Shown: positions 1 through 64,000 of the stretch, in pieces
Position numbering within the stretch: position 1 is the first letter of the stretch
Layout of the letters: each line of letters starts with the position of its first letter
Assembly: GCF_001885215.1 (NCBI RefSeq)
Contig: NZ_CP018091.1
Location: forward strand, 2,542,001-2,606,000
From: Synechococcus sp. SynAce01
Lineage (GTDB): Bacteria > Cyanobacteriota > Cyanobacteriia > PCC-6307 > Cyanobiaceae
DNA length: 64,000 bases
Direction: 5' to 3'
The notes under the pieces: generated by a model
Database searches by the model: none
Told to the model about the DNA's origin: nothing
The model's input: the letters and a program-made list of their open reading frames with translations, nothing else
Translations under genes and position numbers: made by a program

Positions 1-1243
1 AGCACTTGTCGGCCGTCAACAGGTTGTCAACCGCCGCACTCACCAGGGCGCCGTAGGGAATGCAGAAGGGGGTGCCGCTCCAGCGGCCGCCCCAGCGGCA
101 GCTCTTGGCGGCCAGGGTCCAGTCTTCGCCGGGATAGTGGTGATCGTTGGCGTAGTTGCCGACGGCAATCGATTGCACGGCCTGGGGTCCAATCGACGCG
201 CCATCAAAAGGAAGCGGCGCGATCGAGGCTCCCGGGCCGCTCGGCAGCAGATCCTGCTCTTTCACCGTGATCTGCCCCAACAGCCTCCTGCCCTCTCGCC
301 AGTAGGGCATCAGGGCGAGGGCAGAGCGGCCGGTTGTGGCCGGATCGCCTGCCTCAGGGAACACCGAGCCCAGCTGCATCCAACCGTCGGTGGCCTCCAC
401 GCAGGCGGCGGCAAAAGCGAGGCTATGGGCACGCATCTGGCCGTAGAGGTGGCTTTCAGCGACGGGATCGCCGCTGAAAGCTCCGCCGAGATCTCCGTGC
501 CAGTCGTTGCCATGCAGCGGCCAGTTCAACATCACCTGACCGCCAGGCAGGCGCCCGTAGGTGATGGTCCGCTCCAAGCCGAAGTGGCTGCTGGCCTGCT
601 CAAAGGGCGCCGCCAGCCGCCGCCCGTCCGGGCAGCCGCCCTCTCCCAGCTGGCCCATCACCACCCAGGTGGGGGATTGCAGCCGTTGGCGCTGGAAAAA
701 TGGCTCCGCCTCCAGTCGCGCGCGCAGCGGGGCACTGGGTTCATTCCATTCCTCGCGGGCTTCCCAGCCCAGCCGGAACGGCACGCCTGCTAGTGGCAGC
801 AGATCGCCCCGGTCGCTGCCATCGACCAGCACCTCGAAGGGGAGCCGCAGCAGCTGGCCGCCCCGCTCCACGGTCAGGGCTAGCAGGCGCGAGCCCAGGC
901 ACTCCACGTCCCGGAGGCGGCAGTTACTCCACCAGCGGGCGCGGGGTTCTGCTGCCAGCCAGCGCCGCAAGATGGTTTCTGCCGTGGCTGGCCGCCAGCC
1001 GAAGCAACTCACCCAGTTCTGATCGAGCCCTTCGGGTTCCTCTTGCTGCAACTGGCGCAGCAAGGCTCCCCACAGTCCCGTCTGCCAGGGCGAGAGCTCG
1101 TTGCCATCGGGAGCGCAGACCCCGGCAGCGCTCACCATTCCCCCCAACCAGGAGCCCGGGGTGAGCAAGAGTGTGGACGCTCCGCTGCGGGCCGCCTGCA
1201 GCGCCGCCGCCACACCACCGCTGCCGCCTCCCCACACCACCAC
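1..1243 (-). CDS. FAD-dependent oxidoreductase (3' end cut by window edge)
   Basis: The reading frame is open from about 1243 to the window start with no stop. The N-terminus carries the Rossmann dinucleotide motif VVWGGGSGGVAAALQAARSG, followed within about 30 residues by GSWLGGM. The last residues in the window (GNYANDHHYPG, SCRWGGRWSGTPF, ALVSAAVDNLL) match the C-terminal half of large FAD-dependent oxidoreductases (FAD_oxidored family), so only a short C-terminus is probably missing. The substrate cannot be told. No ATG lies in frame upstream; the start is one of three consecutive GTG codons at 1243-1235, and I chose the first. It is divergent from metG, with about 90 bp between the two starts. 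Confidence 0.8.
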   Translation of the reverse strand, partial: MVVWGGGSGGVAAALQAARSGASTLLLTPGSWLGGMVSAAGVCAPDGNELSPWQTGLWGALLRQLQQEEPEGLDQNWVSCFGWRPATAETILRRWLAAEPRARWWSNCRLRDVECLGSRLLALTVERGGQLLRLPFEVLVDGSDRGDLLPLAGVPFRLGWEAREEWNEPSAPLRARLEAEPFFQRQRLQSPTWVVMGQLGEGGCPDGRRLAAPFEQASSHFGLERTITYGRLPGGQVMLNWPLHGNDWHGDLGGAFSGDPVAESHLYGQMRAHSLAFAAACVEATDGWMQLGSVFPEAGDPATTGRSALALMPYWREGRRLLGQITVKEQDLLPSGPGASIAPLPFDGASIGPQAVQSIAVGNYANDHHYPGEDWTLAAKSCRWGGRWSGTPFCIPYGALVSAAVDNLLTADKC

Positions 1244-1332
1244 CTCAGCGCCGTCTTCGATCCTGTTGATAGCGACTCCCGGCGAACGGCCGGATTCTGA
1301 AGGAGCGGCAGCGATGGGTAAGATCCGGCTCC

Positions 1333-2883
1333 ATGACCTACACCCTCACCACCCCGCTTTATTACGTCAACGACAAGCCGCACCTTGGCAGTGCGTACAC
1401 CACCCTGGCCTGTGATGCCCAGGCCCGTTTCCAGCGTTTGAAGGGCGAGCCGGTGTTGTTCATCACCGGATGTGATGAACATGGCCTCAAAATTCAACGC
1501 ACGGCAGAAGCCAGCGGTGTCAGCCCCCAGGCCCACTGCGATCAGGTCAGCGAAACGTACGAGAAGCTCTGGCAACGCTGGACGATCAGCAACGATCGCT
1601 TCATCCGCACCACCGATCCTCGCCACAGGCAGATTGTCGAGCAGTTCTACCGACGGGTTGAGGCTTCAGGCGATGTGGTGGAAGGCCGCCAGCAGGGCTG
1701 GTACTGCGTGGCTTGCGAAGAGTTCAAGGATGATGCCCTCGGGGCTGAGGATCCGGAGTGCTCGATTCACCGCCGGCCGCTGGAGTGGCGCGATGAGCTC
1801 AACCTGTTTTTCCGCCTGTCGCGTTATCAGGCTCAGATCGAAGCTTTGGTGAGCCAGCCGGGCTTCATCGCACCAGCCAGCCGGCGCCGCGAGGTGGAGA
1901 ACTTCGTGGCCCAGGGGCTACGCGATTTCTCGATCTCCCGCCTGCACCTGCCCTGGGGGATCCCCGTTCCCGGCCATGCCGATCACACTTTCTATGTGTG
2001 GTTCGATGCCTTGCTGGGGTACATCACGGCCCTGCTTGAGCCAGGCGATCCCGCCGATCTGGATCTCGCCATCACCCGCGGTTGGCCAGCCCATGTCCAC
2101 GTGATCGGCAAGGACATCCTGCGCTTCCATGCCGTCTACTGGCCCGCCATGCTGCTCTCGGCGGGCCTGGAGCCGCCCCAGCAGGTGTTTGGCCATGGCT
2201 TCCTGACCCGGGAGGGCCAGAAGATGGGTAAATCATTGGGCAATGTGCTCGATCCAGCCGAGCTTCTGGAGCATTACGGCCGCGACGCGGTGCGCTGGTA
2301 TCTGCTGCGCGACATCACCTTTGGTGATGACGGGGACTTCCAGCAGCAACGCTTCCTCGATCTGGTCAACAACGACCTGGCCAATACGATCGGCAACCTG
2401 CTCAACCGCACCACCTCAATGGCCCGGCGCTGGTTTGATAACGCCGTGCCTCCCGTCTCGGCTGGATTCATGGCCGACCATCCCTTGGCGGCGGCGGCGG
2501 CTACGGCCCGGGAGCTGGTGCTTGCTGGCATGGAGCGCCTGGACTTCCGTCAGGCCGCTGAAGCCGCGTTGCAACTGGCGATCGCCGCTAACGGCTACCT
2601 CAACGAACAGGCGCCCTGGAGCCGGATCAAACAGGGGGACGGTCGCCTGCAGGTGGCCGATGATCTCTATGTCGTTCTGGAGGCCAGCCGGCATGTGGCC
2701 CTGCTCCTGGCGCCCCTGCTGCCCGATCTCTGCGAAAGGATGTTGAAGCAACTCGGTCAGCCTCCACTGTCCAGTGGCGCTGCCGGCACTTGGTTGGAGC
2801 AACTGCGCTGGGGCGTTCTCGAAGAGGGTCTCCCCTTGCCCCAGCCTGAGCCGGTCATGGCCCGGCTTGAGCCGGGGGAATGA
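1333..2883 (+). CDS. metG: Methionyl-tRNA synthetase
   Basis: Class I aminoacyl-tRNA synthetase that charges tRNA-Met in the cytoplasm. The Rossmann catalytic domain has the HIGH-type signature HLGS at about residues 17-20 and a KMSKS-type loop, KMGKS, at about 297-301. A knuckle with paired cysteines (YCVACEEF, then CSIH) lies at about residues 127-150. The C-terminal part is the helical anticodon-binding domain. At 516 residues it is the short form without the C-terminal dimerisation (EMAP-like) domain, which is usual for cyanobacteria. The ATG at 1333 begins MTYTLTTPLYYVN, the canonical N-terminus. Its stop overlaps the lptC start in an ATGA junction, so the two are probably co-transcribed. 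Confidence 0.97.
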   Translation: MTYTLTTPLYYVNDKPHLGSAYTTLACDAQARFQRLKGEPVLFITGCDEHGLKIQRTAEASGVSPQAHCDQVSETYEKLWQRWTISNDRFIRTTDPRHRQIVEQFYRRVEASGDVVEGRQQGWYCVACEEFKDDALGAEDPECSIHRRPLEWRDELNLFFRLSRYQAQIEALVSQPGFIAPASRRREVENFVAQGLRDFSISRLHLPWGIPVPGHADHTFYVWFDALLGYITALLEPGDPADLDLAITRGWPAHVHVIGKDILRFHAVYWPAMLLSAGLEPPQQVFGHGFLTREGQKMGKSLGNVLDPAELLEHYGRDAVRWYLLRDITFGDDGDFQQQRFLDLVNNDLANTIGNLLNRTTSMARRWFDNAVPPVSAGFMADHPLAAAAATARELVLAGMERLDFRQAAEAALQLAIAANGYLNEQAPWSRIKQGDGRLQVADDLYVVLEASRHVALLLAPLLPDLCERMLKQLGQPPLSSGAAGTWLEQLRWGVLEEGLPLPQPEPVMARLEPGE

Positions 2884-4046
2884 GGATGGGCCGTCTGGCA
2901 TCCCTGCTGCTGATCGCCCTGATGGGCGGCTACGCCCTCTCCGGATGCACCCGGACGCCAGAAAAGAAGACAGAAACGCAGCAGTTCGTCTTTCAGTCGC
3001 TCAACCTGCGCCAATCCGATGACAAAGGCCGCCCTGCCTGGTCGCTGATCAGCCCTGAAGCCAGCTATGACCTCGAGCGGAAAATTGCCCAGGTCAAACA
3101 GCCCCGGGGCGTGATCTATGCCAAAGGCAAGCCGCAATACAACATTTCCGCCACCAGCGGCACGGTGATCAACGACGGCGAAGTGATCCAGCTGGAGGGG
3201 AAGGTAAAGATTCAGGCGGTCGGACCCAAGCCCTCGGTGATTTCAGGGGATCGGCTGCGCTGGATCCCCAGCCGGCAGAGGATCTCCATCGATCGCCGTC
3301 CGATGTTGGTTGATCGTTCCTCCCGCCTCACGGCTGATACGGCCCTGTTCTTGCTGGACCAGGACAAACTGGAGCTGCGGGGCCGCACCCGGCTGGTCAA
3401 CTCCACCATCGACCTGCAGGTGGCCCAGGCCGACTGGTTCGCGGCCAGTGGCGTCCTCAAGGCCCCCGGCCCGGTCAAAGGGATCCGGCGACTCAAGAAC
3501 AAGCAGGAGCAGACCCTCACAGCGTCCGCCCTGGAAGGCAACACCCGCACCGAAGTGATCGATGCCTTAGCTCCAGTGCGCTTTGTGGATCCTTCCCAGG
3601 ACGCCGTGTTCAATGGCCAGCGCACCCGCTGGGACAGCGCACGCCAGCGGCTCAGCACGGCCTTGCCCTTCGTTGCCCAGATTGGAAACCAGGAGGTGCG
3701 GGGCCAGTCTCTGGAACTGCAACTCGATGAGAAGTGGGCCTTGATTCCGGCCGGCTGCGACCTGCGCCAACCGGGCGAAGGCCTGACGGCTAACGATTGT
3801 CTCTACAACTGGGCTGACCAGTCGGTGCGGGCCCGGGGAAACGTGGTGTTTCGTCGCGAAGCCAACCAACAGGTCACCCGCAGTGAGGTGCTCAACGGCA
3901 AGGTGGATGGGAAGGGTCTCGCCGTGTTCACGACACCGGGGGGTCGGGTGAAATCCCAGCTTCAGGTTCCGCCGGCAAAAGAGTCTCCGACAGGGGAATC
4001 GGCGGGCAGCCGCTCTCCCCGCTCCAGGCCTCCAGTGACGTTCTGA
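2880..4046 (+). CDS. lptC: LptC-like lipopolysaccharide export protein (lipoprotein)
   Basis: The N-terminus has a short hydrophobic stretch ending in the lipobox-like LSGC at about residues 20-23, so it is probably a lipoprotein or membrane-anchored periplasmic protein. The following region (FQSLNLRQSDDKGRPAW, GVIYAKGKP, ISATSGTVINDGEVIQLEG) resembles the LptC/OstA beta-jellyroll that passes lipopolysaccharide from LptB2FG to the periplasmic bridge. At 388 residues it is about twice the length of enterobacterial LptC, as in other cyanobacterial members. It starts inside the metG stop (ATGA). The last 119 bp overlap the oppositely oriented gene that ends at 3928. The C-terminal tail (residues about 360-388) is Pro/Ser/Arg-rich and low in complexity. 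Confidence 0.85.
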   Translation: MRMGRLASLLLIALMGGYALSGCTRTPEKKTETQQFVFQSLNLRQSDDKGRPAWSLISPEASYDLERKIAQVKQPRGVIYAKGKPQYNISATSGTVINDGEVIQLEGKVKIQAVGPKPSVISGDRLRWIPSRQRISIDRRPMLVDRSSRLTADTALFLLDQDKLELRGRTRLVNSTIDLQVAQADWFAASGVLKAPGPVKGIRRLKNKQEQTLTASALEGNTRTEVIDALAPVRFVDPSQDAVFNGQRTRWDSARQRLSTALPFVAQIGNQEVRGQSLELQLDEKWALIPAGCDLRQPGEGLTANDCLYNWADQSVRARGNVVFRREANQQVTRSEVLNGKVDGKGLAVFTTPGGRVKSQLQVPPAKESPTGESAGSRSPRSRPPVTF

Positions 4047-4650
4047 TCTTCTCCGTCCAGCCCTCAAGCCAGGTTTCATCGGCCTTGCTGAAGCAGCGTG
4101 GTGACCAGCCACCGAGCACCAGCCAGCCGCCGCCGCCGATCGGCTGGATCAGAACGGCAGGGGTGCCGGCCGGTAGGCCAGTGAACTCCTGCCGGCCCGG
4201 GTAGAGCGCCAGGTTCACCAGGGAGATCGCCTTTCCGGTTTGGCGGGACCTCTCGCTGATGGCACCGGGCCGCCAGCGCTCCGTTGCAAGCACCCCCCGC
4301 CGCAGGATCGCCACTCCTTGCCAATGGATCAGCACACTGGCCGCTGGAGTGGCCGTGAGCAGCAGCCGGCTCCCCCAGCTCAGCTCGGCAGCCAGCGCTT
4401 CTGGCAGGCCATTGATCAACTCCAGGCCCTCCCGTCCCTCCAGGGACACCCGTTCCGGTGCTTTCGGGTTGGCCCGGGTCCAGAGCAGGGCCACCAGCAT
4501 CAACCCCACGGCCATCAGGCTGGCGAGCACGGCAGAACGCTGCAGGGCAGGGCTGAGTTCAGGCGCGCTGGCCTGGTTGATCAGGCAAAGCAGCAGGCCC
4601 AGCAGACCGGCTGCCAGGCAGGCGCGGGCGGGGGCCGGAAGGCCGTTCAC
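3928..4650 (-). CDS. Cofactor assembly of complex C subunit B (CCB family)
   Basis: The protein has two N-terminal membrane segments (CLAAGLLGLLLCLIN and SAVLASLMAVGLMLVALLW) and a soluble domain with GLPEALAAELSWGSRLLLTATPA and GVAILRRGVLA. This is the pattern of the cyanobacterial/plastid CCB2/CCB4 family, which helps attach haem ci covalently to cytochrome b6. The open frame reaches up to 4770, but the added N-terminus is Ala/Ser-rich and lies before the first membrane segment, so I prefer the GTG at 4650 (alternatives: ATG 4740 or ATG 4770). It converges on lptC with a 119-bp tail-to-tail overlap. Confidence 0.75.
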   Translation of the reverse strand: MNGLPAPARACLAAGLLGLLLCLINQASAPELSPALQRSAVLASLMAVGLMLVALLWTRANPKAPERVSLEGREGLELINGLPEALAAELSWGSRLLLTATPAASVLIHWQGVAILRRGVLATERWRPGAISERSRQTGKAISLVNLALYPGRQEFTGLPAGTPAVLIQPIGGGGWLVLGGWSPRCFSKADETWLEGWTEKIRTSLEAWSGESGCPPIPLSETLLPAEPEAGISPDPPVS

Positions 4651-4781
4651 GGACGTGGCTGCATGGTGTGACGGGCGAGCTGAGGGCGACGCGGTTCGTG
4701 CAAACGCTGACACATGAGCACCCAGGGGGGCCTGAGCCATGACAGGTTTTACAGCGATGCCCTTTTGCACCCAATCTCGCC

Positions 4782-5189
4782 ATGAATGCCAGCAAGGGAT
4801 TCGCCGCGATCGCCTTGGCGGCGGTGGCCTGTGACGGAGCCATGGGCCTGGAGGAGGCCAAATCGCTGCGCAGCCAGCTCGATCACCGAACCCCCTTCGC
4901 CAGCCTGCCGGAGCAGACCATCGCGACGATGTTCGATGATTTGCTGCAGATTCTGCGCAATGACGGCATAGAGGCTCTCGTCTCTGCCGCCATTCCTGCC
5001 CTCAACCAGGAGCAGCGCGAAACGGCCCTGGCTGTGGCGGCCCAACTGGTTCATAGCGATCGGGTGGTCGAACCCGATGAACAGGTCTTTCTCGACCGGC
5101 TCTCGCTGCAGCTGGAGCTGCCGGAGTCGAGAGCGCAGCAAATCCTTGAGGTGATTCAGATCCTCCACCGCGACAGCCTGGCCGAGTGA
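4782..5189 (+). CDS. TerB-family small helical protein
   Basis: This 135-residue, mostly helical, soluble protein has repeated acidic helix-turn elements (ACDGAMGLEEAKSLRSQL, HSDRVVEPDEQVFLDRL) typical of the TerB-like (tellurite-resistance/DjlA-like) fold. That fold has conserved acidic residues thought to bind metal. Residues 8-20 are Ala/Val-rich but too short and broken for a clear signal peptide. It has its own ATG just after the divergent CCB gene and is followed 40 bp later by psb32. No tellurite function is implied. Beside psb32, pxcA and a b6f assembly factor, a role connected with thylakoids is possible but is only inference. Confidence 0.75.
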   Translation: MNASKGFAAIALAAVACDGAMGLEEAKSLRSQLDHRTPFASLPEQTIATMFDDLLQILRNDGIEALVSAAIPALNQEQRETALAVAAQLVHSDRVVEPDEQVFLDRLSLQLELPESRAQQILEVIQILHRDSLAE

Positions 5190-5229
5190 AGGCAGACTGA
5201 AGTCAAGCCCGCCCTGCCAATCGTCATCC

Positions 5230-5910
5230 GTGCGCTTGCCGCCGCTCCTGCCCCGACTCCTGGCGGCCTTGGCCGTTCTGGTGTTCCTGTTCCTTCCCCT
5301 GCAGCCCTTGCTGGCAGCCGGAGTGGACGACTACCCCGCCGAGGCTCCCCAGCAGAGGTTGATCGATCCGGCCAGTCTGTTCAGTCGCTCCACCGCCAAG
5401 GAGTTGGAACATCGCCTCGAAGATTTCGAAGCGGGCCATGTCCAGGCCCATCTGATCACAGTCGATCGCCTCGATTACGGACTTGAACTCGAGAGCCTGG
5501 GCGCCCAGATGGAGGAGCGCTGGAGCCAGGCCAACCCCGGCCGGGATTCCAACCTGTTGCTGCTGATCGACGCCCAGACCAACACAGCCTCTGTGGTGGC
5601 TTCGCCCGATCTGTTGATGCAGTTGCCCCAAGACCTGTTGATCAGCACGGCGGACACGACCATGGGCATTCCTATGCGGATGGGATCGCGCTACCGCCAG
5701 GCCTCACTCGATGCGCTCAACCGCCTGGAAGTGGTGCTCAACGGCGCCGATGATCCCGGTCCTCCCGAGCAGCAGGTGCAGGTCGAGATCGTCACCAACA
5801 TCCCAACCCAAGCTGAAACCGCTGCGGGAAGTGGCTTTACCTGGGTGGTCGTGCTGTTGGTGGTCGGCACGATTGTGCCGATGCTCACTTGGTGGGTCTT
5901 CTCACGCTGA
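5230..5910 (+). CDS. psb32: TPM-domain protein, Psb32-like photosystem II repair factor
   Basis: The protein has a cleavable-looking signal peptide (LLPRLLAALAVLVFLFLP...LLAAG, residues about 7-32), a TPM domain (LIDPASLFSRSTAKELEHRL, AHLITVDRLDYG, NLLLLIDAQTNTASVVAS), and a C-terminal membrane helix (TWVVVLLVVGTIVPMLTWWVF) with a short tail. That is the architecture of Psb32/TLP18.3, a thylakoid protein that protects photosystem II and speeds D1 repair. The start is the GTG at 5230, because no ATG precedes the signal peptide. It is followed 7 bp later by pxcA and is probably co-transcribed with it. Confidence 0.82.
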   Translation: MRLPPLLPRLLAALAVLVFLFLPLQPLLAAGVDDYPAEAPQQRLIDPASLFSRSTAKELEHRLEDFEAGHVQAHLITVDRLDYGLELESLGAQMEERWSQANPGRDSNLLLLIDAQTNTASVVASPDLLMQLPQDLLISTADTTMGIPMRMGSRYRQASLDALNRLEVVLNGADDPGPPEQQVQVEIVTNIPTQAETAAGSGFTWVVVLLVVGTIVPMLTWWVFSR

Positions 5911-5916
5911 TCTGCC

Positions 5917-7059
5917 ATGACCCTGCGTGATTGGATCGGGACCTTCGGCAGGGCTCGCTCGGTTGATCTCAGCAATGAGCTTGAACGGGCCTATGAAGCG
6001 GCGCTGCTGATCCAGAGCCTGGAACTTGAGTACTACAACGATCGTCCGGTACGCCCCGAACTTGCCCTGAGCCTGCCTCGCACGGTGCAGGCTCAGATGC
6101 TGCGCCGCTTTCGCACGGCCCTGCAGATCTGCAGCGATTTTCTCGATGGGCCGGCACCCCGCCGCCAAGAGCTCGACAGCCAGGAGCTGCGCCAGCTGCA
6201 GCTGATCGAATCGGTGGAGGGGCGCTACAGCAACCGCACCCCGGTGGCGGTCATGAGCCGCTCACCGGAACTCCTGCCCCGCAGCCTGATCGGCGTGGTG
6301 GAGCGGGTCCGCCGCCAGCTGGATCCCGAGGCCGAGGCCAATGTGGTCGCCGGCTTTCGTCGTCGCCGCGATTCCACCTTGGTTTCGCTGCGCATCCTCC
6401 TGCTGTTGGTGCTCGTGCCCCTGTTGTTCCAGCAGGTCAGCCGAACGTTCGTGATTTCGCCGGTGGTCGATCGTCTGGCCCCTGACGTTCCATTCCTGAG
6501 CTACACCAAGCCCCAACTGGAGGAGGCGGCGGTTGAGAAGTTACGCATCTACAAAGCGGAGATCGAGTTCGATGCCCTGCTCAAGGGCGACGATCTGCCC
6601 AGCCCGGAACTGCTGCACAAGGCCCTCTCCTCGCGAGCCGCAGAGCTGAAGCAGGAGGCCGATGGTCAGAGCACCCGGGCGATCAAGAACGTGCTCTCCG
6701 ATGGGGTGGGACTGCTGGGCTTCGTGCTGGTCTGCTTCCTTGGCAGGGAGGAACTGCGGGTGCTGCGGGGCTTCCTTGATGAGCAGATCTATGGCCTCAG
6801 CGACAGCGCCAAAGCCTTTGCCATCATTCTGTTCACCGATATTTTTGTGGGTTTTCACAGCCCGGAGGGTTGGACGGTGCTGCTCGATGGGGTTTCGAAC
6901 CACCTCGGTTTGCCCCAGCGGGAGAATTTTGTGCTCCTGTTCATCGCCACCTTCCCGGTGATCCTGGCCACGATCTTCAAGTATTGGATCTTCCGTTATC
7001 TCAACCGGGTGTCGCCCTCTTCGGTGGCCACCCTGCGCAACATGAACGGCGGTGGTTGA
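5917..7059 (+). CDS. pxcA: Proton extrusion protein PxcA (CemA family)
   Basis: A 380-residue membrane protein of the CemA/PxcA family, which mediates light-induced proton extrusion at the cytoplasmic membrane and affects CO2 uptake. The N-terminal ~150 residues are soluble and helical (RAYEAALLIQSLELEYYNDRP). Membrane segments follow at about residues 155-170 (LRILLLLVLVPLLFQQV) and in the C-terminal third (GLLGFVLVCFLG; AFAIILFTDIFVGFHSPEGW; NFVLLFIATFPVILATIFKYW). The FHSPEGW and KYWIFRYLNR stretches are family hallmarks. The ATG at 5917 follows psb32 closely. The last 8 bases overlap the cobU start, so psb32-pxcA-cobU-trmL looks like one transcription unit. Confidence 0.92.
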   Translation: MTLRDWIGTFGRARSVDLSNELERAYEAALLIQSLELEYYNDRPVRPELALSLPRTVQAQMLRRFRTALQICSDFLDGPAPRRQELDSQELRQLQLIESVEGRYSNRTPVAVMSRSPELLPRSLIGVVERVRRQLDPEAEANVVAGFRRRRDSTLVSLRILLLLVLVPLLFQQVSRTFVISPVVDRLAPDVPFLSYTKPQLEEAAVEKLRIYKAEIEFDALLKGDDLPSPELLHKALSSRAAELKQEADGQSTRAIKNVLSDGVGLLGFVLVCFLGREELRVLRGFLDEQIYGLSDSAKAFAIILFTDIFVGFHSPEGWTVLLDGVSNHLGLPQRENFVLLFIATFPVILATIFKYWIFRYLNRVSPSSVATLRNMNGGG

Positions 7060-7654
7060 GGGGGCTATCCAGCCGTCCCAGCCGTCCCGCCTGACGCTGG
7101 TGACAGGGCCAAGCCGCAGTGGCAAGAGCCGCTGGGCCGAGCATCTCGCCACCACCAGCGGTCTGCCCGTTCTGTACTTGGCCACAGGACCCCTCTATCC
7201 CGGGGATCTGGCCTGGCAGCAGCGCCTGGCCCTTCACCGCCAGCAGCGTCCAGCCAGCTGGCCCACCTGGGAGGTGGAGGGGGCCCTGGCTGAGGCGCTT
7301 GATCGGGTTCCTCCCGGCTGTTGTGTCTTGATCGATTCCCTGGGCACCTGGCTGAGTCATCACTTGGAGCTGGAGTCCGCGGACTGGCAGCGCCAGCAGA
7401 ACGGCTTGTTGGCGGCCCTGGAGCGTTGCTGCAGCCCGCAGCTGGTCGTGTGTGAGGAGACCGGCTGGGGCGTGGTGCCCGCCACGGCGATCGGTGGCCG
7501 CTTCCGGGACCGCCTCGGGCGGCTTGGACAGCTTCTCCAGGCCCGTAGCGGCGCCAGTTGGCTTGTGGTCCACGGCAGGGCCCTCGACTTGCTGGCGCTC
7601 AGCCAGCCTGTTCCCCCTGAAGCCACGCCCACAGCTGGTGGGGCCACGCCCTGA
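7052..7654 (+). CDS. cobU: Adenosylcobinamide kinase / adenosylcobinamide-phosphate guanylyltransferase
   Basis: A 200-residue protein of the CobU family, which phosphorylates and guanylylates (adenosyl)cobinamide in nucleotide-loop assembly of cobamides. The Walker A motif GPSRSGKS lies at about residues 19-26. The CobU signatures LYLATG, HRQQRPASWPTWE, LIDSLGTWLS and CEETGWGVVP follow in order. It starts at GTG 7052 inside the end of pxcA and is followed 5 bp later by trmL. The lower-ligand base cannot be told from this gene; picocyanobacteria are known to make pseudocobalamin. Confidence 0.93.
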   Translation: MVEGAIQPSQPSRLTLVTGPSRSGKSRWAEHLATTSGLPVLYLATGPLYPGDLAWQQRLALHRQQRPASWPTWEVEGALAEALDRVPPGCCVLIDSLGTWLSHHLELESADWQRQQNGLLAALERCCSPQLVVCEETGWGVVPATAIGGRFRDRLGRLGQLLQARSGASWLVVHGRALDLLALSQPVPPEATPTAGGATP

Positions 7655-7659
7655 CTCCC

Positions 7660-8163
7660 ATGCCCCGTCTGGTTCTTTTTCAGCCCCAGATCCCTCCCAA
7701 CACCGGCAACGTGGCGCGTACCTGCGCCGCTACCAACACCGAGCTGCACCTGATCTGTCCCCTGGGCTTCGCTATCGACGACCGTCAGCTCAAACGCGCC
7801 GGGCTCGACTACTGGCCTTGGGTGTCGCTGCATGTCCACGCCGACCTTGCCGCCTTCGAGCTGGAGCGCTCCAGACGGGGTGGGCGACTGGTGGCCCTGA
7901 CCAGCCAGGTGGAACGCTCCTACAGCGCCTTTCGCTTCGAGGCCAGCGATTGGCTGCTGCTGGGCAGAGAAACCGATGGACTGCCTCCGGACCTGTTGAA
8001 GCTGGCCGACGTGCGGCTCACTATCCCGATGACCGGATCGGTGCGCTCGGGCGGAGGGGTTCGCAGCCTGAATCTCTCGGTCGCAGCGGCCGTTGCCCTG
8101 TTCGAGGCCCTGCGCCAGCTGGAGACCAATCCGTCCGCTGCCGAGCCCTGCGTGAAGTCATGA
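7660..8163 (+). CDS. trmL: tRNA (cytidine/uridine-2'-O-)-methyltransferase TrmL-like
   Basis: A 167-residue SPOUT-class methyltransferase. All three knot motifs are visible: PQIPPNTGNVARTCAATN near the N-terminus, LLLGRETDGLPPDLL, and the C-terminal IPMTGSVRSGGGVRSLNLSVAAA. The expected target is the wobble nucleotide 34 of tRNA-Leu isoacceptors, with S-adenosylmethionine as donor. The length is normal for TrmL (about 155-165). The C-terminal part VRSGGGVRSLN is close to the usual VRSLNLSVA knot, with a small Gly-rich insertion. It is the last gene of the psb32-pxcA-cobU run. Confidence 0.92.
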   Translation: MPRLVLFQPQIPPNTGNVARTCAATNTELHLICPLGFAIDDRQLKRAGLDYWPWVSLHVHADLAAFELERSRRGGRLVALTSQVERSYSAFRFEASDWLLLGRETDGLPPDLLKLADVRLTIPMTGSVRSGGGVRSLNLSVAAAVALFEALRQLETNPSAAEPCVKS

Positions 8164-8378
8164 CAAAACCAGTCTGCGAACCAAGCAACGAAGAGCAGTG
8201 AGCGCAAGGGATTGGGGCCTGCATCGGCCCTGCTCAGTTCTGATTCGGGTTCAAGGGTGGGGTCGTCTGGCCGCGCTTGAAGTCTTGATGGCTTGTTTCG
8301 AGAGTGCCCAGCCGCTACTCTCAGCGCGGCGCGGGGATAGTGGCTTCTCCACCGTGCCTTGTCCCTTGTGGAAACTGC
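8164..8378. other. Intergenic region, no gene seen
   Basis: This 215-bp gap between trmL and the M23 peptidase contains no convincing coding frame and no strong hairpin. It presumably holds the promoter of the peptidase gene, but I cannot assign the boxes with confidence. Confidence 0.5.
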
Positions 8379-9428
8379 ATGAAGCCTGTTCACTTCTTTC
8401 TGGCAATGGCGGGGCCGATTCCGGTCCTCTCGCTCGTGGCAGCTGGAGCTGTGCCCGGTGTAGCCGATTCCCGCTCGCTCAGCTGGGACGACTTGCCCGA
8501 GGCCTTGGCTGAGGCTCACCTGGCGCTAGCGCCAGGTGAGCCTTCTGCCAATCGCTTCTGGATCAAAATCAGCAGCCAAGTCAGCATCAGGGAGCTGGCG
8601 GATGCCTTGAGCCTTGTGCCCACAGACCTAGCCCAACTCAACAAGCGTCAGGTTGGCCATCGCCTTCAACCAGGTGAATGGGTGCAATTGCCTGGCGAGT
8701 CCCAGGAGCGTGCTCGGCGGCTGGACTCACTCGACGCCGGACAGATCCGCCGTACGCCACCCGCTTCGGTTTCTGGGCCTGTTGCCTCCACTGGAGTGGT
8801 TCGCTTCGGTGATGATCTTGGCAAGCTGGCGCAGCGTTATGGCATGCGTCTTCAGGATCTGTTACAGCTGAATCCAGGACTCCAGGCTGCCAGCCTGGTA
8901 ACCGGCACTCAGATTCGTGTCGCTAATTCTTCTCCGGCCCGCAGCCGCATGGTGCTGGGACTCAATCCTGTCGGTAGCGGTGGTCTGAGCTGGCCTGAAC
9001 TGCCCAGCTTCGGCGGTGAAGCTGAGGTTCGCCCCGCCCCGACCACCACCACCTGGATCTGGCCAGCGAAGGGGGTGTTCACTTCGGGATTCGGTTGGCG
9101 CTGGGGTCGCATGCACAAGGGCGTCGACATTGCCAGCAACGTCGGCACGCCGATCGTGGCAGCCCGCTCAGGCCGCGTCAGTTATGCGGGATGGCACAAC
9201 GGCGGCTACGGCTATCTCGTTGAGATCATCCATGATGATGGCAGCAAAACTCTCTACGGCCACAACAGCCGGGTGACGGTCCAAGTCGGCCAGACGGTTG
9301 CTCAGGGCACCAAGATCGCGGCGATGGGCAGTACGGGCCGCAGCACGGGCCCCCACCTTCATTTCGAGATTCACCCTGCCGGTCGCGGTGCGGCCAATCC
9401 ACTTCAGTTTCTTCCTGGCAGAGCCTGA
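8379..9428 (+). CDS. Secreted LysM / M23 (LytM-like) peptidase
   Basis: This 349-residue protein starts at ATG 8379 with a signal-like N-terminus (MKPVHFFLAMAGPIPVLSLVAAGAVPGVA). Two LysM-type repeats follow (ISSQVSIRELADALSLVPTDL with LQPGEWVQLP; FGDDLGKLAQRYGMRLQDLL with TGTQIRVAN). The C-terminus is an M23 endopeptidase domain. The zinc ligands are visible as H..D in GRMHKGVDIA and HLH in GPHLHFEIHP. The expected role is cleavage of peptidoglycan cross-bridges, or activation of amidases, in the periplasm. The frame also opens further upstream, but that extension lacks a signal peptide. A perfect 32-bp palindrome lies within codons 45-55. Confidence 0.9.
   Translation: MKPVHFFLAMAGPIPVLSLVAAGAVPGVADSRSLSWDDLPEALAEAHLALAPGEPSANRFWIKISSQVSIRELADALSLVPTDLAQLNKRQVGHRLQPGEWVQLPGESQERARRLDSLDAGQIRRTPPASVSGPVASTGVVRFGDDLGKLAQRYGMRLQDLLQLNPGLQAASLVTGTQIRVANSSPARSRMVLGLNPVGSGGLSWPELPSFGGEAEVRPAPTTTTWIWPAKGVFTSGFGWRWGRMHKGVDIASNVGTPIVAARSGRVSYAGWHNGGYGYLVEIIHDDGSKTLYGHNSRVTVQVGQTVAQGTKIAAMGSTGRSTGPHLHFEIHPAGRGAANPLQFLPGRA
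8512..8543. repeat. Perfect 32-bp palindrome inside the M23 peptidase gene
   Basis: The 16 bases at 8512-8527 (AGGCTCACCTGGCGCT) are followed with no spacer by their exact reverse complement at 8528-8543. The symmetry breaks at the next base pair (G 8511 against T 8544). It encodes part of the linker between the signal peptide and the first LysM repeat (AEAHLALAPGEP). No U-tract follows, so it is not a simple terminator. Confidence 0.9.
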
Positions 9429-9473
9429 ACAGAAGCTGGTGGAATCGGCGATCGTCTAAACTCCAGAGGATAA

Positions 9474-9547
9474 GGCTCGGTAGCTCAGCTGGTTAGAGCG
9501 TGGGATTCATAACCCCAAGGTCGAGTGTTCAAGTCACTCTCGAGCCA
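9474..9547 (+). tRNA. tRNA-Met (anticodon CAT)
   Basis: The cloverleaf folds by eye. The acceptor arm pairs GGCTCGG with TCGAGCC (one G-T pair), the D stem pairs GCTC with GAGC, and the anticodon loop is TTCATAA. The variable region is AGGTC, and the T arm pairs GAGTG with CACTC around TTCAAGT. The discriminator base is A and CCA is not encoded. The 1-72 pair is G-C, which rules out the initiator, so this should be elongator tRNA-Met. A tRNA-Ile read by a lysidine-modified CAT cannot be excluded without comparison. The anticodon stem ends in an A-C mismatch (31-39). Confidence 0.9.
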
Positions 9548-9808
9548 TTTGATTCTTCACTCCATTGGATGGAATTGTGATGGTTATTTCATCTATTCGA
9601 TGTCAACTGTTTTGATTGGTTGACGAGTTTTTTTATTTGGCCTCAGTTAATAGGCCCAAATTGACAGGCCTAACTTAATCGATGTAAGTTAAGGACAACT
9701 CAAAAATCACCTTTCTTGCCAGTCCTGTCGAGTCAGACCTGTTGTCAGGACTTGAATCCGATTGGCAGCCTCGGCGGGCATGTCGGATTTTTCAAGGTGC
9801 CCTTAATT
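9548..9808. other. AT-rich intergenic DNA left of the insertion sequence
   Basis: No gene is visible. The sequence is clearly AT-richer than the neighbouring genes. It contains small inverted repeats, for example AACTTA/TAAGTT near 9670-9690 and AGTCCTG/CAGGACT near 9720-9750. These could form hairpins, but I cannot tie them to a function. Confidence 0.4.
9804..9808. repeat. Putative target-site duplication TAATT (left copy)
   Basis: TAATT at 9804-9808 directly abuts the left inverted repeat of the insertion sequence. The same five bases follow the right inverted repeat at 11576-11580, as expected for a duplicated target. A 4-bp AATT duplication would also fit. Confidence 0.6.
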
Positions 9809-9824
9809 GGGAATTCCTGAAAAA
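9809..9824. repeat. Left terminal inverted repeat of the IS
   Basis: GGGAATTCCTGAAAAA matches the reverse complement of the right end except near positions 4-5. The block TTCCTGAAAAA is identical in both ends. Confidence 0.8.
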
Positions 9825-9888
9825 CAAAAGCAAGGCACTCACGCAAAATGCAAGTGCTTCGCCGAAACAGCCAGCGACTCGATGCTGC

Positions 9889-11460
9889 CTATACCGCAAG
9901 CAGCAAATCGTGCGATTGGCCTCTGAGAGAGTAGTAGCCCTCTGAGTTCTCCTCCTGGAGGCTGTAAAGACCCAATAACCAACCCAGAATAAGGACAAAA
10001 AAGAGGCGCAGCAGCCTCAGCACCTTCTCGGAGCACATCACGATGAAGGCCATCGAGATCGTGGTCTCGGCACCATGCTTGAGTTTGGCCATGATCTGAT
10101 CCAATGAATACTTACGCTTTCCAGCTCCAAAGGATCCCTCTACCTCATTGCGTCGGCGCTGATCAGCATTGAGTTGCTGCTTGCGGGCAGCATTCAGCTC
10201 TGGGTTCTTTGGGGGACGCCCCAAAGGCTTGCCTGAGAGCCGGATTCCGTTTCTCATGCAGAAGTGTCTATTCTCGCGATTGATGTAGATACGATCAGCG
10301 CAGATCCGCTCTGGGTAGCAACCATTGTCTTCTTTATATTTTTCTGCCTGAGCAATGAGATCTCCACCTTCGTTGTATGCATCCCAACTGATGCGATGAA
10401 GAAATGGAAAACCATTCTCCACAGTGATGCTGATTTTGGCACCAAACTCCACAGCTGCCCTTGCTTTTCCTCGAACGATCGGCCTCACCTGCTTCTGAAC
10501 CAGGTGCACCAGCCGATGGGGAATGCTTCTGGTATTGCTTTCGAGAAGGATGGCTTGCTGCCGTGCCAGTTCACTGCAGGCCAGAAGCTTCTGCCACCAG
10601 TGCTGCTTGAGGGCAGAAAGGCTTGCCCCAACAGCGATCAACGCGTCGATCGACTCAAGATTGCGCTGCAGGTAGCTGAGCTGCTTCCTCACTGCAGCCT
10701 TGATTTTGCGCAGCCTTGGCTTTTTCTGCTTGGCGATCGTGAGGAAGCTGAAACGAGCTTTTTCGCGGTTGTAGTGGGGGCGATGGCGTCCAAAACCTTT
10801 GGACTGATGGCAAAGATCATCGATAATCTTTTCAGTGCCATTCCTCGCCTCGTTGAGCAGCTTCAAATCGGTAGGGTAGGTGATGTCTGCAGGGGTGCAG
10901 GAAGCATCAATGCTGATCGTTCCCCAGTTCTTGCCTTCTGGCCAGTCAGCTGGCTTGATCATCGAATCAAGTGAGAGCTGCGCGCCACCGTCTCCATCTT
11001 GATGATCCGGCTCATCGCTGTCATCAACTCTGGCAGCTACAGCTTCAACCAGCATCTCTTTGCCTCGCTGCACAATCAGCTCATTGATCTTGCGCAGATC
11101 TTTATCTGATAGTCGCTTACGGAAATGAACCATCATCGATGGATCAAAAGGGGCTTTGCTTGAGTAGCCAGAGAAGCCAAGAAAATACTGCATGTATGGA
11201 TTTTCCTGGATCTGCAGTACAGTCTCCTCATCACTCAGACCAAGCCGCTGCTTGATGTAAAGAGCGCCAAACGCTAGGCGTACTGATTTGGCAGGAGCTC
11301 CGATCGTGGCGCTGAACTGTGGTGCGTAGGACGATTCAAGCTCTTCCCACGGTATCAACTGAGCAAGAACCACCCAGCGGTTATCTGGATCAAGTGTGCC
11401 GCCAAAAGGAAGGTGGAACTCCTCGATGGAGAGCTGGCCATTATGATGTTTCCGATACAT
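9889..11460 (-). CDS. IS5-like DDE transposase
   Basis: A 523-residue transposase. The N-terminus (LPFGGTLDPDNRWVVLAQLI, SDEETVLQIQENPYMQYFLG, PFDPSMMVHFRKRL) is the DUF772 domain of IS5/IS1182-type transposases. A DDE_Tnp_1 catalytic domain follows. The three acidic residues are recognisable: D in ISIDASCTPADITYPTD, D in ICADRIYINR, and E in RRNEVEGSFGAGKRKY. The frame has no stops, so the enzyme is probably functional. The C-terminus has a hydrophobic stretch (LRLLRLFFVLILGWLLGLYSL) and ends about 80 bp inside the left inverted repeat. I cannot assign the subgroup (IS5 against IS1182) without a database. Confidence 0.92.
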   Translation of the reverse strand: MYRKHHNGQLSIEEFHLPFGGTLDPDNRWVVLAQLIPWEELESSYAPQFSATIGAPAKSVRLAFGALYIKQRLGLSDEETVLQIQENPYMQYFLGFSGYSSKAPFDPSMMVHFRKRLSDKDLRKINELIVQRGKEMLVEAVAARVDDSDEPDHQDGDGGAQLSLDSMIKPADWPEGKNWGTISIDASCTPADITYPTDLKLLNEARNGTEKIIDDLCHQSKGFGRHRPHYNREKARFSFLTIAKQKKPRLRKIKAAVRKQLSYLQRNLESIDALIAVGASLSALKQHWWQKLLACSELARQQAILLESNTRSIPHRLVHLVQKQVRPIVRGKARAAVEFGAKISITVENGFPFLHRISWDAYNEGGDLIAQAEKYKEDNGCYPERICADRIYINRENRHFCMRNGIRLSGKPLGRPPKNPELNAARKQQLNADQRRRNEVEGSFGAGKRKYSLDQIMAKLKHGAETTISMAFIVMCSEKVLRLLRLFFVLILGWLLGLYSLQEENSEGYYSLRGQSHDLLLAV

Positions 11461-11560
11461 TCGTGGCCGTTACACGATGTAGCGAGCAAGGATTTGCTCG
11501 GTCATGGCCAGTTTAGCGCCTTTGATTGGCTCAAACCAGCTGCAGGGCAGGGGTTTTGGC

Positions 11561-11575
11561 TTTTTCAGGAAGCCC
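11561..11575. repeat. Right terminal inverted repeat of the IS
   Basis: TTTTTCAGGAAGCCC is the reverse complement of the left terminal repeat apart from a small difference near the outer end. It is followed directly by the TAATT target copy. Confidence 0.8.
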
Positions 11576-11580
11576 TAATT
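11576..11580. repeat. Putative target-site duplication TAATT (right copy)
   Basis: The second copy of the 5-bp sequence that flanks the insertion sequence on its left side. Confidence 0.6.
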
Positions 11581-11901
11581 GTTTCTGGCTTGTTAAATTT
11601 AGCATAATAACAAAAATCTATCGATTAATCCTATCCTTAAAAAGATTCTGATTGATCAAACTATTGTTGCCTGAGTAGAAAACGACCTGGCAACCGTTGT
11701 TTTTTATGGAAATCTACCTTCGGCTTCGTTAAGCCTTACGCTTTTTGTAGTTGCACTTCTTTGAATACCATCTTCTTGTCAGCCAAGACTTCATGCTTGG
11801 ATTGTTGTCATGTTGTCAGGCTCCAATAGAGCTGCTGGCATCGCTGCAATCGTCGCTGCAACTTGTTCTGCTCGCGATGCCTGGGATCGTGCTTCAACAG
11901 T
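11581..11901. other. AT-rich intergenic DNA right of the insertion sequence
   Basis: About 320 bp without a supported gene. The first 200 bp are AT-rich with runs such as TTTTTTA. The last 100 bp rise to the GC level of the genome. Short reading frames here run into the antisense strand of the downstream orphan gene and have no family resemblance. Confidence 0.4.
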
Positions 11902-12225
11902 TCAACGCATGTCGATCGCATTGAGCCGATCGCGAAAGCTCCTGGATGAACCGTTGGCGTCCAGCTCAGCGGCGTCGCTGAAGGATTCCGACTTGCTGGA
12001 TGGGGAGCCGTAGCCACTGGAGCGGCGCGAACGGCTGTAACCCATGGGTTGGGGTCGCATCTCAATCGCGCCAGTGCCAGCTCCTCGGGTACCACCAGCT
12101 GCCGCGTCTCCTTCCGCCTGCTGGCGCGGGAGGGGATGGGCCTTGAGCTCACCGCGGAGTTGGTTGAGGAGCCGAAAATGACCAGTGGTGTTGAACTTGC
12201 GCAGAATCGCCGGATCCCAGGACAT
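11902..12225 (-). CDS. Conserved picocyanobacterial orphan protein (107 aa)
   Basis: The N-terminus MSWDPAILRKFNTTGHFRLLNQLRGELK and the C-terminus FRDRLNAIDMR resemble a small family I recall from marine Synechococcus and Prochlorococcus proteomes. No function is known to me. The middle third (residues about 40-90) is Gly/Ser/Arg-rich and probably disordered. There is no signal peptide or membrane segment. It is divergent from the peroxiredoxin gene, with about 160 bp between the two starts that must hold both promoters. It is the first gene to the right of the insertion sequence. Confidence 0.72.
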   Translation of the reverse strand: MSWDPAILRKFNTTGHFRLLNQLRGELKAHPLPRQQAEGDAAAGGTRGAGTGAIEMRPQPMGYSRSRRSSGYGSPSSKSESFSDAAELDANGSSRSFRDRLNAIDMR

Positions 12226-12385
12226 GGAGCTGCTTGCTTTTTAGATTCTCCCCTAACCTTACCCCCCGCCCAAGCATCAAGTTTCGTGATAAATTGAAAC
12301 ACAGGCAGGTGGTCGTTCGTCAGGCTCAATCCTTCAGGCTGAAGACTTGCCTTCCCTGCCATTCCCTTTCTCCTCCAGCACCCCT

Positions 12386-12988
12386 ATGACCGTCAACGCT
12401 TCGCTGCGCGTTGGTCAACAGGCCCCAGGGTTCACCGCAACAGCGGTTGTTGACCAGGAATTCAAAGATGTGTCATTGGCTGATTACCGCGGCCAGTACG
12501 TGGTGCTGTTTTTCTACCCGCTTGATTTTACGTTTGTTTGTCCAACGGAAATCACGGCGTTCAGTGATCGATACAGCGAGTTCAGCAACTTGAACGCCGA
12601 GGTTCTCGGTGTTTCAGTTGACAGTCAGTTCAGCCACCTGGCCTGGATCCAGACCGACCGCAGCCAAGGCGGGCTGGGTGATATTGCCTACCCACTGGTC
12701 GCCGATCTCAAGAAAACAATCGCCAGTTCCTACAACGTTCTCGACGAGGACGCCGGTGTGGCTTTGCGCGGTCTGTTCATCATCGATCCCGATGGCATCG
12801 TCCAGCACGCCACCATCAACAATCTTTCTGTTGGTCGCAACGTCGATGAAACTCTGCGGGTGCTGCAGGCCTTCCAATACGTGCGGGCTCACTCCGGTGA
12901 GGTCTGCCCCGCCAACTGGACCCCGGGCGAACTGACCATGAAGCCCGATCCCGTCGGCAGCAAGGTGTTCTTCGCCGCCATCAGTTGA
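12386..12988 (+). CDS. Typical 2-Cys peroxiredoxin
   Basis: A 200-residue AhpC/Prx1-type peroxidase. The peroxidatic cysteine is in FTFVCPTE (Cys52) and the resolving cysteine in GEVCPANW (Cys174). The catalytic Thr and the FYPLDFTF context are intact. It reduces H2O2 and alkyl hydroperoxides using thioredoxin, and protects photosynthesis. The ATG at 12386 gives [16 protein letters not shown], the usual N-terminus, and the frame above it is only a Ser/Pro-rich extension. The C-terminus lacks the full YF motif of overoxidation-sensitive enzymes (it ends KVFFAAIS), so resistance to overoxidation is possible. It converges on purQ with 22 bp between the stops. Confidence 0.95.
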
Positions 12989-13010
12989 GCGGCCCCCACC
13001 CCGTGTTGCC

Positions 13011-13664
13011 CTATCCGAGCAGGCTCGCTAGCAGCCGCTGCCCGTCGATCCCGCCCAGCAGGGGATCACAGGCTCGCTCCGGATGGGGCATCAAACCCAG
13101 AACGTTGCCCGCCGGGTTGCAGAGGCCGGCGACATTGCCGATCGAGCCATTGGGATTGCGCTGGTAGCGCAGCACCACCTGTCCCTTCTCTTCCAGCTCT
13201 GCCAGGCTTCCTGCCTCCAGCTGGTAGCGCCCTTCGCCATGGGCGATCGGTAAATGGATCGTCTCCCCGGCGGCATAGCCCTGCAGCCAGCGGCAGGGTC
13301 CGGGTTGGACATTGAGCGTCGCGGGCTCACAGAGAAAGTGCAGGCGCCTGTTGCGAGTCAGGGCCCCGGGTAGCAGGCCAAGCTCGGTCAGCACCTGGAA
13401 GCCGTTGCAGATCCCCAGCACCGGCCCACCCCTGGCGGCAAAGGCCACCACTTCCTGGAGCAGGGGCGCGAAGCGGGCAATGGCGCCACAGCGCAGATAA
13501 TCGCCGTAGCTGAATCCACCCGGCAAGACCACAGCCTCCAATCCGCTGAGATCCCGCTGTTCATGCCACAGAAAGCGGGTTGGAATTCCCAGGCATCCTT
13601 CGGCGGCCCACTGCACGTCTCGGTCGCAGTTGGAGCCAGGAAAAACGGCAATACCAATGGTCAC
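13011..13664 (-). CDS. purQ: Phosphoribosylformylglycinamidine synthase, glutaminase subunit
   Basis: A 217-residue class I glutamine amidotransferase. The nucleophile elbow is GICNGFQ and the catalytic His/Glu are in MPHPERAC near the C-terminus. The N-terminus [13 protein letters not shown] is characteristic of PurQ. It supplies ammonia to PurL in purine synthesis. The start overlaps the purS stop by 4 bp on the same strand, so the two subunits of the complex are translationally coupled. Confidence 0.97.
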
Positions 13665-13966
13665 GCCGCCGCCCCCGCCTCGGCGGACTGCAGTTCCAGG
13701 GACCAGTCCTCGATCACAGGGTTGGCCAGCAACCGTTCGCTCAGCAGTTCCAGTTGGGAGCGGGCCGAGCTGGCGTCGATCGCCTCGATCTCGATCTCCA
13801 CTGCCTTGCCGATCCGCAGGCCGACAACCCCCTCAACGCCCAGCCTGGCCGCGGCGGCGCGGGTGGCCTCGCCGGCTGGATCGAGAACCGAGGGCCTCAG
13901 GCTGACCAGAACGCGGGCTTGAAAGCGTGGCACTGGCAGCTCAGGAGATTGATTAAATCTTGCCAT
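13661..13966 (-). CDS. purS: Phosphoribosylformylglycinamidine synthase subunit PurS
   Basis: A small (101 aa) subunit that bridges PurQ and PurL. Recognisable parts are the first strand ([20 protein letters not shown]), the turn [14 protein letters not shown], and the C-terminal LANPVIEDW. The ATG at 13966 gives a PurS-sized protein with a slightly long N-terminus ([14 protein letters not shown]). The frame is open further upstream but is then low in complexity and overlaps the divergent gene at 14022. It forms an operon with purQ by a 4-bp overlap. Confidence 0.93.
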
Positions 13967-14021
13967 CGCACGCTCCTGCAGCTCCTGGCGCTGATCCAGG
14001 TTGAAACTGTGGGAAGCGGGG

Positions 14022-14417
14022 ATGGCTGTGATGCTGGAGACAACGGGATGGCCTTCAACGGTCGCCTCCGCTCTGGAGCGAGTTCGCAGGCCTCTGGGCT
14101 TGGCCATCGGCATCGGCGGCGCTCTGGCCATGCTTCTGCTCTCGGCAGCCCTCGCGGATCAACAACGGCTTCAGTTGCGCTGTCGCACCGATCAGGGTCC
14201 TTGGCAGGCCTGTGTGATGCGGATCGAGGCGGTCGGCGAGCGCTGGAGCCTCGAACTACCTGATGACAGCTTCGATTTCCGCCATGACGGCAGCGGCATT
14301 GTCGAGATGTCGCGGGCCGGTGCTGGTCAGTGGAGGCCAGTCACCAGCCAATGGAGCCCGGAGCATGCGCTCTGCTGGAACGGACTTTGTGCCCTGGGTC
14401 AGTTTCCGCTCGATTGA
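14022..14417 (+). CDS. Membrane-anchored orphan protein (131 aa)
   Basis: I do not recognise a named family. The protein has one N-terminal membrane helix (PLGLAIGIGGALAMLLLSAAL, residues about 25-45) and a small extracytoplasmic domain of about 85 residues. That domain has four Cys residues in two spaced pairs (LRCRTDQGPWQACV and ALCWNGLCALG), which could form disulfides. ATG 14022 or 14031 are possible starts; a TTG start at 14001 is less likely. It is divergent from purS and converges on the CobW gene with 15 bp between the ends. Confidence 0.65.
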   Translation: MAVMLETTGWPSTVASALERVRRPLGLAIGIGGALAMLLLSAALADQQRLQLRCRTDQGPWQACVMRIEAVGERWSLELPDDSFDFRHDGSGIVEMSRAGAGQWRPVTSQWSPEHALCWNGLCALGQFPLD

Positions 14418-14432
14418 GACGCTCAGAGAACC

Positions 14433-15554
14433 TCAGCTGTTCTGAGCGCTAGCAAGCAAGGCAGTTTCCAGGACAGCTCGATCGAGCTGCAGCCCAAGGG
14501 CAACCAGCTCAAGCACCGGCAGCTCAATCGTCGCAGGCTGTGCCGGCCGGACCCCGGCCTGAGGATGCGCCTCATACCAACACTCCAGCCGAGGCCCCAC
14601 CGCCTGGATCTGCAGGGGACGGACCTTGCCAGGCTGTTGCAACGAGCCTTTGAGGCGAAGAATGGCCTGGCGCTCGATCTGATCGCGCAGGATCGCCTCC
14701 AGCCTCTGGCGATTGAAACGGCCTTCCAGCCGGATCGCCACCGATTGCATCGGCACGTGGCTGTGGTCGTGATGGTCGTGGTCGTGATGATCGGAGTCAT
14801 GGTCTGAATGGTGGACATCGCCCGCCTGAACGCCCGAGCCGGCTCCCAGATCGACACGGGAGAGACCCAGCAACAACTCTGGTGCGATCCGACCCTGCTC
14901 CACCGGCAGCACCTGGGTGCCGGGACGGGTCGCCTGGCCGATGCGTTCGCGCACGCGCGCCAGTTGGCTGGGCTCGAGGCGGTCGGCCCGACTGACCAGC
15001 ACCAGATCGGCCGCTTCGAGTTGCTCGTCGAAGAGATCCTCTAGGTCGCTGAAGTGATCAAGGCTGGGGTCAGCGGTCCGTTGTCGCTCGATGGCGGCGG
15101 GATCGCCAACCACGCTGCCCAGGGCCAGGGCTTCGCCATCCACCATCGCCACCACACCATTCACCAGGGTGCGGGTGCGGATCTCCGGCCAGGAGAAGGC
15201 CTGGACCAGGGGCTCAGGCAGGGCAAGACCACTGGTTTCAACCACGATCCCGTCAAGGCGGTCGGCCGAAGCGAGCAGGGTCTGCATCGTCGGCAGGAAG
15301 TCGTCTTGAACGGTGCAACAGAGGCAACCGTTGGCGAGCTCCACCAGCCGGTCTTCGGCCTCATCTTCTGGGCAGAAGCCGCAGCTGCGCAGCAGGGCTC
15401 CATCAATGCCCACTTCACCGAATTCGTTGACGATCACTGCCAGGCGCAGCCCGCTGTTCAGCAGCAGATGGCGCATCAACGTGGTCTTGCCTGCTCCAAG
15501 AAAGCCTGTCACCACGGTGACCGGCAGGCGCCGCTGGGTTGTGCTGGTGGTCAT
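14433..15554 (-). CDS. CobW/COG0523-family metal GTPase with His-rich linker
   Basis: A 373-residue G3E GTPase. The Walker A motif GFLGAGKTT lies at residues 17-25, the COG0523 signature CLCC in NGCLCCTVQDD, and a G-loop-like ETSGLALPEP follows. The two domains are joined by a linker of alternating His and Asp (HHSDHDSDHHDHDHHDHSHV, about residues 245-266), a likely metal-binding segment. The C-terminal CobW_C domain ends the protein. Such proteins insert or chaperone metals (zinc or cobalt). No B12 or zinc uptake gene is adjacent, so the metal is unresolved. The frame extends 10 residues upstream (15584), but MTTSTTQRRLPVTVVTG is the more typical start. Confidence 0.88.
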   Translation of the reverse strand: MTTSTTQRRLPVTVVTGFLGAGKTTLMRHLLLNSGLRLAVIVNEFGEVGIDGALLRSCGFCPEDEAEDRLVELANGCLCCTVQDDFLPTMQTLLASADRLDGIVVETSGLALPEPLVQAFSWPEIRTRTLVNGVVAMVDGEALALGSVVGDPAAIERQRTADPSLDHFSDLEDLFDEQLEAADLVLVSRADRLEPSQLARVRERIGQATRPGTQVLPVEQGRIAPELLLGLSRVDLGAGSGVQAGDVHHSDHDSDHHDHDHHDHSHVPMQSVAIRLEGRFNRQRLEAILRDQIERQAILRLKGSLQQPGKVRPLQIQAVGPRLECWYEAHPQAGVRPAQPATIELPVLELVALGLQLDRAVLETALLASAQNS

Positions 15555-15715
15555 CTCAGGCCCCTTGGCTTGTAAATGGCTCATTCAGCTGGCGTGTTGA
15601 TGCCGGCAGGGTCGCGAAGGACCGAAAAGCAATGGTCATGGGATTGCGTCCGGTCCGCGCCGGGATTGAGGGAGACAAACCGGTGGCTGATCCCCAGCGG
15701 AACCAGGGCAGAAAT

Positions 15716-16309
15716 CTATCGGCAACCCAGGCTTTCAGCCGTGGCGGCGCCGGTGCTCGCATTCACTCCCGCCGCTCTGGCGCAGAGGGCACGCTGCTGG
15801 GAGAGATCCAGCACCGCATCACTGAAATCTGCGCCCTCAATCTCGGCATTGGTGAAGCGGCTCTGCATCAACATCGCGTGACGCAGCACGGTGCCGCGCA
15901 GATCGGCGCCATCGAAGCGTGTGGCAAAAGCCACCACATCCTCGAGATTGGCGCCGCTCAGGTCGCTGTCCCTCAAGTCGCTGGAATTGAACACAGCTCC
16001 GCGCAGATCGGCTTCGCCCAGATCAAAGCCCCGCATTTCGGCCTTGAGGAATTCCTGCTGCTTGAGATCACGGCCGTGCATGTTGGGCTCGAGATCCTGC
16101 AGGGAGCGTTGACCGCGCAGCTCCGGCGCCGTGATCGCCCAGGCCGGCGCCACCGGTAAGGCGAGGCCGGCTGCGCCCAGCATCAGCAGCAGTAAGACCA
16201 GGCTGATCCCGCGTTGATAGATCCCGTGTTGAAGAAGTGGGAACAAAGGCGCAGACCTAGCTTGTGCCTTCAAGCTATGCCAGGCCAAGGCCAAGACGCG
16301 TTTCTGCAT
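15716..16309 (-). CDS. Exported pentapeptide-repeat protein
   Basis: The core has about eight pentapeptide repeats of the A(D/N)LXX type (FLKAEMRGFDLGEADLRGAVF, SDLRDSDLSGANLEDV, DGADLRGTVL, EIEGADFSDAVLDL), which fold as a right-handed beta-helix. An N-terminal hydrophobic segment followed by ALPVAPAWA suggests export to the lumen or periplasm. The C-terminus has a conserved-looking Cys pair (LCARAAG, SLGCR). The start is uncertain. The Met codons at 16309 and 16315 overlap the upp start codon on the other strand, and a later start is possible. Lumenal pentapeptide proteins are common in cyanobacteria; the function here is unknown. Confidence 0.8.
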   Translation of the reverse strand: MQKRVLALAWHSLKAQARSAPLFPLLQHGIYQRGISLVLLLLMLGAAGLALPVAPAWAITAPELRGQRSLQDLEPNMHGRDLKQQEFLKAEMRGFDLGEADLRGAVFNSSDLRDSDLSGANLEDVVAFATRFDGADLRGTVLRHAMLMQSRFTNAEIEGADFSDAVLDLSQQRALCARAAGVNASTGAATAESLGCR

Positions 16310-16973
16310 GAGCATGTCCCTGCGGGTGGTGGTGCCACCCCATCCCCTGATCACCCACTGGCTTACCGTGCTGCGCGATGAAGCCACCCCACCGGCCCTG
16401 TTCGCCAGTGCCATGGCCGAACTGGGCCGCTGGCTCACCTACGAGGCGCTCAGGGATTGGTTGCCCCACCGTCCTGTCACAGTGCAGACTCCCCTGGCCC
16501 CTGCCGAGGGAACCGTGGTGGATGGAACCATCCCTCTGCTGGCGGTACCGATCCTGCGGGCAGGTCTGGGCCTCTGGCAAGGAGCCCAGACAGTGCTTCC
16601 CACCGCCCGGGTGGCCCATGTGGGTCTGGTGCGCGATGAGGTCAGCGGCATCGCCCGCTGCTACCTCGACACACTGCCTTCCAGCATTGGCCCCCAGGTG
16701 GGCGTGCTGGTGTTCGACCCGATGTTGGCCACGGCCGGCAGCTTGATCCAGGTGCTGGAAAAGCTAGAAGCACTCGGTGTGGGCGGCGATCGTCTGCGGG
16801 TGATCACGGCGATTGTGGCCAGCCCCGGCCTCAAGACTCTGGGGGAGCGTTTTCCCCAGCTCACCATCTACAGCGCCTGCATCGACGCCGAGCTCGACGA
16901 CGCCTTTCGGATCGTGCCGGGCCTGGGCGATGCCGGCGACCGCCTCTTCGGTTCCCAGCAGCCCCAGATTTAA
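16308..16973 (+). CDS. upp: Uracil phosphoribosyltransferase
   Basis: A 221-residue pyrimidine salvage enzyme that forms UMP from uracil and PRPP. Motifs in order are [25 protein letters not shown], the loop [13 protein letters not shown], and the PRPP-binding [15 protein letters not shown]. The last corresponds to the usual DPMLATGGS with Ala for one Gly. The C-terminus ([30 protein letters not shown]) is canonical. ATG 16308 or 16314 can start it; both sit inside the start of the divergent pentapeptide gene, so the upp ribosome-binding site lies within that gene's coding strand. aroA follows 25 bp later. Confidence 0.95.
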
Positions 16974-16998
16974 GATCCAGGCCCTTGCCTGTGGCTCT

Positions 16999-18339
16999 AT
17001 GGCCGTTGCCGCCGCCGGAAGCCTTCATGCGGGAGCCCGGGTGCTCGGTGATCGGGGGGCGGCCAGCCTGCGCGGGATCGTGAGGGTACCGGGTGACAAA
17101 TCGATCTCGCACCGTGCCCTGCTGTTCGGGGCGATCGCCATCGGCGAGACCGCGATCGAGGGCCTGCTGCCCGCCGAAGATCCGCTCAGCACGGCGGCTT
17201 GCCTGCGGGCGATGGGGGTGGGCGTGAGCCCGATCGTGGCGGGCCAAACCGTGCGGGTGGAGGGTGTTGGCCTCGATGGCCTGCAGGAGCCGGAGTCTGT
17301 GCTCGATTGCGGTAACTCCGGCACGACGATGCGACTGATGCTGGGCCTGCTGGCGGGCCGCGTTGGCCGCCACTTCGTGCTCGACGGCGATCGCTCGCTG
17401 CGGCGCCGGCCGATGCGACGGGTGGGCCAGCCGCTGGCGCTGATGGGGGCTTCGATTCGTGGCCGCTGCGCCGGCAACCTGGCCCCCCTGGCCATTGAGG
17501 GGCAAGACCTGCATGGGGCTGTGATCGGCACGCCGATCGCCTCGGCCCAGGTGAAGTCGGCGATCCTGCTGGCGGCCCTGACCGCCAGGGGGAACACCAC
17601 CGTGATCGAGCCGGCCCGCTCCCGCGACCACAGCGAGCGGATGTTGCAGGCCTTCGGTGCCGATCTCGCCATCGGCGGCGACTCCGGTCGTCATGTCACG
17701 GTCCATCCCGGCGCCCAGCTCCATGGCCGCCCGGTGGTGGTGCCCGGCGACATCAGCTCGGCGGCCTTCTGGTTGGTGGCCGCCGCGATCACCCCCGGCG
17801 CCGAGATCACGCTGGAGAACGTTGGGCTTAACCCGACGCGGACCGGCATCCTTGACGTGCTTGAGCAGATGGGTGCCTCGATCGAGCGCTTCAACCTGCG
17901 CGAGGTGGCCGGTGAGCCGGTCGGCGATTTGAGGGCGCGCCATGGGCCCCTGCGCCCCTTCACGATCGCTGGCGATCTGATTCCCCGTCTGGTCGATGAG
18001 ATTCCGGTGCTGGCGGTGGCGGCCTGTTGCGCCGAGGGCATCAGCCGTGTCGGTGATGCGGCCGAATTGCGGATCAAGGAAACCGATCGGCTGGCGGTGA
18101 TGGCCCGCCAGCTCCTGGCCATGGGTGCTCGCCTTGAGGAAACCCCTGACGGCCTGACGATCGAGGGCGGTCAAGGTCTGCGTGGCGCCGAGGTTGACAG
18201 TGAGAGCGACCACCGGGTGGCGATGAGCCTGGCGGTGGCGGCTCAGATTGCCGTGGGGTCCACCCTGCTGCAGGGAAGCGAAGCGGCGGCGGTGTCCTAC
18301 CCGGGCTTCTGGGACGATCTGGCTCGGCTGCAGGCCTGA
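16999..18339 (+). CDS. aroA: 3-phosphoshikimate 1-carboxyvinyltransferase (EPSP synthase)
   Basis: A 446-residue enzyme of the shikimate pathway that joins PEP to shikimate-3-phosphate. The substrate-binding motif [12 protein letters not shown] lies near residue 30. [22 protein letters not shown] and the C-terminal [16 protein letters not shown] are all present. The position after NSGTT is Met rather than Ala. That fits a class II-type enzyme, but sensitivity is not claimed from sequence alone. The ATG at 16999 is preceded by a long open frame that overlaps upp and is not used. Confidence 0.97.
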
Positions 18340-18409
18340 TCCGGACTGGCGCCAGGCCGGGGGCGGGGGCGAGGGCCGGTAGATTCCGCCCAGATTTCCC
18401 AGGCTTTCC

Positions 18410-19762
18410 ATGCTCGCCGTTGCTGTTCTGGCTGCCGGAAAGGGCACCCGAATGAAGAGTGATCGGCCGAAGGTGCTGCAGGAGCTGGCCGGGGTCAGCC
18501 TGCTGGAGCGGGTTCTCGGCTGCTGCGAGAGCCTTGCGCCCGATCGCCGCCTGCTGATCCTGGGCCATCAGGCCGAGCGGGTGGAGGCGTCCCTGGCTGG
18601 ATACCCCGGCCTCGAATTTGTGCGCCAACAGCCCCAGAACGGCACGGGCCACGCCGTCCAGCAACTGCTCGGACCACTCAGCGGTTTCAGTGGCGAACTG
18701 CTTGTGCTCAATGGCGATGTGCCCCTGCTCAGGCCTTCCACCCTCGAAGCCCTGCTTGAGCAGCACCGCAGCAACGGGGCCGCCGTCACCCTGCTCACGG
18801 CTCGCCTCGACGACCCCACGGGCTACGGCCGGGTGTTCAGCGACGGCGATGGGCTGCTCAGCGCGATCGTCGAACATCGCGACTGCAACGAGTCGCAACG
18901 CACCAATGACCTGATCAACGGCGGCATCTACTGCTTCAACTGGAGCCGATTGGCGGCGGTACTTCCCGATCTTGAGGCCAACAACGACCAAGGCGAGGTC
19001 TATCTTACCGATACCGTTGCCCTGCTCGATCCAGCCGAGCACCTGGAGGTGGCCGATCCGGGCGAGATCGCCGGCATCAACGACCGGATTCAGCTGGCCC
19101 AGTGTGAGGCGGTGCTGCAGGACCGGCTGCGGCGCCACTGGATGGCCGAAGGCGTGAGCTTTGCCGATCCGGCCAGCTGCAGCCTCAGCGATGGCTGTCG
19201 CTTTGGGCGTGACGTGTTGGTTGAACCGCAGACCCACCTGCGTGGCGATTGCCAAATCGGAGCCGGTTCCCGACTGGGGCCAGGCAGCCTGCTGGAGAAC
19301 GTCCGACTCGGGGACGGCGTTGAGGTGCTCTATTCGGTGCTGCGCGACGCTGTGGTGGCCGATGGCTGTGTGATCGGCCCCTATGCCCAGCTGCGCCCTG
19401 GCGCGGAACTGGGAGCCGACTGCCGGGTGGGCAACTTCGTGGAGATCAAACAGAGCCACCTGGCGGCGGGCTGCAAGGTGAACCACCTCAGCTACATCGG
19501 TGATACCGAGCTCGGAGCGGGGGTCAATGTGGGGGCCGGCACGATCACCGCCAACTACGACGGCGTGCGCAAGCACCGCACCGTGATCGGCGCGGGCAGC
19601 AAGACAGGGGCCAATTCTGTGCTGGTCGCCCCGATCAAGCTGGGATCGAATGTGACGGTGGGAGCAGGCTCCACCCTCACCCGCGACGTACCGGATGGGG
19701 CCCTGGCGCTCAGCCGCACCCCCCAGCGGATCAAAGCCGACTGGCCTGGTCCTGCGGCCTAG
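18410..19762 (+). CDS. glmU: Bifunctional N-acetylglucosamine-1-phosphate uridyltransferase / glucosamine-1-phosphate acetyltransferase
   Basis: A 450-residue enzyme that makes UDP-GlcNAc for peptidoglycan and lipopolysaccharide. The N-terminal pyrophosphorylase domain has [27 protein letters not shown] and NGDVPLL. The C-terminal left-handed beta-helix has hexapeptide repeats ([50 protein letters not shown]). Catalytic His is in KHRTVIG. It runs into murF tail to tail; the stops lie 4 bp apart around a 12-bp palindrome. Confidence 0.97.
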
Positions 19763-19766
19763 GCCG
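19755..19766. repeat. 12-bp palindrome between convergent glmU and murF
   Basis: CGGCCTAGGCCG is a perfect palindrome that covers the glmU stop codon and ends just before the murF stop. It has no adjacent T-tract, so whether it terminates transcription is uncertain. Confidence 0.4.
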
Positions 19767-21149
19767 TCACGTTGGGAAGTTGGCTTCAAGCAGGGGGATC
19801 AGGCGCTCCAGGGCCACGCCCCGGCTGGCCTTGAGCAACAGTTGATCACCTGGGCTGAGCCATTGCAGCAGCGGGTCGAGGGCCTGCTCGGGCGTGGCCA
19901 CCCGAACCTGCCTGGGAAGGTTGGCTGCACCGCGCTCCATGGCCTCGCCGTCGTCCCCATCATCGACGATCACCAGGCCATCGAGGCCCAGTTCGGCGGC
20001 CAGCGCTCCGATCTCCTGGTGCAGGGCGAGGCTGTGGGCGCCGAGTTCGCGCATCGTTCCCAGCACGGCGAAGCGGCGTCCTCTCTGGCCGGCCAGCAGG
20101 TGCAGGGCGGCCACCACCGCTTCAGGTGAGGCGTTGTAGGTCTCATCGAGCAGGGTGATCCCGGCGATATGCAGGCGCCCGCTGCGCCCGCCTGGCAAGG
20201 ACGGGCTCAGGTGTCGCAGAGCTACCGGAGGAACGCCCAGGTGGTCTGCCACCGCCAGGGCCAGCAGCAGATTGCGGGCGTTGTGCGCCCCCTCCAGCGG
20301 CAGGTCGTAGGTCTCGCCGTTGCAGACCAGGCCTGCCGGGGTGAGGGCACCTGTCCAGTCGGCAGGGGGCAGGGCGGCGGTGCCAGTGGCCTGGGCTGGC
20401 GGGTCACCAGCAAGGGCCACACGCCGCACAGCACCGCTCCACGACTGGGCGAGAGCCTGCTCAAGCAGGGGATCGCCGGCCGGGATCACCACCAGCCCAC
20501 CGGGCCGCATCGCCGCGGTGATTTCGCACTTCGCCCGCGAGATCGCCTCACGGCTGCCCAGCCTGCCGATGTGGGCGCTGCCGATGTTGGTGATCACCAC
20601 CACATCGGGTTCAGCGCAGCGGGAGAGCCGCTCGATTTCACCGAGCCCGCGCATGCCCATCTCCAGCACCACGGCGCGATGCTCCGCCCCAGCTCGCAGC
20701 AGGGTGGCCGGCACTCCCACATCATTGTTCTCGTTGCCGCGGCTGGCCAGCACCGGCCCAAGTGGTTCCAGGGCAGCCCGCAACAGTTCGCGGGTGGTGG
20801 TTTTGCCGGCCGAACCGGTCACCGCCAGCACGGGGATGGCCAGACTCCGCCGCCAGAGGCAGGCCAGCTGCTGGTAGGCCACCAGGGTGTCGTCAACGAC
20901 CCAGGCCAGCAGTCCGGCCGGCAGCTTCTGGAGCTGGCGCCGCTCCACCAGGGCGGCCTGGGCCCCAAGCCGCTGCGCCTCGACCAGGAAGGTGTGGCCA
21001 TCGAAGCGATCCCCCACCAGGGGAACAAAGCAATGGCCGACTGCCAGGCTGCGGCTGTCGGTGCAGACCGGCCCCAGCTCGGCTTCGAGGTTGGGCCGCT
21101 CCACGCCGATCGGAGCACCCCAGAGGCTTTCGAGCTCACCTAGCCGCAT
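19767..21149 (-). CDS. murF: UDP-N-acetylmuramoyl-tripeptide--D-alanyl-D-alanine ligase
   Basis: A 460-residue Mur ligase that adds D-Ala-D-Ala in peptidoglycan precursor synthesis. The N-terminal substrate domain has CTDSRSLAVGHCFVPLVGDRFDGH. The ATP site is TGSAGKTTTRE, followed by NENNDVGVP and VLEMGMRGLGEI. The C-terminal domain has DETYNASPEA, typical of MurF. It is on the strand opposite to glmU. Its start overlaps by 14 bp the preceding gene (21136-21951), which suggests coupling in a glgA-orphan-murF order. Confidence 0.96.
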   Translation of the reverse strand: MRLGELESLWGAPIGVERPNLEAELGPVCTDSRSLAVGHCFVPLVGDRFDGHTFLVEAQRLGAQAALVERRQLQKLPAGLLAWVVDDTLVAYQQLACLWRRSLAIPVLAVTGSAGKTTTRELLRAALEPLGPVLASRGNENNDVGVPATLLRAGAEHRAVVLEMGMRGLGEIERLSRCAEPDVVVITNIGSAHIGRLGSREAISRAKCEITAAMRPGGLVVIPAGDPLLEQALAQSWSGAVRRVALAGDPPAQATGTAALPPADWTGALTPAGLVCNGETYDLPLEGAHNARNLLLALAVADHLGVPPVALRHLSPSLPGGRSGRLHIAGITLLDETYNASPEAVVAALHLLAGQRGRRFAVLGTMRELGAHSLALHQEIGALAAELGLDGLVIVDDGDDGEAMERGAANLPRQVRVATPEQALDPLLQWLSPGDQLLLKASRGVALERLIPLLEANFPT

Positions 21150-21951
21150 CGCTTTCGGTCGTTTCAGGTGTTTCGAGCATGATCATGCCTTGTCCCACAA
21201 GGGCGGTTCGTCCCAGGCTTCGCCCCTCTGGGTCGCCCAGTTCCAGCCTGTCGTAGCCCAGGTCCATGGATCGTTCGAGCCAGAGTTCCGCCCGTTGCCG
21301 GCGCTGCTCGCCAGAGAGGCTGGTGAACCCTTCGTTGAGCGCAAGCTCCAGCCTCCCCGCAGCGGGCCACGGCTTCGCTGTGACGATCAGTCCCTGGGGG
21401 TCGAGATCGGCCAGCAGGGCCAGCAGCGGATCGATCTTCAAGGCAGCTGGGGGCGAGATCAGCGGCTGCGCCGATTGCTCAGCGGTCTGGCCGGTGGTCT
21501 GTTCAGTGGTCTGCTCGGCGTCTGGATTGGTCGGACCCGACGGGTTGATGAGGTCAGATGGGTTGTTCAGGCCGGATCGACGGCTGTCAGAGGGCCCAGC
21601 ATCAGCTTCTGACTCGGCTGCTGCTGCCGTCTGTGGAGCCGGTAGCGGCTGGACCAGAGGCTCGATGGAGCCCCCCGGTCGTGCGATCCGCAGCACCAGC
21701 ACCGTGGCGCACATCAGCAGGAGCAGCACCAACGGCCAGAACCAGGCGGCGAGGCGCCGGGGCCAGAGGCCCGGCATGGCCAGATCACCTTCAGCGTTGC
21801 GCCGCCAGATCTCCTGGGCTTTGAGGCGAAGGCTGGCCCCGACAGCCCGCAAATCCCTGGCCAGCAAGGACCAGGGGTTGCGATAGGGCGCCGGCAGGTC
21901 ACGGCCACTGCGATCCGGACCTCGGTCCATCGTTTGCTCAGCCAGGCCCAC
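21136..21951 (-). CDS. Single-pass membrane orphan protein with low-complexity linker
   Basis: A 271-residue protein. The N-terminal 60 residues are cytoplasmic ([32 protein letters not shown]). One strong membrane helix follows ([21 protein letters not shown], about residues 67-87). A linker of about 80 residues has short degenerate repeats ([33 protein letters not shown]). The C-terminus is a domain of about 90 residues ([47 protein letters not shown]). It resembles conserved picocyanobacterial hypotheticals next to murF. The position suggests an envelope role, which is inference only. It overlaps both glgA and murF by 14 bp. Confidence 0.72.
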
Positions 21952-23452
21952 GGCGCAGCAACTGGGCCAGGGGGTTCCTGGCTGGCGGGTTGGTTGCCGG
22001 AGGGCTGCCCAGCAGACTCGGATCGTCGGATTGGCCCCGGGAGAGCTCCTCGATCTCGGCCGCTGACGGGGTTGCTTCTTTCACGCCGCGCACGTCCTTG
22101 TACAGGGCGTCGTAGGCCAGGGCGGAACGCTGCCAGCTGCTGTCGAAGGCCATGGCCCGCTGCTGCAGCTCCTGCCAGCTTTGGGGATGCCGCCAGGCTT
22201 CCCAGGCCCGCACAATCGCGGTGTAGAAATCGATCGGCTCGTAACGATCGAAGCAGAAGCCGGTGCCGCTGTGCCCGGCCGGGGAGTGTGGAGTCACGGT
22301 GTCCACCAGCCCCCCGACGTTGCGGACCACCGGGATGCAGCCGTAGCGCATCGCCAACAGCTGGCTGATTCCGCAGGGTTCAAAGCGGCTGGGCATCAGG
22401 AACACGTCGGCGCCGGCGTAGATCAGCCGCGCCAGCAGGTCGTCGTAGGTGAGGAAGACGGAAAAACGGCCTGGGTGGCGGGAGGCCATCTGCCACAGGC
22501 CCGCTTCGTAGCCGCGATCACCGGTGCCCAGCACGACGATCTGGCTGTCGGTGTAGGCCAGGACGCGCTCCGCCACCTGTAGCAGCAGATCCACGCCCTT
22601 CTGGTCGACCAGGCGGGTGACCATCCCCATCAAGAAGCTGCCGGGATTGGCGCTCAGGCCCATCCGCTCCTGCAGGATCGCCTTGTTGCCCGCCCGGGGG
22701 GCGAGGTTACTGGCCGAAAAACGGGCCGGCAGGGTGCTGTCGCTGGCGGGATCCCAGTCCTTGGTGTCGATGCCGTTGAGGATGCCCCGCAACTTGCCGC
22801 TCAGGAAGTTCAGCAAGCCATCGAGTCCTTCGCCGTAGTCCGGTGTGCGGATCTCCTGGGCATAGGTGGGCGAGACGGCATTGATCCGGTCGGCATAGAT
22901 CAGAGCCACCGCCATGGTGCTGTCCCCCTGCATGTACCAGGGGCACCAGGTCATGCGCTCCAGCTTCCAACGCCAGGGCCCCTGGTATTGCAGGTTGTGG
23001 ATCGTGAAGACGGTGCTGATCTCCGGGTCCTGGTGCATCCAGGCAGGCAACATGCCTGTGTGCCAGTCATGGCAGTGCAGCACCTCTGGCTTCCAGTGGT
23101 TCCAGCAGAATTCGGCGCTGGCGTTGGCGAAGAAGGTGAAGCGCCAATCTTCGTCGTCGCCGCCGTAGATGCGCTCTGGATTGAAGACCGGATGGCCGAC
23201 CAGATAAAGCGGCAAGCCGTGGCTGGGGTGGCGCGTTTCGTAGATCGCAAAGTCGTTGTCCATGGCCCGACCGCGCCAGATGGGCTCTGGCGGGATCGGC
23301 AACTGGCTCCAGAGTTTGCCGTAGCCCGGCAGGATCAACCGGACGTCATGGCCGAGGGCGGCGAGGGCTGGCGGCAGGGCGCCCACCACATCGCCCATGC
23401 CCCCGACCTTGACCATCGGAGCGCACTCGGCGGCGGCGAACAGCACGCGCAT
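21938..23452 (-). CDS. glgA: Glycogen synthase
   Basis: A 504-residue GT5 enzyme that elongates alpha-1,4-glucan from ADP-glucose. The N-terminal ADP-Glc loop is [16 protein letters not shown], where K-V-G-G replaces the common K-T-G-G form, as in other cyanobacterial GlgA proteins. [21 protein letters not shown] and [10 protein letters not shown] follow. The C-terminal half has [25 protein letters not shown] and NVGGLVDTV. The last 40 residues are low in complexity. glgB lies elsewhere in the window (56131). Confidence 0.96.
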
Positions 23453-23512
23453 GGGAGGTTGCTCAGGTGGGCCGAACTCTACGGGGAGCCTTACGCGCAG
23501 CCAGCGGTCTTG

Positions 23513-24115
23513 TCAGGGCAGGACCGTCACCATCGTTCCCACCTCAACCAACTGGAAGAGGTCTTGCACATTCTCATCGAGCAGGCGCACGCAACCGTGG
23601 GACACGGCCTGGCCGACGCTGACCCGCTGGGGGGTTCCATGGAAACCGACGGTGACGCAGCCCTTCACCTCCAGGTGTTGCTGGCCGTTGAAACCACTGC
23701 GTCCCTGGCAATCCCGCAAAAACCCGATCCAGCGGCTGCCCAGGGGGTTGTTCGGTCCCGCCGGTACCACCTGGCCGGTGGCCGGGTGCTCCCACTCAGG
23801 GTTGGCACGCATTTCGATCACCTCAAAGCGACCGAGGGGCGTTTCCCAGCCGGGCATTCCCACGGCCACCGGAAAGCGGCGCAGTTCCCGACCGTTTTCA
23901 AGGACCAACAGCTGGCGCTGGGCGCGGAAGAGCACCAGGGAGCTGGTGGGCGCTGGGCTGGGTAGGGCTGGGCTAGGAGTGAGCGGGCTCGACGGGGCGG
24001 GGCTGGACAAGGTCCATTTCAGTCGGCTGGCAGCTTCTGCAGAAGCCGGTGCAACGACAAGCAAACCGCAGGTGAGCAGGGAGGCGAACCGGGCGGCCAG
24101 CACAGAAACAATCAA
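23513..24115 (-). CDS. Secreted L,D-transpeptidase (YkuD family)
   Basis: A 200-residue protein with a signal peptide (AARFASLLTCGLLVVAPASAEAA) and a Pro/Ser linker (SSPAPSSPLTPSPALPSPAP). The YkuD domain ends in the catalytic motif HGTPQRVSVGQAVSHGCVRL, with His and Cys in SHGCVR. Such enzymes form 3-3 cross-links in peptidoglycan or attach proteins to it. The sequence also has a CQGRSGFNGQQHLEVKGCVT insert with an extra Cys pair. It stands between glgA and menB on the same strand. Confidence 0.9.
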   Translation of the reverse strand: MIVSVLAARFASLLTCGLLVVAPASAEAASRLKWTLSSPAPSSPLTPSPALPSPAPTSSLVLFRAQRQLLVLENGRELRRFPVAVGMPGWETPLGRFEVIEMRANPEWEHPATGQVVPAGPNNPLGSRWIGFLRDCQGRSGFNGQQHLEVKGCVTVGFHGTPQRVSVGQAVSHGCVRLLDENVQDLFQLVEVGTMVTVLP

Positions 24116-24180
24116 ATCCGGTAGGTCTTGAGATTAATCAATCCCTGGTCTCCTGGGAATGTCCACCAGCTGACGTTGCC

Positions 24181-25062
24181 TCAGGGCAGCCAGGCTTGAT
24201 CGGAGAAATCCGGATCCCTTTTTTGCAGAAAGGCATCGCGACCCTCCTGGGCTTCGGCTGTTCGGTAGAAGAGATGGGTGGCCTGACCGGCCAGTTCCTG
24301 CAAGCCCGCCATGCCGTCGGTTTCGGCATTGAAAGCGGCCTTGAGGCAGCGGATCGCCGTTGGGCTCTGGCGCAGCACGTCGCGGGCCCAGCGCACCCCT
24401 TCGGCCTCCAGCTCGGCCAGCGGCACCACCGCGTTAACCAGACCCATGGCCAGCGCCTCCTCGGCGTTGTACTGGCGGCCAAGGAACCAGATCTCCCGGG
24501 CCTTGCGCTGCCCCACCACGCGGGCCAGATAACTCGCCCCGAAGCCGCCGTCGAAGCTGCCCACCCGCGGGCCGCTCTGGCCGAAGACGGCGTTCTCGGC
24601 CGCCAGGCTGAGGTCACAGAGCAGGTGCAGCACCTGGCCGCCACCGATCGCGTAGCCAGCCACCAGGGCAATCACCACCTTCGGCAGTGATCGGATCAAT
24701 CGCTGCAGATCCAGCACGTTGAGGCGGGGCAGGCCGGAGCTATCGAGATAGCCGCCATCGCCGCGCACGCTCTGGTCACCGCCGGAGCAGAAGGCGTAGC
24801 CGCCATCGGCGGCCGGCCCAGCACCGGTGAACAGCACCACACCGATGGCTGGGTTGTCGCGCACGCGCGAGAAAGCGTCGCAGAGCTCCTGAACGGTGCG
24901 GGGGCGGAAGGCGTTGCGCTTGGCCGGGCGGTTGATCGTGATCCGGGCGATGCCGGCCTGCCGGCTCAGCTCAAACAGGATGTCCTCGTAGTCGCCTGCC
25001 GGCAGCCACTCCTCGCACTGGCGACCCGTGCTGGATGGGGCCGGGTTGGGATCGGCGCTCAT
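24181..25062 (-). CDS. menB: 1,4-dihydroxy-2-naphthoyl-CoA synthase
   Basis: A 293-residue crotonase-fold enzyme of the phylloquinone (vitamin K1) pathway. Signatures are [45 protein letters not shown], the oxyanion region [14 protein letters not shown], and [14 protein letters not shown] with its catalytic Asp and Gly. The long open frame upstream to 25305 is out of keeping with MenB; ATG 25062 gives the family length. It lies just downstream of menD on the same strand, with 22 bp between, so both are likely co-transcribed. The product feeds the phylloquinone of photosystem I. Confidence 0.96.
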
Positions 25063-25084
25063 CGGGCCTGAAGCAAGGTCGCCC

Positions 25085-26857
25085 TCATTCTGTGGCGTGA
25101 CCGCCACTGGCTCGCAACAGTTCTCGCAGCTGGGCATCGGCCCGGCGATCGGTGCGCAGCTCCAGCAGGGCGAGCTGTTCTCCCTCACTCCAGTGCAGGG
25201 CTGCCGCCAGGTCGTCGAGCCGCTCCACCCGCCGGGATGGCACGCCATGGGCCGCCGCCAGGGCCCGGTGATCAAGGCGCTGGGGCATGGCGAACAGGCG
25301 CTCAAAATCGACGGTGCCTGTTTCGGGCTTGGTGCGAATCGGCAATTGCTCGAAGATGCCGCCGCCGCCGTTATCGATCAACACCACGGTGAGTTGCCCC
25401 GTCAACTGCTGACCCCACAACCAGCCGGTGCTGTCATGCAGCAAGGCCAGGTCGCCACAGACCAAGACCAGTTGTCCCAGGCTCTCGGCCAGTCCAGCCG
25501 CCAGCGACAGGGTGCCGTCGATGCCGGAGGCGCCGCGGAAGCCATAGAAGGGCCGGGCTGGGCCCCTTGGATCGGCAAAGCTCTCCCAGTCGCGCACGGG
25601 GCTGCTGCTGGCCAGCATCACCGGCCGATCGGCCGGCAGCAGCAGGCTCAGGGCCCGGGCCAGGGCTGGTTCGCTCGGCGCTCCGCTGGCCGGCAGGTTG
25701 TGATCAAGCAGCGCCTGGCAGGTGGCCTCCCGCTGCCGCCAGCGCTGCTGCAGGGCCGTGCTGGCTGGGGCGGGCTGCCCTCGCCAGATGGCGTCGCTCT
25801 GGCTCTGGCACCAGTGGGCCAAGCCCAGTCCATCGCTTGATGTCGCCGTTCCCAGCGGATCCTGGTTGCGGGGATCGGCTTCGCAGATCAGCAGCTGATG
25901 GCCCCCCAAGCCAGCCAACCACTGCTGAAGGCGCCTGCTGGAGGGCGTGGGACCGAGGCGCAGCACCTGGGCGGCCGCCAGTTCTAACGGCGCCGCCTCC
26001 AGCAACAGGTCGTAGCCCGCGAAGCAGACCAGATCCGATTGGCCCCGCAGCCCGGAGAGCCCGTCAGCCAGCAGGGGCCAGCCACTGCGCTGCTGCCAGT
26101 GGCGCAGGGCGGCAAGGAACGCCGGCCAATCAGCCGGCGTTCCGCGCCACGGTCCGGCCACGATTAGTCCAGGTTGATCGGGATCCAGGCCGGACAGCGC
26201 CGAATCCAGGCCCGTTAGCGCGCCATCCGGCCTGGCCACGACTTCTGCCGAGGAAGCAGCTGGCAGCCAGAGGGCGGCCAGGCGCTGCAGGGTGCCGGCG
26301 TCGGCGTGCAGGGGTTCTTCGAACGGAAGGTTGAGATGGACCGGTCCGGCTGGATAGCCCAGGGCGGATCGCCAGGCACGCTCGGCCATCGCTTCGAGGG
26401 CTGCCGCTCCCATGGCCGCCAGGCCGGTGGCCTCGGCTTCGCCGACCCAGCGACAGCTGGGCCGCAGGAAGTCTTCCTGGTTGACGGTCTGGTTGGCGCC
26501 GCATCCCTTGCGGTGAGCGGGTCGGTCGGCGCTCAGAAGCAACAGAGGGATCGCGCCGTGGTCAGCTTCCACCACCGCTGGCAGCAGGTTGGCGACGGCG
26601 GTGCCCGACGTGGTGATCACGGCCGCTGGGACTCCATCGGCCCGGCTCAGCCCGAGTGCGAAGAAGGCGGCGGAGCGTTCATCGATGCCGGTCTGCAGGC
26701 TCAGGCGCGGACCCGCCAGCATCCCGGCCGCCACAGCCAGGGCTGCAGACCGGCTGCCGGGACAGAGCACCAGGCGCCGCAGTCCAAGCCGCTGCAGGCC
26801 TTGCAGCAGGATCAGAGAAGCCTCAAGGTTCCCGGCTGCGCTCACCCTGGCCCGCAC
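25085..26857 (-). CDS. menD: 2-succinyl-5-enolpyruvyl-6-hydroxy-3-cyclohexene-1-carboxylate synthase
   Basis: A 590-residue thiamine-diphosphate enzyme of the phylloquinone pathway. Family motifs are [67 protein letters not shown] and [19 protein letters not shown]. The ThDP-binding region is [12 protein letters not shown]...[16 protein letters not shown]. The start is GTG at 26857; no ATG is in frame before the conserved N-terminus. It is divergent from lepB, with 60 bp between the starts. Confidence 0.96.
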
Positions 26858-26917
26858 CTGTTCAGGATGGGGTGATCATGCCCACTTGCGGGGCTTTCCT
26901 CCGGTTCGGACCCTGAA

Positions 26918-27544
26918 ATGAGCGCCCCAGCACCGGACCTCGCCCCAGCGCCTGCTCCTGCCACTGGCCCAGGGGGCCAACCGAACACCCGGCCCTGGCT
27001 TGGCCTTTTGCTCTGGGTTCTGCTGGCGGTGACGCTGCGCTGGGCGGTGATCGAACCCCGCTGGATTCCCTCGGGCTCGATGCTGCCGACCCTGCAGCTG
27101 AACGATCGGATCCTGGTGGAGAAGGTTCGGCCCCATCTGCCAGCCCCCCTGCCGGTAGGAACCATCGTGGTATTCAGGCCGCCAGACCCCTTGCTCGAAG
27201 CCGGCTACGACCCCAAAGCCGCCCTCATCAAGCGGGTGGTCGGCGGGGCAGGTGATCGGATCGAAGTGCGTGGCGGCGCGTTGATCCGCAATGGGACCCC
27301 CGTAGTTGAGACCTGGCGCCAGGTGCCGATCGCTTACGACCTACCGCCGCTGGTGGTGCCCCCGGGACATCTGATGGTCTTGGGGGACAACCGCAATGCC
27401 AGCCTCGATTCCCACCTCTGGGGTCCGCTTCCTGCTGATCACGTGATCGGCACGGCCGTGTTGCGCTACTGGCCCCTCAACCAGCTCGGACCGATACGGT
27501 TCTCACCCCTGCCGGCAGGAGGGGAGGCCGACGGCCTGCGGTAG
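26918..27544 (+). CDS. lepB: Signal peptidase I
   Basis: A 208-residue type I signal peptidase. There is a Pro/Ala-rich cytoplasmic N-tail and one membrane helix (WLGLLLWVLLAVTLRWAVI). The serine motif is IPSGSMLPTL, the Lys motif is ALIKRVVGGAGDRIEV, and box E is LGDNRNASLDSHLWG. It removes signal peptides at the thylakoid or plasma membrane. It is followed directly by the DUF760 gene (1-13 bp depending on its start). Confidence 0.96.
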   Translation: MSAPAPDLAPAPAPATGPGGQPNTRPWLGLLLWVLLAVTLRWAVIEPRWIPSGSMLPTLQLNDRILVEKVRPHLPAPLPVGTIVVFRPPDPLLEAGYDPKAALIKRVVGGAGDRIEVRGGALIRNGTPVVETWRQVPIAYDLPPLVVPPGHLMVLGDNRNASLDSHLWGPLPADHVIGTAVLRYWPLNQLGPIRFSPLPAGGEADGLR

Positions 27545-27557
27545 GGTGAAAGCCGTG

Positions 27558-27923
27558 ATGCAGAGCACACCGGAGATGTTCAACCCGGAGTTCCTGACCA
27601 CTGACAGTGAAGCGATCAACAGTAATTTGTTGATTCAGTATTTGCAGGAACAATCCCCGGACGTGCTGCAGCGGGTAGCCCGTTCGGCCAGTGGCGATAT
27701 CCAAGACATCATCCGCCACAACGTGCAAGGCCTGCTTGGGATGATCCCCAGCGAGCAGTTCGAGGTGAAGATTCAAGCCAGCCGGGATAATCTGGCTGGA
27801 TTGCTCGCTTCGGCGATGATGACCGGTTACTTCCTGCGCCAAATGGAGCAGCGGATGGAGCTCGAAACCACCCTGTTCGGCGAAGGGGGCAGTGATGCCG
27901 ATCCCGGCGAACTGAAGCTCTGA
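27558..27923 (+). CDS. DUF760 family protein
   Basis: This 121-residue protein matches DUF760 of cyanobacteria and plants: NLLIQYLQEQSPDVLQRVARSASGDIQDIIRHNVQGLLGMIPSEQF, followed by LAGLLASAMMTGYFLRQMEQRMELE. It is soluble and helical. No biochemical function is established to my knowledge; some plant members are plastid proteins. ATG 27558 is preferred; a GTG at 27546 would add four residues. It sits immediately behind lepB. Confidence 0.85.
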   Translation: MQSTPEMFNPEFLTTDSEAINSNLLIQYLQEQSPDVLQRVARSASGDIQDIIRHNVQGLLGMIPSEQFEVKIQASRDNLAGLLASAMMTGYFLRQMEQRMELETTLFGEGGSDADPGELKL

Positions 27924-27933
27924 GGGGCTGGTC

Positions 27934-29100
27934 CTAGTTCTGAACAGACCTGGGGATGATTCTCCAGCGCAGCAAGTTGTTGTCCAGGCCAGCTAAGAAC
28001 CGCCAGGACCCTTCCGAGCAGGCCCAATCACGTGTTTCGAGTTCGCCAGCAAAGTTACAGAGATCTTGGCTGGTGCAGTGGACCGGGGCCGTGTAGTGGG
28101 CGGGAATGATCCAGGCCAGGGAGTCGATCCCCGCCAGCTCACGGATCCAGCCCAACAGAAGCTCCTTGGATCGGGGAAAGACCAGCCTCTCCAGCACTGG
28201 GGCGATCTGCAGATGGGGTTGGCCCCCGCGAAGCAACGCCTCGAAGTCGGCCTCCCAGCCAGGCAGCCAGCGAAACGGATAGATCCCGAAATAAGCCTCG
28301 GCCTGCCGTACGCCGACTCGGCAGGACAGAGCCAACGCCTCTGCCAAAGGCAAAACCTGTAGGAACTCCGGCCGGAAATAGGACGCGAACAGGACCATGC
28401 GCCACCAGCCCCGTCGCCGCCGTTCGGCTGTGTCCTGGAGTTGTTCATCACCCCTCTCCCGTGCGTGAAACAGCAGGGGCCTTGGATCAGCGTCAAACAG
28501 CTGCGGTGGATCAGGGGCAATAGCCACGAGCGCATCGGTTACGAGCAGGGCGCCACTGCTGCGGTGGAACACGGCAACCTCCAAGAAGGTGCCGATGCCC
28601 AAATTCACAGGACCCAGGGGGTGCCAGGACAGTGCATCGCCATGGGGCACGCCGTCCTCAAATAACACCCGTGTGCGATCCGCCGGGAAACCCAGCCAGT
28701 CCAGGGGCAAAGAGAGTGGGAAGCTCCACTGCTTGGGACTGACCCAGACCTGGGCACGGGGGAAAGCCCTGGCCATGGCCGGTACCGGCAGCTTGTGCTC
28801 CAGCCCGGAGCTGGTCGGCAGCACGATCGTGACCACCGGACCGTGGCGAGCCTCAAGGCTCCGAAGTTCCTGGATCACTTCAGCGGTGGCAGCAACCGGG
28901 GCGTAGAGGAGCAGGCCTTCGCGCAGCCGCACCACCGTCATCCGGATCGGCACGGCCACATAGAACAGCCCCTGCAGCTGCTCGAAACCCCACACCAGGC
29001 CTGGAACCAGCTCCCGCACCAAGGTGCGCCGTCGGCCGTAGGGATAAAGCGGCAGCAGAGGCCACCAGGGCCAGCGCTGGTCGGCGACCGCATCACTCAC
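27934..29100 (-). CDS. DUF4336 protein (metallo-beta-lactamase-like fold)
   Basis: A 388-residue protein in the DUF4336 family. It has WWPLLPLYPYGRRRTLVRELVPGLVWGFEQLQGLFYVAVPIRMTVV at the N-terminus, then LPTSSGLEHKLPVPAMARAFPRAQVWVSP and FHRSSGALLVTDALV. These resemble the strands of a metallo-beta-lactamase fold, with GLEHK in place of the classic metal-binding HxHxDH. Near the C-terminus is IIPAHYTAPV, an His-containing loop. Its enzymatic activity is unknown. The start is GTG at 29100. The ten bases GTGAGTGATG are repeated exactly 14 bp upstream (29114-29105), out of frame, so a decoy start is present. Confidence 0.8.
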   Translation of the reverse strand: MSDAVADQRWPWWPLLPLYPYGRRRTLVRELVPGLVWGFEQLQGLFYVAVPIRMTVVRLREGLLLYAPVAATAEVIQELRSLEARHGPVVTIVLPTSSGLEHKLPVPAMARAFPRAQVWVSPKQWSFPLSLPLDWLGFPADRTRVLFEDGVPHGDALSWHPLGPVNLGIGTFLEVAVFHRSSGALLVTDALVAIAPDPPQLFDADPRPLLFHARERGDEQLQDTAERRRRGWWRMVLFASYFRPEFLQVLPLAEALALSCRVGVRQAEAYFGIYPFRWLPGWEADFEALLRGGQPHLQIAPVLERLVFPRSKELLLGWIRELAGIDSLAWIIPAHYTAPVHCTSQDLCNFAGELETRDWACSEGSWRFLAGLDNNLLRWRIIPRSVQN

Positions 29101-29257
29101 TTGCCATCACTCACGCTGTTCTCACTCGCCCTGACTGAAACCACTGACGAAATGCTTGAGGCCCGCGAGGAGTAAGGCCGCTGGGCCATTCAGTCATGGG
29201 GGAGATCGTCAGCCCAACGCAACGTTGCTGTGAGATGAAGAGATTGTGCGACCCTAT

Positions 29258-29284
29258 CAAAAAGCCCCCTCCAGGGAGGGGGCT
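29258..29284 (-). terminator. Rho-independent terminator of psbA
   Basis: Read on the minus strand, AGCCCCCTCC at 29284-29275 pairs with GGAGGGGGCT at 29272-29263 and is followed by TTTTT at 29262-29258. It lies about 56 bp past the psbA stop and before the DUF4336 gene. Confidence 0.92.
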
Positions 29285-29340
29285 AAATGGTGGCAGTGAA
29301 CACCTGAGAAAGCCGGCAAAAGGCCTGAACGAATAACGGA

Positions 29341-30405
29341 TCAGCCGATCAGAGCCACGGGCCTGGATTCGCTCAGGGCCAGATCAAGCGGGAAGTTGTG
29401 GGCGTTGCGTTCGTGCATCACCTCGAAACCGAGGTTGGCGCGGTTGAGCACGTCGGCCCAGGTGTTCAACACCCGGCCCTGGGAATCGAGCACCGACTGG
29501 TTGAAGTTGAAGCCGTTGAGGTTGAAGGCCATCGTGCTGACGCCCAGGGACGTGAACCAGATCCCCACCACCGGCCAGGCGGCGAGCAGGAAGTGCAGGC
29601 TGCGGCTGTTGTTGAAGGAGGCGTACTGGAAGATCAGGCGGCCGAAATAACCGTGGGCCGCCACGATGTTGTAGGTCTCCTCTTCCTGGCCGAACTTGTA
29701 GCCGTAATTCAGGCTCTCGCTTTCGGTGGTTTCCCGTACCAGCGAACTGGTGACAAGCGAACCGTGCATGGCCGAGAACAGCGAACCGCCAAACACACCG
29801 ATCACACCGAGCATGTGAAAGGGGTGCATCAGGATGTTGTGCTCCGCCTGGAAGACCAGCATGAAGTTGAAGGTGCCTGAGATGCCAAGGGGCATGGCGT
29901 CAGAAAACGAACCCTGGCCGAAGGGATAGATCAGGAAGACGGCGAAGGCGGCCGAAAGCGGCGCGCTGTAGGCGACAAAGATCCAGGGACGCATGCCCAG
30001 CCGGTAGCTGAGCTCCCACTGACGGCCCATGTAGGCCGAAATACCGATCAGGAAGTGGAAAATGATCAGCTGGTAAGGACCGCCGTTGTAAAGCCACTCA
30101 TCGAGGCTGGCGGCTTCCCAGATCGGGTAGAAGTGCAGGCCGATGGCGTTACTGGAGGGAACGACAGCACCGGAGATGATGTTGTTGCCGTACATCAAAG
30201 AGCCCGCCACAGGCTCACGGATGCCGTCGATGTCGACAGGCGGCGCGGCAATGAAAGCAATGATGAAGCAGCTCGTGGCTGCCAGGAGGCAGGGAATCAT
30301 CAGCACACCGAACCAGCCCACGTAGAGGCGGTTGTCGGTGGAGGTGACCCACTGACAGAACCTTTCCCAAGAGGCGGAACGTCCGCTGCGAACAGCCGTT
30401 GTCAT
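29341..30405 (-). CDS. psbA: Photosystem II reaction centre protein D1 (divergent isoform)
   Basis: A 354-residue D1 protein with five membrane helices. In standard numbering (this protein plus one) the water-oxidation and quinone residues look intact. Tyr161 is in FLIYPFG and Asp170 in SFSDAMP. Glu189/His190 are in QAEHNI, His198 in LMHPFHM and His215 in SAMHGS. His332/Glu333 (VMHERN), His337, Asp342 and Ala344 (HNFPLDLA) follow. Position 130 is Gln, as in the D1:1 form. Unusual residues are SAY at 124-126 (usually FCY), Phe at 144 (usually Cys), Phe at 155, and a short C-terminal extension of 11 residues ([11 protein letters not shown]) instead of about 16. ATG 30405 gives [19 protein letters not shown]. 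Confidence 0.96.
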
Positions 30406-30489
30406 TGGAGGAATGAGGACGAAGATGAATGACAGGCTAGTCATCAAGACTTTGGCCTCTGGGATCACTCCATGATTCGTGTCGCCTGG

Positions 30490-30529
30490 AAAATAATGTT
30501 CATGAACATGTTCATCAAGTGTTCATGAA
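30490..30529 (-). promoter_or_regulatory. psbA core promoter overlapped by three TGTTCATSAA repeats
   Basis: On the minus strand a -35-like TTGATG (30518-30513) and a -10-like TATTTT (30495-30490) are separated by 17 bp, placing the expected start of transcription about 75-80 bp before the psbA ATG. On the plus strand TGTTCATGAA (30497-30506), TGTTCATCAA (30509-30518) and TGTTCATGAA (30520-30529) recur at 12- and 11-bp steps. The first lies in the spacer, the second on the -35 box, the third just upstream. They also form interleaved palindromes, TGTTCATGAACA (30497-30508) and ATGAACATGTTCAT (30502-30515). This looks like an operator, but no known regulator is assigned. Confidence 0.55.
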
Positions 30530-30539
30530 GATGGATGAA

Positions 30540-31955
30540 TCAAGCCGGTAGCTGGCGCTGATCCAGGCCTGGACTGTTTCCCCTGGAGCCAGGACCGGAG
30601 AGCACCCAGTCCTTGGCCTGGCGCAGGAACGCCGGCCAATCGAGTTGTTCTGCTGCTGCAGCTTTGGCCACGAGCAGGGGGGCCTGCAGGCGCAGCTGCT
30701 GAAGATCGGCCTGGGGCACGCCGCTGCTGAGGGCCAGCACATCGGCCATCGCGTGGGCCACCACCCGGGTGAGGTAGGCGGCACTGAGCGCCTGGAGCGC
30801 GCCGCTCACCAACCAGGTGGAAGCCTCCAGTCGCATCAAGGCCATCAAACCCTGGCTGCTCCACTCGGCGACGCCCAGGGCCAGGGCGGCCTTGGCCAGC
30901 TCCATGGCGGCGTCGCGCAGTTGATCGGCATCCCAGGGGCAGTTCCAGAGGCGGGCCATCTCCCGCAGCATCAGGCCGTTGGCAGCGGCCAGCACCAACA
31001 GATCCAGGCTGGGCAGCGGGGCGATGAGCACGGCGCCTGCCACGGTCCACTGGGTGCGCTGCAGCAGCGGCCGCAAGGCTTGCCGCCGCAGAGCCTCAAG
31101 TTCGGTTTGCCAGGCGTCATGCAGCGAGGCAAGGCAGCGCCGGTCGGTGTCGATCAGGCGCTGCCGCCCACCGCCATGCAGCACGGGTTGGAGTGGCGCG
31201 GTTGCTTGGCCCAGTCCCTCGGCCTCGCCCTGCCAGAACAGCAGCCGCTCGCCCAAAGGCTCGGGCAGTTGGGAGCGGAGTTCTAGCTCCAGGTCTTGGA
31301 GGGATTGCGCCGCCGACGGCTGGGCGTCCACCAGCAACCAGACCGCTTGCTGCTGCGGCAGGCTGCCCAGCCAGCGCAGGTCGGCGCCCCGCAGGGGTGG
31401 CGTCAGGCCGTAGAGCAGCAGGTCGCACTGCTCAAGGGCTTGGGGCCACTGCCAGTCGGGGCTGGTGGAGGGAAGGGGATGGCCCCAGTGCAGGGTCAGG
31501 GGCAGGGCGCCGCGCAGGGCTGCCAGCAGGGCCGGTTGCATCGAAGCGGGCGGCGGGGTTAACCCCACCACGCCCAGCTCGAGATTGGTCCGTTGCTGCC
31601 GCTGCCGCAGCAGCTCCAGCTGCTGGATGCGCTTCTCCTGGGCCAGGGCTCTGGCCTCGCCGGTCAGCCCGCCTGCAACGGCCAGCTTGTCGAACTGAAG
31701 CAGCAGGGCGTCACAGCGGCTGTACCAGCCCTCCAGGGATGTCGGCAATTTGGGGCTGACAGGACGCCGTGGGCGGCTCAACCACCACCAGCCCCCTGTC
31801 ATCGCCGCTGCGGCGAGGGCGGTGGGCAGGGGCAAATGCAGGGCGTCGCCGAGAACCCAGCCTCCCGCCAACAGCGCCCCGGCTGGAAGAGCCAGGCGGC
31901 GCAGCCCAGTGGCCGCGATCGGCAGCCAGGGGATACCCCTGGGATCAGGGACCAT
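30540..31955 (-). CDS. DUF697 (YcjF-like) membrane protein with degenerate GTPase-like domain
   Basis: A 471-residue protein. N-terminal membrane segments (LALPAGALLAGGWVLG, ALAAAAMTGGWWWL) are followed by a helical stretch (ALAQEKRIQQLELLRQRQQ). A central domain resembles an Era-like GTPase but lacks the P-loop: where GxxxxGKS is expected it reads LGVVGLTPPPASMQPAL, and CDLLLYGLTPPL stands in the DxxG region. The C-terminus is a DUF697 membrane domain (AGAVLIAPLPSLDLLVLAAANGLMLREMARLW). Cyanobacterial homologues usually keep the GTPase motifs in part. The start may be ATG 31955 or the in-frame ATG 32027. It ends 11 bp before the psbA promoter repeats. Confidence 0.75.
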   Translation of the reverse strand: MVPDPRGIPWLPIAATGLRRLALPAGALLAGGWVLGDALHLPLPTALAAAAMTGGWWWLSRPRRPVSPKLPTSLEGWYSRCDALLLQFDKLAVAGGLTGEARALAQEKRIQQLELLRQRQQRTNLELGVVGLTPPPASMQPALLAALRGALPLTLHWGHPLPSTSPDWQWPQALEQCDLLLYGLTPPLRGADLRWLGSLPQQQAVWLLVDAQPSAAQSLQDLELELRSQLPEPLGERLLFWQGEAEGLGQATAPLQPVLHGGGRQRLIDTDRRCLASLHDAWQTELEALRRQALRPLLQRTQWTVAGAVLIAPLPSLDLLVLAAANGLMLREMARLWNCPWDADQLRDAAMELAKAALALGVAEWSSQGLMALMRLEASTWLVSGALQALSAAYLTRVVAHAMADVLALSSGVPQADLQQLRLQAPLLVAKAAAAEQLDWPAFLRQAKDWVLSGPGSRGNSPGLDQRQLPA

Positions 31956-32178
31956 GGGATTGGGCAAAGGGATTGGGCAAAACAGTCGGGCAGCGGCGCC
32001 GGTGGCGGCTCCGGCTGAGGTGAGCATCTCTAGCTCAGCTCAACCAATCATCCCAGAGCCTCCATAAATTAGATGGGAAGCCTCCGCTGGAAACGTCATC
32101 CCGTCCCAAGCCGCTCGGGCCGCCCTCGGCAGTGACAACCGGGGGCCCGTTCAGAGGGTTCTGCTGATCGCCCTGGCG

Positions 32179-33030
32179 GTGAACATCGCCATGAGTCTGC
32201 TGAAACTGGCGGTCGGCCTGCTGAGCGGCTCCCTGGCCCTGCTGGCCGATGCGATGCACAGCGCCACCGATGGCCTCTCCAGCCTGTTGGGTCTGATCGC
32301 CAACGGTCTGTCCGATCCCAGGCCAGACCGTGACCATCCTTACGGACACCATAAATATGAAGGCGTCGGTGCCTTGGCGATCGCGGCATTCATCCTGTTT
32401 GCCGCCTTCGAAATCCTCCAAACCGCAGCCCAACGCCTGATCAATGGCATTGGTCCGCTGCGCATCACCCCCGTTGAGCTGGGCCTGGTTCTGCTGGCGC
32501 TCTGCGGCAATCTGGCGCTGGCGTTCTACGAACGACGGGAGGGTCAGCGGCTACAGAGCCGTCTGCTGCTGGCCGATGCCATGCACACCACCAGCGACAT
32601 CTGGACCACCGCGATGGTGTTGGTCGGCCTCAGTGGCGCGCTCTGGCTGGGTCTGAACTGGCTGGATCTGGCGGTGGCGGTCCCATTGGCCCTGCTGCTT
32701 GTGCGGGCCTGCTGGCAGGTGTTGCGCAGCAACTTGCCCTGGCTGGTGGATCAGATCGCCATCGCGCCAGAAGCGATCCACTCGGTGGCTATGGCGGTGC
32801 CAGGAGTGCTCAACTGCCATGACATCGCCAGCCGAGGCGTGATTGGTCAGCAGGTGTTCATCGACATGCACATGGTGGTGGCGGCCAACGATCTACCCAC
32901 CGCCCATCGGGTCACGGAACTGGTCGAAGAGCACCTGGAGGCTCGCTTCGGCCCGGTGCGCTGCACCATTCACCTCGAGCCCAGGGAATATGCCAGTGCC
33001 GAGATCACCTTCCGTGGCACCCATGGTTGA
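32179..33030 (+). CDS. Cation diffusion facilitator (CDF) efflux protein
   Basis: A 283-residue CDF transporter. Metal-site motifs are LLADAMHSATDG in TM2 and LLADAMHTTSDIW in TM5, plus a PDRDHPYGHHKYEGVGAL loop. The C-terminal cytoplasmic domain is ferredoxin-like (VPGVLNCHDIASRGVIGQQVFIDMHMVV). The expected substrates are divalent metals such as Zn, Fe, Co or Mn. GTG 32179 is the first usual start codon, yet the frame is open back to the TAA near 32063. The sequence VQRVLLIALAVNIAMSLLKL before it is a normal first helix, so translation may start at a rare codon upstream. Confidence 0.88.
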   Translation: MNIAMSLLKLAVGLLSGSLALLADAMHSATDGLSSLLGLIANGLSDPRPDRDHPYGHHKYEGVGALAIAAFILFAAFEILQTAAQRLINGIGPLRITPVELGLVLLALCGNLALAFYERREGQRLQSRLLLADAMHTTSDIWTTAMVLVGLSGALWLGLNWLDLAVAVPLALLLVRACWQVLRSNLPWLVDQIAIAPEAIHSVAMAVPGVLNCHDIASRGVIGQQVFIDMHMVVAANDLPTAHRVTELVEEHLEARFGPVRCTIHLEPREYASAEITFRGTHG

Positions 33031-33529
33031 GCTGACGCGGGAGCTGGGCCTGTCTCTGACGCTCCGGCAGGCTGACCTGCTGGAATCTCAGTGGCAGCAG
33101 CAACAGCAGCAACAGCATTGGCATGGCCAGCTGCCGGTATTGGTGCTGAATCGCTGTTGGTTGCGGCTCGCTGTTGTGCCACTCGAAACCCTGACCACGG
33201 TTCTGCCCCCAGACAGCACGGCGGCAGCTCCGGAGTTGGTGCGCTTCCGGACCCTGCGGCAGCAAGGGGTGGAGTCTGTACTGGCGGAATCACTGTGTTG
33301 GCAGGAATTTGGCCAACAGGCCTGCCAACAAGCCCTGCAGCGTTATTGGCAGGCCCAGGACGACGGCCGTCACGGTTGGACGCTGGCTGACTACCTGGCC
33401 TTCCTGGCCACCTATCGAGGGCTGTTTGAGCGTCCGGGCGATCGGCCCTTGCCCCTGCTGGTGCTCGCGCGCGGGCGGCCGAGGGAGTCACACCAGCTGC
33501 ACTGGATGGCCGGGAGAGGGAACGCCTGA
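33023..33529 (+). CDS. Orphan picocyanobacterial protein (168 aa)
   Basis: I do not recognise a domain. The protein is soluble, rich in Gln and Leu (ESQWQQQQQQQHWHGQL), and has a central LRLAVVPLETLTTVLPPDS and a C-terminal DYLAFLATYRGLFERPGDRPLPLLVLARG. The 8-bp overlap with the CDF gene and the co-direction with the next gene (36 bp away) point to one operon. The CAG run at 33090-33117 encodes seven Gln in a row and could vary in length. Confidence 0.65.
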   Translation: MVELTRELGLSLTLRQADLLESQWQQQQQQQHWHGQLPVLVLNRCWLRLAVVPLETLTTVLPPDSTAAAPELVRFRTLRQQGVESVLAESLCWQEFGQQACQQALQRYWQAQDDGRHGWTLADYLAFLATYRGLFERPGDRPLPLLVLARGRPRESHQLHWMAGRGNA

Positions 33530-33565
33530 TGGGGCAAACTTGCCCTGGATTGAAGGGCTCCGGCA

Positions 33566-34393
33566 ATGGCCGATCAAAACAGCACGGATCAGGGCAACAC
33601 GGATCAGAGCAACAGCAGTCAGAACGACACAGCCATTTCTCAGGCTTCGCAGGAGCAGTCCGGGACGCCCGAGACCGAGGTCATTGCTGAGCCTCTGGGA
33701 ACGCCAGAACCTCAGGCGGCAGCTGAGGCTCTGGCTTCCGGGGAGCCGGCTCGTAAGGAGCCTCGCGAAGGGCGCCGTGAGCGGGTCCGCGGTCAGGGTG
33801 GCGGCAGGGACGGCAATCGAGAGGGTGGCCGCGATGGCAACAGGGAGACCGGTGGCTACCGGATCCGCCTGAGTGACAACGAACAACGGGCTGCCCAGCT
33901 GATCCAAGAGACATTCCAGCTGCGCACCCCTGTGGCGGCCCTTGGTTTCTCGATCCGCACCGTGGCCCAATTGCTGGAGCTGGGCAAGCTCGATGAGCTG
34001 CTCGCCCAGCACCGGGCCCAAGCTGGCGACCGTCCGGAACCGTCCCGGGAAGCCAGCAGTGTGCGGCGCCTGGAGGGCCGCAGCGAGGGCCGCGGTGACG
34101 GCCGTCGTGAAGGGCGCGGTGAAGGACGTGGAGAAGGGCGCGGGATCGTTCGCTCTGGCGAGCGGAACCCCAGCCGCTCCGATCCGTTTGCCCGACCCAG
34201 CCGGCCCCAACCGGCCCCGCCAGCCCCGGTCGACGACACGCCGTTGGTGGAGGTGGCGCCCCTGCTCGATCCCTCCCTGCACCAAGTAGGTGGCAACGAG
34301 CCCGATCCAGCAACGGAAGGCCCCTTGCCGGTGACGATTGAACCGTCGCTCGAACCTGCCGCTGATCCCGACAGCGGCGACACCCAACCGTGA
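33566..34393 (+). CDS. Disordered Arg/Gly-rich protein with a small conserved core
   Basis: A 275-residue protein. The N-terminal ~60 residues are Gln/Ser/Asn/Thr/Glu-rich. Two Arg/Gly blocks follow (REPREGRRERVRGQGGGRDGN, and EGRSEGRGDGRREGRGEGRGEG at about residues 165-190), resembling RGG/RNA-binding tails. Between them lies a compact core (YRIRLSDNEQRAAQLIQETFQL, TPVAALGFSIRTVAQLLELGKLDELLAQH). The C-terminus is Pro/Glu-rich. The repeats are encoded by near-identical 12-bp units. It overlaps trpS by 4 bp (GTGA), so it is translationally coupled to tryptophanyl-tRNA synthetase. An RNA-related role is inference. Confidence 0.75.
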   Translation: MADQNSTDQGNTDQSNSSQNDTAISQASQEQSGTPETEVIAEPLGTPEPQAAAEALASGEPARKEPREGRRERVRGQGGGRDGNREGGRDGNRETGGYRIRLSDNEQRAAQLIQETFQLRTPVAALGFSIRTVAQLLELGKLDELLAQHRAQAGDRPEPSREASSVRRLEGRSEGRGDGRREGRGEGRGEGRGIVRSGERNPSRSDPFARPSRPQPAPPAPVDDTPLVEVAPLLDPSLHQVGGNEPDPATEGPLPVTIEPSLEPAADPDSGDTQP

Positions 34394-35406
34394 GTGATCG
34401 CCCCAGGGTTCTCTCCGGGGTTCAACCCAGCGGCGCCTTGCATCTGGGCAACTGGCTGGGGGCCATCCGCAACTGGGTGGCCCTGCAGGAGAGCCACGAG
34501 CCGTTTTTTTGTGTGGTTGATCTCCACGCCATCACGGTCCCCCACGATCCAGCCGAGCTGGCGGAGTCGACGTTGCGCACCGCAGCTCTCTACCTGGCCT
34601 GTGGAATCGATCCGCAGCGCTCCACCGTCTTCGTTCAAAGCCAGGTGGCTGCCCACGCCGAGCTCACCTGGTTGCTCAACTGCCTGACGCCGTTGAACTG
34701 GCTGGAGCGGATGATCCAGTTCAAGGAGAAGGCCATCAAGCAGGGCGACAGCGTCTCGGTGGGGCTGCTCGATTACCCGGTGCTGATGGCCGCCGACATC
34801 CTTCTCTATGACGCTGACCTAGTGCCGGTGGGGGAAGACCAGAAACAGCACCTGGAGCTGGCCCGCAACATCGCCCAGCAGCGCGTGAACGCCCGCTTTG
34901 CGCCAGCCGATCAGCCCTTGCTGAAGGTGCCAGAGCCGATGATCCTCGCCGAGGGTGCCCGGGTGATGAGCCTCGGCGATGGACGCAGCAAAATGAGCAA
35001 GAGCGACCCCAATGAGGGCTCCCGCCTCAACCTGCTCGATCCACCGGAACTGATCACCAAGAAGATCAAGCGGGCCAAGACCGACCCGGCCATGGGGCTG
35101 GAGTTCGGCAATCCTGAGCGCCCTGAGGCTGACAATCTGCTTGGGCTCTATGCCTTGCTCAGCAACCGCAGCCGCGAGCAGGCGGCGCTGGAGTGCGAGG
35201 CCATGGGCTGGGGCCAGTTCAAACCCCTGCTGGCCGAAGCGGCGGTCGAAGCCCTGCGGCCTTTACAAGAACGCTATGGCGCGATCCGCGCCGATCCCAG
35301 CGCTCTTGAGGCGGTCTTACGCGATGGGCGGGAGCGCGCCTCGGCGGTGGCTGGGGCGACGCTGGAGCGGGTGCGCAAGGCGCTGGGTTTTCTGGCAGCG
35401 CGCTGA
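34390..35406 (+). CDS. trpS: Tryptophanyl-tRNA synthetase
   Basis: A 338-residue class Ic synthetase. The HIGH-like motif is SGALHLGNWLGAI and the KMSKS loop is KMSKSDPNEGSR. FFCVVDLHAITVPHDP, DYPVLMAADILLYDADLVPVGEDQKQHLEL and the C-terminal anticodon-binding helices are canonical. It starts at GTG 34390, inside the stop of the preceding gene. Confidence 0.97.
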   Translation: MSDRPRVLSGVQPSGALHLGNWLGAIRNWVALQESHEPFFCVVDLHAITVPHDPAELAESTLRTAALYLACGIDPQRSTVFVQSQVAAHAELTWLLNCLTPLNWLERMIQFKEKAIKQGDSVSVGLLDYPVLMAADILLYDADLVPVGEDQKQHLELARNIAQQRVNARFAPADQPLLKVPEPMILAEGARVMSLGDGRSKMSKSDPNEGSRLNLLDPPELITKKIKRAKTDPAMGLEFGNPERPEADNLLGLYALLSNRSREQAALECEAMGWGQFKPLLAEAAVEALRPLQERYGAIRADPSALEAVLRDGRERASAVAGATLERVRKALGFLAAR

Positions 35407-35487
35407 AGCGGCTGGCTCTGGAGCGATGAATTCCGTCCAACAGCCTGGCAGGTGTCCCGCTCAGAGACTGATCCACCCCAGCTTTTT

Positions 35488-35504
35488 GATCAGTTGATCT
35501 GATC
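35488..35504. other. Small hairpin after trpS
   Basis: GATCAG and CTGATC flank a 5-base loop (TTGAT). Only three T follow on the plus strand and five T precede it. It might help end trpS transcripts but is a weak terminator candidate. The rest of the 254-bp gap 35407-35660 shows no gene. Confidence 0.25.
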
Positions 35505-35660
35505 GTTTCCTGTGGCAGCCCGGCAGCGGAAGCCTCTGTAGCTAGCCAATTTACCGGATCAGCATTTCTACGCACCCTTGTCAAGGGCGGTCGGCCAGCT
35601 CTTGCCAGGGATCCGTAGCGAAAAGCACAATCTCATGGCAGTTCTTAATCAATACAGCCG

Positions 35661-36338
35661 ATGCGTTTCAGGCTTGAGCGGCCAGCACCCCTCCTTCCCC
35701 TGACCCAGGTGGGTCTGCTGATGGGGTTTCCTTTGCTCTGCCTGGCCGCGACATCCGCGAGGACGACTGCCATGGCTCCGCCGCCGGATCCAATCCCAGC
35801 AAGAGCTCCCGCCGTGACCTCCCCGGTGGATGCAGTTGTCAAAGGACCGGGGCTTTACCGGATCACACCGGAGCGCCGGGCTGCGCTGGACACGATTCGC
35901 TATGCGGAGGGCACCTGGAACGGTGGCAGCGTTTCGGGCTACCTCACCCTCTACGGCGGTGGCCGCTTCCAGAGCATGGCCCGCCACCCCGATGTCGTTG
36001 TGGTCAGGCGCTACGCCAGCGCCGCTGCTGGCGCCTATCAATTTCTGCCTGCCACCTGGCGTGCGGCACAGAGCCGCCTTGGCCTGTCGGGGTTTGGACC
36101 TGCCAGCCAGGATCAGGCCGCCCTCGATTTGGTGGAGCGGCGCGGCGCCTTGGCAGCGATTGATCGTGGCGTGCTTTGCGATCGCACCCTCGACAAACTT
36201 TCGCGCGAATGGGCCTCCTTCCCGATGGTCAACGGAGCCAGCGCCTACGGGCAGCCGGCCAAAACCGCCTCAGCTCTGCGCCTTTTCCACCAGCGGATGC
36301 TGGAAACCAGGCGCCGTGATGCCGGCCTGGCGGCTTAG
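35661..36338 (+). CDS. Exported lambda-R-type endolysin-like protein (GH104-like)
   Basis: A 225-residue protein. The N-terminal hydrophobic segment (TQVGLLMGFPLLCLAATSA) is a signal peptide or anchor, and a Pro/Ala linker follows. From residue 72 it resembles phage lambda lysozyme R: LDTIRYAEGTWNG (cf. SEGTDNG, catalytic Glu; here Glu83), GAYQFLPATWRAAQSRLGL (cf. GAGRYQ), and SQDQAALDLVERRGALAAIDRG (cf. the SQD..AL..I.ERGAL..IDRG stretch). WASFPMVNGASAYGQ corresponds to WASLPGAGYGQ. It should be a peptidoglycan-cleaving transglycosylase, probably acting in the periplasm. No phage genes are nearby. It ends 4 bp inside a convergent gene. Confidence 0.8.
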   Translation: MRFRLERPAPLLPLTQVGLLMGFPLLCLAATSARTTAMAPPPDPIPARAPAVTSPVDAVVKGPGLYRITPERRAALDTIRYAEGTWNGGSVSGYLTLYGGGRFQSMARHPDVVVVRRYASAAAGAYQFLPATWRAAQSRLGLSGFGPASQDQAALDLVERRGALAAIDRGVLCDRTLDKLSREWASFPMVNGASAYGQPAKTASALRLFHQRMLETRRRDAGLAA

Positions 36339-36850
36339 GGCTCGCGATACACCACCCGGCCCTGGGCGTCGTTGCCGACATCAAGTAGATGGGCATGCAG
36401 CAGCCGTTCGATTTCGCTGCGGACCGCTTCGCTGCTCTGATTGTTGCCGGTCTGGAGGTTCAAGATGGCGTCATTGATCGTGAACCCCTCCAGACGCCGT
36501 GAGCGGGCCAAAAGCAACAGTTGTTTCTCGAGGGATGGGTGCTCGCTTTCCTGCTTGCTCTGCAGAGCCTCAGCCAGGCGCAGCGGCATGTTGGCCTGCT
36601 CCACCATCGAGGGCAGAAGAAAAAGATCAACCAGCTGACCGATCCCGCACCAGCCCAGCGTGAACAACCACAGCGCTCCGCTGACGGGTTTGCGCAGATA
36701 AAAACGCTGTAACCCGCAGATTCCCAGCAGGGAGGCGGCCCAGAACAGATAGCCCAGGCCGATGGATCGGGATTCAGGCAGCCGTGATAAGGGCAAACTC
36801 GATTGAGGCAGTCGGGAGCCGGGGAAGCGGTGCCGGATCGGTTGCGACAA
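36335..36850 (-). CDS. TM2-domain membrane protein
   Basis: A 171-residue protein. Two membrane helices with the TM2 pattern (LGYLFWAASLLGICGLQRFYLRKPVSGALWLFTLGWCGIGQLVDLFLLP) are followed by a cytoplasmic helical domain (LEKQLLLLARSRRLEGFTINDAILNLQTGNN...EIERLLHAHLLDVGND). That domain resembles a small winged-helix-type unit. Function unknown. Its stop overlaps the stop of the GH104-like gene in TTAG. Confidence 0.75.
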   Translation of the reverse strand: MSQPIRHRFPGSRLPQSSLPLSRLPESRSIGLGYLFWAASLLGICGLQRFYLRKPVSGALWLFTLGWCGIGQLVDLFLLPSMVEQANMPLRLAEALQSKQESEHPSLEKQLLLLARSRRLEGFTINDAILNLQTGNNQSSEAVRSEIERLLHAHLLDVGNDAQGRVVYREP

Positions 36851-36880
36851 TAGGATTCAAACCCCTTCAAGGCTTTGCTC

Positions 36881-38704
36881 GTGCCCGCACCGTCGCTGCC
36901 AGGCGCGCAGACCCAGCCGGCCTCTGCTCCGATCGACCTCCCCAAAACCAGCCAGAGCCCCCAGCTGCTGCGCATTCGCCACTCGATGAGCCACGTGCTG
37001 GCCCTGGCGGTGCAGACGCTCTTCCCTGAGGCGAAGGTCACGATCGGCCCTTGGACTGAAACCGGCTTCTACTACGACTTCGACCACCCCGAGCCCTTCA
37101 CGGAGGCTGATCTCAAGGCGATCAAAAAGGAGATGGGCAAAATCATTGCCCGTCGACTGCCGCTGGAGCGGATCGAGCTGAGCCGGGGTGACGCTGAAGC
37201 GCGCATCAGGGCCCAGAACGAGCCGTACAAGCTCGAGATCCTCGCCGGCTTGGTTGAGCCGATCACCCTGTACACACTCGGCGAAGGCTGGTGGGATCTC
37301 TGCGCTGGTCCGCATGTGGCCAACACCGGCGAGTTGAACGGCAAAGCCTTCGACCTCGAGAGTGTGGCTGGCGCCTATTGGCGGGGCGATGAAAACAACG
37401 CCCAGTTGCAGCGGATCTACGGCACGGCCTGGGAAACACCTGAGCAATTGGCCGAATACCGGCGCCGTAAGCAGGAGGCCCTGCGCCGGGATCACCGTCG
37501 TCTCGGCATCGATCTGGATCTCTTTTCGATCGAAGATGAGGCCGGGGCTGGTTTGGTGTTCTGGCATCCCCGTGGCGCCCGCATCCGCCTGCTGATCGAG
37601 GAGTTCTGGCGCGAAGCCCACTTTGCGGCCGATTACGAGCTCCTCTACACCCCCCATGTGGCCGATCTCAGCCTCTGGCAAACCTCCGGCCATCTCGACT
37701 TCTACAGCGAGAGCATGTTCGGGCCGATGCAGGTGGATGAGCGCCAGTTCCAGCTCAAGCCGATGAACTGTCCGTTCCACGTGCTCACCTATGCCAGCCG
37801 GCTGCGCTCCTACCGCGAGTTGCCGATCCGCTGGGCTGAACTGGGCACTGTGTATCGTTACGAACGCCCCGGCGTGATGCACGGGCTGATGCGGGTGCGG
37901 GGCTTCACCCAGGACGACGCCCACATCTTCTGTCTGCCCGATCAGATTGGCGACGAGATCCTCGGCGTTCTCAACCTCACCGAGCAGATCCTCTCCACCT
38001 TCGATTTCAACACCTACGAGATCAACCTCTCCACCCGCCCAGAAAAATCAATTGGCGAGGACGGCGTCTGGGAGCTGGCCACCCGGGGCCTGATCGACGC
38101 GCTCGAGCGCAAGGGCTGGGCTTACACAGTGGATGAAGGTGGCGGCGCCTTCTACGGCCCCAAGATCGACATCAAGATCGAAGATGCCATCGGCCGTCTC
38201 TGGCAGTGTTCCACGATCCAGCTCGACTTCAACCTGCCCGAGCGTTTCGATCTGGAGTACGTGGCCGCCGACGGCAGTCGCCAACGTCCGATCATGATTC
38301 ACCGCGCCATCTTTGGCTCGCTGGAGCGTTTCTTCGCGATCATGGTGGAGAACTACGCCGGTGACTTCCCGTTCTGGCTGGCACCTGAGCAGATCCGCTT
38401 GCTGCCTGTCAGCGATGGGGCGCTTGAGTTTGCAGCCGATCTGCAGAGCAAGCTGCGGGCCGCTGGCGTGCGCTCCAGCCTCGATCGCAGCGGCGAACGG
38501 CTCGGCAAGCTGATCCGCCAGGGCGAACAGCAGAAAATCCCCCTGCTCGCGGTGATCGGGGCCAAGGAAGCTGAAGGGGGGAGCGTGAGCCTGCGCAGCC
38601 GCCGCGACGGTGACCTCGGCACTGTGGCCGTTGCCGAATTGCTCAGCGCCGCCGCCGCCGCCAATCAGCAGCGCGCCGCCGGCCTCAACCTTCCCAGCCC
38701 ATGA
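36881..38704 (+). CDS. thrS: Threonyl-tRNA synthetase (form without TGS domain)
   Basis: A 607-residue class II synthetase. The editing domain begins almost at once (LLRIRHSMSHVLALAVQTLFPEAKV, and CAGPHVANTGEL), so the N-terminal TGS domain of E. coli ThrRS is absent, as in other cyanobacteria I recall. The catalytic core has MNCPFHVLTYASRLRSYRELPIRWAELGTVYR and RVRGFTQDDAHIFC. The C-terminal anticodon domain ends with LLAVIGAKEAEGGSVSLRSR. The start is GTG 36881 or TTG 36875. glk overlaps the end by 4 bp. Confidence 0.95.
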   Translation: MPAPSLPGAQTQPASAPIDLPKTSQSPQLLRIRHSMSHVLALAVQTLFPEAKVTIGPWTETGFYYDFDHPEPFTEADLKAIKKEMGKIIARRLPLERIELSRGDAEARIRAQNEPYKLEILAGLVEPITLYTLGEGWWDLCAGPHVANTGELNGKAFDLESVAGAYWRGDENNAQLQRIYGTAWETPEQLAEYRRRKQEALRRDHRRLGIDLDLFSIEDEAGAGLVFWHPRGARIRLLIEEFWREAHFAADYELLYTPHVADLSLWQTSGHLDFYSESMFGPMQVDERQFQLKPMNCPFHVLTYASRLRSYRELPIRWAELGTVYRYERPGVMHGLMRVRGFTQDDAHIFCLPDQIGDEILGVLNLTEQILSTFDFNTYEINLSTRPEKSIGEDGVWELATRGLIDALERKGWAYTVDEGGGAFYGPKIDIKIEDAIGRLWQCSTIQLDFNLPERFDLEYVAADGSRQRPIMIHRAIFGSLERFFAIMVENYAGDFPFWLAPEQIRLLPVSDGALEFAADLQSKLRAAGVRSSLDRSGERLGKLIRQGEQQKIPLLAVIGAKEAEGGSVSLRSRRDGDLGTVAVAELLSAAAAANQQRAAGLNLPSP

Positions 38705-39777
38705 CCCTGCTTCTCGCCGGCGACATCGGCGGCACCAAAACCCTTCTGGCCACCTACCGGCTCTCGGACGGGCAGCTGCTGCCGCTGCGCCAGGAGCGCT
38801 ATCCCTCCCAGGCCTGGCCCGATTTCGCCGCCATGGTGGCCCACTTCCTTGCCGCTGATCCCCTGCAGACAGAAACGCCCAGCCATGGCTGTTTTGCCGT
38901 CGCCGGTCCGGTGATCGGCGGCCAGGTGAAGGTGACCAATCTTCCCTGGCAGCTGGATCAGCAGCAGTTGGCGGCTGCCTGCGGCCTGGACTGCTTGGAG
39001 CTTGTCAACGATTTCGCCGTGCTCGTGTATGGCCTGCCCCATCTAGCCGCCGATCAGCAGCAGGCCCTGCGGCCTTTGCCGGCTAAGGAGCCGCTGCTCA
39101 GTGCACCCGTGGCGGTGCTCGGTGCCGGCACTGGGCTGGGCACCGCGATCGGCGTGCCTGGGCCGTCCGGCCTGATCGCCATGGCCAGCGAGGCGGCGCA
39201 CGCCGAATTCGCCCCTCGCCTGAGCGCCGAATGGCGGCTCAAGCAATGGCTTCAAGACGACCTTCGCCTCGATCGCCTCTCGGTGGAGCGGGTGGTGAGC
39301 GGCACCGGCCTCGGCCATCTGTTCCGCTGGATGCTGACGGAAGCCCCCAGCGCCGATTCCCATTCCCTGGCTGAGCCAGCCCTGGCCTGGGCGGCCGCTG
39401 AACGGGATGGCCGCCCCGATCGACCGGACCTGCCGGCTTTGGTGTCAGCGGCCGCCGCCGACGGCGATCCCATGGCCGCAGAAGCGCTCAGCCTCTGGCT
39501 GGGGGCCTATGGCAGCGTGGCCGGTGATCTGGCCCTGCACTGCCTTTGCCGGGGTGGCCTCTGGGTGGGTGGTGGCACCGCCGCCAAACTGTTGCATCGC
39601 CTGCGCTCGCCGGCCTTCCTGCAGCCGTTCAGCGCCAAAGGGCGCCTCTCGCCGGTGCTTGAAGCCATTCCACTGAGGGCCATCGTTGACCCGGGCGCCG
39701 GGCTGTTCAGCGCCGCCTGTCGGGCGCGAATGTTGGCGGGGGGGCACGACACGGCAAGCCCTTTATTCAACCCATGA
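38701..39777 (+). CDS. glk: Glucokinase (Glk type)
   Basis: A 358-residue hexokinase-fold sugar kinase of the bacterial Glk (non-ROK) type. ATP/phosphate motifs are LLAGDIGGTKTLLATYR, CFAVAGPVIGG, LELVNDFAVLVYGLP and LGAGTGLGTAIG. EAAHAEFAPR is the typical sugar-site stretch. It phosphorylates glucose. It overlaps thrS by an ATGA junction, and thrB follows 18 bp later, so thrS-glk-thrB are probably transcribed together. A second sugar kinase, a ROK protein, is at 47020. Confidence 0.95.
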   Translation: MTLLLAGDIGGTKTLLATYRLSDGQLLPLRQERYPSQAWPDFAAMVAHFLAADPLQTETPSHGCFAVAGPVIGGQVKVTNLPWQLDQQQLAAACGLDCLELVNDFAVLVYGLPHLAADQQQALRPLPAKEPLLSAPVAVLGAGTGLGTAIGVPGPSGLIAMASEAAHAEFAPRLSAEWRLKQWLQDDLRLDRLSVERVVSGTGLGHLFRWMLTEAPSADSHSLAEPALAWAAAERDGRPDRPDLPALVSAAAADGDPMAAEALSLWLGAYGSVAGDLALHCLCRGGLWVGGGTAAKLLHRLRSPAFLQPFSAKGRLSPVLEAIPLRAIVDPGAGLFSAACRARMLAGGHDTASPLFNP

Positions 39778-39795
39778 TCGGGCAAGTGGGACACT

Positions 39796-40770
39796 GTGGC
39801 CAGCAGTGCAGACAACATGGTGCGGCCGCGACTCGGCCAGGCAGTCGAGGTGAATGTTCCCGCCACCACGGCGAATCTCGGGCCGGGGTTTGATTGCCTT
39901 GGCGCTGCCTTGGCCCTGAACAATCGCTTCGTGTTGCGCTGCATCGAAGGAGATGGCGAGCGCTTCGATCTGCTGATCGATGGCAGTGAGGGCTCCCACC
40001 TGCGCGGGGGACCTGACAACCTCGTCTACCGTTCTGCCCAGCGGGTCTGGAAGGAGGCCGGCGAGGAGCCGGTGGCGCTGGAAGCGCGGGTGCGGCTGGC
40101 CGTGCCGCCGGCTCGGGGCCTGGGCAGCAGCGCCACGGCGATCGTGGCCGGCCTGATCGGCGCCAATGCCCTGGTGGGAGAGCCGTTGAGCAAGGAAAAG
40201 CTGCTGGAGCTGGCCATCGACATCGAGGGCCATCCCGACAACGTCGTGCCGTCGTTGCTGGGAGGGCTCTGCCTGACCGCCAAGGCAGCCTCCAATCGCT
40301 GGCGGGTGGTGCGCTGCGAATGGAATGAAGCCGTCAAGGTGGTGATCACCATCCCGGCGCTGCGTCTGCCCACCAGTGAGGCCCGGCGGGTGATGCCGCG
40401 CCACGTGGCGATCACGGACGCCGTCGTCAATCTCGGCTCGCTCACCTTGCTGCTGCAGGGGTTGCGCACCGGCAACGGCGATCTTATCGCCGATGGCATG
40501 CACGACCGGCTTCACGAGCCCTACCGCTGGGGTCTGATCCAAGGGGGACGGGCCGTGCATGCGGCGGCCCTGGCGAGTGGCGCCTGGGGGTGTGTGATCA
40601 GTGGAGCCGGCCCAAGTCTGATGGCCCTGAGCACCGCGGACAAGGCCGCTCAAGTTGGGCGCGCCATGGTGGAGGCCTGGGAGAAGGAAGGCGTCGCCTC
40701 ACGGGCCGAAGTGCTCGAGCTTCAGCACCACGGCAGCCGCTGGCAGGCCATGGAAGATCGCCCTGAGTAG
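39796..40770 (+). CDS. thrB: Homoserine kinase
   Basis: A 324-residue GHMP kinase of threonine synthesis. Motifs are VPATTANLGPGFDCLGAAL near the N-terminus, the ATP loop PPARGLGSSATAIVAGL, and the C-terminal SGAGPSLMAL. EGHPDNVVPSLLGGL is typical of ThrB. The GTG at 39796 is the first start in frame before the conserved region. It sits behind thrS and glk. Confidence 0.96.
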   Translation: MASSADNMVRPRLGQAVEVNVPATTANLGPGFDCLGAALALNNRFVLRCIEGDGERFDLLIDGSEGSHLRGGPDNLVYRSAQRVWKEAGEEPVALEARVRLAVPPARGLGSSATAIVAGLIGANALVGEPLSKEKLLELAIDIEGHPDNVVPSLLGGLCLTAKAASNRWRVVRCEWNEAVKVVITIPALRLPTSEARRVMPRHVAITDAVVNLGSLTLLLQGLRTGNGDLIADGMHDRLHEPYRWGLIQGGRAVHAAALASGAWGCVISGAGPSLMALSTADKAAQVGRAMVEAWEKEGVASRAEVLELQHHGSRWQAMEDRPE

Positions 40771-40809
40771 TTCTACCCAACTGATAAATTCGCCACCGCC
40801 GGGTCACCG

Positions 40810-42411
40810 GTGACACCGGATCCCTTGTTGGCTGCCATGGACGCCCCCCTGCTCCTTTCGGCCACAAGCCGGCTCACCACGGAGTTCCCCTGGCTCAGCC
40901 TGATCGCCCTGCTGCCGGCCGCCGGCGCCCTGCTGCTCCCCCTTTTGCCGGGTGATGGCACGGACCCTCGCGGCCCACGCACGGTGGCCTTGGTGGTGCT
41001 GCTGGCCGATCTGCTGCTGATGCTCTGGGTTTTCAGCCAGCGCTTCGATGGCGGCAGCAGCGCCCTGCAGCTGGTGGAGCGGGTGCCCTGGGTGCCGTTC
41101 CTGGGCCTGGAGTGGTCGTTGGCCGCTGATGGCCTCTCGGCGCCGCTGGTGGTGCTCAGTGGCCTGGTCACCCTGCTGGCGGTGGCGGCCAGCTGGAATG
41201 TGAACAGCAAGACCAACCTCTACTTCGGCCTGCTGCTGCTGCAGGCCTCGGCCCAGTCGCTGGTGTTCCTCTCCCAGGACTTTCTGCTCTTCTTCCTGGC
41301 CTGGGAACTGGAGCTGGTGCCGGTGTACTTGCTGATCGCGATCTGGGGCGGGGCCCAGCGCCAGTACGCCGCCACCAAGTTCATCCTCTACACCGCCACC
41401 GCCTCGCTGTTGATTCTGATCAGCGGCCTGGCCCTGGCCCTCGGCGGTGACAGCTTCACCTTGAATCTCGCTGAGCTGAGCAGCCGCTCCTACGGCGGCA
41501 GCTTTGGTCTGCTCTGTTACCTCGGTTTTCTGGTGGGTTTCGGCGTCAAGTTGCCGATCTTTCCGCTGCACACCTGGCTGCCCGATGCCCACGGTGAGGC
41601 CAGTGCGCCTGTGTCGATGTTGCTGGCCGGCGTGCTGCTGAAGATGGGCGGCTATGCCCTGCTGCGCTTCAACGTGCAGATGCTGCCGGAGGTGCATCTG
41701 CGGCTCGCCCCGGCCCTGATCGTGCTCGGCATCGTCAACATCATTTATGGCGCCCTCAACGCCTTTGCCCAGGACAACGTCAAGCGACGGATCGCTTGCA
41801 GTTCGGTGAGTCACATGGGCTTCGTGTTGCTCGGCATCGGCGCGATCAACAGCCTCGGCATGAGCGGCGCGATGTTGCAGATGATCAGCCACGGGCTGAT
41901 CGCCGCTTCGATGTTCTTCGTCACCGGCGTGTTCTACGAGCGCACCAAGACCCTCTCGATCCCGAACATGGGCGGCTTGGCCAAGGTGTTGCCGATCACC
42001 TTTGCCTTCTTCCTGGCCAGCTCGCTTGCCTCCCTGGCCCTGCCGGGCATGAGCGGTTTTGTCAGTGAGATCACGGTGTTCCTCGGTGTCACCAGTAACG
42101 AAGGCTTCACCACCAGCTTCCGCATCGTCACGGTGCTGCTGGCGGCGATCGGCCTGGTCCTCACACCGGTGTATTTGCTCTCGATGTGCCGGCGCGTGTT
42201 CTTTGGCCCGAGGATCCCGGCGTTGGCGGTGCTGGGCGACATGCGACCGCGCGAACTGGTGATCGGCCTGGTGTTGCTCGTGCCCACCCTGGCCATCGGC
42301 TTCTGGCCCCGCCTGGCGATCGACTTCTATGGCGCCAGCACCACGGCCCTGGCCCAGACCGTGGCCAACCAAAGCGTGATCGCCCTCAGCCGGCTTCCCG
42401 CCCTGGGTTGA
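40810..42411 (+). CDS. ndhD: NAD(P)H-quinone oxidoreductase chain 4
   Basis: A 533-residue antiporter-like subunit of the NDH-1 complex with about 14 membrane helices. Family residues are visible in [46 protein letters not shown] (conserved Glu), [56 protein letters not shown], and [19 protein letters not shown]. It resembles NdhD1-type subunits of respiratory/cyclic NDH-1, but NdhD1 and NdhD2 cannot be separated by eye. GTG 40810 or ATG 40837 may be used. A 14-bp palindrome follows the stop. Confidence 0.95.
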
Positions 42412-42413
42412 GC

Positions 42414-42427
42414 CCACGCCGGCGTGG
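42414..42427. repeat. 14-bp palindrome downstream of ndhD
   Basis: CCACGCCGGCGTGG is perfectly self-complementary and lies between the ndhD stop and the M3 peptidase start. No T-tract follows, so its role is open. Confidence 0.4.
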
Positions 42428-42466
42428 CGGATCGGCTGAAATGGGCTCAGAGCCATTGATCCTCTG

Positions 42467-44617
42467 ATGAGCGCCAACGTGATTGCGTCCCCGCTGCAGT
42501 CCTCGCCCTTGCTGGCAGGCTCCGGTCTGCCGGCCTTCGAAGCGATCACCGCCGAGCAGGTGAGCAGCCAGATTCCCCTGCTGCTTGATCAGCTCGGCTC
42601 AGCGCTCACAGCCCTGGAAGCCAACCTCAACACAGATCTGGAGCGGGCTGGGGCCAGCGGCGAGATCCTGGGCTGGGAGGCGGTGATGCAGCCCCTGCAC
42701 CATCTCGGCGAGCAGCTGCGCTGGAGCTGGGGAGTGGTGAGCCATCTGGTGGGCGTGTGCAACAGCCCGGAGCTGCGTGAGGCCCACCAGAGCCAGCAGG
42801 CGGCCGTGGTGGCCTTCAGCAACCGGGCCGGCCAGAGCCAGGCGATTTACCGGGCCCTTGAAAAACTGCAGAGCCAGCACAAGCAAGCGGGGCCCGGTGA
42901 AGCCGGTGAGCTCGATGCCACCCAGCAACGGATTCTCAGCGCCGAGCTGCGCACGATGCGGCTGCGCGGTGTGGGCCTCAGCGACGGTGAGCAGACAGCC
43001 TTCAACAAGGCCAGTGAGGAACTCGCTCACCTCTCCAGTGATTTCGGCAACCACGTGCTCGATGCCACCAACCAGTGGACGTTACGCCTGACCACAGCGG
43101 ATGAGGTGGAGGGCCTGCCGTCCAGCGTGCTGGATCAGCTGGCCCAGGCGGCCGGATCCAGTGACCCGACGGTGGGGCCCTGGCTGCTGGGCCTCGACAT
43201 GCCCCGCTACGGGCCGTTTCTGAAATACAGCCGTCGCCGTGACCTGCGGGCCCTGGCCTACAAGGCCCATGTGGGGCGGGCCTCCAGCGGTGAACTCGAC
43301 AACCAGCCGCTGATCAGCCGCATCCTCACGCTCCGCGGTGAGCAGGCCCGCCGCCTTGGTTTCCCCCATTGGGCCGATCTCAGCCTCTCGAAGAAGATGG
43401 CCGGCTCGGTGGAGGCAGTGGAGGCCCTGCTTGAAGACCTGCGTGCGGCGGCCTTGCCGATCGCCGAGGCCGAGCTGGCCGACCTTCAGTCCTGCGCCGC
43501 CCGCCACGGCGCCCCCGAGGCCAGCGATTTCCAGCCCTGGGATCTGCCGTTCTGGGCCGAGGTGTTACGCAAGGAGCGCTTCGATCTCGACAGCGAAGCC
43601 CTGCGGCCCTGGTTCCCGCTGCCCCGGGTGCTCGATGGCCTCTTTGCCCTCTGCGGCCGTCTGTTCGGCATCCAGATCGTGCCCGCCGATGGGGAAGCGC
43701 CGATCTGGCATCCGGATGTGCGCTTTTTTCGCGTGATCGATGCCGCCAGCGCGGCGCCGATCGCCGCCTTCTATCTCGACCCCTACAGCCGCCCGGGCAG
43801 CAAGAGGGGTGGGGCCTGGATGGACGACTGCCTGGGCCGTTCGCTCGATTCAGCTGGCACGCCGGTCTTGCCGGTGGCCTACCTGATCTGCAACCAGAGC
43901 CCACCGGTGGGCAGCACGCCCAGCCTGATGACCTTCGAGGAGGTGGAAACTCTCTTCCATGAATTCGGCCACGGGCTGCAGCACATGCTCACCACCGTGG
44001 AGCGGCCCGAGGCCGCCGGCATCAACCACGTGGAGTGGGATGCGGTGGAACTGCCCAGCCAGTTCATGGAGAACTGGTGCTACGACCGGGCCACCCTGCT
44101 GGGCATGGCCCGCCACTGGCAGACCGGCGATCCCTTGCCAGCCGACAGCTTCGCCAAGCTGCTGGCGGCCCGCACCTTCATGGCCGGAGCAGCCACCTTG
44201 CGTCAGGTGCACCTGGCCTTGGTGGACCTGCGGCTGCACAGCCTCTGGCAGCCGGAGGCTGGCGTCACACCGGCCCAGCTGCGTCGCCAGATCGCCACCA
44301 CCACCACGGTGCTGCCGCTGATCGAGGAAGATGCCTTGCTCTGCTCCTTCGGGCACATCTTCGCGGGCGGTTATGCCGCCGGGTACTACTCCTACAAATG
44401 GGCCGAAGTGCTCAGCGCCGATGCATTCAGTGCCTTTGAGGAGGTGGGCCTGGAGAACGAGGCCGAAATCATCGCCACCGGTCGCCGCTTCCGCGACACG
44501 GTGCTGAGCCTTGGCGGCAGCCGCAGTCCCCAGGAGGTGTTCGAGCGTTTCCGCGGCCGCCCGCCCAGCCCCGAAGCCCTGATCCGCCACTCCGGCCTGG
44601 CGACTAGCGCGGTCTGA
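42467..44617 (+). CDS. M3-family oligopeptidase (oligopeptidase A-like)
   Basis: A 716-residue zinc metallopeptidase. The zinc motif is LFHEFGHGLQHML (HEFGH), with the third ligand expected in INHVEWDAVELPSQFMENWCYD. Other M3 signatures are FLKYSRRRDLRALAYKAHVGRAS, AFYLDPYSRPGSKRGGAWMDDC and the C-terminal YAAGYYSYKWAEVLSADAF. It degrades short peptides in the cytosol, possibly including cleaved signal and transit peptides. It converges on the lipase-like gene with 19 bp between. Confidence 0.95.
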   Translation: MSANVIASPLQSSPLLAGSGLPAFEAITAEQVSSQIPLLLDQLGSALTALEANLNTDLERAGASGEILGWEAVMQPLHHLGEQLRWSWGVVSHLVGVCNSPELREAHQSQQAAVVAFSNRAGQSQAIYRALEKLQSQHKQAGPGEAGELDATQQRILSAELRTMRLRGVGLSDGEQTAFNKASEELAHLSSDFGNHVLDATNQWTLRLTTADEVEGLPSSVLDQLAQAAGSSDPTVGPWLLGLDMPRYGPFLKYSRRRDLRALAYKAHVGRASSGELDNQPLISRILTLRGEQARRLGFPHWADLSLSKKMAGSVEAVEALLEDLRAAALPIAEAELADLQSCAARHGAPEASDFQPWDLPFWAEVLRKERFDLDSEALRPWFPLPRVLDGLFALCGRLFGIQIVPADGEAPIWHPDVRFFRVIDAASAAPIAAFYLDPYSRPGSKRGGAWMDDCLGRSLDSAGTPVLPVAYLICNQSPPVGSTPSLMTFEEVETLFHEFGHGLQHMLTTVERPEAAGINHVEWDAVELPSQFMENWCYDRATLLGMARHWQTGDPLPADSFAKLLAARTFMAGAATLRQVHLALVDLRLHSLWQPEAGVTPAQLRRQIATTTTVLPLIEEDALLCSFGHIFAGGYAAGYYSYKWAEVLSADAFSAFEEVGLENEAEIIATGRRFRDTVLSLGGSRSPQEVFERFRGRPPSPEALIRHSGLATSAV

Positions 44618-44636
44618 ACCAATCAGCCCGAATGAA

Positions 44637-45263
44637 TCAGTCTGAAAGCAGGGCCTGGCGTAACGCGGCCAGGCCGCGCTGATCGCTGAGGATGCCCTGG
44701 TGGGTCATCGGCGGCAGAGCCGTGCGGGGCCCCACAGGCAGCACCCCCCGCCAGCCCGGCACCACGATCTGGTCGGTAGGGGTATAGAAGCTGCGGCAGT
44801 CGACCGCTTCGAGGGCACGGAGATCGGCATTGAGCCTGTGCAGCAGCGGGCTGCCCAGTTTGAGTTCGGCAATTCCACCCAGCAGCCAGGATGGACAGAT
44901 CTGGGCCAGGGGCGTGCCCTGCTGGGGGCTGGCCACACAGAAAAAGCGGCGGGTGCGCCTGTGCCCCCCCAGCTCCTGAATCCAGGTGCGGCCAATCACA
45001 CCGCCCATGGAGAAACCCAGCAGGTCGATCGGCTCGGTAGGCCCGAAGGCCGCCTCGATCGACTCGCCCAGGCGTTCAGCCAGGGGCCCCATCCGGGTGG
45101 CTCCGAGTCGGTGGTGCAGATAGGGAATCAGTAGCGGGTCGCGCTCACCGGCCAGGGCGTCACGCAGCCGGTTGAACAGGCGTGGCGTGTCCCAGAGGCC
45201 ATGAACCAGTACCAGGGGCGGGTAGGCGGCCAGTGGATTGGCAGGCATCGGATTGGCAGCCAT
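44637..45263 (-). CDS. Alpha/beta hydrolase, lipase-like
   Basis: A 208-residue protein with LVLVHGLWDTPRLFNRL (oxyanion region), the nucleophile elbow DLLGFSMGGVIGRTWIQELGG (GFSMG, Ser), and SFYTPTDQIVVPGW, whose Asp fits the catalytic triad; His is in PPMTHQGIL. This is typical of short cyanobacterial lipase/esterase-like proteins. There is no clear signal peptide. It overlaps folB by 1 bp (TGATG), so it is co-translated with folate genes though no link is obvious. Confidence 0.85.
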   Translation of the reverse strand: MAANPMPANPLAAYPPLVLVHGLWDTPRLFNRLRDALAGERDPLLIPYLHHRLGATRMGPLAERLGESIEAAFGPTEPIDLLGFSMGGVIGRTWIQELGGHRRTRRFFCVASPQQGTPLAQICPSWLLGGIAELKLGSPLLHRLNADLRALEAVDCRSFYTPTDQIVVPGWRGVLPVGPRTALPPMTHQGILSDQRGLAALRQALLSD

Positions 45264-45655
45264 CAGTGTGGATCAGGCCAATGGCGCCAGCGCTCCACGC
45301 TGACGCTCCCCTGGAAGCCCGGCACCGGCGCCTGGCATTTGCAGATCTCCACCCGCAGGGGCACCGGCCCGTAGAGCTGCTCCAGTCGGTCCATCACCAG
45401 CTCGGCGTAGTGCTCCAGCGTGAGGCAGCGCAGCTCACGGGCCTGCGCCTGCAGCGCCTGGATCCCCAGGGCGTAATCCAGGCTGAGGCTGAGATCGTCG
45501 CTGCGGCCGGCTGGTTGCAGGTCGTGCCAGAGGCTGAAAGCCAGCTCGAACCACTGACCCAGTTGCCGCTCTTCTTCCAGTACGCCCACATGGGCCCAGA
45601 GCCGCAGCCCGCGCATATGGATCGCATCCGTCCCCCAGGGGCTCCCAGCGTTCAA
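45263..45655 (-). CDS. folB: Dihydroneopterin aldolase
   Basis: A 130-residue protein with the FolB pattern: [32 protein letters not shown] (catalytic-site Glu in GVLEEER), [14 protein letters not shown], and [14 protein letters not shown]. The C-terminal [20 protein letters not shown] shows a Lys shifted within the usual KPxAP motif (KCQAPV). It converts dihydroneopterin to 6-hydroxymethyl-dihydropterin for folate. It overlaps proA by 4 bp upstream. Confidence 0.9.
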
Positions 45656-46929
45656 AGCGGCAGGGGGCGATGGCGGAACTGACGCAGCTTGCCAGCATCG
45701 GCGCCACTCTCGCCGCTGTAATCGGCGGCGATCTGGCCGTGGCCACGCAGCCGGTAGCGGTAGGTGATCAGGCCCTCCAGACCCACAGGGCCCCGCGGCG
45801 GCATGGTCTGGGTGCTGATGCCGAGCTCAGCGCCGAAGCCGTAGCGGAAGCCATCGGCGAAGCGGCTGGAGCAATTGTGAAACACCCCGGCACTGTCCAC
45901 TGTGCGCAGGAAGCACTCGGCGGTGTCGGTGTTGGTGGTACAGATCAGCTCGGTGTGCCGGGAGCCGTAGCTGGCGATGTGCGCCATCGCCTCCTCCAGG
46001 CTGGCCACCACCTTCACCGCCAGCACCAGCCTCGAATATTCCGTCGACCAATCGGCTGCGCTGGCGGCCTTGGCCACACCGAGGGCACAGGCGGCTGGAT
46101 CGCCGCGCAGCTCCACGCCGGCGGCAGTGAAGGCCGGGATCGCCCGCTCCAGGAAGGCGGCAGCCACCTCCTGGTGAACCAGCAGGGTTTCGGTCGCATT
46201 GCAGGCTGCCGGGTACTGGGTCTTGCTGTCGATCGCAATGCGCAGCGCCTGATCGAGGTTCACCTGCCGGTCGACGTATTGATGGCAGATCCCATCGGCA
46301 TGGCCGAGCACGGGGATGCGGGTGTGGTCCTGGATGAACTGCACCAGGTCGTTCGAGCCGCGCGGAATGATCAGATCCACCAGGCCATCGAGCCTGAGCA
46401 GGCCGAGGCTTTCTTCGCGTGATGTGAGCAACGCCAGGCAGCCTGGCGCCACGGCCGTGCCTGCCAGCCCCCTGTGGAGCGCCTCCACAATCGCCTGGCA
46501 ACTGCGGCTGGCCTCGCGGCCTCCTTTGAGGATGGCGCCGTTGCCGGAGCGGATCGCCAGGGCGGCGATCTGGATCACCGCATCGGGGCGCGCCTCAAAG
46601 ATCACCCCCACCACCCCCAGCGGCACGCTGACCCGCTCGAGGACCAGGCCCTCATCGAGTTCGGTGTGCAGTTGGCGGCAGCCGAGCGGATCGGCCAGGG
46701 CCGCCACCTGGCGCAGCCCAGCGATGGCCGCCGAGAGTTTGCCTGTATCCAGCTTCAGCCGCCCCAGCAACGCAGCCGCCAGCTGGTCGTGCTCGGCGGC
46801 CTCAAGATCAGCCCGGTTGGCGGCCACGATGGCCTCGGCGTCTTCCTCCAGGGCGCCAGCCATGGCCTCCAGCGCCTGCTGCCGTTGGCTGTCACTGGTC
46901 TGGGCCAGGGCCATCGCTGCTTGACGCAC
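45652..46929 (-). CDS. proA: Gamma-glutamyl phosphate reductase
   Basis: A 425-residue aldehyde-dehydrogenase-fold enzyme of proline synthesis. Signatures are [68 protein letters not shown], and the catalytic Cys in [18 protein letters not shown] 46929 is the only usual start in frame. The codons just upstream read [12 protein letters not shown], which looks like the normal ProA N-terminus, but the frame is closed by TGA 40-odd codons up without an ATG, GTG or TTG. Confidence 0.95.
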
Positions 46930-47019
46930 GGCGCTGGCCCGTTGCAGCAGATCGGCGCTCGGTTCGGGGACGGATCCTGGGACGGAATCGGGAATGGATT
47001 CAGGAACAGAAGGGCACCA

Positions 47020-47913
47020 TCATCCCAGCCGATCGAGGGCGAGTTTCGCCGCTCCCAGCCGGCCGGCCCCATTGCCCAGGGCACAGCGCCGGATCTGGAG
47101 GCCCTGGCGGCTTTCAGGCAGCACCCGCTCCTCCACTTCACGCCAGAGGGCCGGCAGAAAGTGGTGGCTGGCGCCGCTGAGGCCACCGCCGAGCAAGACC
47201 AGTTCCGGGGTGAGCACGTAGATCAGGGAACTGATCCCCACTCCCAGCAGGCGCCCATATTCCGCCCAGATGGCCAGGGCTTCGCCCCCACCCGCATCGG
47301 CGCGGCGGCAGAGTTCGGCGGGATCAAGCGGGCTGAGCCGGCCGAGGCCGCTGATGCTGCAGTACTGCTCCAGGGAGCCCCGATTGCCGCTGTTGCAGGG
47401 AGGCCCAGCCGGATCCAGCCCGATCAGGCCCGGTTCGCAGGCGGCGCCACCATGGCCGGTGAACAAGCTCCCGCCCAGCAGCAGCCCACCTCCCACTCCC
47501 GTACCCAGGGTGAGCAGCAGCACGTTGGCGTAACCCCGGGCGGCGCCGGCCCAGGCTTCGCCCACGGTGGCGGCGTTGCCGTCGTTGACCAGCGTGACCC
47601 GCCGTTTCAGCAGGGGCTCCAGCCAGGCGGCCAACGGCACCTCACGCCAGCCCGGCAGGTTGATGCAGAGCCGGGCCACCCGGCTGGCGCGATCCATTGG
47701 GCCGGGCAGCCCCACGCCCACAAGCGCCGCCTGGCGTTGCGGGTCGAGGACGCTGATCGCCTCCACCAGGGCCGTGGTCAAGGCCCCAGGCAGGGCCGGC
47801 TGAGGTGTGGGCCAATGCAGCTCCGCCAGGCAGGTGCCGCTGGAGCTAAAGCGGGCCAGCTTGATCGCCGTGCCGCCGATGTCGACACCGATCAGCTGGG
47901 GTGGGGAGTCCAT
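47020..47913 (-). CDS. ROK-family sugar kinase with altered zinc motif
   Basis: A 297-residue ROK kinase. LIGVDIGGTAIKLARF is the phosphate-1 motif, VTLVNDGNAATVGEAWAGAARG the catalytic region (Asp), and TLGTGVGGGLLLGG the second phosphate loop. The usual ROK zinc motif CxCGxxGC is degenerate (PCNSGNRGSLEQY), with two Cys replaced by Ser. Members of this type act as glucokinases or N-acyl-hexosamine kinases; the substrate is not known here. It overlaps the TamB gene by 1 bp (TGATG). Confidence 0.88.
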   Translation of the reverse strand: MDSPPQLIGVDIGGTAIKLARFSSSGTCLAELHWPTPQPALPGALTTALVEAISVLDPQRQAALVGVGLPGPMDRASRVARLCINLPGWREVPLAAWLEPLLKRRVTLVNDGNAATVGEAWAGAARGYANVLLLTLGTGVGGGLLLGGSLFTGHGGAACEPGLIGLDPAGPPCNSGNRGSLEQYCSISGLGRLSPLDPAELCRRADAGGGEALAIWAEYGRLLGVGISSLIYVLTPELVLLGGGLSGASHHFLPALWREVEERVLPESRQGLQIRRCALGNGAGRLGAAKLALDRLG

Positions 47914-50900
47914 CAGAAGCGGAAGAACAGTTGCAGCCGGGTCTGCCAGCGGCCTTCGGTGTCGAACGTGCCCTGGAGGCCGATGTTGTCGGTGGCCTGG
48001 TAGCGGAGGGTGAGCTCGGGGGGGATGTCGCTGCGGTTCGGGGCGGCCAGCACCGAGAAGTTGAAGCGGTCGCTGAGGTCCAGACCCAGTTCAGTGCCCA
48101 GCACCAACTGGCTCGGAACAGACTGGTCTGTTTCCTCAGAATCTTCGTTGACCGACGGGGTGACGAAGGTGGGATAGATCGCGAAGCTGATCCGCTGACC
48201 GAGGGCATCGGTGAGGCTGCTCAACAACGGCGAGAGCAGCGTCTGGCCAACCACCGTGGCCAGGGCCGCACCGGCATTGCCGCCGCTGAGCCCCGCCACG
48301 GTATTGCCACCGATCAGGGCCACCAGTCGCTGCTCGGAGATGGGCGGGTTGCTGCGCAGCTCGAACGACTCGCCGATCCGATCGGCCGGGCCGCTCACCT
48401 TGAGCACGACGCGAACCAAGTTGAGCTGGTCAAGGGGGGTGAAATCACCGCGCAGCGAGAGATCCGTGAGCGCGCTGCGATCACTGCCAGTGTTCAAGGT
48501 GTTGGAGATGCGGGTGCGCAGAGCGATGTCCAGGAAGGGCACCAGCCCCTGGGACGGGGTGAACACCGCCACGTTCGGCGCGTCGGGATCGAGGGTGAAA
48601 TTGGTGGTGAAGAAACTCAGTCTTCCGCTCAGCAGCCGCACCACGCCCCTGGCCGAGAGGGTTCTGTCGATTGGGCCGTTGAGGGTGAGCAATCCGCCCG
48701 TCTTGAAGGTGGCCACGGGTGGAGCAACCACCAGCAGATCGGGGCCGAAGCTGAGCCGCAGGTCGTTCAGGCGCACATAGGAGAAATTGGGAATCGCCTG
48801 CCGCAACGCCAGGCCGGTCGTTGTTTCCACCTCGGGACCGAACAACACCAAGGGCTGTTGGAAGTCCCACTTCTCCTCCACCAGCTGCTGGACCGCCACC
48901 GGCTCGACCATGCCATTGGCATCGCTGCGGCCCAGGCCACCAGGCTGAGCATTGATGCTTCCCTTGCTGACCTGCAGCTCGCCGCCCAGCAAGGGCTTGA
49001 GCAGGCTGCCGCCGATTCCCAGCTCGCCATCGATGTCGGCTTCGAGTCGGGGGACACGGATGCGGGCCTGGCTGATCTCCACAACCAGGGGATTGCGCTG
49101 AGCTGTGACCTCGGTGAGGCCCAAACCGCCGCCAGCCTTGATCGTGCCCTTTTCACCCACGCGAGCGCTGAACTCCTGGACTAGCAGCTCTTCGAAATCG
49201 AACAGGATCGTTGCTTCGAGCTGTCGCACCTCCTGGCCGCCCAGAGCGAGTTCGCCCTCGCGGAAGCGCAGGAAGCCGTTGGCCACTGGCTGGCTGAGGC
49301 TGCCGCGCACGAGCACTTCCAGGTCAGCGCTGCCTTTCTGCCAGATCGTCTCGCCCGCGATCAGTCCATTGAGAAAGCGCAGGCCATCGCCCCGACTCGA
49401 TAGCCGCAAGCGCAAGCCCTCGGCCTCCGGATCCAGGGGCACCTCAGCGATCAGATCGACGCTGTTTTCAGCGCCGCCACCGCGCAGGGCACCCTGGACA
49501 TTCAGGTTGTTGCCCGCCAGCGACAATTCCCCCTGTTCCAGGTTCAGCGGGGTGTCATTCAAGAAGCCCTCGCGCAGCGCGATGGTGGTCGAGAAGCTGG
49601 GCTCCTCATCACCGAGCTGGTACTGACCCTTCAATGAGAGAACGCCGCGCAAGCTGGCCGGCACGGGGGTGAAGAGAGCCAGCAGGCTGAGCGACAGGCC
49701 ATCGAAGCCAAAGGAACCCTGACCACCGCTGAGGGCCCCCTGGATCGTCACCACCAGAGGCTCAAGTCCCAGCGCCTTATCTTTGTCGGCGCCCCTCTGC
49801 CAGAGATGCCCCTTGGCGGCCAGATCGAGGCGAAGCTGCCCGATCGTTGGACCAGCAAGCGTGAGATCGGCATCGACCAGGCCGCGCAGATCCTGCAGAC
49901 GCATCGGGGCCGATTCCTCTGGAGTCACCTGGAAGGCGGCAAGGCGCTCTTTGGCCAGTTGCAGGGCCCTGAGCTGGGTGTCGATCGATTCCCCGAACGT
50001 TTCAATCAGCACCGTGCCCAGATCCTCGGCCCGGCCCCTGGGCAGCGGACTCGCCCCCTGGGTCAACGGCCAGCTCCCCACCAGTTGGCTGAACATCTCC
50101 AGTGGCAGCCGGCGACCCTCCAGCTGGGCGCGAAGAGCTCCATTGGTCTGTCCACTGGTGGTGTAGGTCACCAAACCTCCCTCCAGCGGCTCAAAGCGAC
50201 CCTTGAGCTGGAACAACCGCTCGCGGATTCCGCCGCTGGCCGTGAGTTCCTTGCCCAGCAGCTCCAGCACCATGGGACGCTCAACCGTGAGCGAGCCGCT
50301 GGCCGCCAGCGGTTGGAAATCGAGGCTGCCCTGGCCACTCAGCCGTCCGCCGATCGGTGTGGGGCGCGCCCTGGGCCCGACCTCCACCGCGAGTCCGTCG
50401 AAGGGAAACTGCTCCGCCACCCATTGGTAGCGCTGGGGGCTGCCGACCAGTCGCAACTGCCCTTCGCGTCGCTCCAGCACCACCTGTTGCGGCAACCAGT
50501 TCGCTGAGAGGCGGGCACGCAGCTCGCCTGGCGGTGCCGGGCCCTGGGCTCGCATGCGCAGGCTGCTTCCCGCGCCGACGTTGGCCGTGAGCGACCCCCG
50601 CCAGGTTTCCTTGAGCGAGAGCGGCCCGCCACCGGGATTGCGCAACGTGAGCTGGACATCAGGACGCAGGTCTGCGAGCGGACCACGCAAGCTGCCGCTG
50701 GCGGCGAGATCGCCTTCGAGCTCAACCCCGAGCAGGGGGCTGAGTCGCTGCAGCGCAAACGGCGGCGCCGCGAAGGCCAGGTCCAGGTTGCCTGCCACCA
50801 GCCCTCGCCGCTTCTGCCAGCGCAAGGGCAGGGACCCGCTGGCGCTCAGCTCAGGGCTCTGAAGCTCCGTGAGACGCAACAGGTTGCCTCTCCAGGCCAG

Positions 50901-52391
50901 GCTGGCCCGGGCCGGGCCGAGCACGGTCGTCTGGTTCACGCTCAGCCCATTTGGAGCCCGCAAGCTGGCGCTGATCGTGCCCAGCGGCCCTGAGCCCGGC
51001 GGGACCGTGCGGCGGGCCTCGATCTCCAGCAGGGGCCGCCCGGCCTGGGCCAGAGAACTGCGCAGCACGGGCTCGCTCCAGGTGCCGCTGAGACTGAGAC
51101 GGCCGCTCAGCCATTGCTCCTCGCCGAGCAGGGATTCCAGCCATGGCGCCGACTCCCACAGCGAAGGATGTACGCCCAAGGCCCGGCTATCGAGGTTGAG
51201 GCGGGGCCACAACGGTCCAGCGAGGAGCAGTTCCGAGCGTCCCGAGTTGAGCTGAAGCTCAGCCAGCCGCAGCGTCAGCGACTGGCGCCAGTCGGCCAGA
51301 ACCTGGCCGCGGAAACGCAAGGGCTCCGGGCTGGTCGGGGTTCCGCGCCCGAGCGGAATTTGCCCGGCGATCTCCAGCCGGGGCTGGCGCCAGGGGCCGC
51401 GCAGGTCGAAAGCGAGTTGGTCCCCGCGTTTGGGGTCCTCGGCGGTGAGGCGAAAGTCAAACCAACGCTCCAGCTCCAGCCTGCCGTTGAGGACCCCCTG
51501 CCAGTTCGCCATTTGCCAGGGGGTCCTGCTCAGATTGAGGCGCTCTCCGGAGCAGCGCAGCGCGAGGCGTTCGATCTTCAATGGGCCTGGCAGGAGTTCG
51601 TCTTCCAGCCCAAGGCCGTTGAGGTTCAGGGCGCCATTGCAGCTGTTGCGACCGTCGCTGCGGCTCAGGCGCAGGCGGCCATCCAGCCAACCGCTGGCGC
51701 TGGTGCCCCTGGTGTTCGGCAGCAAGGAGACCAGACCCGCCAATGGCTGGCGCTTGACACCGAGGTTGAGGCGGACATTGCCTGTGTCCCAGTTGGCGTC
51801 ACCTTGCAGCGCAAAGCGGCCTTCGGGCGGCAACAGGGCTGCTCCCGACCAGGTGATCGCGCTGCGGTGGAGGGCGACGCTGAGGCCACCGTCCACCCGC
51901 AGCTTCAGGTTGAGCGGCTTGACCGCGACGCTGGCAGGATCGACGAGCCGCACCCGCAGGGCCAGCCGGGGGGGGGCTTGTCCCTTGACGCCGCTGAACA
52001 CCCAGAACTGGCCCTGGCGGTTGGGTTCCAGCTCAAGGCTGCCGCCCTGCACGGCCAGCTGGACCACGGGCAACCCCTGAACAAGGCTGGCCCAGGGGGC
52101 GATCGCTACCCCAAGGCCCTGGGCTGCGGCCGTGGAGTTATCGGCGGGACCGGCCTCAACCCGGCTCGGCCCGATGGCCAGTCCCCAGGGTCGCAAACCC
52201 TGATAGGGGCCCAGTTGCAGCGGATGGCCCAGCCCCTTGCCGATCTGGCGTTCCAGGTCCGGGCGCAGGTGGCGATAGAGCCTGCCAACGAGATAGTCGG
52301 CGCCGAACCAGATGCCGACCGCGGTTCCCGCACCGAGCAACACCCCGCCAACAACGAGGGAGTGGCGCCAATTCAGCTTCGGCAACCCCAT
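47913..52391 (-). CDS. tamB: TamB/Tic236-like translocation and assembly protein
   Basis: A 1492-residue envelope protein. An N-terminal membrane anchor (LVVGGVLLGAGTAVGIWFG) is followed by an AsmA-like start (GHPLQLGPYQGLRPWGLAIGPSRVE) and a very long repetitive beta-rich region. The C-terminal DUF490/TamB domain contains GELGIGGSLLKPLLGGELQVSKGSI, GPIDRTLSARGVVRLLSGRLSFF, LRTRI and LTLRYQATDNIGLQGTFD. The sequence ends in RLQLFFRF; a terminal aromatic is usual in TamB. It should bridge inner and outer membranes for lipid or outer-membrane protein transport. No tamA/omp85 gene is in the window. Confidence 0.93.
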   Translation of the reverse strand: MGLPKLNWRHSLVVGGVLLGAGTAVGIWFGADYLVGRLYRHLRPDLERQIGKGLGHPLQLGPYQGLRPWGLAIGPSRVEAGPADNSTAAAQGLGVAIAPWASLVQGLPVVQLAVQGGSLELEPNRQGQFWVFSGVKGQAPPRLALRVRLVDPASVAVKPLNLKLRVDGGLSVALHRSAITWSGAALLPPEGRFALQGDANWDTGNVRLNLGVKRQPLAGLVSLLPNTRGTSASGWLDGRLRLSRSDGRNSCNGALNLNGLGLEDELLPGPLKIERLALRCSGERLNLSRTPWQMANWQGVLNGRLELERWFDFRLTAEDPKRGDQLAFDLRGPWRQPRLEIAGQIPLGRGTPTSPEPLRFRGQVLADWRQSLTLRLAELQLNSGRSELLLAGPLWPRLNLDSRALGVHPSLWESAPWLESLLGEEQWLSGRLSLSGTWSEPVLRSSLAQAGRPLLEIEARRTVPPGSGPLGTISASLRAPNGLSVNQTTVLGPARASLAWRGNLLRLTELQSPELSASGSLPLRWQKRRGLVAGNLDLAFAAPPFALQRLSPLLGVELEGDLAASGSLRGPLADLRPDVQLTLRNPGGGPLSLKETWRGSLTANVGAGSSLRMRAQGPAPPGELRARLSANWLPQQVVLERREGQLRLVGSPQRYQWVAEQFPFDGLAVEVGPRARPTPIGGRLSGQGSLDFQPLAASGSLTVERPMVLELLGKELTASGGIRERLFQLKGRFEPLEGGLVTYTTSGQTNGALRAQLEGRRLPLEMFSQLVGSWPLTQGASPLPRGRAEDLGTVLIETFGESIDTQLRALQLAKERLAAFQVTPEESAPMRLQDLRGLVDADLTLAGPTIGQLRLDLAAKGHLWQRGADKDKALGLEPLVVTIQGALSGGQGSFGFDGLSLSLLALFTPVPASLRGVLSLKGQYQLGDEEPSFSTTIALREGFLNDTPLNLEQGELSLAGNNLNVQGALRGGGAENSVDLIAEVPLDPEAEGLRLRLSSRGDGLRFLNGLIAGETIWQKGSADLEVLVRGSLSQPVANGFLRFREGELALGGQEVRQLEATILFDFEELLVQEFSARVGEKGTIKAGGGLGLTEVTAQRNPLVVEISQARIRVPRLEADIDGELGIGGSLLKPLLGGELQVSKGSINAQPGGLGRSDANGMVEPVAVQQLVEEKWDFQQPLVLFGPEVETTTGLALRQAIPNFSYVRLNDLRLSFGPDLLVVAPPVATFKTGGLLTLNGPIDRTLSARGVVRLLSGRLSFFTTNFTLDPDAPNVAVFTPSQGLVPFLDIALRTRISNTLNTGSDRSALTDLSLRGDFTPLDQLNLVRVVLKVSGPADRIGESFELRSNPPISEQRLVALIGGNTVAGLSGGNAGAALATVVGQTLLSPLLSSLTDALGQRISFAIYPTFVTPSVNEDSEETDQSVPSQLVLGTELGLDLSDRFNFSVLAAPNRSDIPPELTLRYQATDNIGLQGTFDTEGRWQTRLQLFFRF

Positions 52392-52462
52392 CGGAACGTT
52401 GTGGTTACCGCTTGAGGTTTCCGCAATCTATAAGGTGATTTCATTGCCGCCCAGCCCCCCCC

Positions 52463-52930
52463 ATGCCCGTTGATCCCCTGTTGCTGACCGTCGGCAAATG
52501 GCTGGGTGCCGCCAGCGGTGTGCTGGCGCTGTTGATGGTCGCGGGATTTGTCTCTGGCTGGGGAATCCGCTTTCGCCTGGTGGGCATCACCAGCTTCACC
52601 GCCCTGTTGTCGCTGTCTTGTCTGGCCTTCGCGATCAGCTACAACCCCCGGGTGCTGGTGGAGGGGGCGGTCACGGCACCGATCGTGTTCGACAACGGCA
52701 CCAACCTGGTGGTAGCCACCGCTGCGGCCGATCTGCCCGCCGAGGCTTTTGCCCCCACGGCCAAACAACTGGCCCTGAACCTGCGCGGCAATGGCCGCTC
52801 CAGCCCCGATGGTCTGGTGCATGTGCGCCTGCGCCGGGTTGAATCCGTGGGCCCGGGTCTCAGCCGGCCGGTGATGTTGGCCGAAGCCACCCGCAACAAC
52901 CGGGGCGAGGTGGCCCTGCTGCTGCCTTGA
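52463..52930 (+). CDS. ycf51: Ycf51 family protein
   Basis: A 155-residue protein matching Ycf51 (DUF2518) of cyanobacteria and red algal plastids. The N-terminus has two membrane segments (GKWLGAASGVLALLMVAGFVSGWGIRFRLVGITSFTALLSLSCLAFAISY) and is followed by an extramembrane domain with LVVATAAADLPAEAF and LNLRGNGRSSPDGLVHVRLRRVE. Function unknown. It is divergent from TamB. The next gene begins inside its stop (TTGA). Confidence 0.85.
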   Translation: MPVDPLLLTVGKWLGAASGVLALLMVAGFVSGWGIRFRLVGITSFTALLSLSCLAFAISYNPRVLVEGAVTAPIVFDNGTNLVVATAAADLPAEAFAPTAKQLALNLRGNGRSSPDGLVHVRLRRVESVGPGLSRPVMLAEATRNNRGEVALLLP

Positions 52931-53331
52931 CGCCAACCGCCATCGGCACACTGCCGCTTCACTTCCAGGCTGAGCAACGCCAGCTTGAACTGGCAGGCCA
53001 TCTTGATTGGCAGTCCCTGGCCCAGCTGAGCGACGCTGAGCTGCGTCGGTTGGCCCGCAATGGCGCCTCAGAGCAGCGGCTGATCAAGCTGCGCGGCCAG
53101 GCCCAGCTGATCGTGGCGATCGGCCTGGCGCCGCCGGATGCGGCCCTGTTGCTCTATGCCGGCATCGCCACTGCCGATGGCCTGGCCCAGGCCTCCCCCC
53201 AACAATTGGTGGTCCAACTCGGCCGGCTGCAACGCTCCTTGACCGGCACCACCCTGCCGATGGTCAGCGCAACGACAGTGCGCCAGTGGATCAGTGCGGC
53301 CCGGCGCAGCACCGGTCGCTCGCCAAACTGA
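52927..53331 (+). CDS. DUF4332 protein (helix-hairpin-helix-like)
   Basis: A 134-residue protein with two helix-hairpin-helix-like repeats (WQSLAQLSDAELRRLARNG...LRGQAQLIVAIGLAPPDAALLLYAGIATADGLAQASPQQLVVQLGRL), the DUF4332 pattern often seen as a stand-alone protein in cyanobacteria. Nucleic-acid or protein binding is possible. The start is taken as TTG 52927, overlapping the ycf51 stop by 4 bp; later starts within the first 20 codons cannot be excluded. Confidence 0.75.
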   Translation: MTPTAIGTLPLHFQAEQRQLELAGHLDWQSLAQLSDAELRRLARNGASEQRLIKLRGQAQLIVAIGLAPPDAALLLYAGIATADGLAQASPQQLVVQLGRLQRSLTGTTLPMVSATTVRQWISAARRSTGRSPN

Positions 53332-53368
53332 CCCGAACCGGGGCCGTAAAGCCTGGGGTACGCCTGAA

Positions 53369-53704
53369 ATGGATGTGTATCCCCTTTGCGGTGGATCGTC
53401 TGTGTTCCTCGATTCTTTCCCTCTGCGATCGCTCCGCCTCGGCCTGGCCGTTGTTCTTGGCCTCGCCACGGCGTTCAGCGGCAGCTCGGCGATCGCGGCC
53501 TCTGCCTTGCTGGAGTCCGTCAAGCAGAATCCACAGGTAGCCAAAAGTCTCTGCGCCGAATTTCGCAAGCTCAACAGCCAGGGGGTGCGTTCCTCCTCCC
53601 CCCAGGCGATCGCCATGGTGGCCCGCCGTCAGGGCATCAGCCCCTCCGACGCTGAAATTGTCATCACCTACGTGGTTGGCCTGCACTGCCCCGACGTTCG
53701 CTGA
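53369..53704 (+). CDS. Small secreted helical protein, unknown
   Basis: A 111-residue protein. A signal peptide (LRLGLAVVLGLATAFSGSSAIAASA) is followed by ALLESVKQNPQVAKSLCAEFRKLNSQGVRSSSPQAIAMVARRQGISPSDAEIVITYVVGLHCP. It has two Cys (SLCAEF, LHCPDV) that could form a disulfide. ATG 53369 is used here; GTG 53399 would remove the untypical first ten residues. It starts 38 bp after the DUF4332 gene and its stop abuts the next gene with no gap. Confidence 0.65.
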   Translation: MDVYPLCGGSSVFLDSFPLRSLRLGLAVVLGLATAFSGSSAIAASALLESVKQNPQVAKSLCAEFRKLNSQGVRSSSPQAIAMVARRQGISPSDAEIVITYVVGLHCPDVR

Positions 53705-53850
53705 GTGCCTCCCCCCCTTTCGGTGGAGTCGTTCGATGCCTGGATGCCCTGCCCCGATGGGGTGAAGCTGGCCACCCGCATCTGGAAGCCGGCCGTGGGC
53801 GGCCTTTGGCCGGTGCTGCTGGTGCGGCAGCCCTACCACCGGGCGATCGC
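53425..53850. repeat. Cluster of HIP1 octamers (GCGATCGC)
   Basis: GCGATCGC occurs at 53425-53432, 53489-53496, 53606-53613 and 53843-53850. Elsewhere I noted it at 4806-4813 and 32377-32384. HIP1 is the highly iterated palindrome of many cyanobacterial genomes and supports the taxonomic reading. Confidence 0.8.
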
Positions 53851-55309
53851 CTCAACGGTGACCAGCGCCCACCCCACCTGGTATGCCAGTCAGGGCTATC
53901 TGGTTGCCGTGCAGGACGTGCGCGGGCGTGGCGACTCGGACGGCAGCTTTGCCGGTTTCGCCCAGGAGGCAGGCGATGGGGCCACCGCCCTGGCCTGGGC
54001 CCGCAGCCTGCCTGGATCCAATGGCCGACTTGGCTGCTATGGCTTCTCCTACCAAGGCCTCACCCAGCTCCTGTGTGACGACCCAACGATCCGGCCCGAT
54101 TGCCTGGTCCCGGCGATGGCTGGCCTCGATGAACGGCTGCACTGGGCCAGCGACGGCGGCGCCCATCGTTGGGCGCTTGGCCTGGCCTGGGCCCTGCAGC
54201 TGACGGCCGAAACCGTGCGCCGCCGCGGTGAGGAGATGGCATGGCAGGCGATCCGCCACAGCCTGCGAAGCGGCGCCTTCCTTGAGGACGGCCTGGCCCT
54301 GCTGGAGCGGCATGACCCAGGCGGCATGGGCTTGGGCTGGTTCCGCCTCGATCCCGGCCATGCTGACGGTTGGACCGTGCATGACCCCTCCGAGACGCTG
54401 TTGCGTCAACCGATGCTGTTGCTCGGGGGCTGGTGGGATGCCCAGCTCGAAGGGATTTTCGATCTGCAGGACCGCAGCCTCCGCGCCGGCGGTGACCCCC
54501 TGCTGCGGATCGGGGACTGGACCCATCTTGATTGGAACGGCGGCCTCGATCGCTTGCAGCTGGCCTTCTTCGACCACCACCTGCGCGATCGGCCGCCGCC
54601 ACACCCGTTGGCCCGTGAGCGGTTTGCCGATCTGACAACCGCCGACTGGGCCCAGCCGTCTGAACCCCTGCATCCAGAGGGTGTGGCGCCCTGGCGCCTG
54701 GGCAGTCAGGGTCTGGCCTGCATCGATGGCGATGAAGGGCGCCTGTTGCGGCCGGGGGAAGGGGGAGCGGGCGGCAACATCTGGCTGGTCCATGACCCTT
54801 GGCGCCCCGTGCCAGGCCGTGGCGGACACCTGGGCCTCGATGCCGGACCTGCCGAGCGCGCCGATCTGGACCGCCGCGGCGATGTGGCCTGCTTCAGCAG
54901 CGGGACTTTTGAAACCGGGCTGACTCTGCAGGGGCGCCCCCGGCTGGAGTTGGAAGTGGCAGCCGACCAGCCCGGTTTCGATCTCTGTGCGGCCCTGTCG
55001 ATCGTGCGCGCGGGCGGTCGCCAGGTGTGGCAGATCAGCACGGCGGTGGCCCGTTTCCCCGGCCCTGAGGCCCAGCGCCGACAACGCCGCGTGCTGGTCT
55101 TCCAGCCGTTGCGGGCCAGCCTTGCCAGCGGCGAGCGCCTGCGGCTGTCCCTGGCTGGTGCCGCCTGGCCCCAGATCGCCGTTATCAGCGGTAATCCGGA
55201 TCAGCTGCCCGGGCCGGTGGGCCCCGCGCACCGGGTGATCACCCTTCAGTTGATGCTCTCCGAGGCGAAGCTGTGGCTGCAGCCGATCGGATCGGCCAAA
55301 CTGGGCTGA
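53705..55309 (+). CDS. CocE/NonD-type alpha/beta hydrolase (X-Pro dipeptidyl-peptidase-like)
   Basis: A 534-residue hydrolase. CPDGVKLATRIWKPA and LVAVQDVRGRGDSDGSF are family motifs. The nucleophile elbow is LGCYGFSYQGLTQL (Ser in GFSYQG). LLLGGWWDAQLEG carries the likely catalytic Asp and LRIGDWTHLDW the His. The C-terminal jelly-roll domain (CFSSGTFETGLTLQGRPRLELEVAAD...) is the cocaine-esterase-like domain. The substrate is unknown: peptides, esters or amides. The start is GTG 53705. Confidence 0.88.
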   Translation: MPPPLSVESFDAWMPCPDGVKLATRIWKPAVGGLWPVLLVRQPYHRAIASTVTSAHPTWYASQGYLVAVQDVRGRGDSDGSFAGFAQEAGDGATALAWARSLPGSNGRLGCYGFSYQGLTQLLCDDPTIRPDCLVPAMAGLDERLHWASDGGAHRWALGLAWALQLTAETVRRRGEEMAWQAIRHSLRSGAFLEDGLALLERHDPGGMGLGWFRLDPGHADGWTVHDPSETLLRQPMLLLGGWWDAQLEGIFDLQDRSLRAGGDPLLRIGDWTHLDWNGGLDRLQLAFFDHHLRDRPPPHPLARERFADLTTADWAQPSEPLHPEGVAPWRLGSQGLACIDGDEGRLLRPGEGGAGGNIWLVHDPWRPVPGRGGHLGLDAGPAERADLDRRGDVACFSSGTFETGLTLQGRPRLELEVAADQPGFDLCAALSIVRAGGRQVWQISTAVARFPGPEAQRRQRRVLVFQPLRASLASGERLRLSLAGAAWPQIAVISGNPDQLPGPVGPAHRVITLQLMLSEAKLWLQPIGSAKLG

Positions 55310-55326
55310 TCGTTCGTCGACCAACT

Positions 55327-56046
55327 GTGACTCTGCGTGCCCCCCTGCTGGCCATGGCGTTGGCTTTTGGTGCTGTGTTCCCGGCTATCCCGGCCAGTGC
55401 GGGCCAGACGGCAGCCCAGGCCCGCAGCTCAGCGGAGACGATCATCCAGGGATTGCGCCGCGAAGACAGCCAGGCGATCTACGACCTGCTCTCACCGGAT
55501 CTGCAACGGTCGACCACGCTGGAGCGCGTGAAGAAACGCCTCAAGCAGCGCGATCCCATTCTCAGTATTCGCATCAAAGAGGTGCTCACCGGCGCCGACG
55601 ACAGCACGGTTGAAGCTGTGCTGGTCACCGCCAAAGGGTCCCAACCGCTGATCCTGGTGCTCGATGAGCAGGGCCGGCTGCTGGGTTGGGAAACGTCTCT
55701 GGAGGACACGCCGATCGAGAAGGTGGCCTCCAATTTCGTGACCGCACTCAGTGAAGGAAAACTGATCGAGGCCCGCGCCCTGCTCTCCAGCTTCATGCAG
55801 ACCGAGATCAGCCCCCAGGATCTGCTCAACCGCTGGAAGGATCTGGAGAAACTCACCGGCAGCTTTCAGCGGATTCGCGGCACGGTGGTGGCCAGTGAAG
55901 GCGGCGAACAGCAACTGGTGCTCGTCACCACCCAGTTCAGCCAACTCACCGACAACCTGTTCGTGATCCTTGATCCCAGTGGTCACATCATCGGCGTTGA
56001 TTTTCCTGAAGAAATCAGGACACCTGGTGTGGCTGCCGGCTCCTGA
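55327..56046 (+). CDS. Exported protein with two DUF3887-like domains
   Basis: A 239-residue protein with a signal peptide (LLAMALAFGAVFPAIPASA). Two repeats of a cone-shaped NTF2-like domain follow (AETIIQGLRREDSQAIYDLLSPDLQRST...IEAVLVTAKGSQPLILVLDEQGRLLGWE and ASNFVTALSEGKLIEARALLSSFMQTEI...LVLVTTQFSQLTDNLFVILDPSGHIIGVDF). This resembles DUF3887-type proteins. Function unknown. GTG 55327 places the start right at the signal peptide. Confidence 0.75.
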   Translation: MTLRAPLLAMALAFGAVFPAIPASAGQTAAQARSSAETIIQGLRREDSQAIYDLLSPDLQRSTTLERVKKRLKQRDPILSIRIKEVLTGADDSTVEAVLVTAKGSQPLILVLDEQGRLLGWETSLEDTPIEKVASNFVTALSEGKLIEARALLSSFMQTEISPQDLLNRWKDLEKLTGSFQRIRGTVVASEGGEQQLVLVTTQFSQLTDNLFVILDPSGHIIGVDFPEEIRTPGVAAGS

Positions 56047-56130
56047 TCACACCAGAACTTCGACTCCAAACCAAAGCGGCTGGAGGGATCTGCTTGCCGT
56101 CTAGGGTTGATTTTCGGATGCCTGCCTTCC

Positions 56131-58440
56131 ATGTTCCCCGCCAGCCTCGACGGGATCGCTGAAGCAGGACAACGGCTGGGGGAGTGCCGGGACGACCATC
56201 CGTTCGCGGTGCTCGGCCCCCAACCCCTGGGCGATGGCTGGGTGGTGAGGGCCTGGATGCCGGAAGCCCAGTCCGTGGCCCTGTTGCTCGACGGCCACAG
56301 CCACGCCACGGCCACGCCCCACCACCCCTGGTTGTTTGAAGCAGAGTTCGACAGCGATCCTGGCTGCACCTACCAGCTGGAGGTAAGTCGGGCAGGCATC
56401 ACCCACATCCAGCACGATCCCTGGGCCTTCCGCCAGGAGTGGTTGGGTGAACTGGATCGCCACCTGTTCGCCGAAGGCAACCACCACCACATCTGGCGGC
56501 GTCTTGGTGCCCACCCCTGCGAGCGCAGTGGTGTGCCCGGGGTTCAGTTCGCCCTCTGGGCACCCAACGCGCGCAGCGTGGCGCTGCTCGGTGATTTCAA
56601 CAACTGGGATGGCCGGCACCATCCGATGCAACAACGGCTGGGCGGCATCTGGGAGCTGTTCATTCCCGGCTTGGCGGTGGGCACCGTCTACAAATACGAA
56701 GTGCGCAGCCCCGAGGGGCACTGCTACCAGAAAGCCGACCCCTATGGTTTTCAGCATGAAATACGGCCCCAGACGGGCTCGGTGGTGTCCCAGCTGGGCA
56801 ATTTCCGCTGGAGCGATCAGGCCTGGGTTGAACAGCGGGACAGCCGTGATCCACTCGATCAACCGATCAGCGTCTATGAACTGCACTTAGGCAGCTGGAT
56901 GCATGGCTCCATCGACGAGCCTTTCCTGGAGGCCGATGGCACGCCGAGGCAACCGGTGGCCGCCGCCGATCTCAAGCCCGGTGCTCGCCTGCTCACCTAC
57001 GCCGAGCTGGCCGATCGGCTGATTCCCTACGTGGTGGCACGCGGCTTCACCCACATTGAGCTGCTGCCGATCGCCGAGCATCCCTTTGATGGCTCCTGGG
57101 GCTATCAGGTGGCCGGCTTTTATGCCCCCACCAGCCGCTTCGGCAGCCCCGACGAATTCCGGGCCTTCGTGAACCGCTGCCATGCGGTGGGCCTTGGCCT
57201 GTTGCTCGACTGGGTTCCAGGCCATTTCCCCAAGGACAGCCATGGCCTGGCCTTCTTCGATGGCTGCCATCTCTATGAGCATGCCGATCCCCGCATCGGT
57301 GAGCACAAGGAATGGGGCACCTTGATTTTCAATTACAGCCGCAATGAGGTCCGCAACTTCCTTGTGGCCAATTTGATCTACTGGTTTGAGGAGTTTCATA
57401 TCGATGGCATCCGGGTGGATGCGGTGGCCTCGATGCTCTATCGGGATTACCTCAGGCCCGATGGCGAGTGGCTGGCCAATGACGAGGGCGGCCGCGAGAA
57501 TCTCGAAGCCGTGACCTTTCTGCAGCAGGCCAACACCGTGCTGTTTCAGCACTTCCCCGGAGCGTTGTCGATCGCCGAAGAATCCACCACCTGGCCGATG
57601 GTGACCCAGCCCACCCACCTGGGCGGCCTGGGATTCAACCTGAAGTGGAACATGGGCTGGATGCACGACATGCTCGATTATTTCGAGCTTGATCCGTGGA
57701 TGCGTCAGTTCCACCAGAACAACATCAGTTTCTCGATCTGGTATCACTACACCGAGAACTTCATGCTGGCCCTCAGCCACGATGAAGTGGTGCATGGCAA
57801 GAGCAATTTGCTCAACAAGATGCCCGGCGATGACTGGCAGAAGTTCGCCAATGTGCGCGCCCTGCTGGCCTTCATGTGGACCCATCCCGGCAAGAAAACC
57901 ATCTTCATGGGCATGGAGTTCGGTCAGCGGGCCGAATGGAATGTCTGGGGGGATCTTGAATGGAATCTGCTCCAGTTCGATCCCCATCAGGGCCTGTTGA
58001 ACCTGGTCGATGACCTCAACAGCTTCTACCGGGCCGAGCCGGCCCTCTGGCGCGACGACTTTGTTCAGTTCGGCTTCCAGTGGATTGACTGCAGCGACAG
58101 CCGCCATTCGGTGATCAGCTTCATGCGCCGGGTGAGCGGCGACGACAGCTGGTTGGTGGTGGTGGCCAACTTCCTGCCTCAGGCGCACGACCATTACCGC
58201 ATCGGTGTTCCGCTGGAGGGCTTCTATGCCGAAGTGTTCAACACCGACGGCAGCCGATACGGCGGCAGCAACCTCGGCAATCTCGGTGGCAAGTTCAGCG
58301 ACGCCGCCGCCATGCACGGCTACAGCCATTCGCTCGATCTCTGTCTGCCGCCGCTGAGTGTGCTGGTGTTCCGCAGGGATGCGGAGCGCAGCGAGGTCCT
58401 GTGTGACGAAGCCGCTGATGGCGGTCTACTGGTCGGGTAG
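56131..58440 (+). CDS. glgB: 1,4-alpha-glucan branching enzyme
   Basis: A 769-residue GH13/CBM48 enzyme that introduces alpha-1,6 branches in glycogen. Two N-terminal CBM48-like modules include [27 protein letters not shown]. The catalytic barrel has [38 protein letters not shown] (catalytic Asp), [12 protein letters not shown] (catalytic Glu) and [15 protein letters not shown]. The C-terminal all-beta domain ends near [13 protein letters not shown] 56131 gives [16 protein letters not shown]; an upstream TTG at 56107 is less likely. It works with glgA (21938). Confidence 0.97.
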
Positions 58441-58484
58441 GTTCGCCCCTGGCTTCGCTTCTGACCCCGCCTCCGATATCCCCC

Positions 58485-59543
58485 ATGGCCGAACCCCTTC
58501 CCCTGTTGCTGCGCGCCGCCCGAGGTGAGCAGGTGGAGAGGCCGCCAGTGTGGATGATGCGCCAGGCCGGCCGTTATATGAAGGTGTATCGCGAGCTGCG
58601 TGATCGCCACCCCGGCTTCCGCGAGCGCTCTGAAAACGCCGATCTCTCCTACGAGATCTCGATGCAACCGTTCCGGGCTTTTGCGCCCGATGGGGTGATC
58701 CTTTTCTCCGACATCCTCACGCCCCTGCCGGGCCTCGGCATTGACTTCGACATCGTTGAAAGCAAGGGGCCGATCATCGATCCGCCGATCCGCAGCCGGG
58801 CCCAGGTGGAGGCCCTGCGGGCGCTGAACCCGGCCGAGGCACTGCCGTTCGTGGGTGAGGTGTTCGGGCGGCTGCGCCAGAGCGTGGGGCATCAGGCGGC
58901 CGTGCTCGGCTTCGTCGGAGCCCCCTGGACCCTGGCCGCCTATGCGGTGGAAGGCAAAAGCAGCAAGAATTATGCGGTGATCAAGGCGATGGCTTTCCAG
59001 GAGCCTGCCCTGCTGCACCAGTTGCTGGGCCATCTGGCCGATGCGATCGCCACCTATGTGCGCTACCAGATCGACAGCGGCGCCCAGGTGGTGCAACTGT
59101 TCGACTCCTGGGCAGGCCAGCTCAGCCCCCTCGATTACGACGTCTTCGCCGCCCCCTACCAGAAACGGGTGGTGGATCAGGTGAAGGCCACCCACCCCGA
59201 CACCCCCCTGATTCTCTATATCTCTGGCAGTGCCGGGGTGCTGGAGCGCATGGCTAACACCGGGGTCGATTTCATCTCGTTGGATTGGACCGTGGATATG
59301 GCCGATGGCCTTGCCCGCCTGCCGGAACATCTCGGTGTGCAGGGCAATGTGGATCCGGGGCTGTTGTTTGGCACCCCCGAGGCGATCCGGGCCCGGGTGG
59401 TCGACACGGTGCTCAAGGCCAGGGGCCGGCGCCACATCCTCAACCTCGGCCACGGCATCCTGCCGGGCACCCCGGAAGAGAATGCCCGGGTGTTCTTTGA
59501 AGCCGGCAAAACGGTGAATGAATTGATCGGAGCCGCTGGTTGA
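58485..59543 (+). CDS. hemE: Uroporphyrinogen decarboxylase
   Basis: A 352-residue enzyme of haem and chlorophyll synthesis that converts uroporphyrinogen III to coproporphyrinogen III. The N-terminal signature is [20 protein letters not shown], followed by [41 protein letters not shown] and [22 protein letters not shown]. All expected sites are present. It overlaps the epimerase gene by 4 bp and is likely co-transcribed with it. Confidence 0.98.
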
Positions 59544-60532
59544 GCGCTCCGGCCAAGGTTCTGATCACCGGCGCCAGTGGCTGCGTCGGTCAGGCGATCG
59601 CCCAGCAGTTGTACCGCGAATCCGATGTGGAGCTGCTGCTGTGGCTGCGCGACCCTGCCAAGCTCACCGCCGTTCCTCGCCACGATCCCCGCATCACCCT
59701 GCTGGTGGGTGATCTGCGCGACCAGGAGCCCCACGCCGCCGCGATTGCCTCGGCCCAGCGGCTGATCCACACGGCCACGGCCTGGGGTGATCCCGAGCGT
59801 GCCCATCAGGTGAACGTGGTGGCCGTCAAGGAGTTGCTGGGGCGCACCGACCCGGCCAGGTTGGAGCAGGTGATCTACTTCTCCACCGCCAGCATCCTCG
59901 ACCGCGATCTCAACCTGCTGCCGGAAGCGGCGGCCTACGGCACCGAATACATCCAGACCAAGGCCCTCTGCCTGCAGCAGCTCGAGACCCATCCCCTCGC
60001 TGAGCGGATCGTGGCGGTGTTTCCAACACTCGTGTTCGGTGGATCGGTGCAACCGGGCAGCAGCCTGCCCACCAGCTACCTCACCGCCGGGCTCAACGAG
60101 GTGGTGCGCTGGTTGTGGCTGGCCCGCTGGCTGCGGGCTGAGGCCAGCTTCCACTTCATCCACGCCGAAGACATCGCCCGGGTCTGCGTGAATCTGACCC
60201 TGCAGCCCCACCAACCCAACCCGGAGCCGGGGCAGGGGCCGCTGCGGCGCCTGGTGCTCGGCCAGCCGGCGGTCAGCGTGGACGACACCGTCAGTCGCCT
60301 CTGCCGCTGGCGCGGGATGTCCCGCCCCCCGTTTGGCCTGCAGCTCAGCGGCTGGTTGATCGAAGCCCTGATCAAGGTGCTGCCGATCGAGGTGAACGCC
60401 TGGGATCGCTTCAGCATCCGCCAGCGCCACTTCGTGCATGAGCCGATCAGCCCACCGGAGCGCTTCGGGCTTGTCAGCCTGGCTCCCAGCTTGGAGCTGG
60501 CCTTTGAGACCGCAGGGCTGGCCCGTCAGTAA
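59540..60532 (+). CDS. NAD(P)-dependent epimerase/dehydratase (extended SDR)
   Basis: A 330-residue protein with the N-terminal Rossmann glycine motif [18 protein letters not shown], then [26 protein letters not shown] and [12 protein letters not shown] (YxxxK). The Tyr and Lys of the extended SDR catalytic set are spaced correctly. The substrate is unknown. Picocyanobacterial homologues lie next to hemE. The start is TTG 59540 overlapping the hemE stop. petE follows 74 bp later. Confidence 0.82.
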
Positions 60533-60606
60533 GCCACCTTCACCCTGAAACCATGGCCCTGAAGGGGTGTTCATTTCCTAGTATTGGCAAACCTCTTGGA
60601 TTTGCC

Positions 60607-60966
60607 ATGCGCTCCCGCCTGTTTGCGTCCCTGTTCGCCTTCTGTTTTGCCCTGATCAGCGGTCTGTTGCTGGCCCTGCCCGCCGATGCCGCCACCGTGG
60701 AAGTGAAGTTGGGCACAGACTCGGGCATGCTCGCTTTTGAGCCCAGCAGCCTGACCATCGCCAAAGGCGACACCGTCCGCTTTGTCAACAACAAGCTGGC
60801 CCCCCATAACGCCGTGTTCGACGGCCACGAAGAGCTGAGCCACTCGGCCTTGGCCTTCAACCCGGGCGAATCCTGGGAAGAAACCTTCAGTGAAGTGGGC
60901 ACCTTCAACTACTGGTGCGAACCCCACCGGGGTGCCGGCATGGTGGGCAAGGTGATTGTGGAGTGA
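60607..60966 (+). CDS. petE: Plastocyanin
   Basis: A 119-residue preprotein. The signal peptide is [24 protein letters not shown], followed by the mature cupredoxin ([22 protein letters not shown]). Copper ligands are His in APHNAVF and Cys, His and Met in [13 protein letters not shown]. It carries electrons from cytochrome b6f to photosystem I in the lumen. The upstream 74 bp must hold its promoter. A strong terminator follows, and petJ, its functional alternative, is the next gene. Confidence 0.98.
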
Positions 60967-61040
60967 AGCGGGTCTCTGCCTTCTTGATCAGCCTCGAAGC
61001 TGAGCAGCGAAGCCGGTGATCACAGGATTGTTTCGATCGT

Positions 61041-61082
61041 GGCCGGCAGGCTGGCTTAGGGCCCAACTGCCGGCCTATTTTT
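61041..61082 (+). terminator. Rho-independent terminator after petE
   Basis: GGCCGGCAG (61041-61049) pairs with CTGCCGGCC (61067-61075), with a 17-base loop, and is followed by TATTTTT. It separates petE from petJ, whose ATG is about 23 bases further on, so the petJ promoter must overlap this region. Confidence 0.85.
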
Positions 61083-61104
61083 GTATCGTTGCCCGGATTT
61101 TTCC

Positions 61105-61446
61105 ATGCGTCGCCTGATCAGCTTTTTCGCTCTCTGTCTTGCCCTCCTCTTCGGTGCAGCCCCAAGCTTTGCTGCGGATAGCGCCCATGGTGGCCAGCTC
61201 TTCTCCGCCAATTGCGCGGCCTGCCACATGGGAGGCGGCAATGTGGTGAATGCCGAGCGCACCTTGAAGCAGGGAGCTCTGGAGGCTTACCTGGCTGATT
61301 ACAGCACTGATCATGAGGCAGCCATCGCCGCCCAGGTCACCAAGGGCAAGAACGCCATGCCCGCCTTCCTCGGTCGGCTTACCGAAGCCGACATTGCCGA
61401 TGTCTCGGCCTATGTCGAAGAAATGGCGGCCAAGGGCTGGACCTGA
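61105..61446 (+). CDS. petJ: Cytochrome c6
   Basis: A 113-residue preprotein with a signal peptide (LISFFALCLALLFGAAPSFA), then a class I c-type cytochrome. The haem motif is CAACH in NCAACHMGGGN. The sixth ligand is Met in NAMPAFLGRL, and the C-terminus DIADVSAYVEEMAAKGW is typical. It can replace plastocyanin as donor to photosystem I. ATG 61105 follows the petE terminator closely. Confidence 0.97.
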   Translation: MRRLISFFALCLALLFGAAPSFAADSAHGGQLFSANCAACHMGGGNVVNAERTLKQGALEAYLADYSTDHEAAIAAQVTKGKNAMPAFLGRLTEADIADVSAYVEEMAAKGWT

Positions 61447-61484
61447 TCTGTTTCGATCTGAACTGATTGGATCCTCGAAATCAC

Positions 61485-61507
61485 GCCCGCCTTTGGCGGG
61501 CTTTTTT
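61485..61507 (+). terminator. Rho-independent terminator after petJ
   Basis: GCCCGCC (61485-61491) pairs with GGCGGGC (61495-61501) around a TTT loop and is followed by six T (61502-61507). It lies about 40 bp past the petJ stop. Confidence 0.95.
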
Positions 61508-61527
61508 GTGCCGCTGAGCCAGCCAGC

Positions 61528-61734
61528 TCACGCTTGCTGGCGGTGGAGGGCGAGCACCTCAAGGTAGAGATCTTCGGGGATCTCGCGGATGTCGTACTCA
61601 CTGGGGAGCACGCCATGGGCATGGCGGTGAACCACCAGCCAGCAGTTCCTTTCGGCATCCCTGCTGCTGGACTCGAAGCTGCGTGACTCCGCCACCAGCC
61701 GGGCCAACAGGTCCCCGTGACTCTCGCTCTCCAT
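61528..61734 (-). CDS. Small orphan protein (68 aa)
   Basis: The protein begins MESESHGDLLARLVAESRSFESSSRDAERNCWLVVHRHAHGVLPSEYDIREIPEDLYLEVLALHRQQA in substance: an acidic, soluble, helical product with one Cys and an H-R-H-A-H cluster. An AAGGA ribosome-binding sequence precedes ATG 61734. It resembles small picocyanobacterial hypotheticals, with no known function. It ends just behind the petJ terminator. Confidence 0.6.
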   Translation of the reverse strand: MESESHGDLLARLVAESRSFESSSRDAERNCWLVVHRHAHGVLPSEYDIREIPEDLYLEVLALHRQQA

Positions 61735-61765
61735 CCTTGAATGTCCGTAGATCGACGCGCCCATC

Positions 61766-62026
61766 ATGATCATTCGCGCCCTGTTGCTGCTTCTGCCCTT
61801 GGTCGCCGCCACCACCCCCTCCCCCCAGGCTCAGACCTTCTCTGCTGATGGCTGTCCCCTGCTGGTACCCCGGCAGGATGCGGTTTTCCAACCAAAGCGG
61901 CTGCTCCCTGCCCAGGTTGCCCGCAAGAATGCCGGCGGGTGTCTGTCGCCTTCGGATGCCATCTACGGCGCCGATGGCTGCCCGCGTCAATTGTGTCCCC
62001 CACAGACCCGTGGCATTGAGCTCTGA
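61766..62026 (+). CDS. Small secreted cysteine-rich protein (86 aa)
   Basis: The signal peptide (IIRALLLLLPLVAATTPSPQAQT) is followed by about 60 residues with four Cys (DGCPLLVP, GGCLSPSD, DGCPRQLCPP). The repeated element GADGCP/ADGCP and Cys spacing suggest two disulfides. I know no family function. It is divergent from the 68-residue gene, with 31 bp between the starts. Confidence 0.6.
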   Translation: MIIRALLLLLPLVAATTPSPQAQTFSADGCPLLVPRQDAVFQPKRLLPAQVARKNAGGCLSPSDAIYGADGCPRQLCPPQTRGIEL

Positions 62027-62044
62027 TGGAAGGGTGGCAAGGGT

Positions 62045-62620
62045 TCAGCTGGGGCGCAGCAGCCGAAAGGTGAGGTTGAGGCGCGGCTGGCTCACCCGGC
62101 GGCGGCGGGGCAGTTCATGCAGCCAATGTTGCTGGGTGGGTGGATCCATCAGCAGCAGATCGCCATGGCCAAGCTCCAGGCAGTGACGCTCACGGCTGTC
62201 CGGGCCTCGCCCTTTGGGTTTGAAGCGAAAACTGCGGGTTGCCCCCAGGCTCAATGAAGCGATCGGCGCGCTGGGGTCGAGTTCAGGTTCATCGTCGGCA
62301 TGCCAGCCCATCCGGTCGTCCCCGTCCCGGTAGAGATTGATCAGCACCGAGTTGAAAGCACAACCAGCGAACGCGTTAGCAGCGCACCGCAAATCCAGAA
62401 CGCGGGGGATCCAGGGCTGGGCGATCTGCTGTTCACCGCTGTAGGTGTAAGCAAAACCAGGATCGGCCATCCAGCAGGTGAGCCGGGGCAGAAGCCGCCG
62501 CTGCCCGAAGATCTGAATCGAGTCCTGCTGCCAGGGCACCTCCGCTTGCAAGCCTTTCAGGGTGGCGTCGGCATCAAGCAGCCAGCCTGGCTGGTGACGC
62601 AGCTTCAGGGTCTGGGTCAA
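62045..62620 (-). CDS. AlkB-like 2-oxoglutarate/Fe(II) dioxygenase
   Basis: A 191-residue protein with the AlkB pattern. INLYRDGDDRMGWHADDEPELD holds the His-x-Asp iron ligands, and FRFKPKGRG and LGHGDLLLMDPPTQQHWLHELPR hold the third His. The final RLNLTFRLL binds 2-oxoglutarate through Arg. It probably repairs alkylated bases, as in other AlkB (2OG-FeII_Oxy_2) members. It is on the opposite strand to the Cys-rich protein and overlaps by 4 bp the start of the upstream secreted orphan. Confidence 0.92.
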   Translation of the reverse strand: MTQTLKLRHQPGWLLDADATLKGLQAEVPWQQDSIQIFGQRRLLPRLTCWMADPGFAYTYSGEQQIAQPWIPRVLDLRCAANAFAGCAFNSVLINLYRDGDDRMGWHADDEPELDPSAPIASLSLGATRSFRFKPKGRGPDSRERHCLELGHGDLLLMDPPTQQHWLHELPRRRRVSQPRLNLTFRLLRPS

Positions 62621-63117
62621 CGGCAGCCGTAGACGGAGATGGTGTAGCTGAAGCCGGTGGCGTTGGCGTTGTAGCCACTGCCCACTTTCATGTTCACCTG
62701 GCTGACGAGCTTGTTGGCGGGGGGCAGCACCGGGCCGAATTGCTTGAACTCCCCGGGCTGGGCGTCGAAGGTTTCATTCACCACCTGAAGGTTGGTGCCA
62801 TCGCTGAATTTCAGATAGGCCTGGATCGGAAAGGGGCCCGCCTTGGTGGAGGTGGATTTGAAATTGAGCCGGTAGCTGTTGTAAGGCCTGGTCACCGCGA
62901 AGTCGGTGTTGAAGTTGGTGCGTCCGAAGGGGAACACCAGGGGACCGTCGAGCTGGATCGACTTGCTGACGCTGGTGCCGCCACCCACGGCGTTCAGCTT
63001 GCTGCAGGTGGCAGCCTGCGCCCCTGACGTCAGCAGCACCCCGCCTAGGAGCAGAGCGAGCCAGGGCAGGGCCGTGGCTGAAGCGGGGCGCAAAAGCGTG
63101 AAGAGGGAGCGAGGCAT
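62617..63117 (-). CDS. Secreted orphan protein (166 aa)
   Basis: The signal peptide (FTLLRPASATALPWLALLLGGVLLTSGAQA) is followed by a beta-rich domain (ATCSKLNAVGGGTSVSKSIQLDGPLVFPFGRTNFNTDFAV, then YNSYRLNFKSTSTKAGPFPIQAYLKFSDGT). It has two Cys (TCSK, YGCR) at the two ends that may form a disulfide. It resembles picocyanobacterial exported hypotheticals. ATG 63117 is taken. It overlaps alkB (ATGA), suggesting co-expression. Confidence 0.65.
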   Translation of the reverse strand: MPRSLFTLLRPASATALPWLALLLGGVLLTSGAQAATCSKLNAVGGGTSVSKSIQLDGPLVFPFGRTNFNTDFAVTRPYNSYRLNFKSTSTKAGPFPIQAYLKFSDGTNLQVVNETFDAQPGEFKQFGPVLPPANKLVSQVNMKVGSGYNANATGFSYTISVYGCR

Positions 63118-63270
63118 CACGGATTCTATTCAGTGGTCAGTAGAAAAACATAAAAGAGTGCTCTGCCGCTCGGTTCGGATGATTCGCTATTTGTTTCGGG
63201 CCACCCACCCTGTGGAGCCAGGGGATCCGGCATACGGTTTTCCTACACAGAAACAACGTCAGGAGGTCAA

Positions 63271-64000
63271 ATGCAACCCACCGCCGAGCAGTTCACCGAG
63301 AAGGCCTGGGGCGCGATCGTCGCCGCCCAACAGCTGGCCCAGCAGCGCCGCCACCAACAACTCGAAACCGAACATCTCTTCGCGGCCCTCTTGGCAGAGC
63401 CTGGCCTGGCCACGCGCATTCTCGAGAAGTCGGGGGTGGATCCCGCCGTGCTGGCCCAGAAGGTGGAAACGTTCATCAGCACGCAGCCCAGCCTGGGTGC
63501 GGCGCCTGAGTCTGTTTTTCTGGGCAAGGCGCTCAACGCCCTGCTCGATCAGGCTGAGGTGTTCAAGAAGGAGTTCACAGACAGCTTCCTTTCGATTGAG
63601 CACCTGCTGTTGGCCCTGGCAGGCGATGGGCGTTGCGGGCGCCAGCTGCTCTCGCAGTGCGGCATCGATGCGGCGAAACTACGGGAGGCGATCGATGCGG
63701 TGCGAGGCAGCCAGACGGTGACCGATCAGAACCCCGAGGGCACCTACGAATCCCTGGAGAAATACGGCCGTGATCTCACCAAGGCGGCGCGCGAGGGCAA
63801 GCTCGATCCGGTGATCGGCCGCGATGAGGAAATCCGGCGCACCATCCAGATCCTCAGCCGCCGCACCAAGAACAACCCGGTGCTGATCGGTGAACCGGGT
63901 GTGGGCAAAACCGCGATCGTGGAGGGGTTGGCCCAACGCATCGTCAACGGTGATGTGCCCTCGGCCCTGCAGAACCGCCAGTTGATCTCGCTCGACATGG
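63271..64000 (+). CDS. clpB: ClpB disaggregase (3' end cut by window edge)
   Basis: An AAA+ chaperone that rescues aggregated proteins with DnaK. The window contains the N-terminal Clp_N double repeat ([39 protein letters not shown], and [14 protein letters not shown]) and the start of the first ATPase domain ([57 protein letters not shown], Walker A GEPGVGKT). An AGGAGG Shine-Dalgarno sequence precedes ATG 63271. The middle domain and second ATPase are outside the window. Confidence 0.95.

Follow-up and report, generated by a model that had tools for sequence, protein, structure and literature searches.

Quasipalindrome correction by template switching is represented by the work of Ripley (1982) and by the thyA hotspot of E. 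coli (Dutra and Lovett, 2006), both as described in PMC7202029, and it is also set out in the introduction of PMC8604942. The latter source further describes template-switch amino-acid changes in genes of Saccharomyces cerevisiae (many strains, 39 genes). Coding palindromes of up to 284 bp are numerous in the mitochondrial genes of nematomorphs, where template switching was the suggested cause (PMC6649704). The template-switch process is discussed for RNA stems in PMC8794818 and for coding palindromes in PMC6649704.

The palindrome analysed here, which lies in a cyanobacterial peptidase gene, resembles the Ripley and thyA cases of PMC7202029 in that an imperfect inverted repeat would have been perfected via a cluster of changes for which the opposite arm served as template. 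It differs from them in that it separates two species of cyanobacteria as a natural, fixed difference, whereas those cases are, as described there, laboratory mutations or surveys, and in that one switch does not account for its two central bases. With the S. cerevisiae cases described in PMC8604942 it shares the homogenisation of arms inside coding genes and the neighbouring amino-acid changes, although here a single bacterial gene and a single close relative are concerned. It also resembles the nematomorph palindromes as perfect inverted repeats within translated genes, but the arms of those described in PMC6649704 encode conserved residues, whereas the present palindrome is shorter and occupies a variable linker. 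Quasipalindrome correction itself is a known mutational process, of which this palindrome would most plausibly be one more case. The work of van Noort et al. from 2003 is reportedly also cited in connection with this process.

The palindrome and its host gene

The window (the whole stretch of 64,000 nucleotides that was analysed) holds a perfect palindrome of 32 bp at 8512-8543, whose two arms of 16 bp adjoin without a spacer and are 100% complementary (AGGCTCACCTGGCGCT/AGCGCCAGGTGAGCCT). As the sequence-only reading had stated, it is coding, and it stands in frame in the ORF of a LysM/M23 peptidase. The features referred to below are the following:

8379-9428, + strand: host gene, LysM/M23 peptidase of 349 aa (Pfam PF01476 and PF01551; orthologue alignment)
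8512-8543, no strand: perfect spacer-free palindrome, arms 8512-8527 and 8528-8543 (arm complementarity)
8505-8551, + strand: predicted RNA hairpin, formed by the palindrome and an outer 5-bp stem (8505-8509/8547-8551), with the loop CTAG at 8526-8529 (RNA folding)
8514 and 8541, no strand: paired positions, G-C in the window and A-T in the sister genome G001 (sequence comparison)
8526-8527, + strand: central CT, in codon CTA, aligned with codon GCA in G001, G002 and G003; a single switch is insufficient
8534-8537, + strand: tract of the right arm; three of its four bases are unlike those of G001, and each of the three matches the left arm; one template switch would account for the tract

The encoded protein consists of an N-terminal signal-like stretch, a variable linker, a LysM domain and an M23 peptidase domain, and in the alignment the ATG at 8379 matches the MKP start of the orthologues. 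The linker, which follows the signal-like stretch and precedes LysM, is poorly conserved, and the palindrome sits in it. Genes of the CemA, CobU and SpoU families are located upstream of the peptidase gene, the CemA-family gene and the relatives of the genome suggesting a cyanobacterium; a tRNA-Met gene (9474-9547) is located downstream of it, and soon past this a transposase gene (DUF772 / DDE_Tnp_1_2) occupies 9889-11460 on the minus strand.

Among the spacer-free palindromes of the window this is the sole one with arms above 8 bp, the length reached by the longest of the others. From base composition only, 5.7e-5 palindromes with 16-bp arms are expected per 64-kb window, and in third-order Markov sequences (5 x 464 kb) arms never exceeded 11 bp, which bears out the earlier statement that the length goes far past chance.

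Sister orthologue and proposed origin

A protein match to the peptidase was obtained in 63 of the 99 genomes of the relatives set (own genome included) and, at 1e-90, in 117 of the 400 genomes of the family set. The closest orthologue, with 94% protein identity, is that of G001 (a draft genome, 80% complete), followed by those of G003 (67%) and G002 (66%). At the site of the palindrome G001 carries an imperfect palindrome of equal length, aligned without gaps and with 11 of its 16 pairs intact (AGACTCACCTGGCGGC/AGCGCCTCGCGAGTCT). The scan for inverted repeats covered CDS bases 61-240 of 15 orthologues besides the window's own, chosen from among the best-scoring ones with a full N-terminus; an inverted repeat at the palindrome site was absent in 14 of these 15, and G001 alone has one.

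Between the window and G001, 7 of the 32 palindrome positions differ, compared with 83 of 1047 positions in the whole CDS (hypergeometric P 0.010). Of these seven differences, five mend the five mismatches of G001, one pair each (three in the right arm, two at the left centre), and the remaining two make up one swapped pair, at 8514 and 8541, each with an amino-acid replacement (A to T, P to S). The chance that five random substitutions would mend all five mismatches is 6.5e-7, a value to be read with the caveat that perfection in one genome makes the differences of the other resemble repairs by definition. The sequence-only reading had held that the palindrome would be accidental if orthologues encoded the same peptide with codons that break the symmetry. 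Such codons are present, and the peptide differs too; "accidental" is nevertheless not quite the right term, and a palindrome-making mutational process fits better than independent accidents.

We consider it fairly likely that the palindrome was made by quasipalindrome correction through template switching and that it has little or no selected function. According to this proposal, an imperfect inverted repeat would already have been present in the peptidase linker before the window species and G001 diverged. In the window lineage DNA synthesis would have snapped back at the hairpin, with the left arm (approximately positions 1-10 of the palindrome) templating the right arm, and this copy would have changed positions 23, 24 and 26 together; a further two-base change at the centre (positions 15-16) would have finished the symmetry. 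The product may then have been tolerated because the linker is weakly constrained, with no selected function being required. When a G001-like ancestor is copied from left to right across a 4-base loop, exactly the three right-arm changes result and the central two remain. No single copy event was found for the whole cluster, the best one leaving 2 of the 5 differences; at least two events are needed, and the central CT is not given by one canonical hairpin switch. The centre would call for a second event or an inter-strand switch, because copying by a simple snap-back is not possible when the loop has zero bases.

We infer all three of the direction of change, the replication mechanism and the neutrality of the product. 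As to direction, the central codon is GCA in G001 and in the orthologous loci of G003 (L005) and G002 (L006) and CTA in the window, and the C at position 24 is common to G001, L005 and L006. The outgroups thus suggest that the window state is derived at positions 15, 16 and 24, with a polarity that is uncertain because the linker alignment to them is gapped; the central CT was probably derived in the window lineage, and at positions 23 and 26 the outgroups give no clear polarity.

Alternative explanations

A very stable RNA hairpin had been envisaged from the sequence, and folding agrees with this, predicting a stability of -38.8 kcal/mol (z -7.35). Selection might act on a hairpin that is specific to this lineage and lies in the 5' region of the peptidase mRNA, for example through slower translation past the signal peptide or altered mRNA decay. 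In favour of such selection, besides the very stable predicted fold, the linker of the window gene folds more strongly than 300 of 300 synonymous shuffles (z -3.79) and that of G001 beats all but 1 of 300 (z -2.7), no other segment of the gene folds as extremely as the linker in either species, the outer stem is predicted in both, and one pair (G-C/A-T) is compensatory. However, this compensatory pair entails two amino-acid replacements, which copying at the DNA level would also produce, the linkers of L005, L006 and L008 fold unremarkably (z -0.47, 1.52 and -0.67, respectively), 14 of 15 orthologues are without an inverted repeat at the site, and a tRNA was the only Rfam match; we therefore regard a selected hairpin as unlikely. 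In the orthologue at L007 the linker folds strongly (z -2.66), yet its best inverted repeat lies elsewhere.

The more general suggestion of a control element is poorly supported as far as a conserved element is concerned, given the 14 orthologues other than G001 without the repeat, the lack of a terminator and the lack of a match to any Rfam family at the palindrome. An intrinsic terminator was rejected, the position being mid-gene and no terminator-like site overlapping 8512-8543, and a promoter at the palindrome was checked and likewise rejected.

Parsimony does not favour gain over loss when just two sequences are compared, and the palindrome could have been perfect already in the common ancestor and have decayed in G001. 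The central GCA and the C at position 24, both common to G001, L005 and L006, argue against this order of events, to which we assign a low probability. It is very improbable that independent substitutions made the palindrome perfect by coincidence: the linker evolves fast, as 7 differences in 32 positions attest, but the small probability calculated above for five random substitutions and the excess of long palindromes over Markov and mirror controls both speak against it.

The genome and its relatives were also searched for copies, as had been proposed in the sequence-only reading. In the own genome (G000, 2,750,634 bases in one contig) a single place lies within 3 mismatches of the 32-mer, and among the scanned orthologues the sequence is imperfect in G001 and missing from the 14 others. 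The 20-bp centre has two places within 3 mismatches in the own genome, versus one for the reversed control, and the exact 16-bp centre is present in 2 of the 99 genomes of the relatives set (the own genome and G077). Contig L002 of a viral collection holds a perfect 34-bp palindrome at 3866-3899, outside the listed nearby ORFs of at least 60 aa, with the same central 22 bp. The 16-bp core is found again in many genomes, and its sites reach arms of at least 12 bp about as often as other palindromes do, in 8 of 80 cases among the matches listed versus 4 of 58 elsewhere in the loci holding these sites and 9 of 106 in the own genome and G001. The 8 of 80 excludes 40 of the 120 sites, which were set aside because their flanks carry the motif of a repeat family that occurs mostly in two MAGs; one of these 40, L092 from a third MAG, has 12-bp arms, and with it restored the count is 9 of 81 among the matches listed. 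The 22-bp match of L002 was rejected as a shared element, core sites extending like any palindrome, and we infer a chance meeting of two long palindromes. That the palindrome, whole or as a remnant, is a mobile element of REP, MITE or similar kind inserted into the peptidase gene, as had also been suggested, is extremely improbable despite the recurrence of the core and the L002 palindrome, given the single genomic place, the extension rates of the core sites and the sister orthologue without insertion, whose equal length refutes an insertion after the split from G001.

Two groups of repeats sharing the 16-bp palindromic centre were observed in MAGs. An interspersed repeat of approximately 60 bp occurs in a Planctomycetota MAG and a Hydrogenedentota MAG (L035 at 2449 and other VGYT contigs; L054 at 1069; L118 at 6019); its flanking motif accompanies 40 of the 120 core matches listed, 23 of the 40 lying within 600 bases of a locus end. 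A Legionellales MAG holds four near-identical copies, one of them reversed, around the same centre with arms of 11 bp (L041 at 2596, L043 at 178, L075 at 844 and L106 at 6315).

Long palindromes elsewhere in the genomes

Spacer-free palindromes with arms of at least 13 bp numbered 4 in 1.264 Mb of the own genome and 5 in 0.766 Mb of G001, which amounts to approximately 3-7 per Mb in the sampled parts of both genomes, whereas spacer-free mirror repeats of the same size numbered 0 and 1, respectively. Perfect spacer-free palindromes of G001 include arms of 23 bp (L275 at 70), 19 bp (L264 at 13585) and 17 bp (L282 at 5504). Diverse genomes yielded 4 spacer-free palindromes with arms of at least 12 bp in 861,103 bases, a sample made up of the loci fetched for holding the 16-bp core, where the core sites themselves were not counted. 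Six other long palindromes were compared with the sister genome, which in five cases carries a less perfect counterpart aligned without gaps, with 14/15, 15/19, 16/17, 10/14 and 12/13 pairs kept; for the sixth, L255 of the own-genome sample, no match in G001 was found. For the long-arm palindromes of G001 in L275 and L302, no counterpart was found within the 1.264 Mb sampled from the own genome.

The own genome and G001 were aligned over 300,339 bases with 6.9% difference. Perfect arms of at least 11 bp with loops of 0-20 bases were counted in these aligned bases for 29 inverted versus 5 mirror repeats, and at least 3 differences in one arm were present in 6 of the 29 inverted versus 0 of the 5 mirror repeats. 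The clearest one-sided case is in G001, where one arm carries five changes and the opposite arm is unchanged. The number of differences per base in long perfect arms was hardly higher for inverted (0.087) than for mirror repeats (0.082), and compensatory double changes showed no inverted excess (14/3041 versus 9/2166 for mirror repeats, using 12-bp windows with at least 10 paired positions).

It is possible, and we propose it tentatively, that in this cyanobacterial genus template switching between short inverted repeats is common enough to leave several long, recently perfected palindromes per Mb, mostly over long ORFs, and thereby regularly changes several residues of bacterial proteins at once. 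Before a striking palindrome within a gene is read as a binding site or regulatory element, a close relative should be checked. A difference in several residues of a natural bacterial protein may mimic fast or adaptive evolution where the simpler explanation would be that one arm of a hairpin templated the other.
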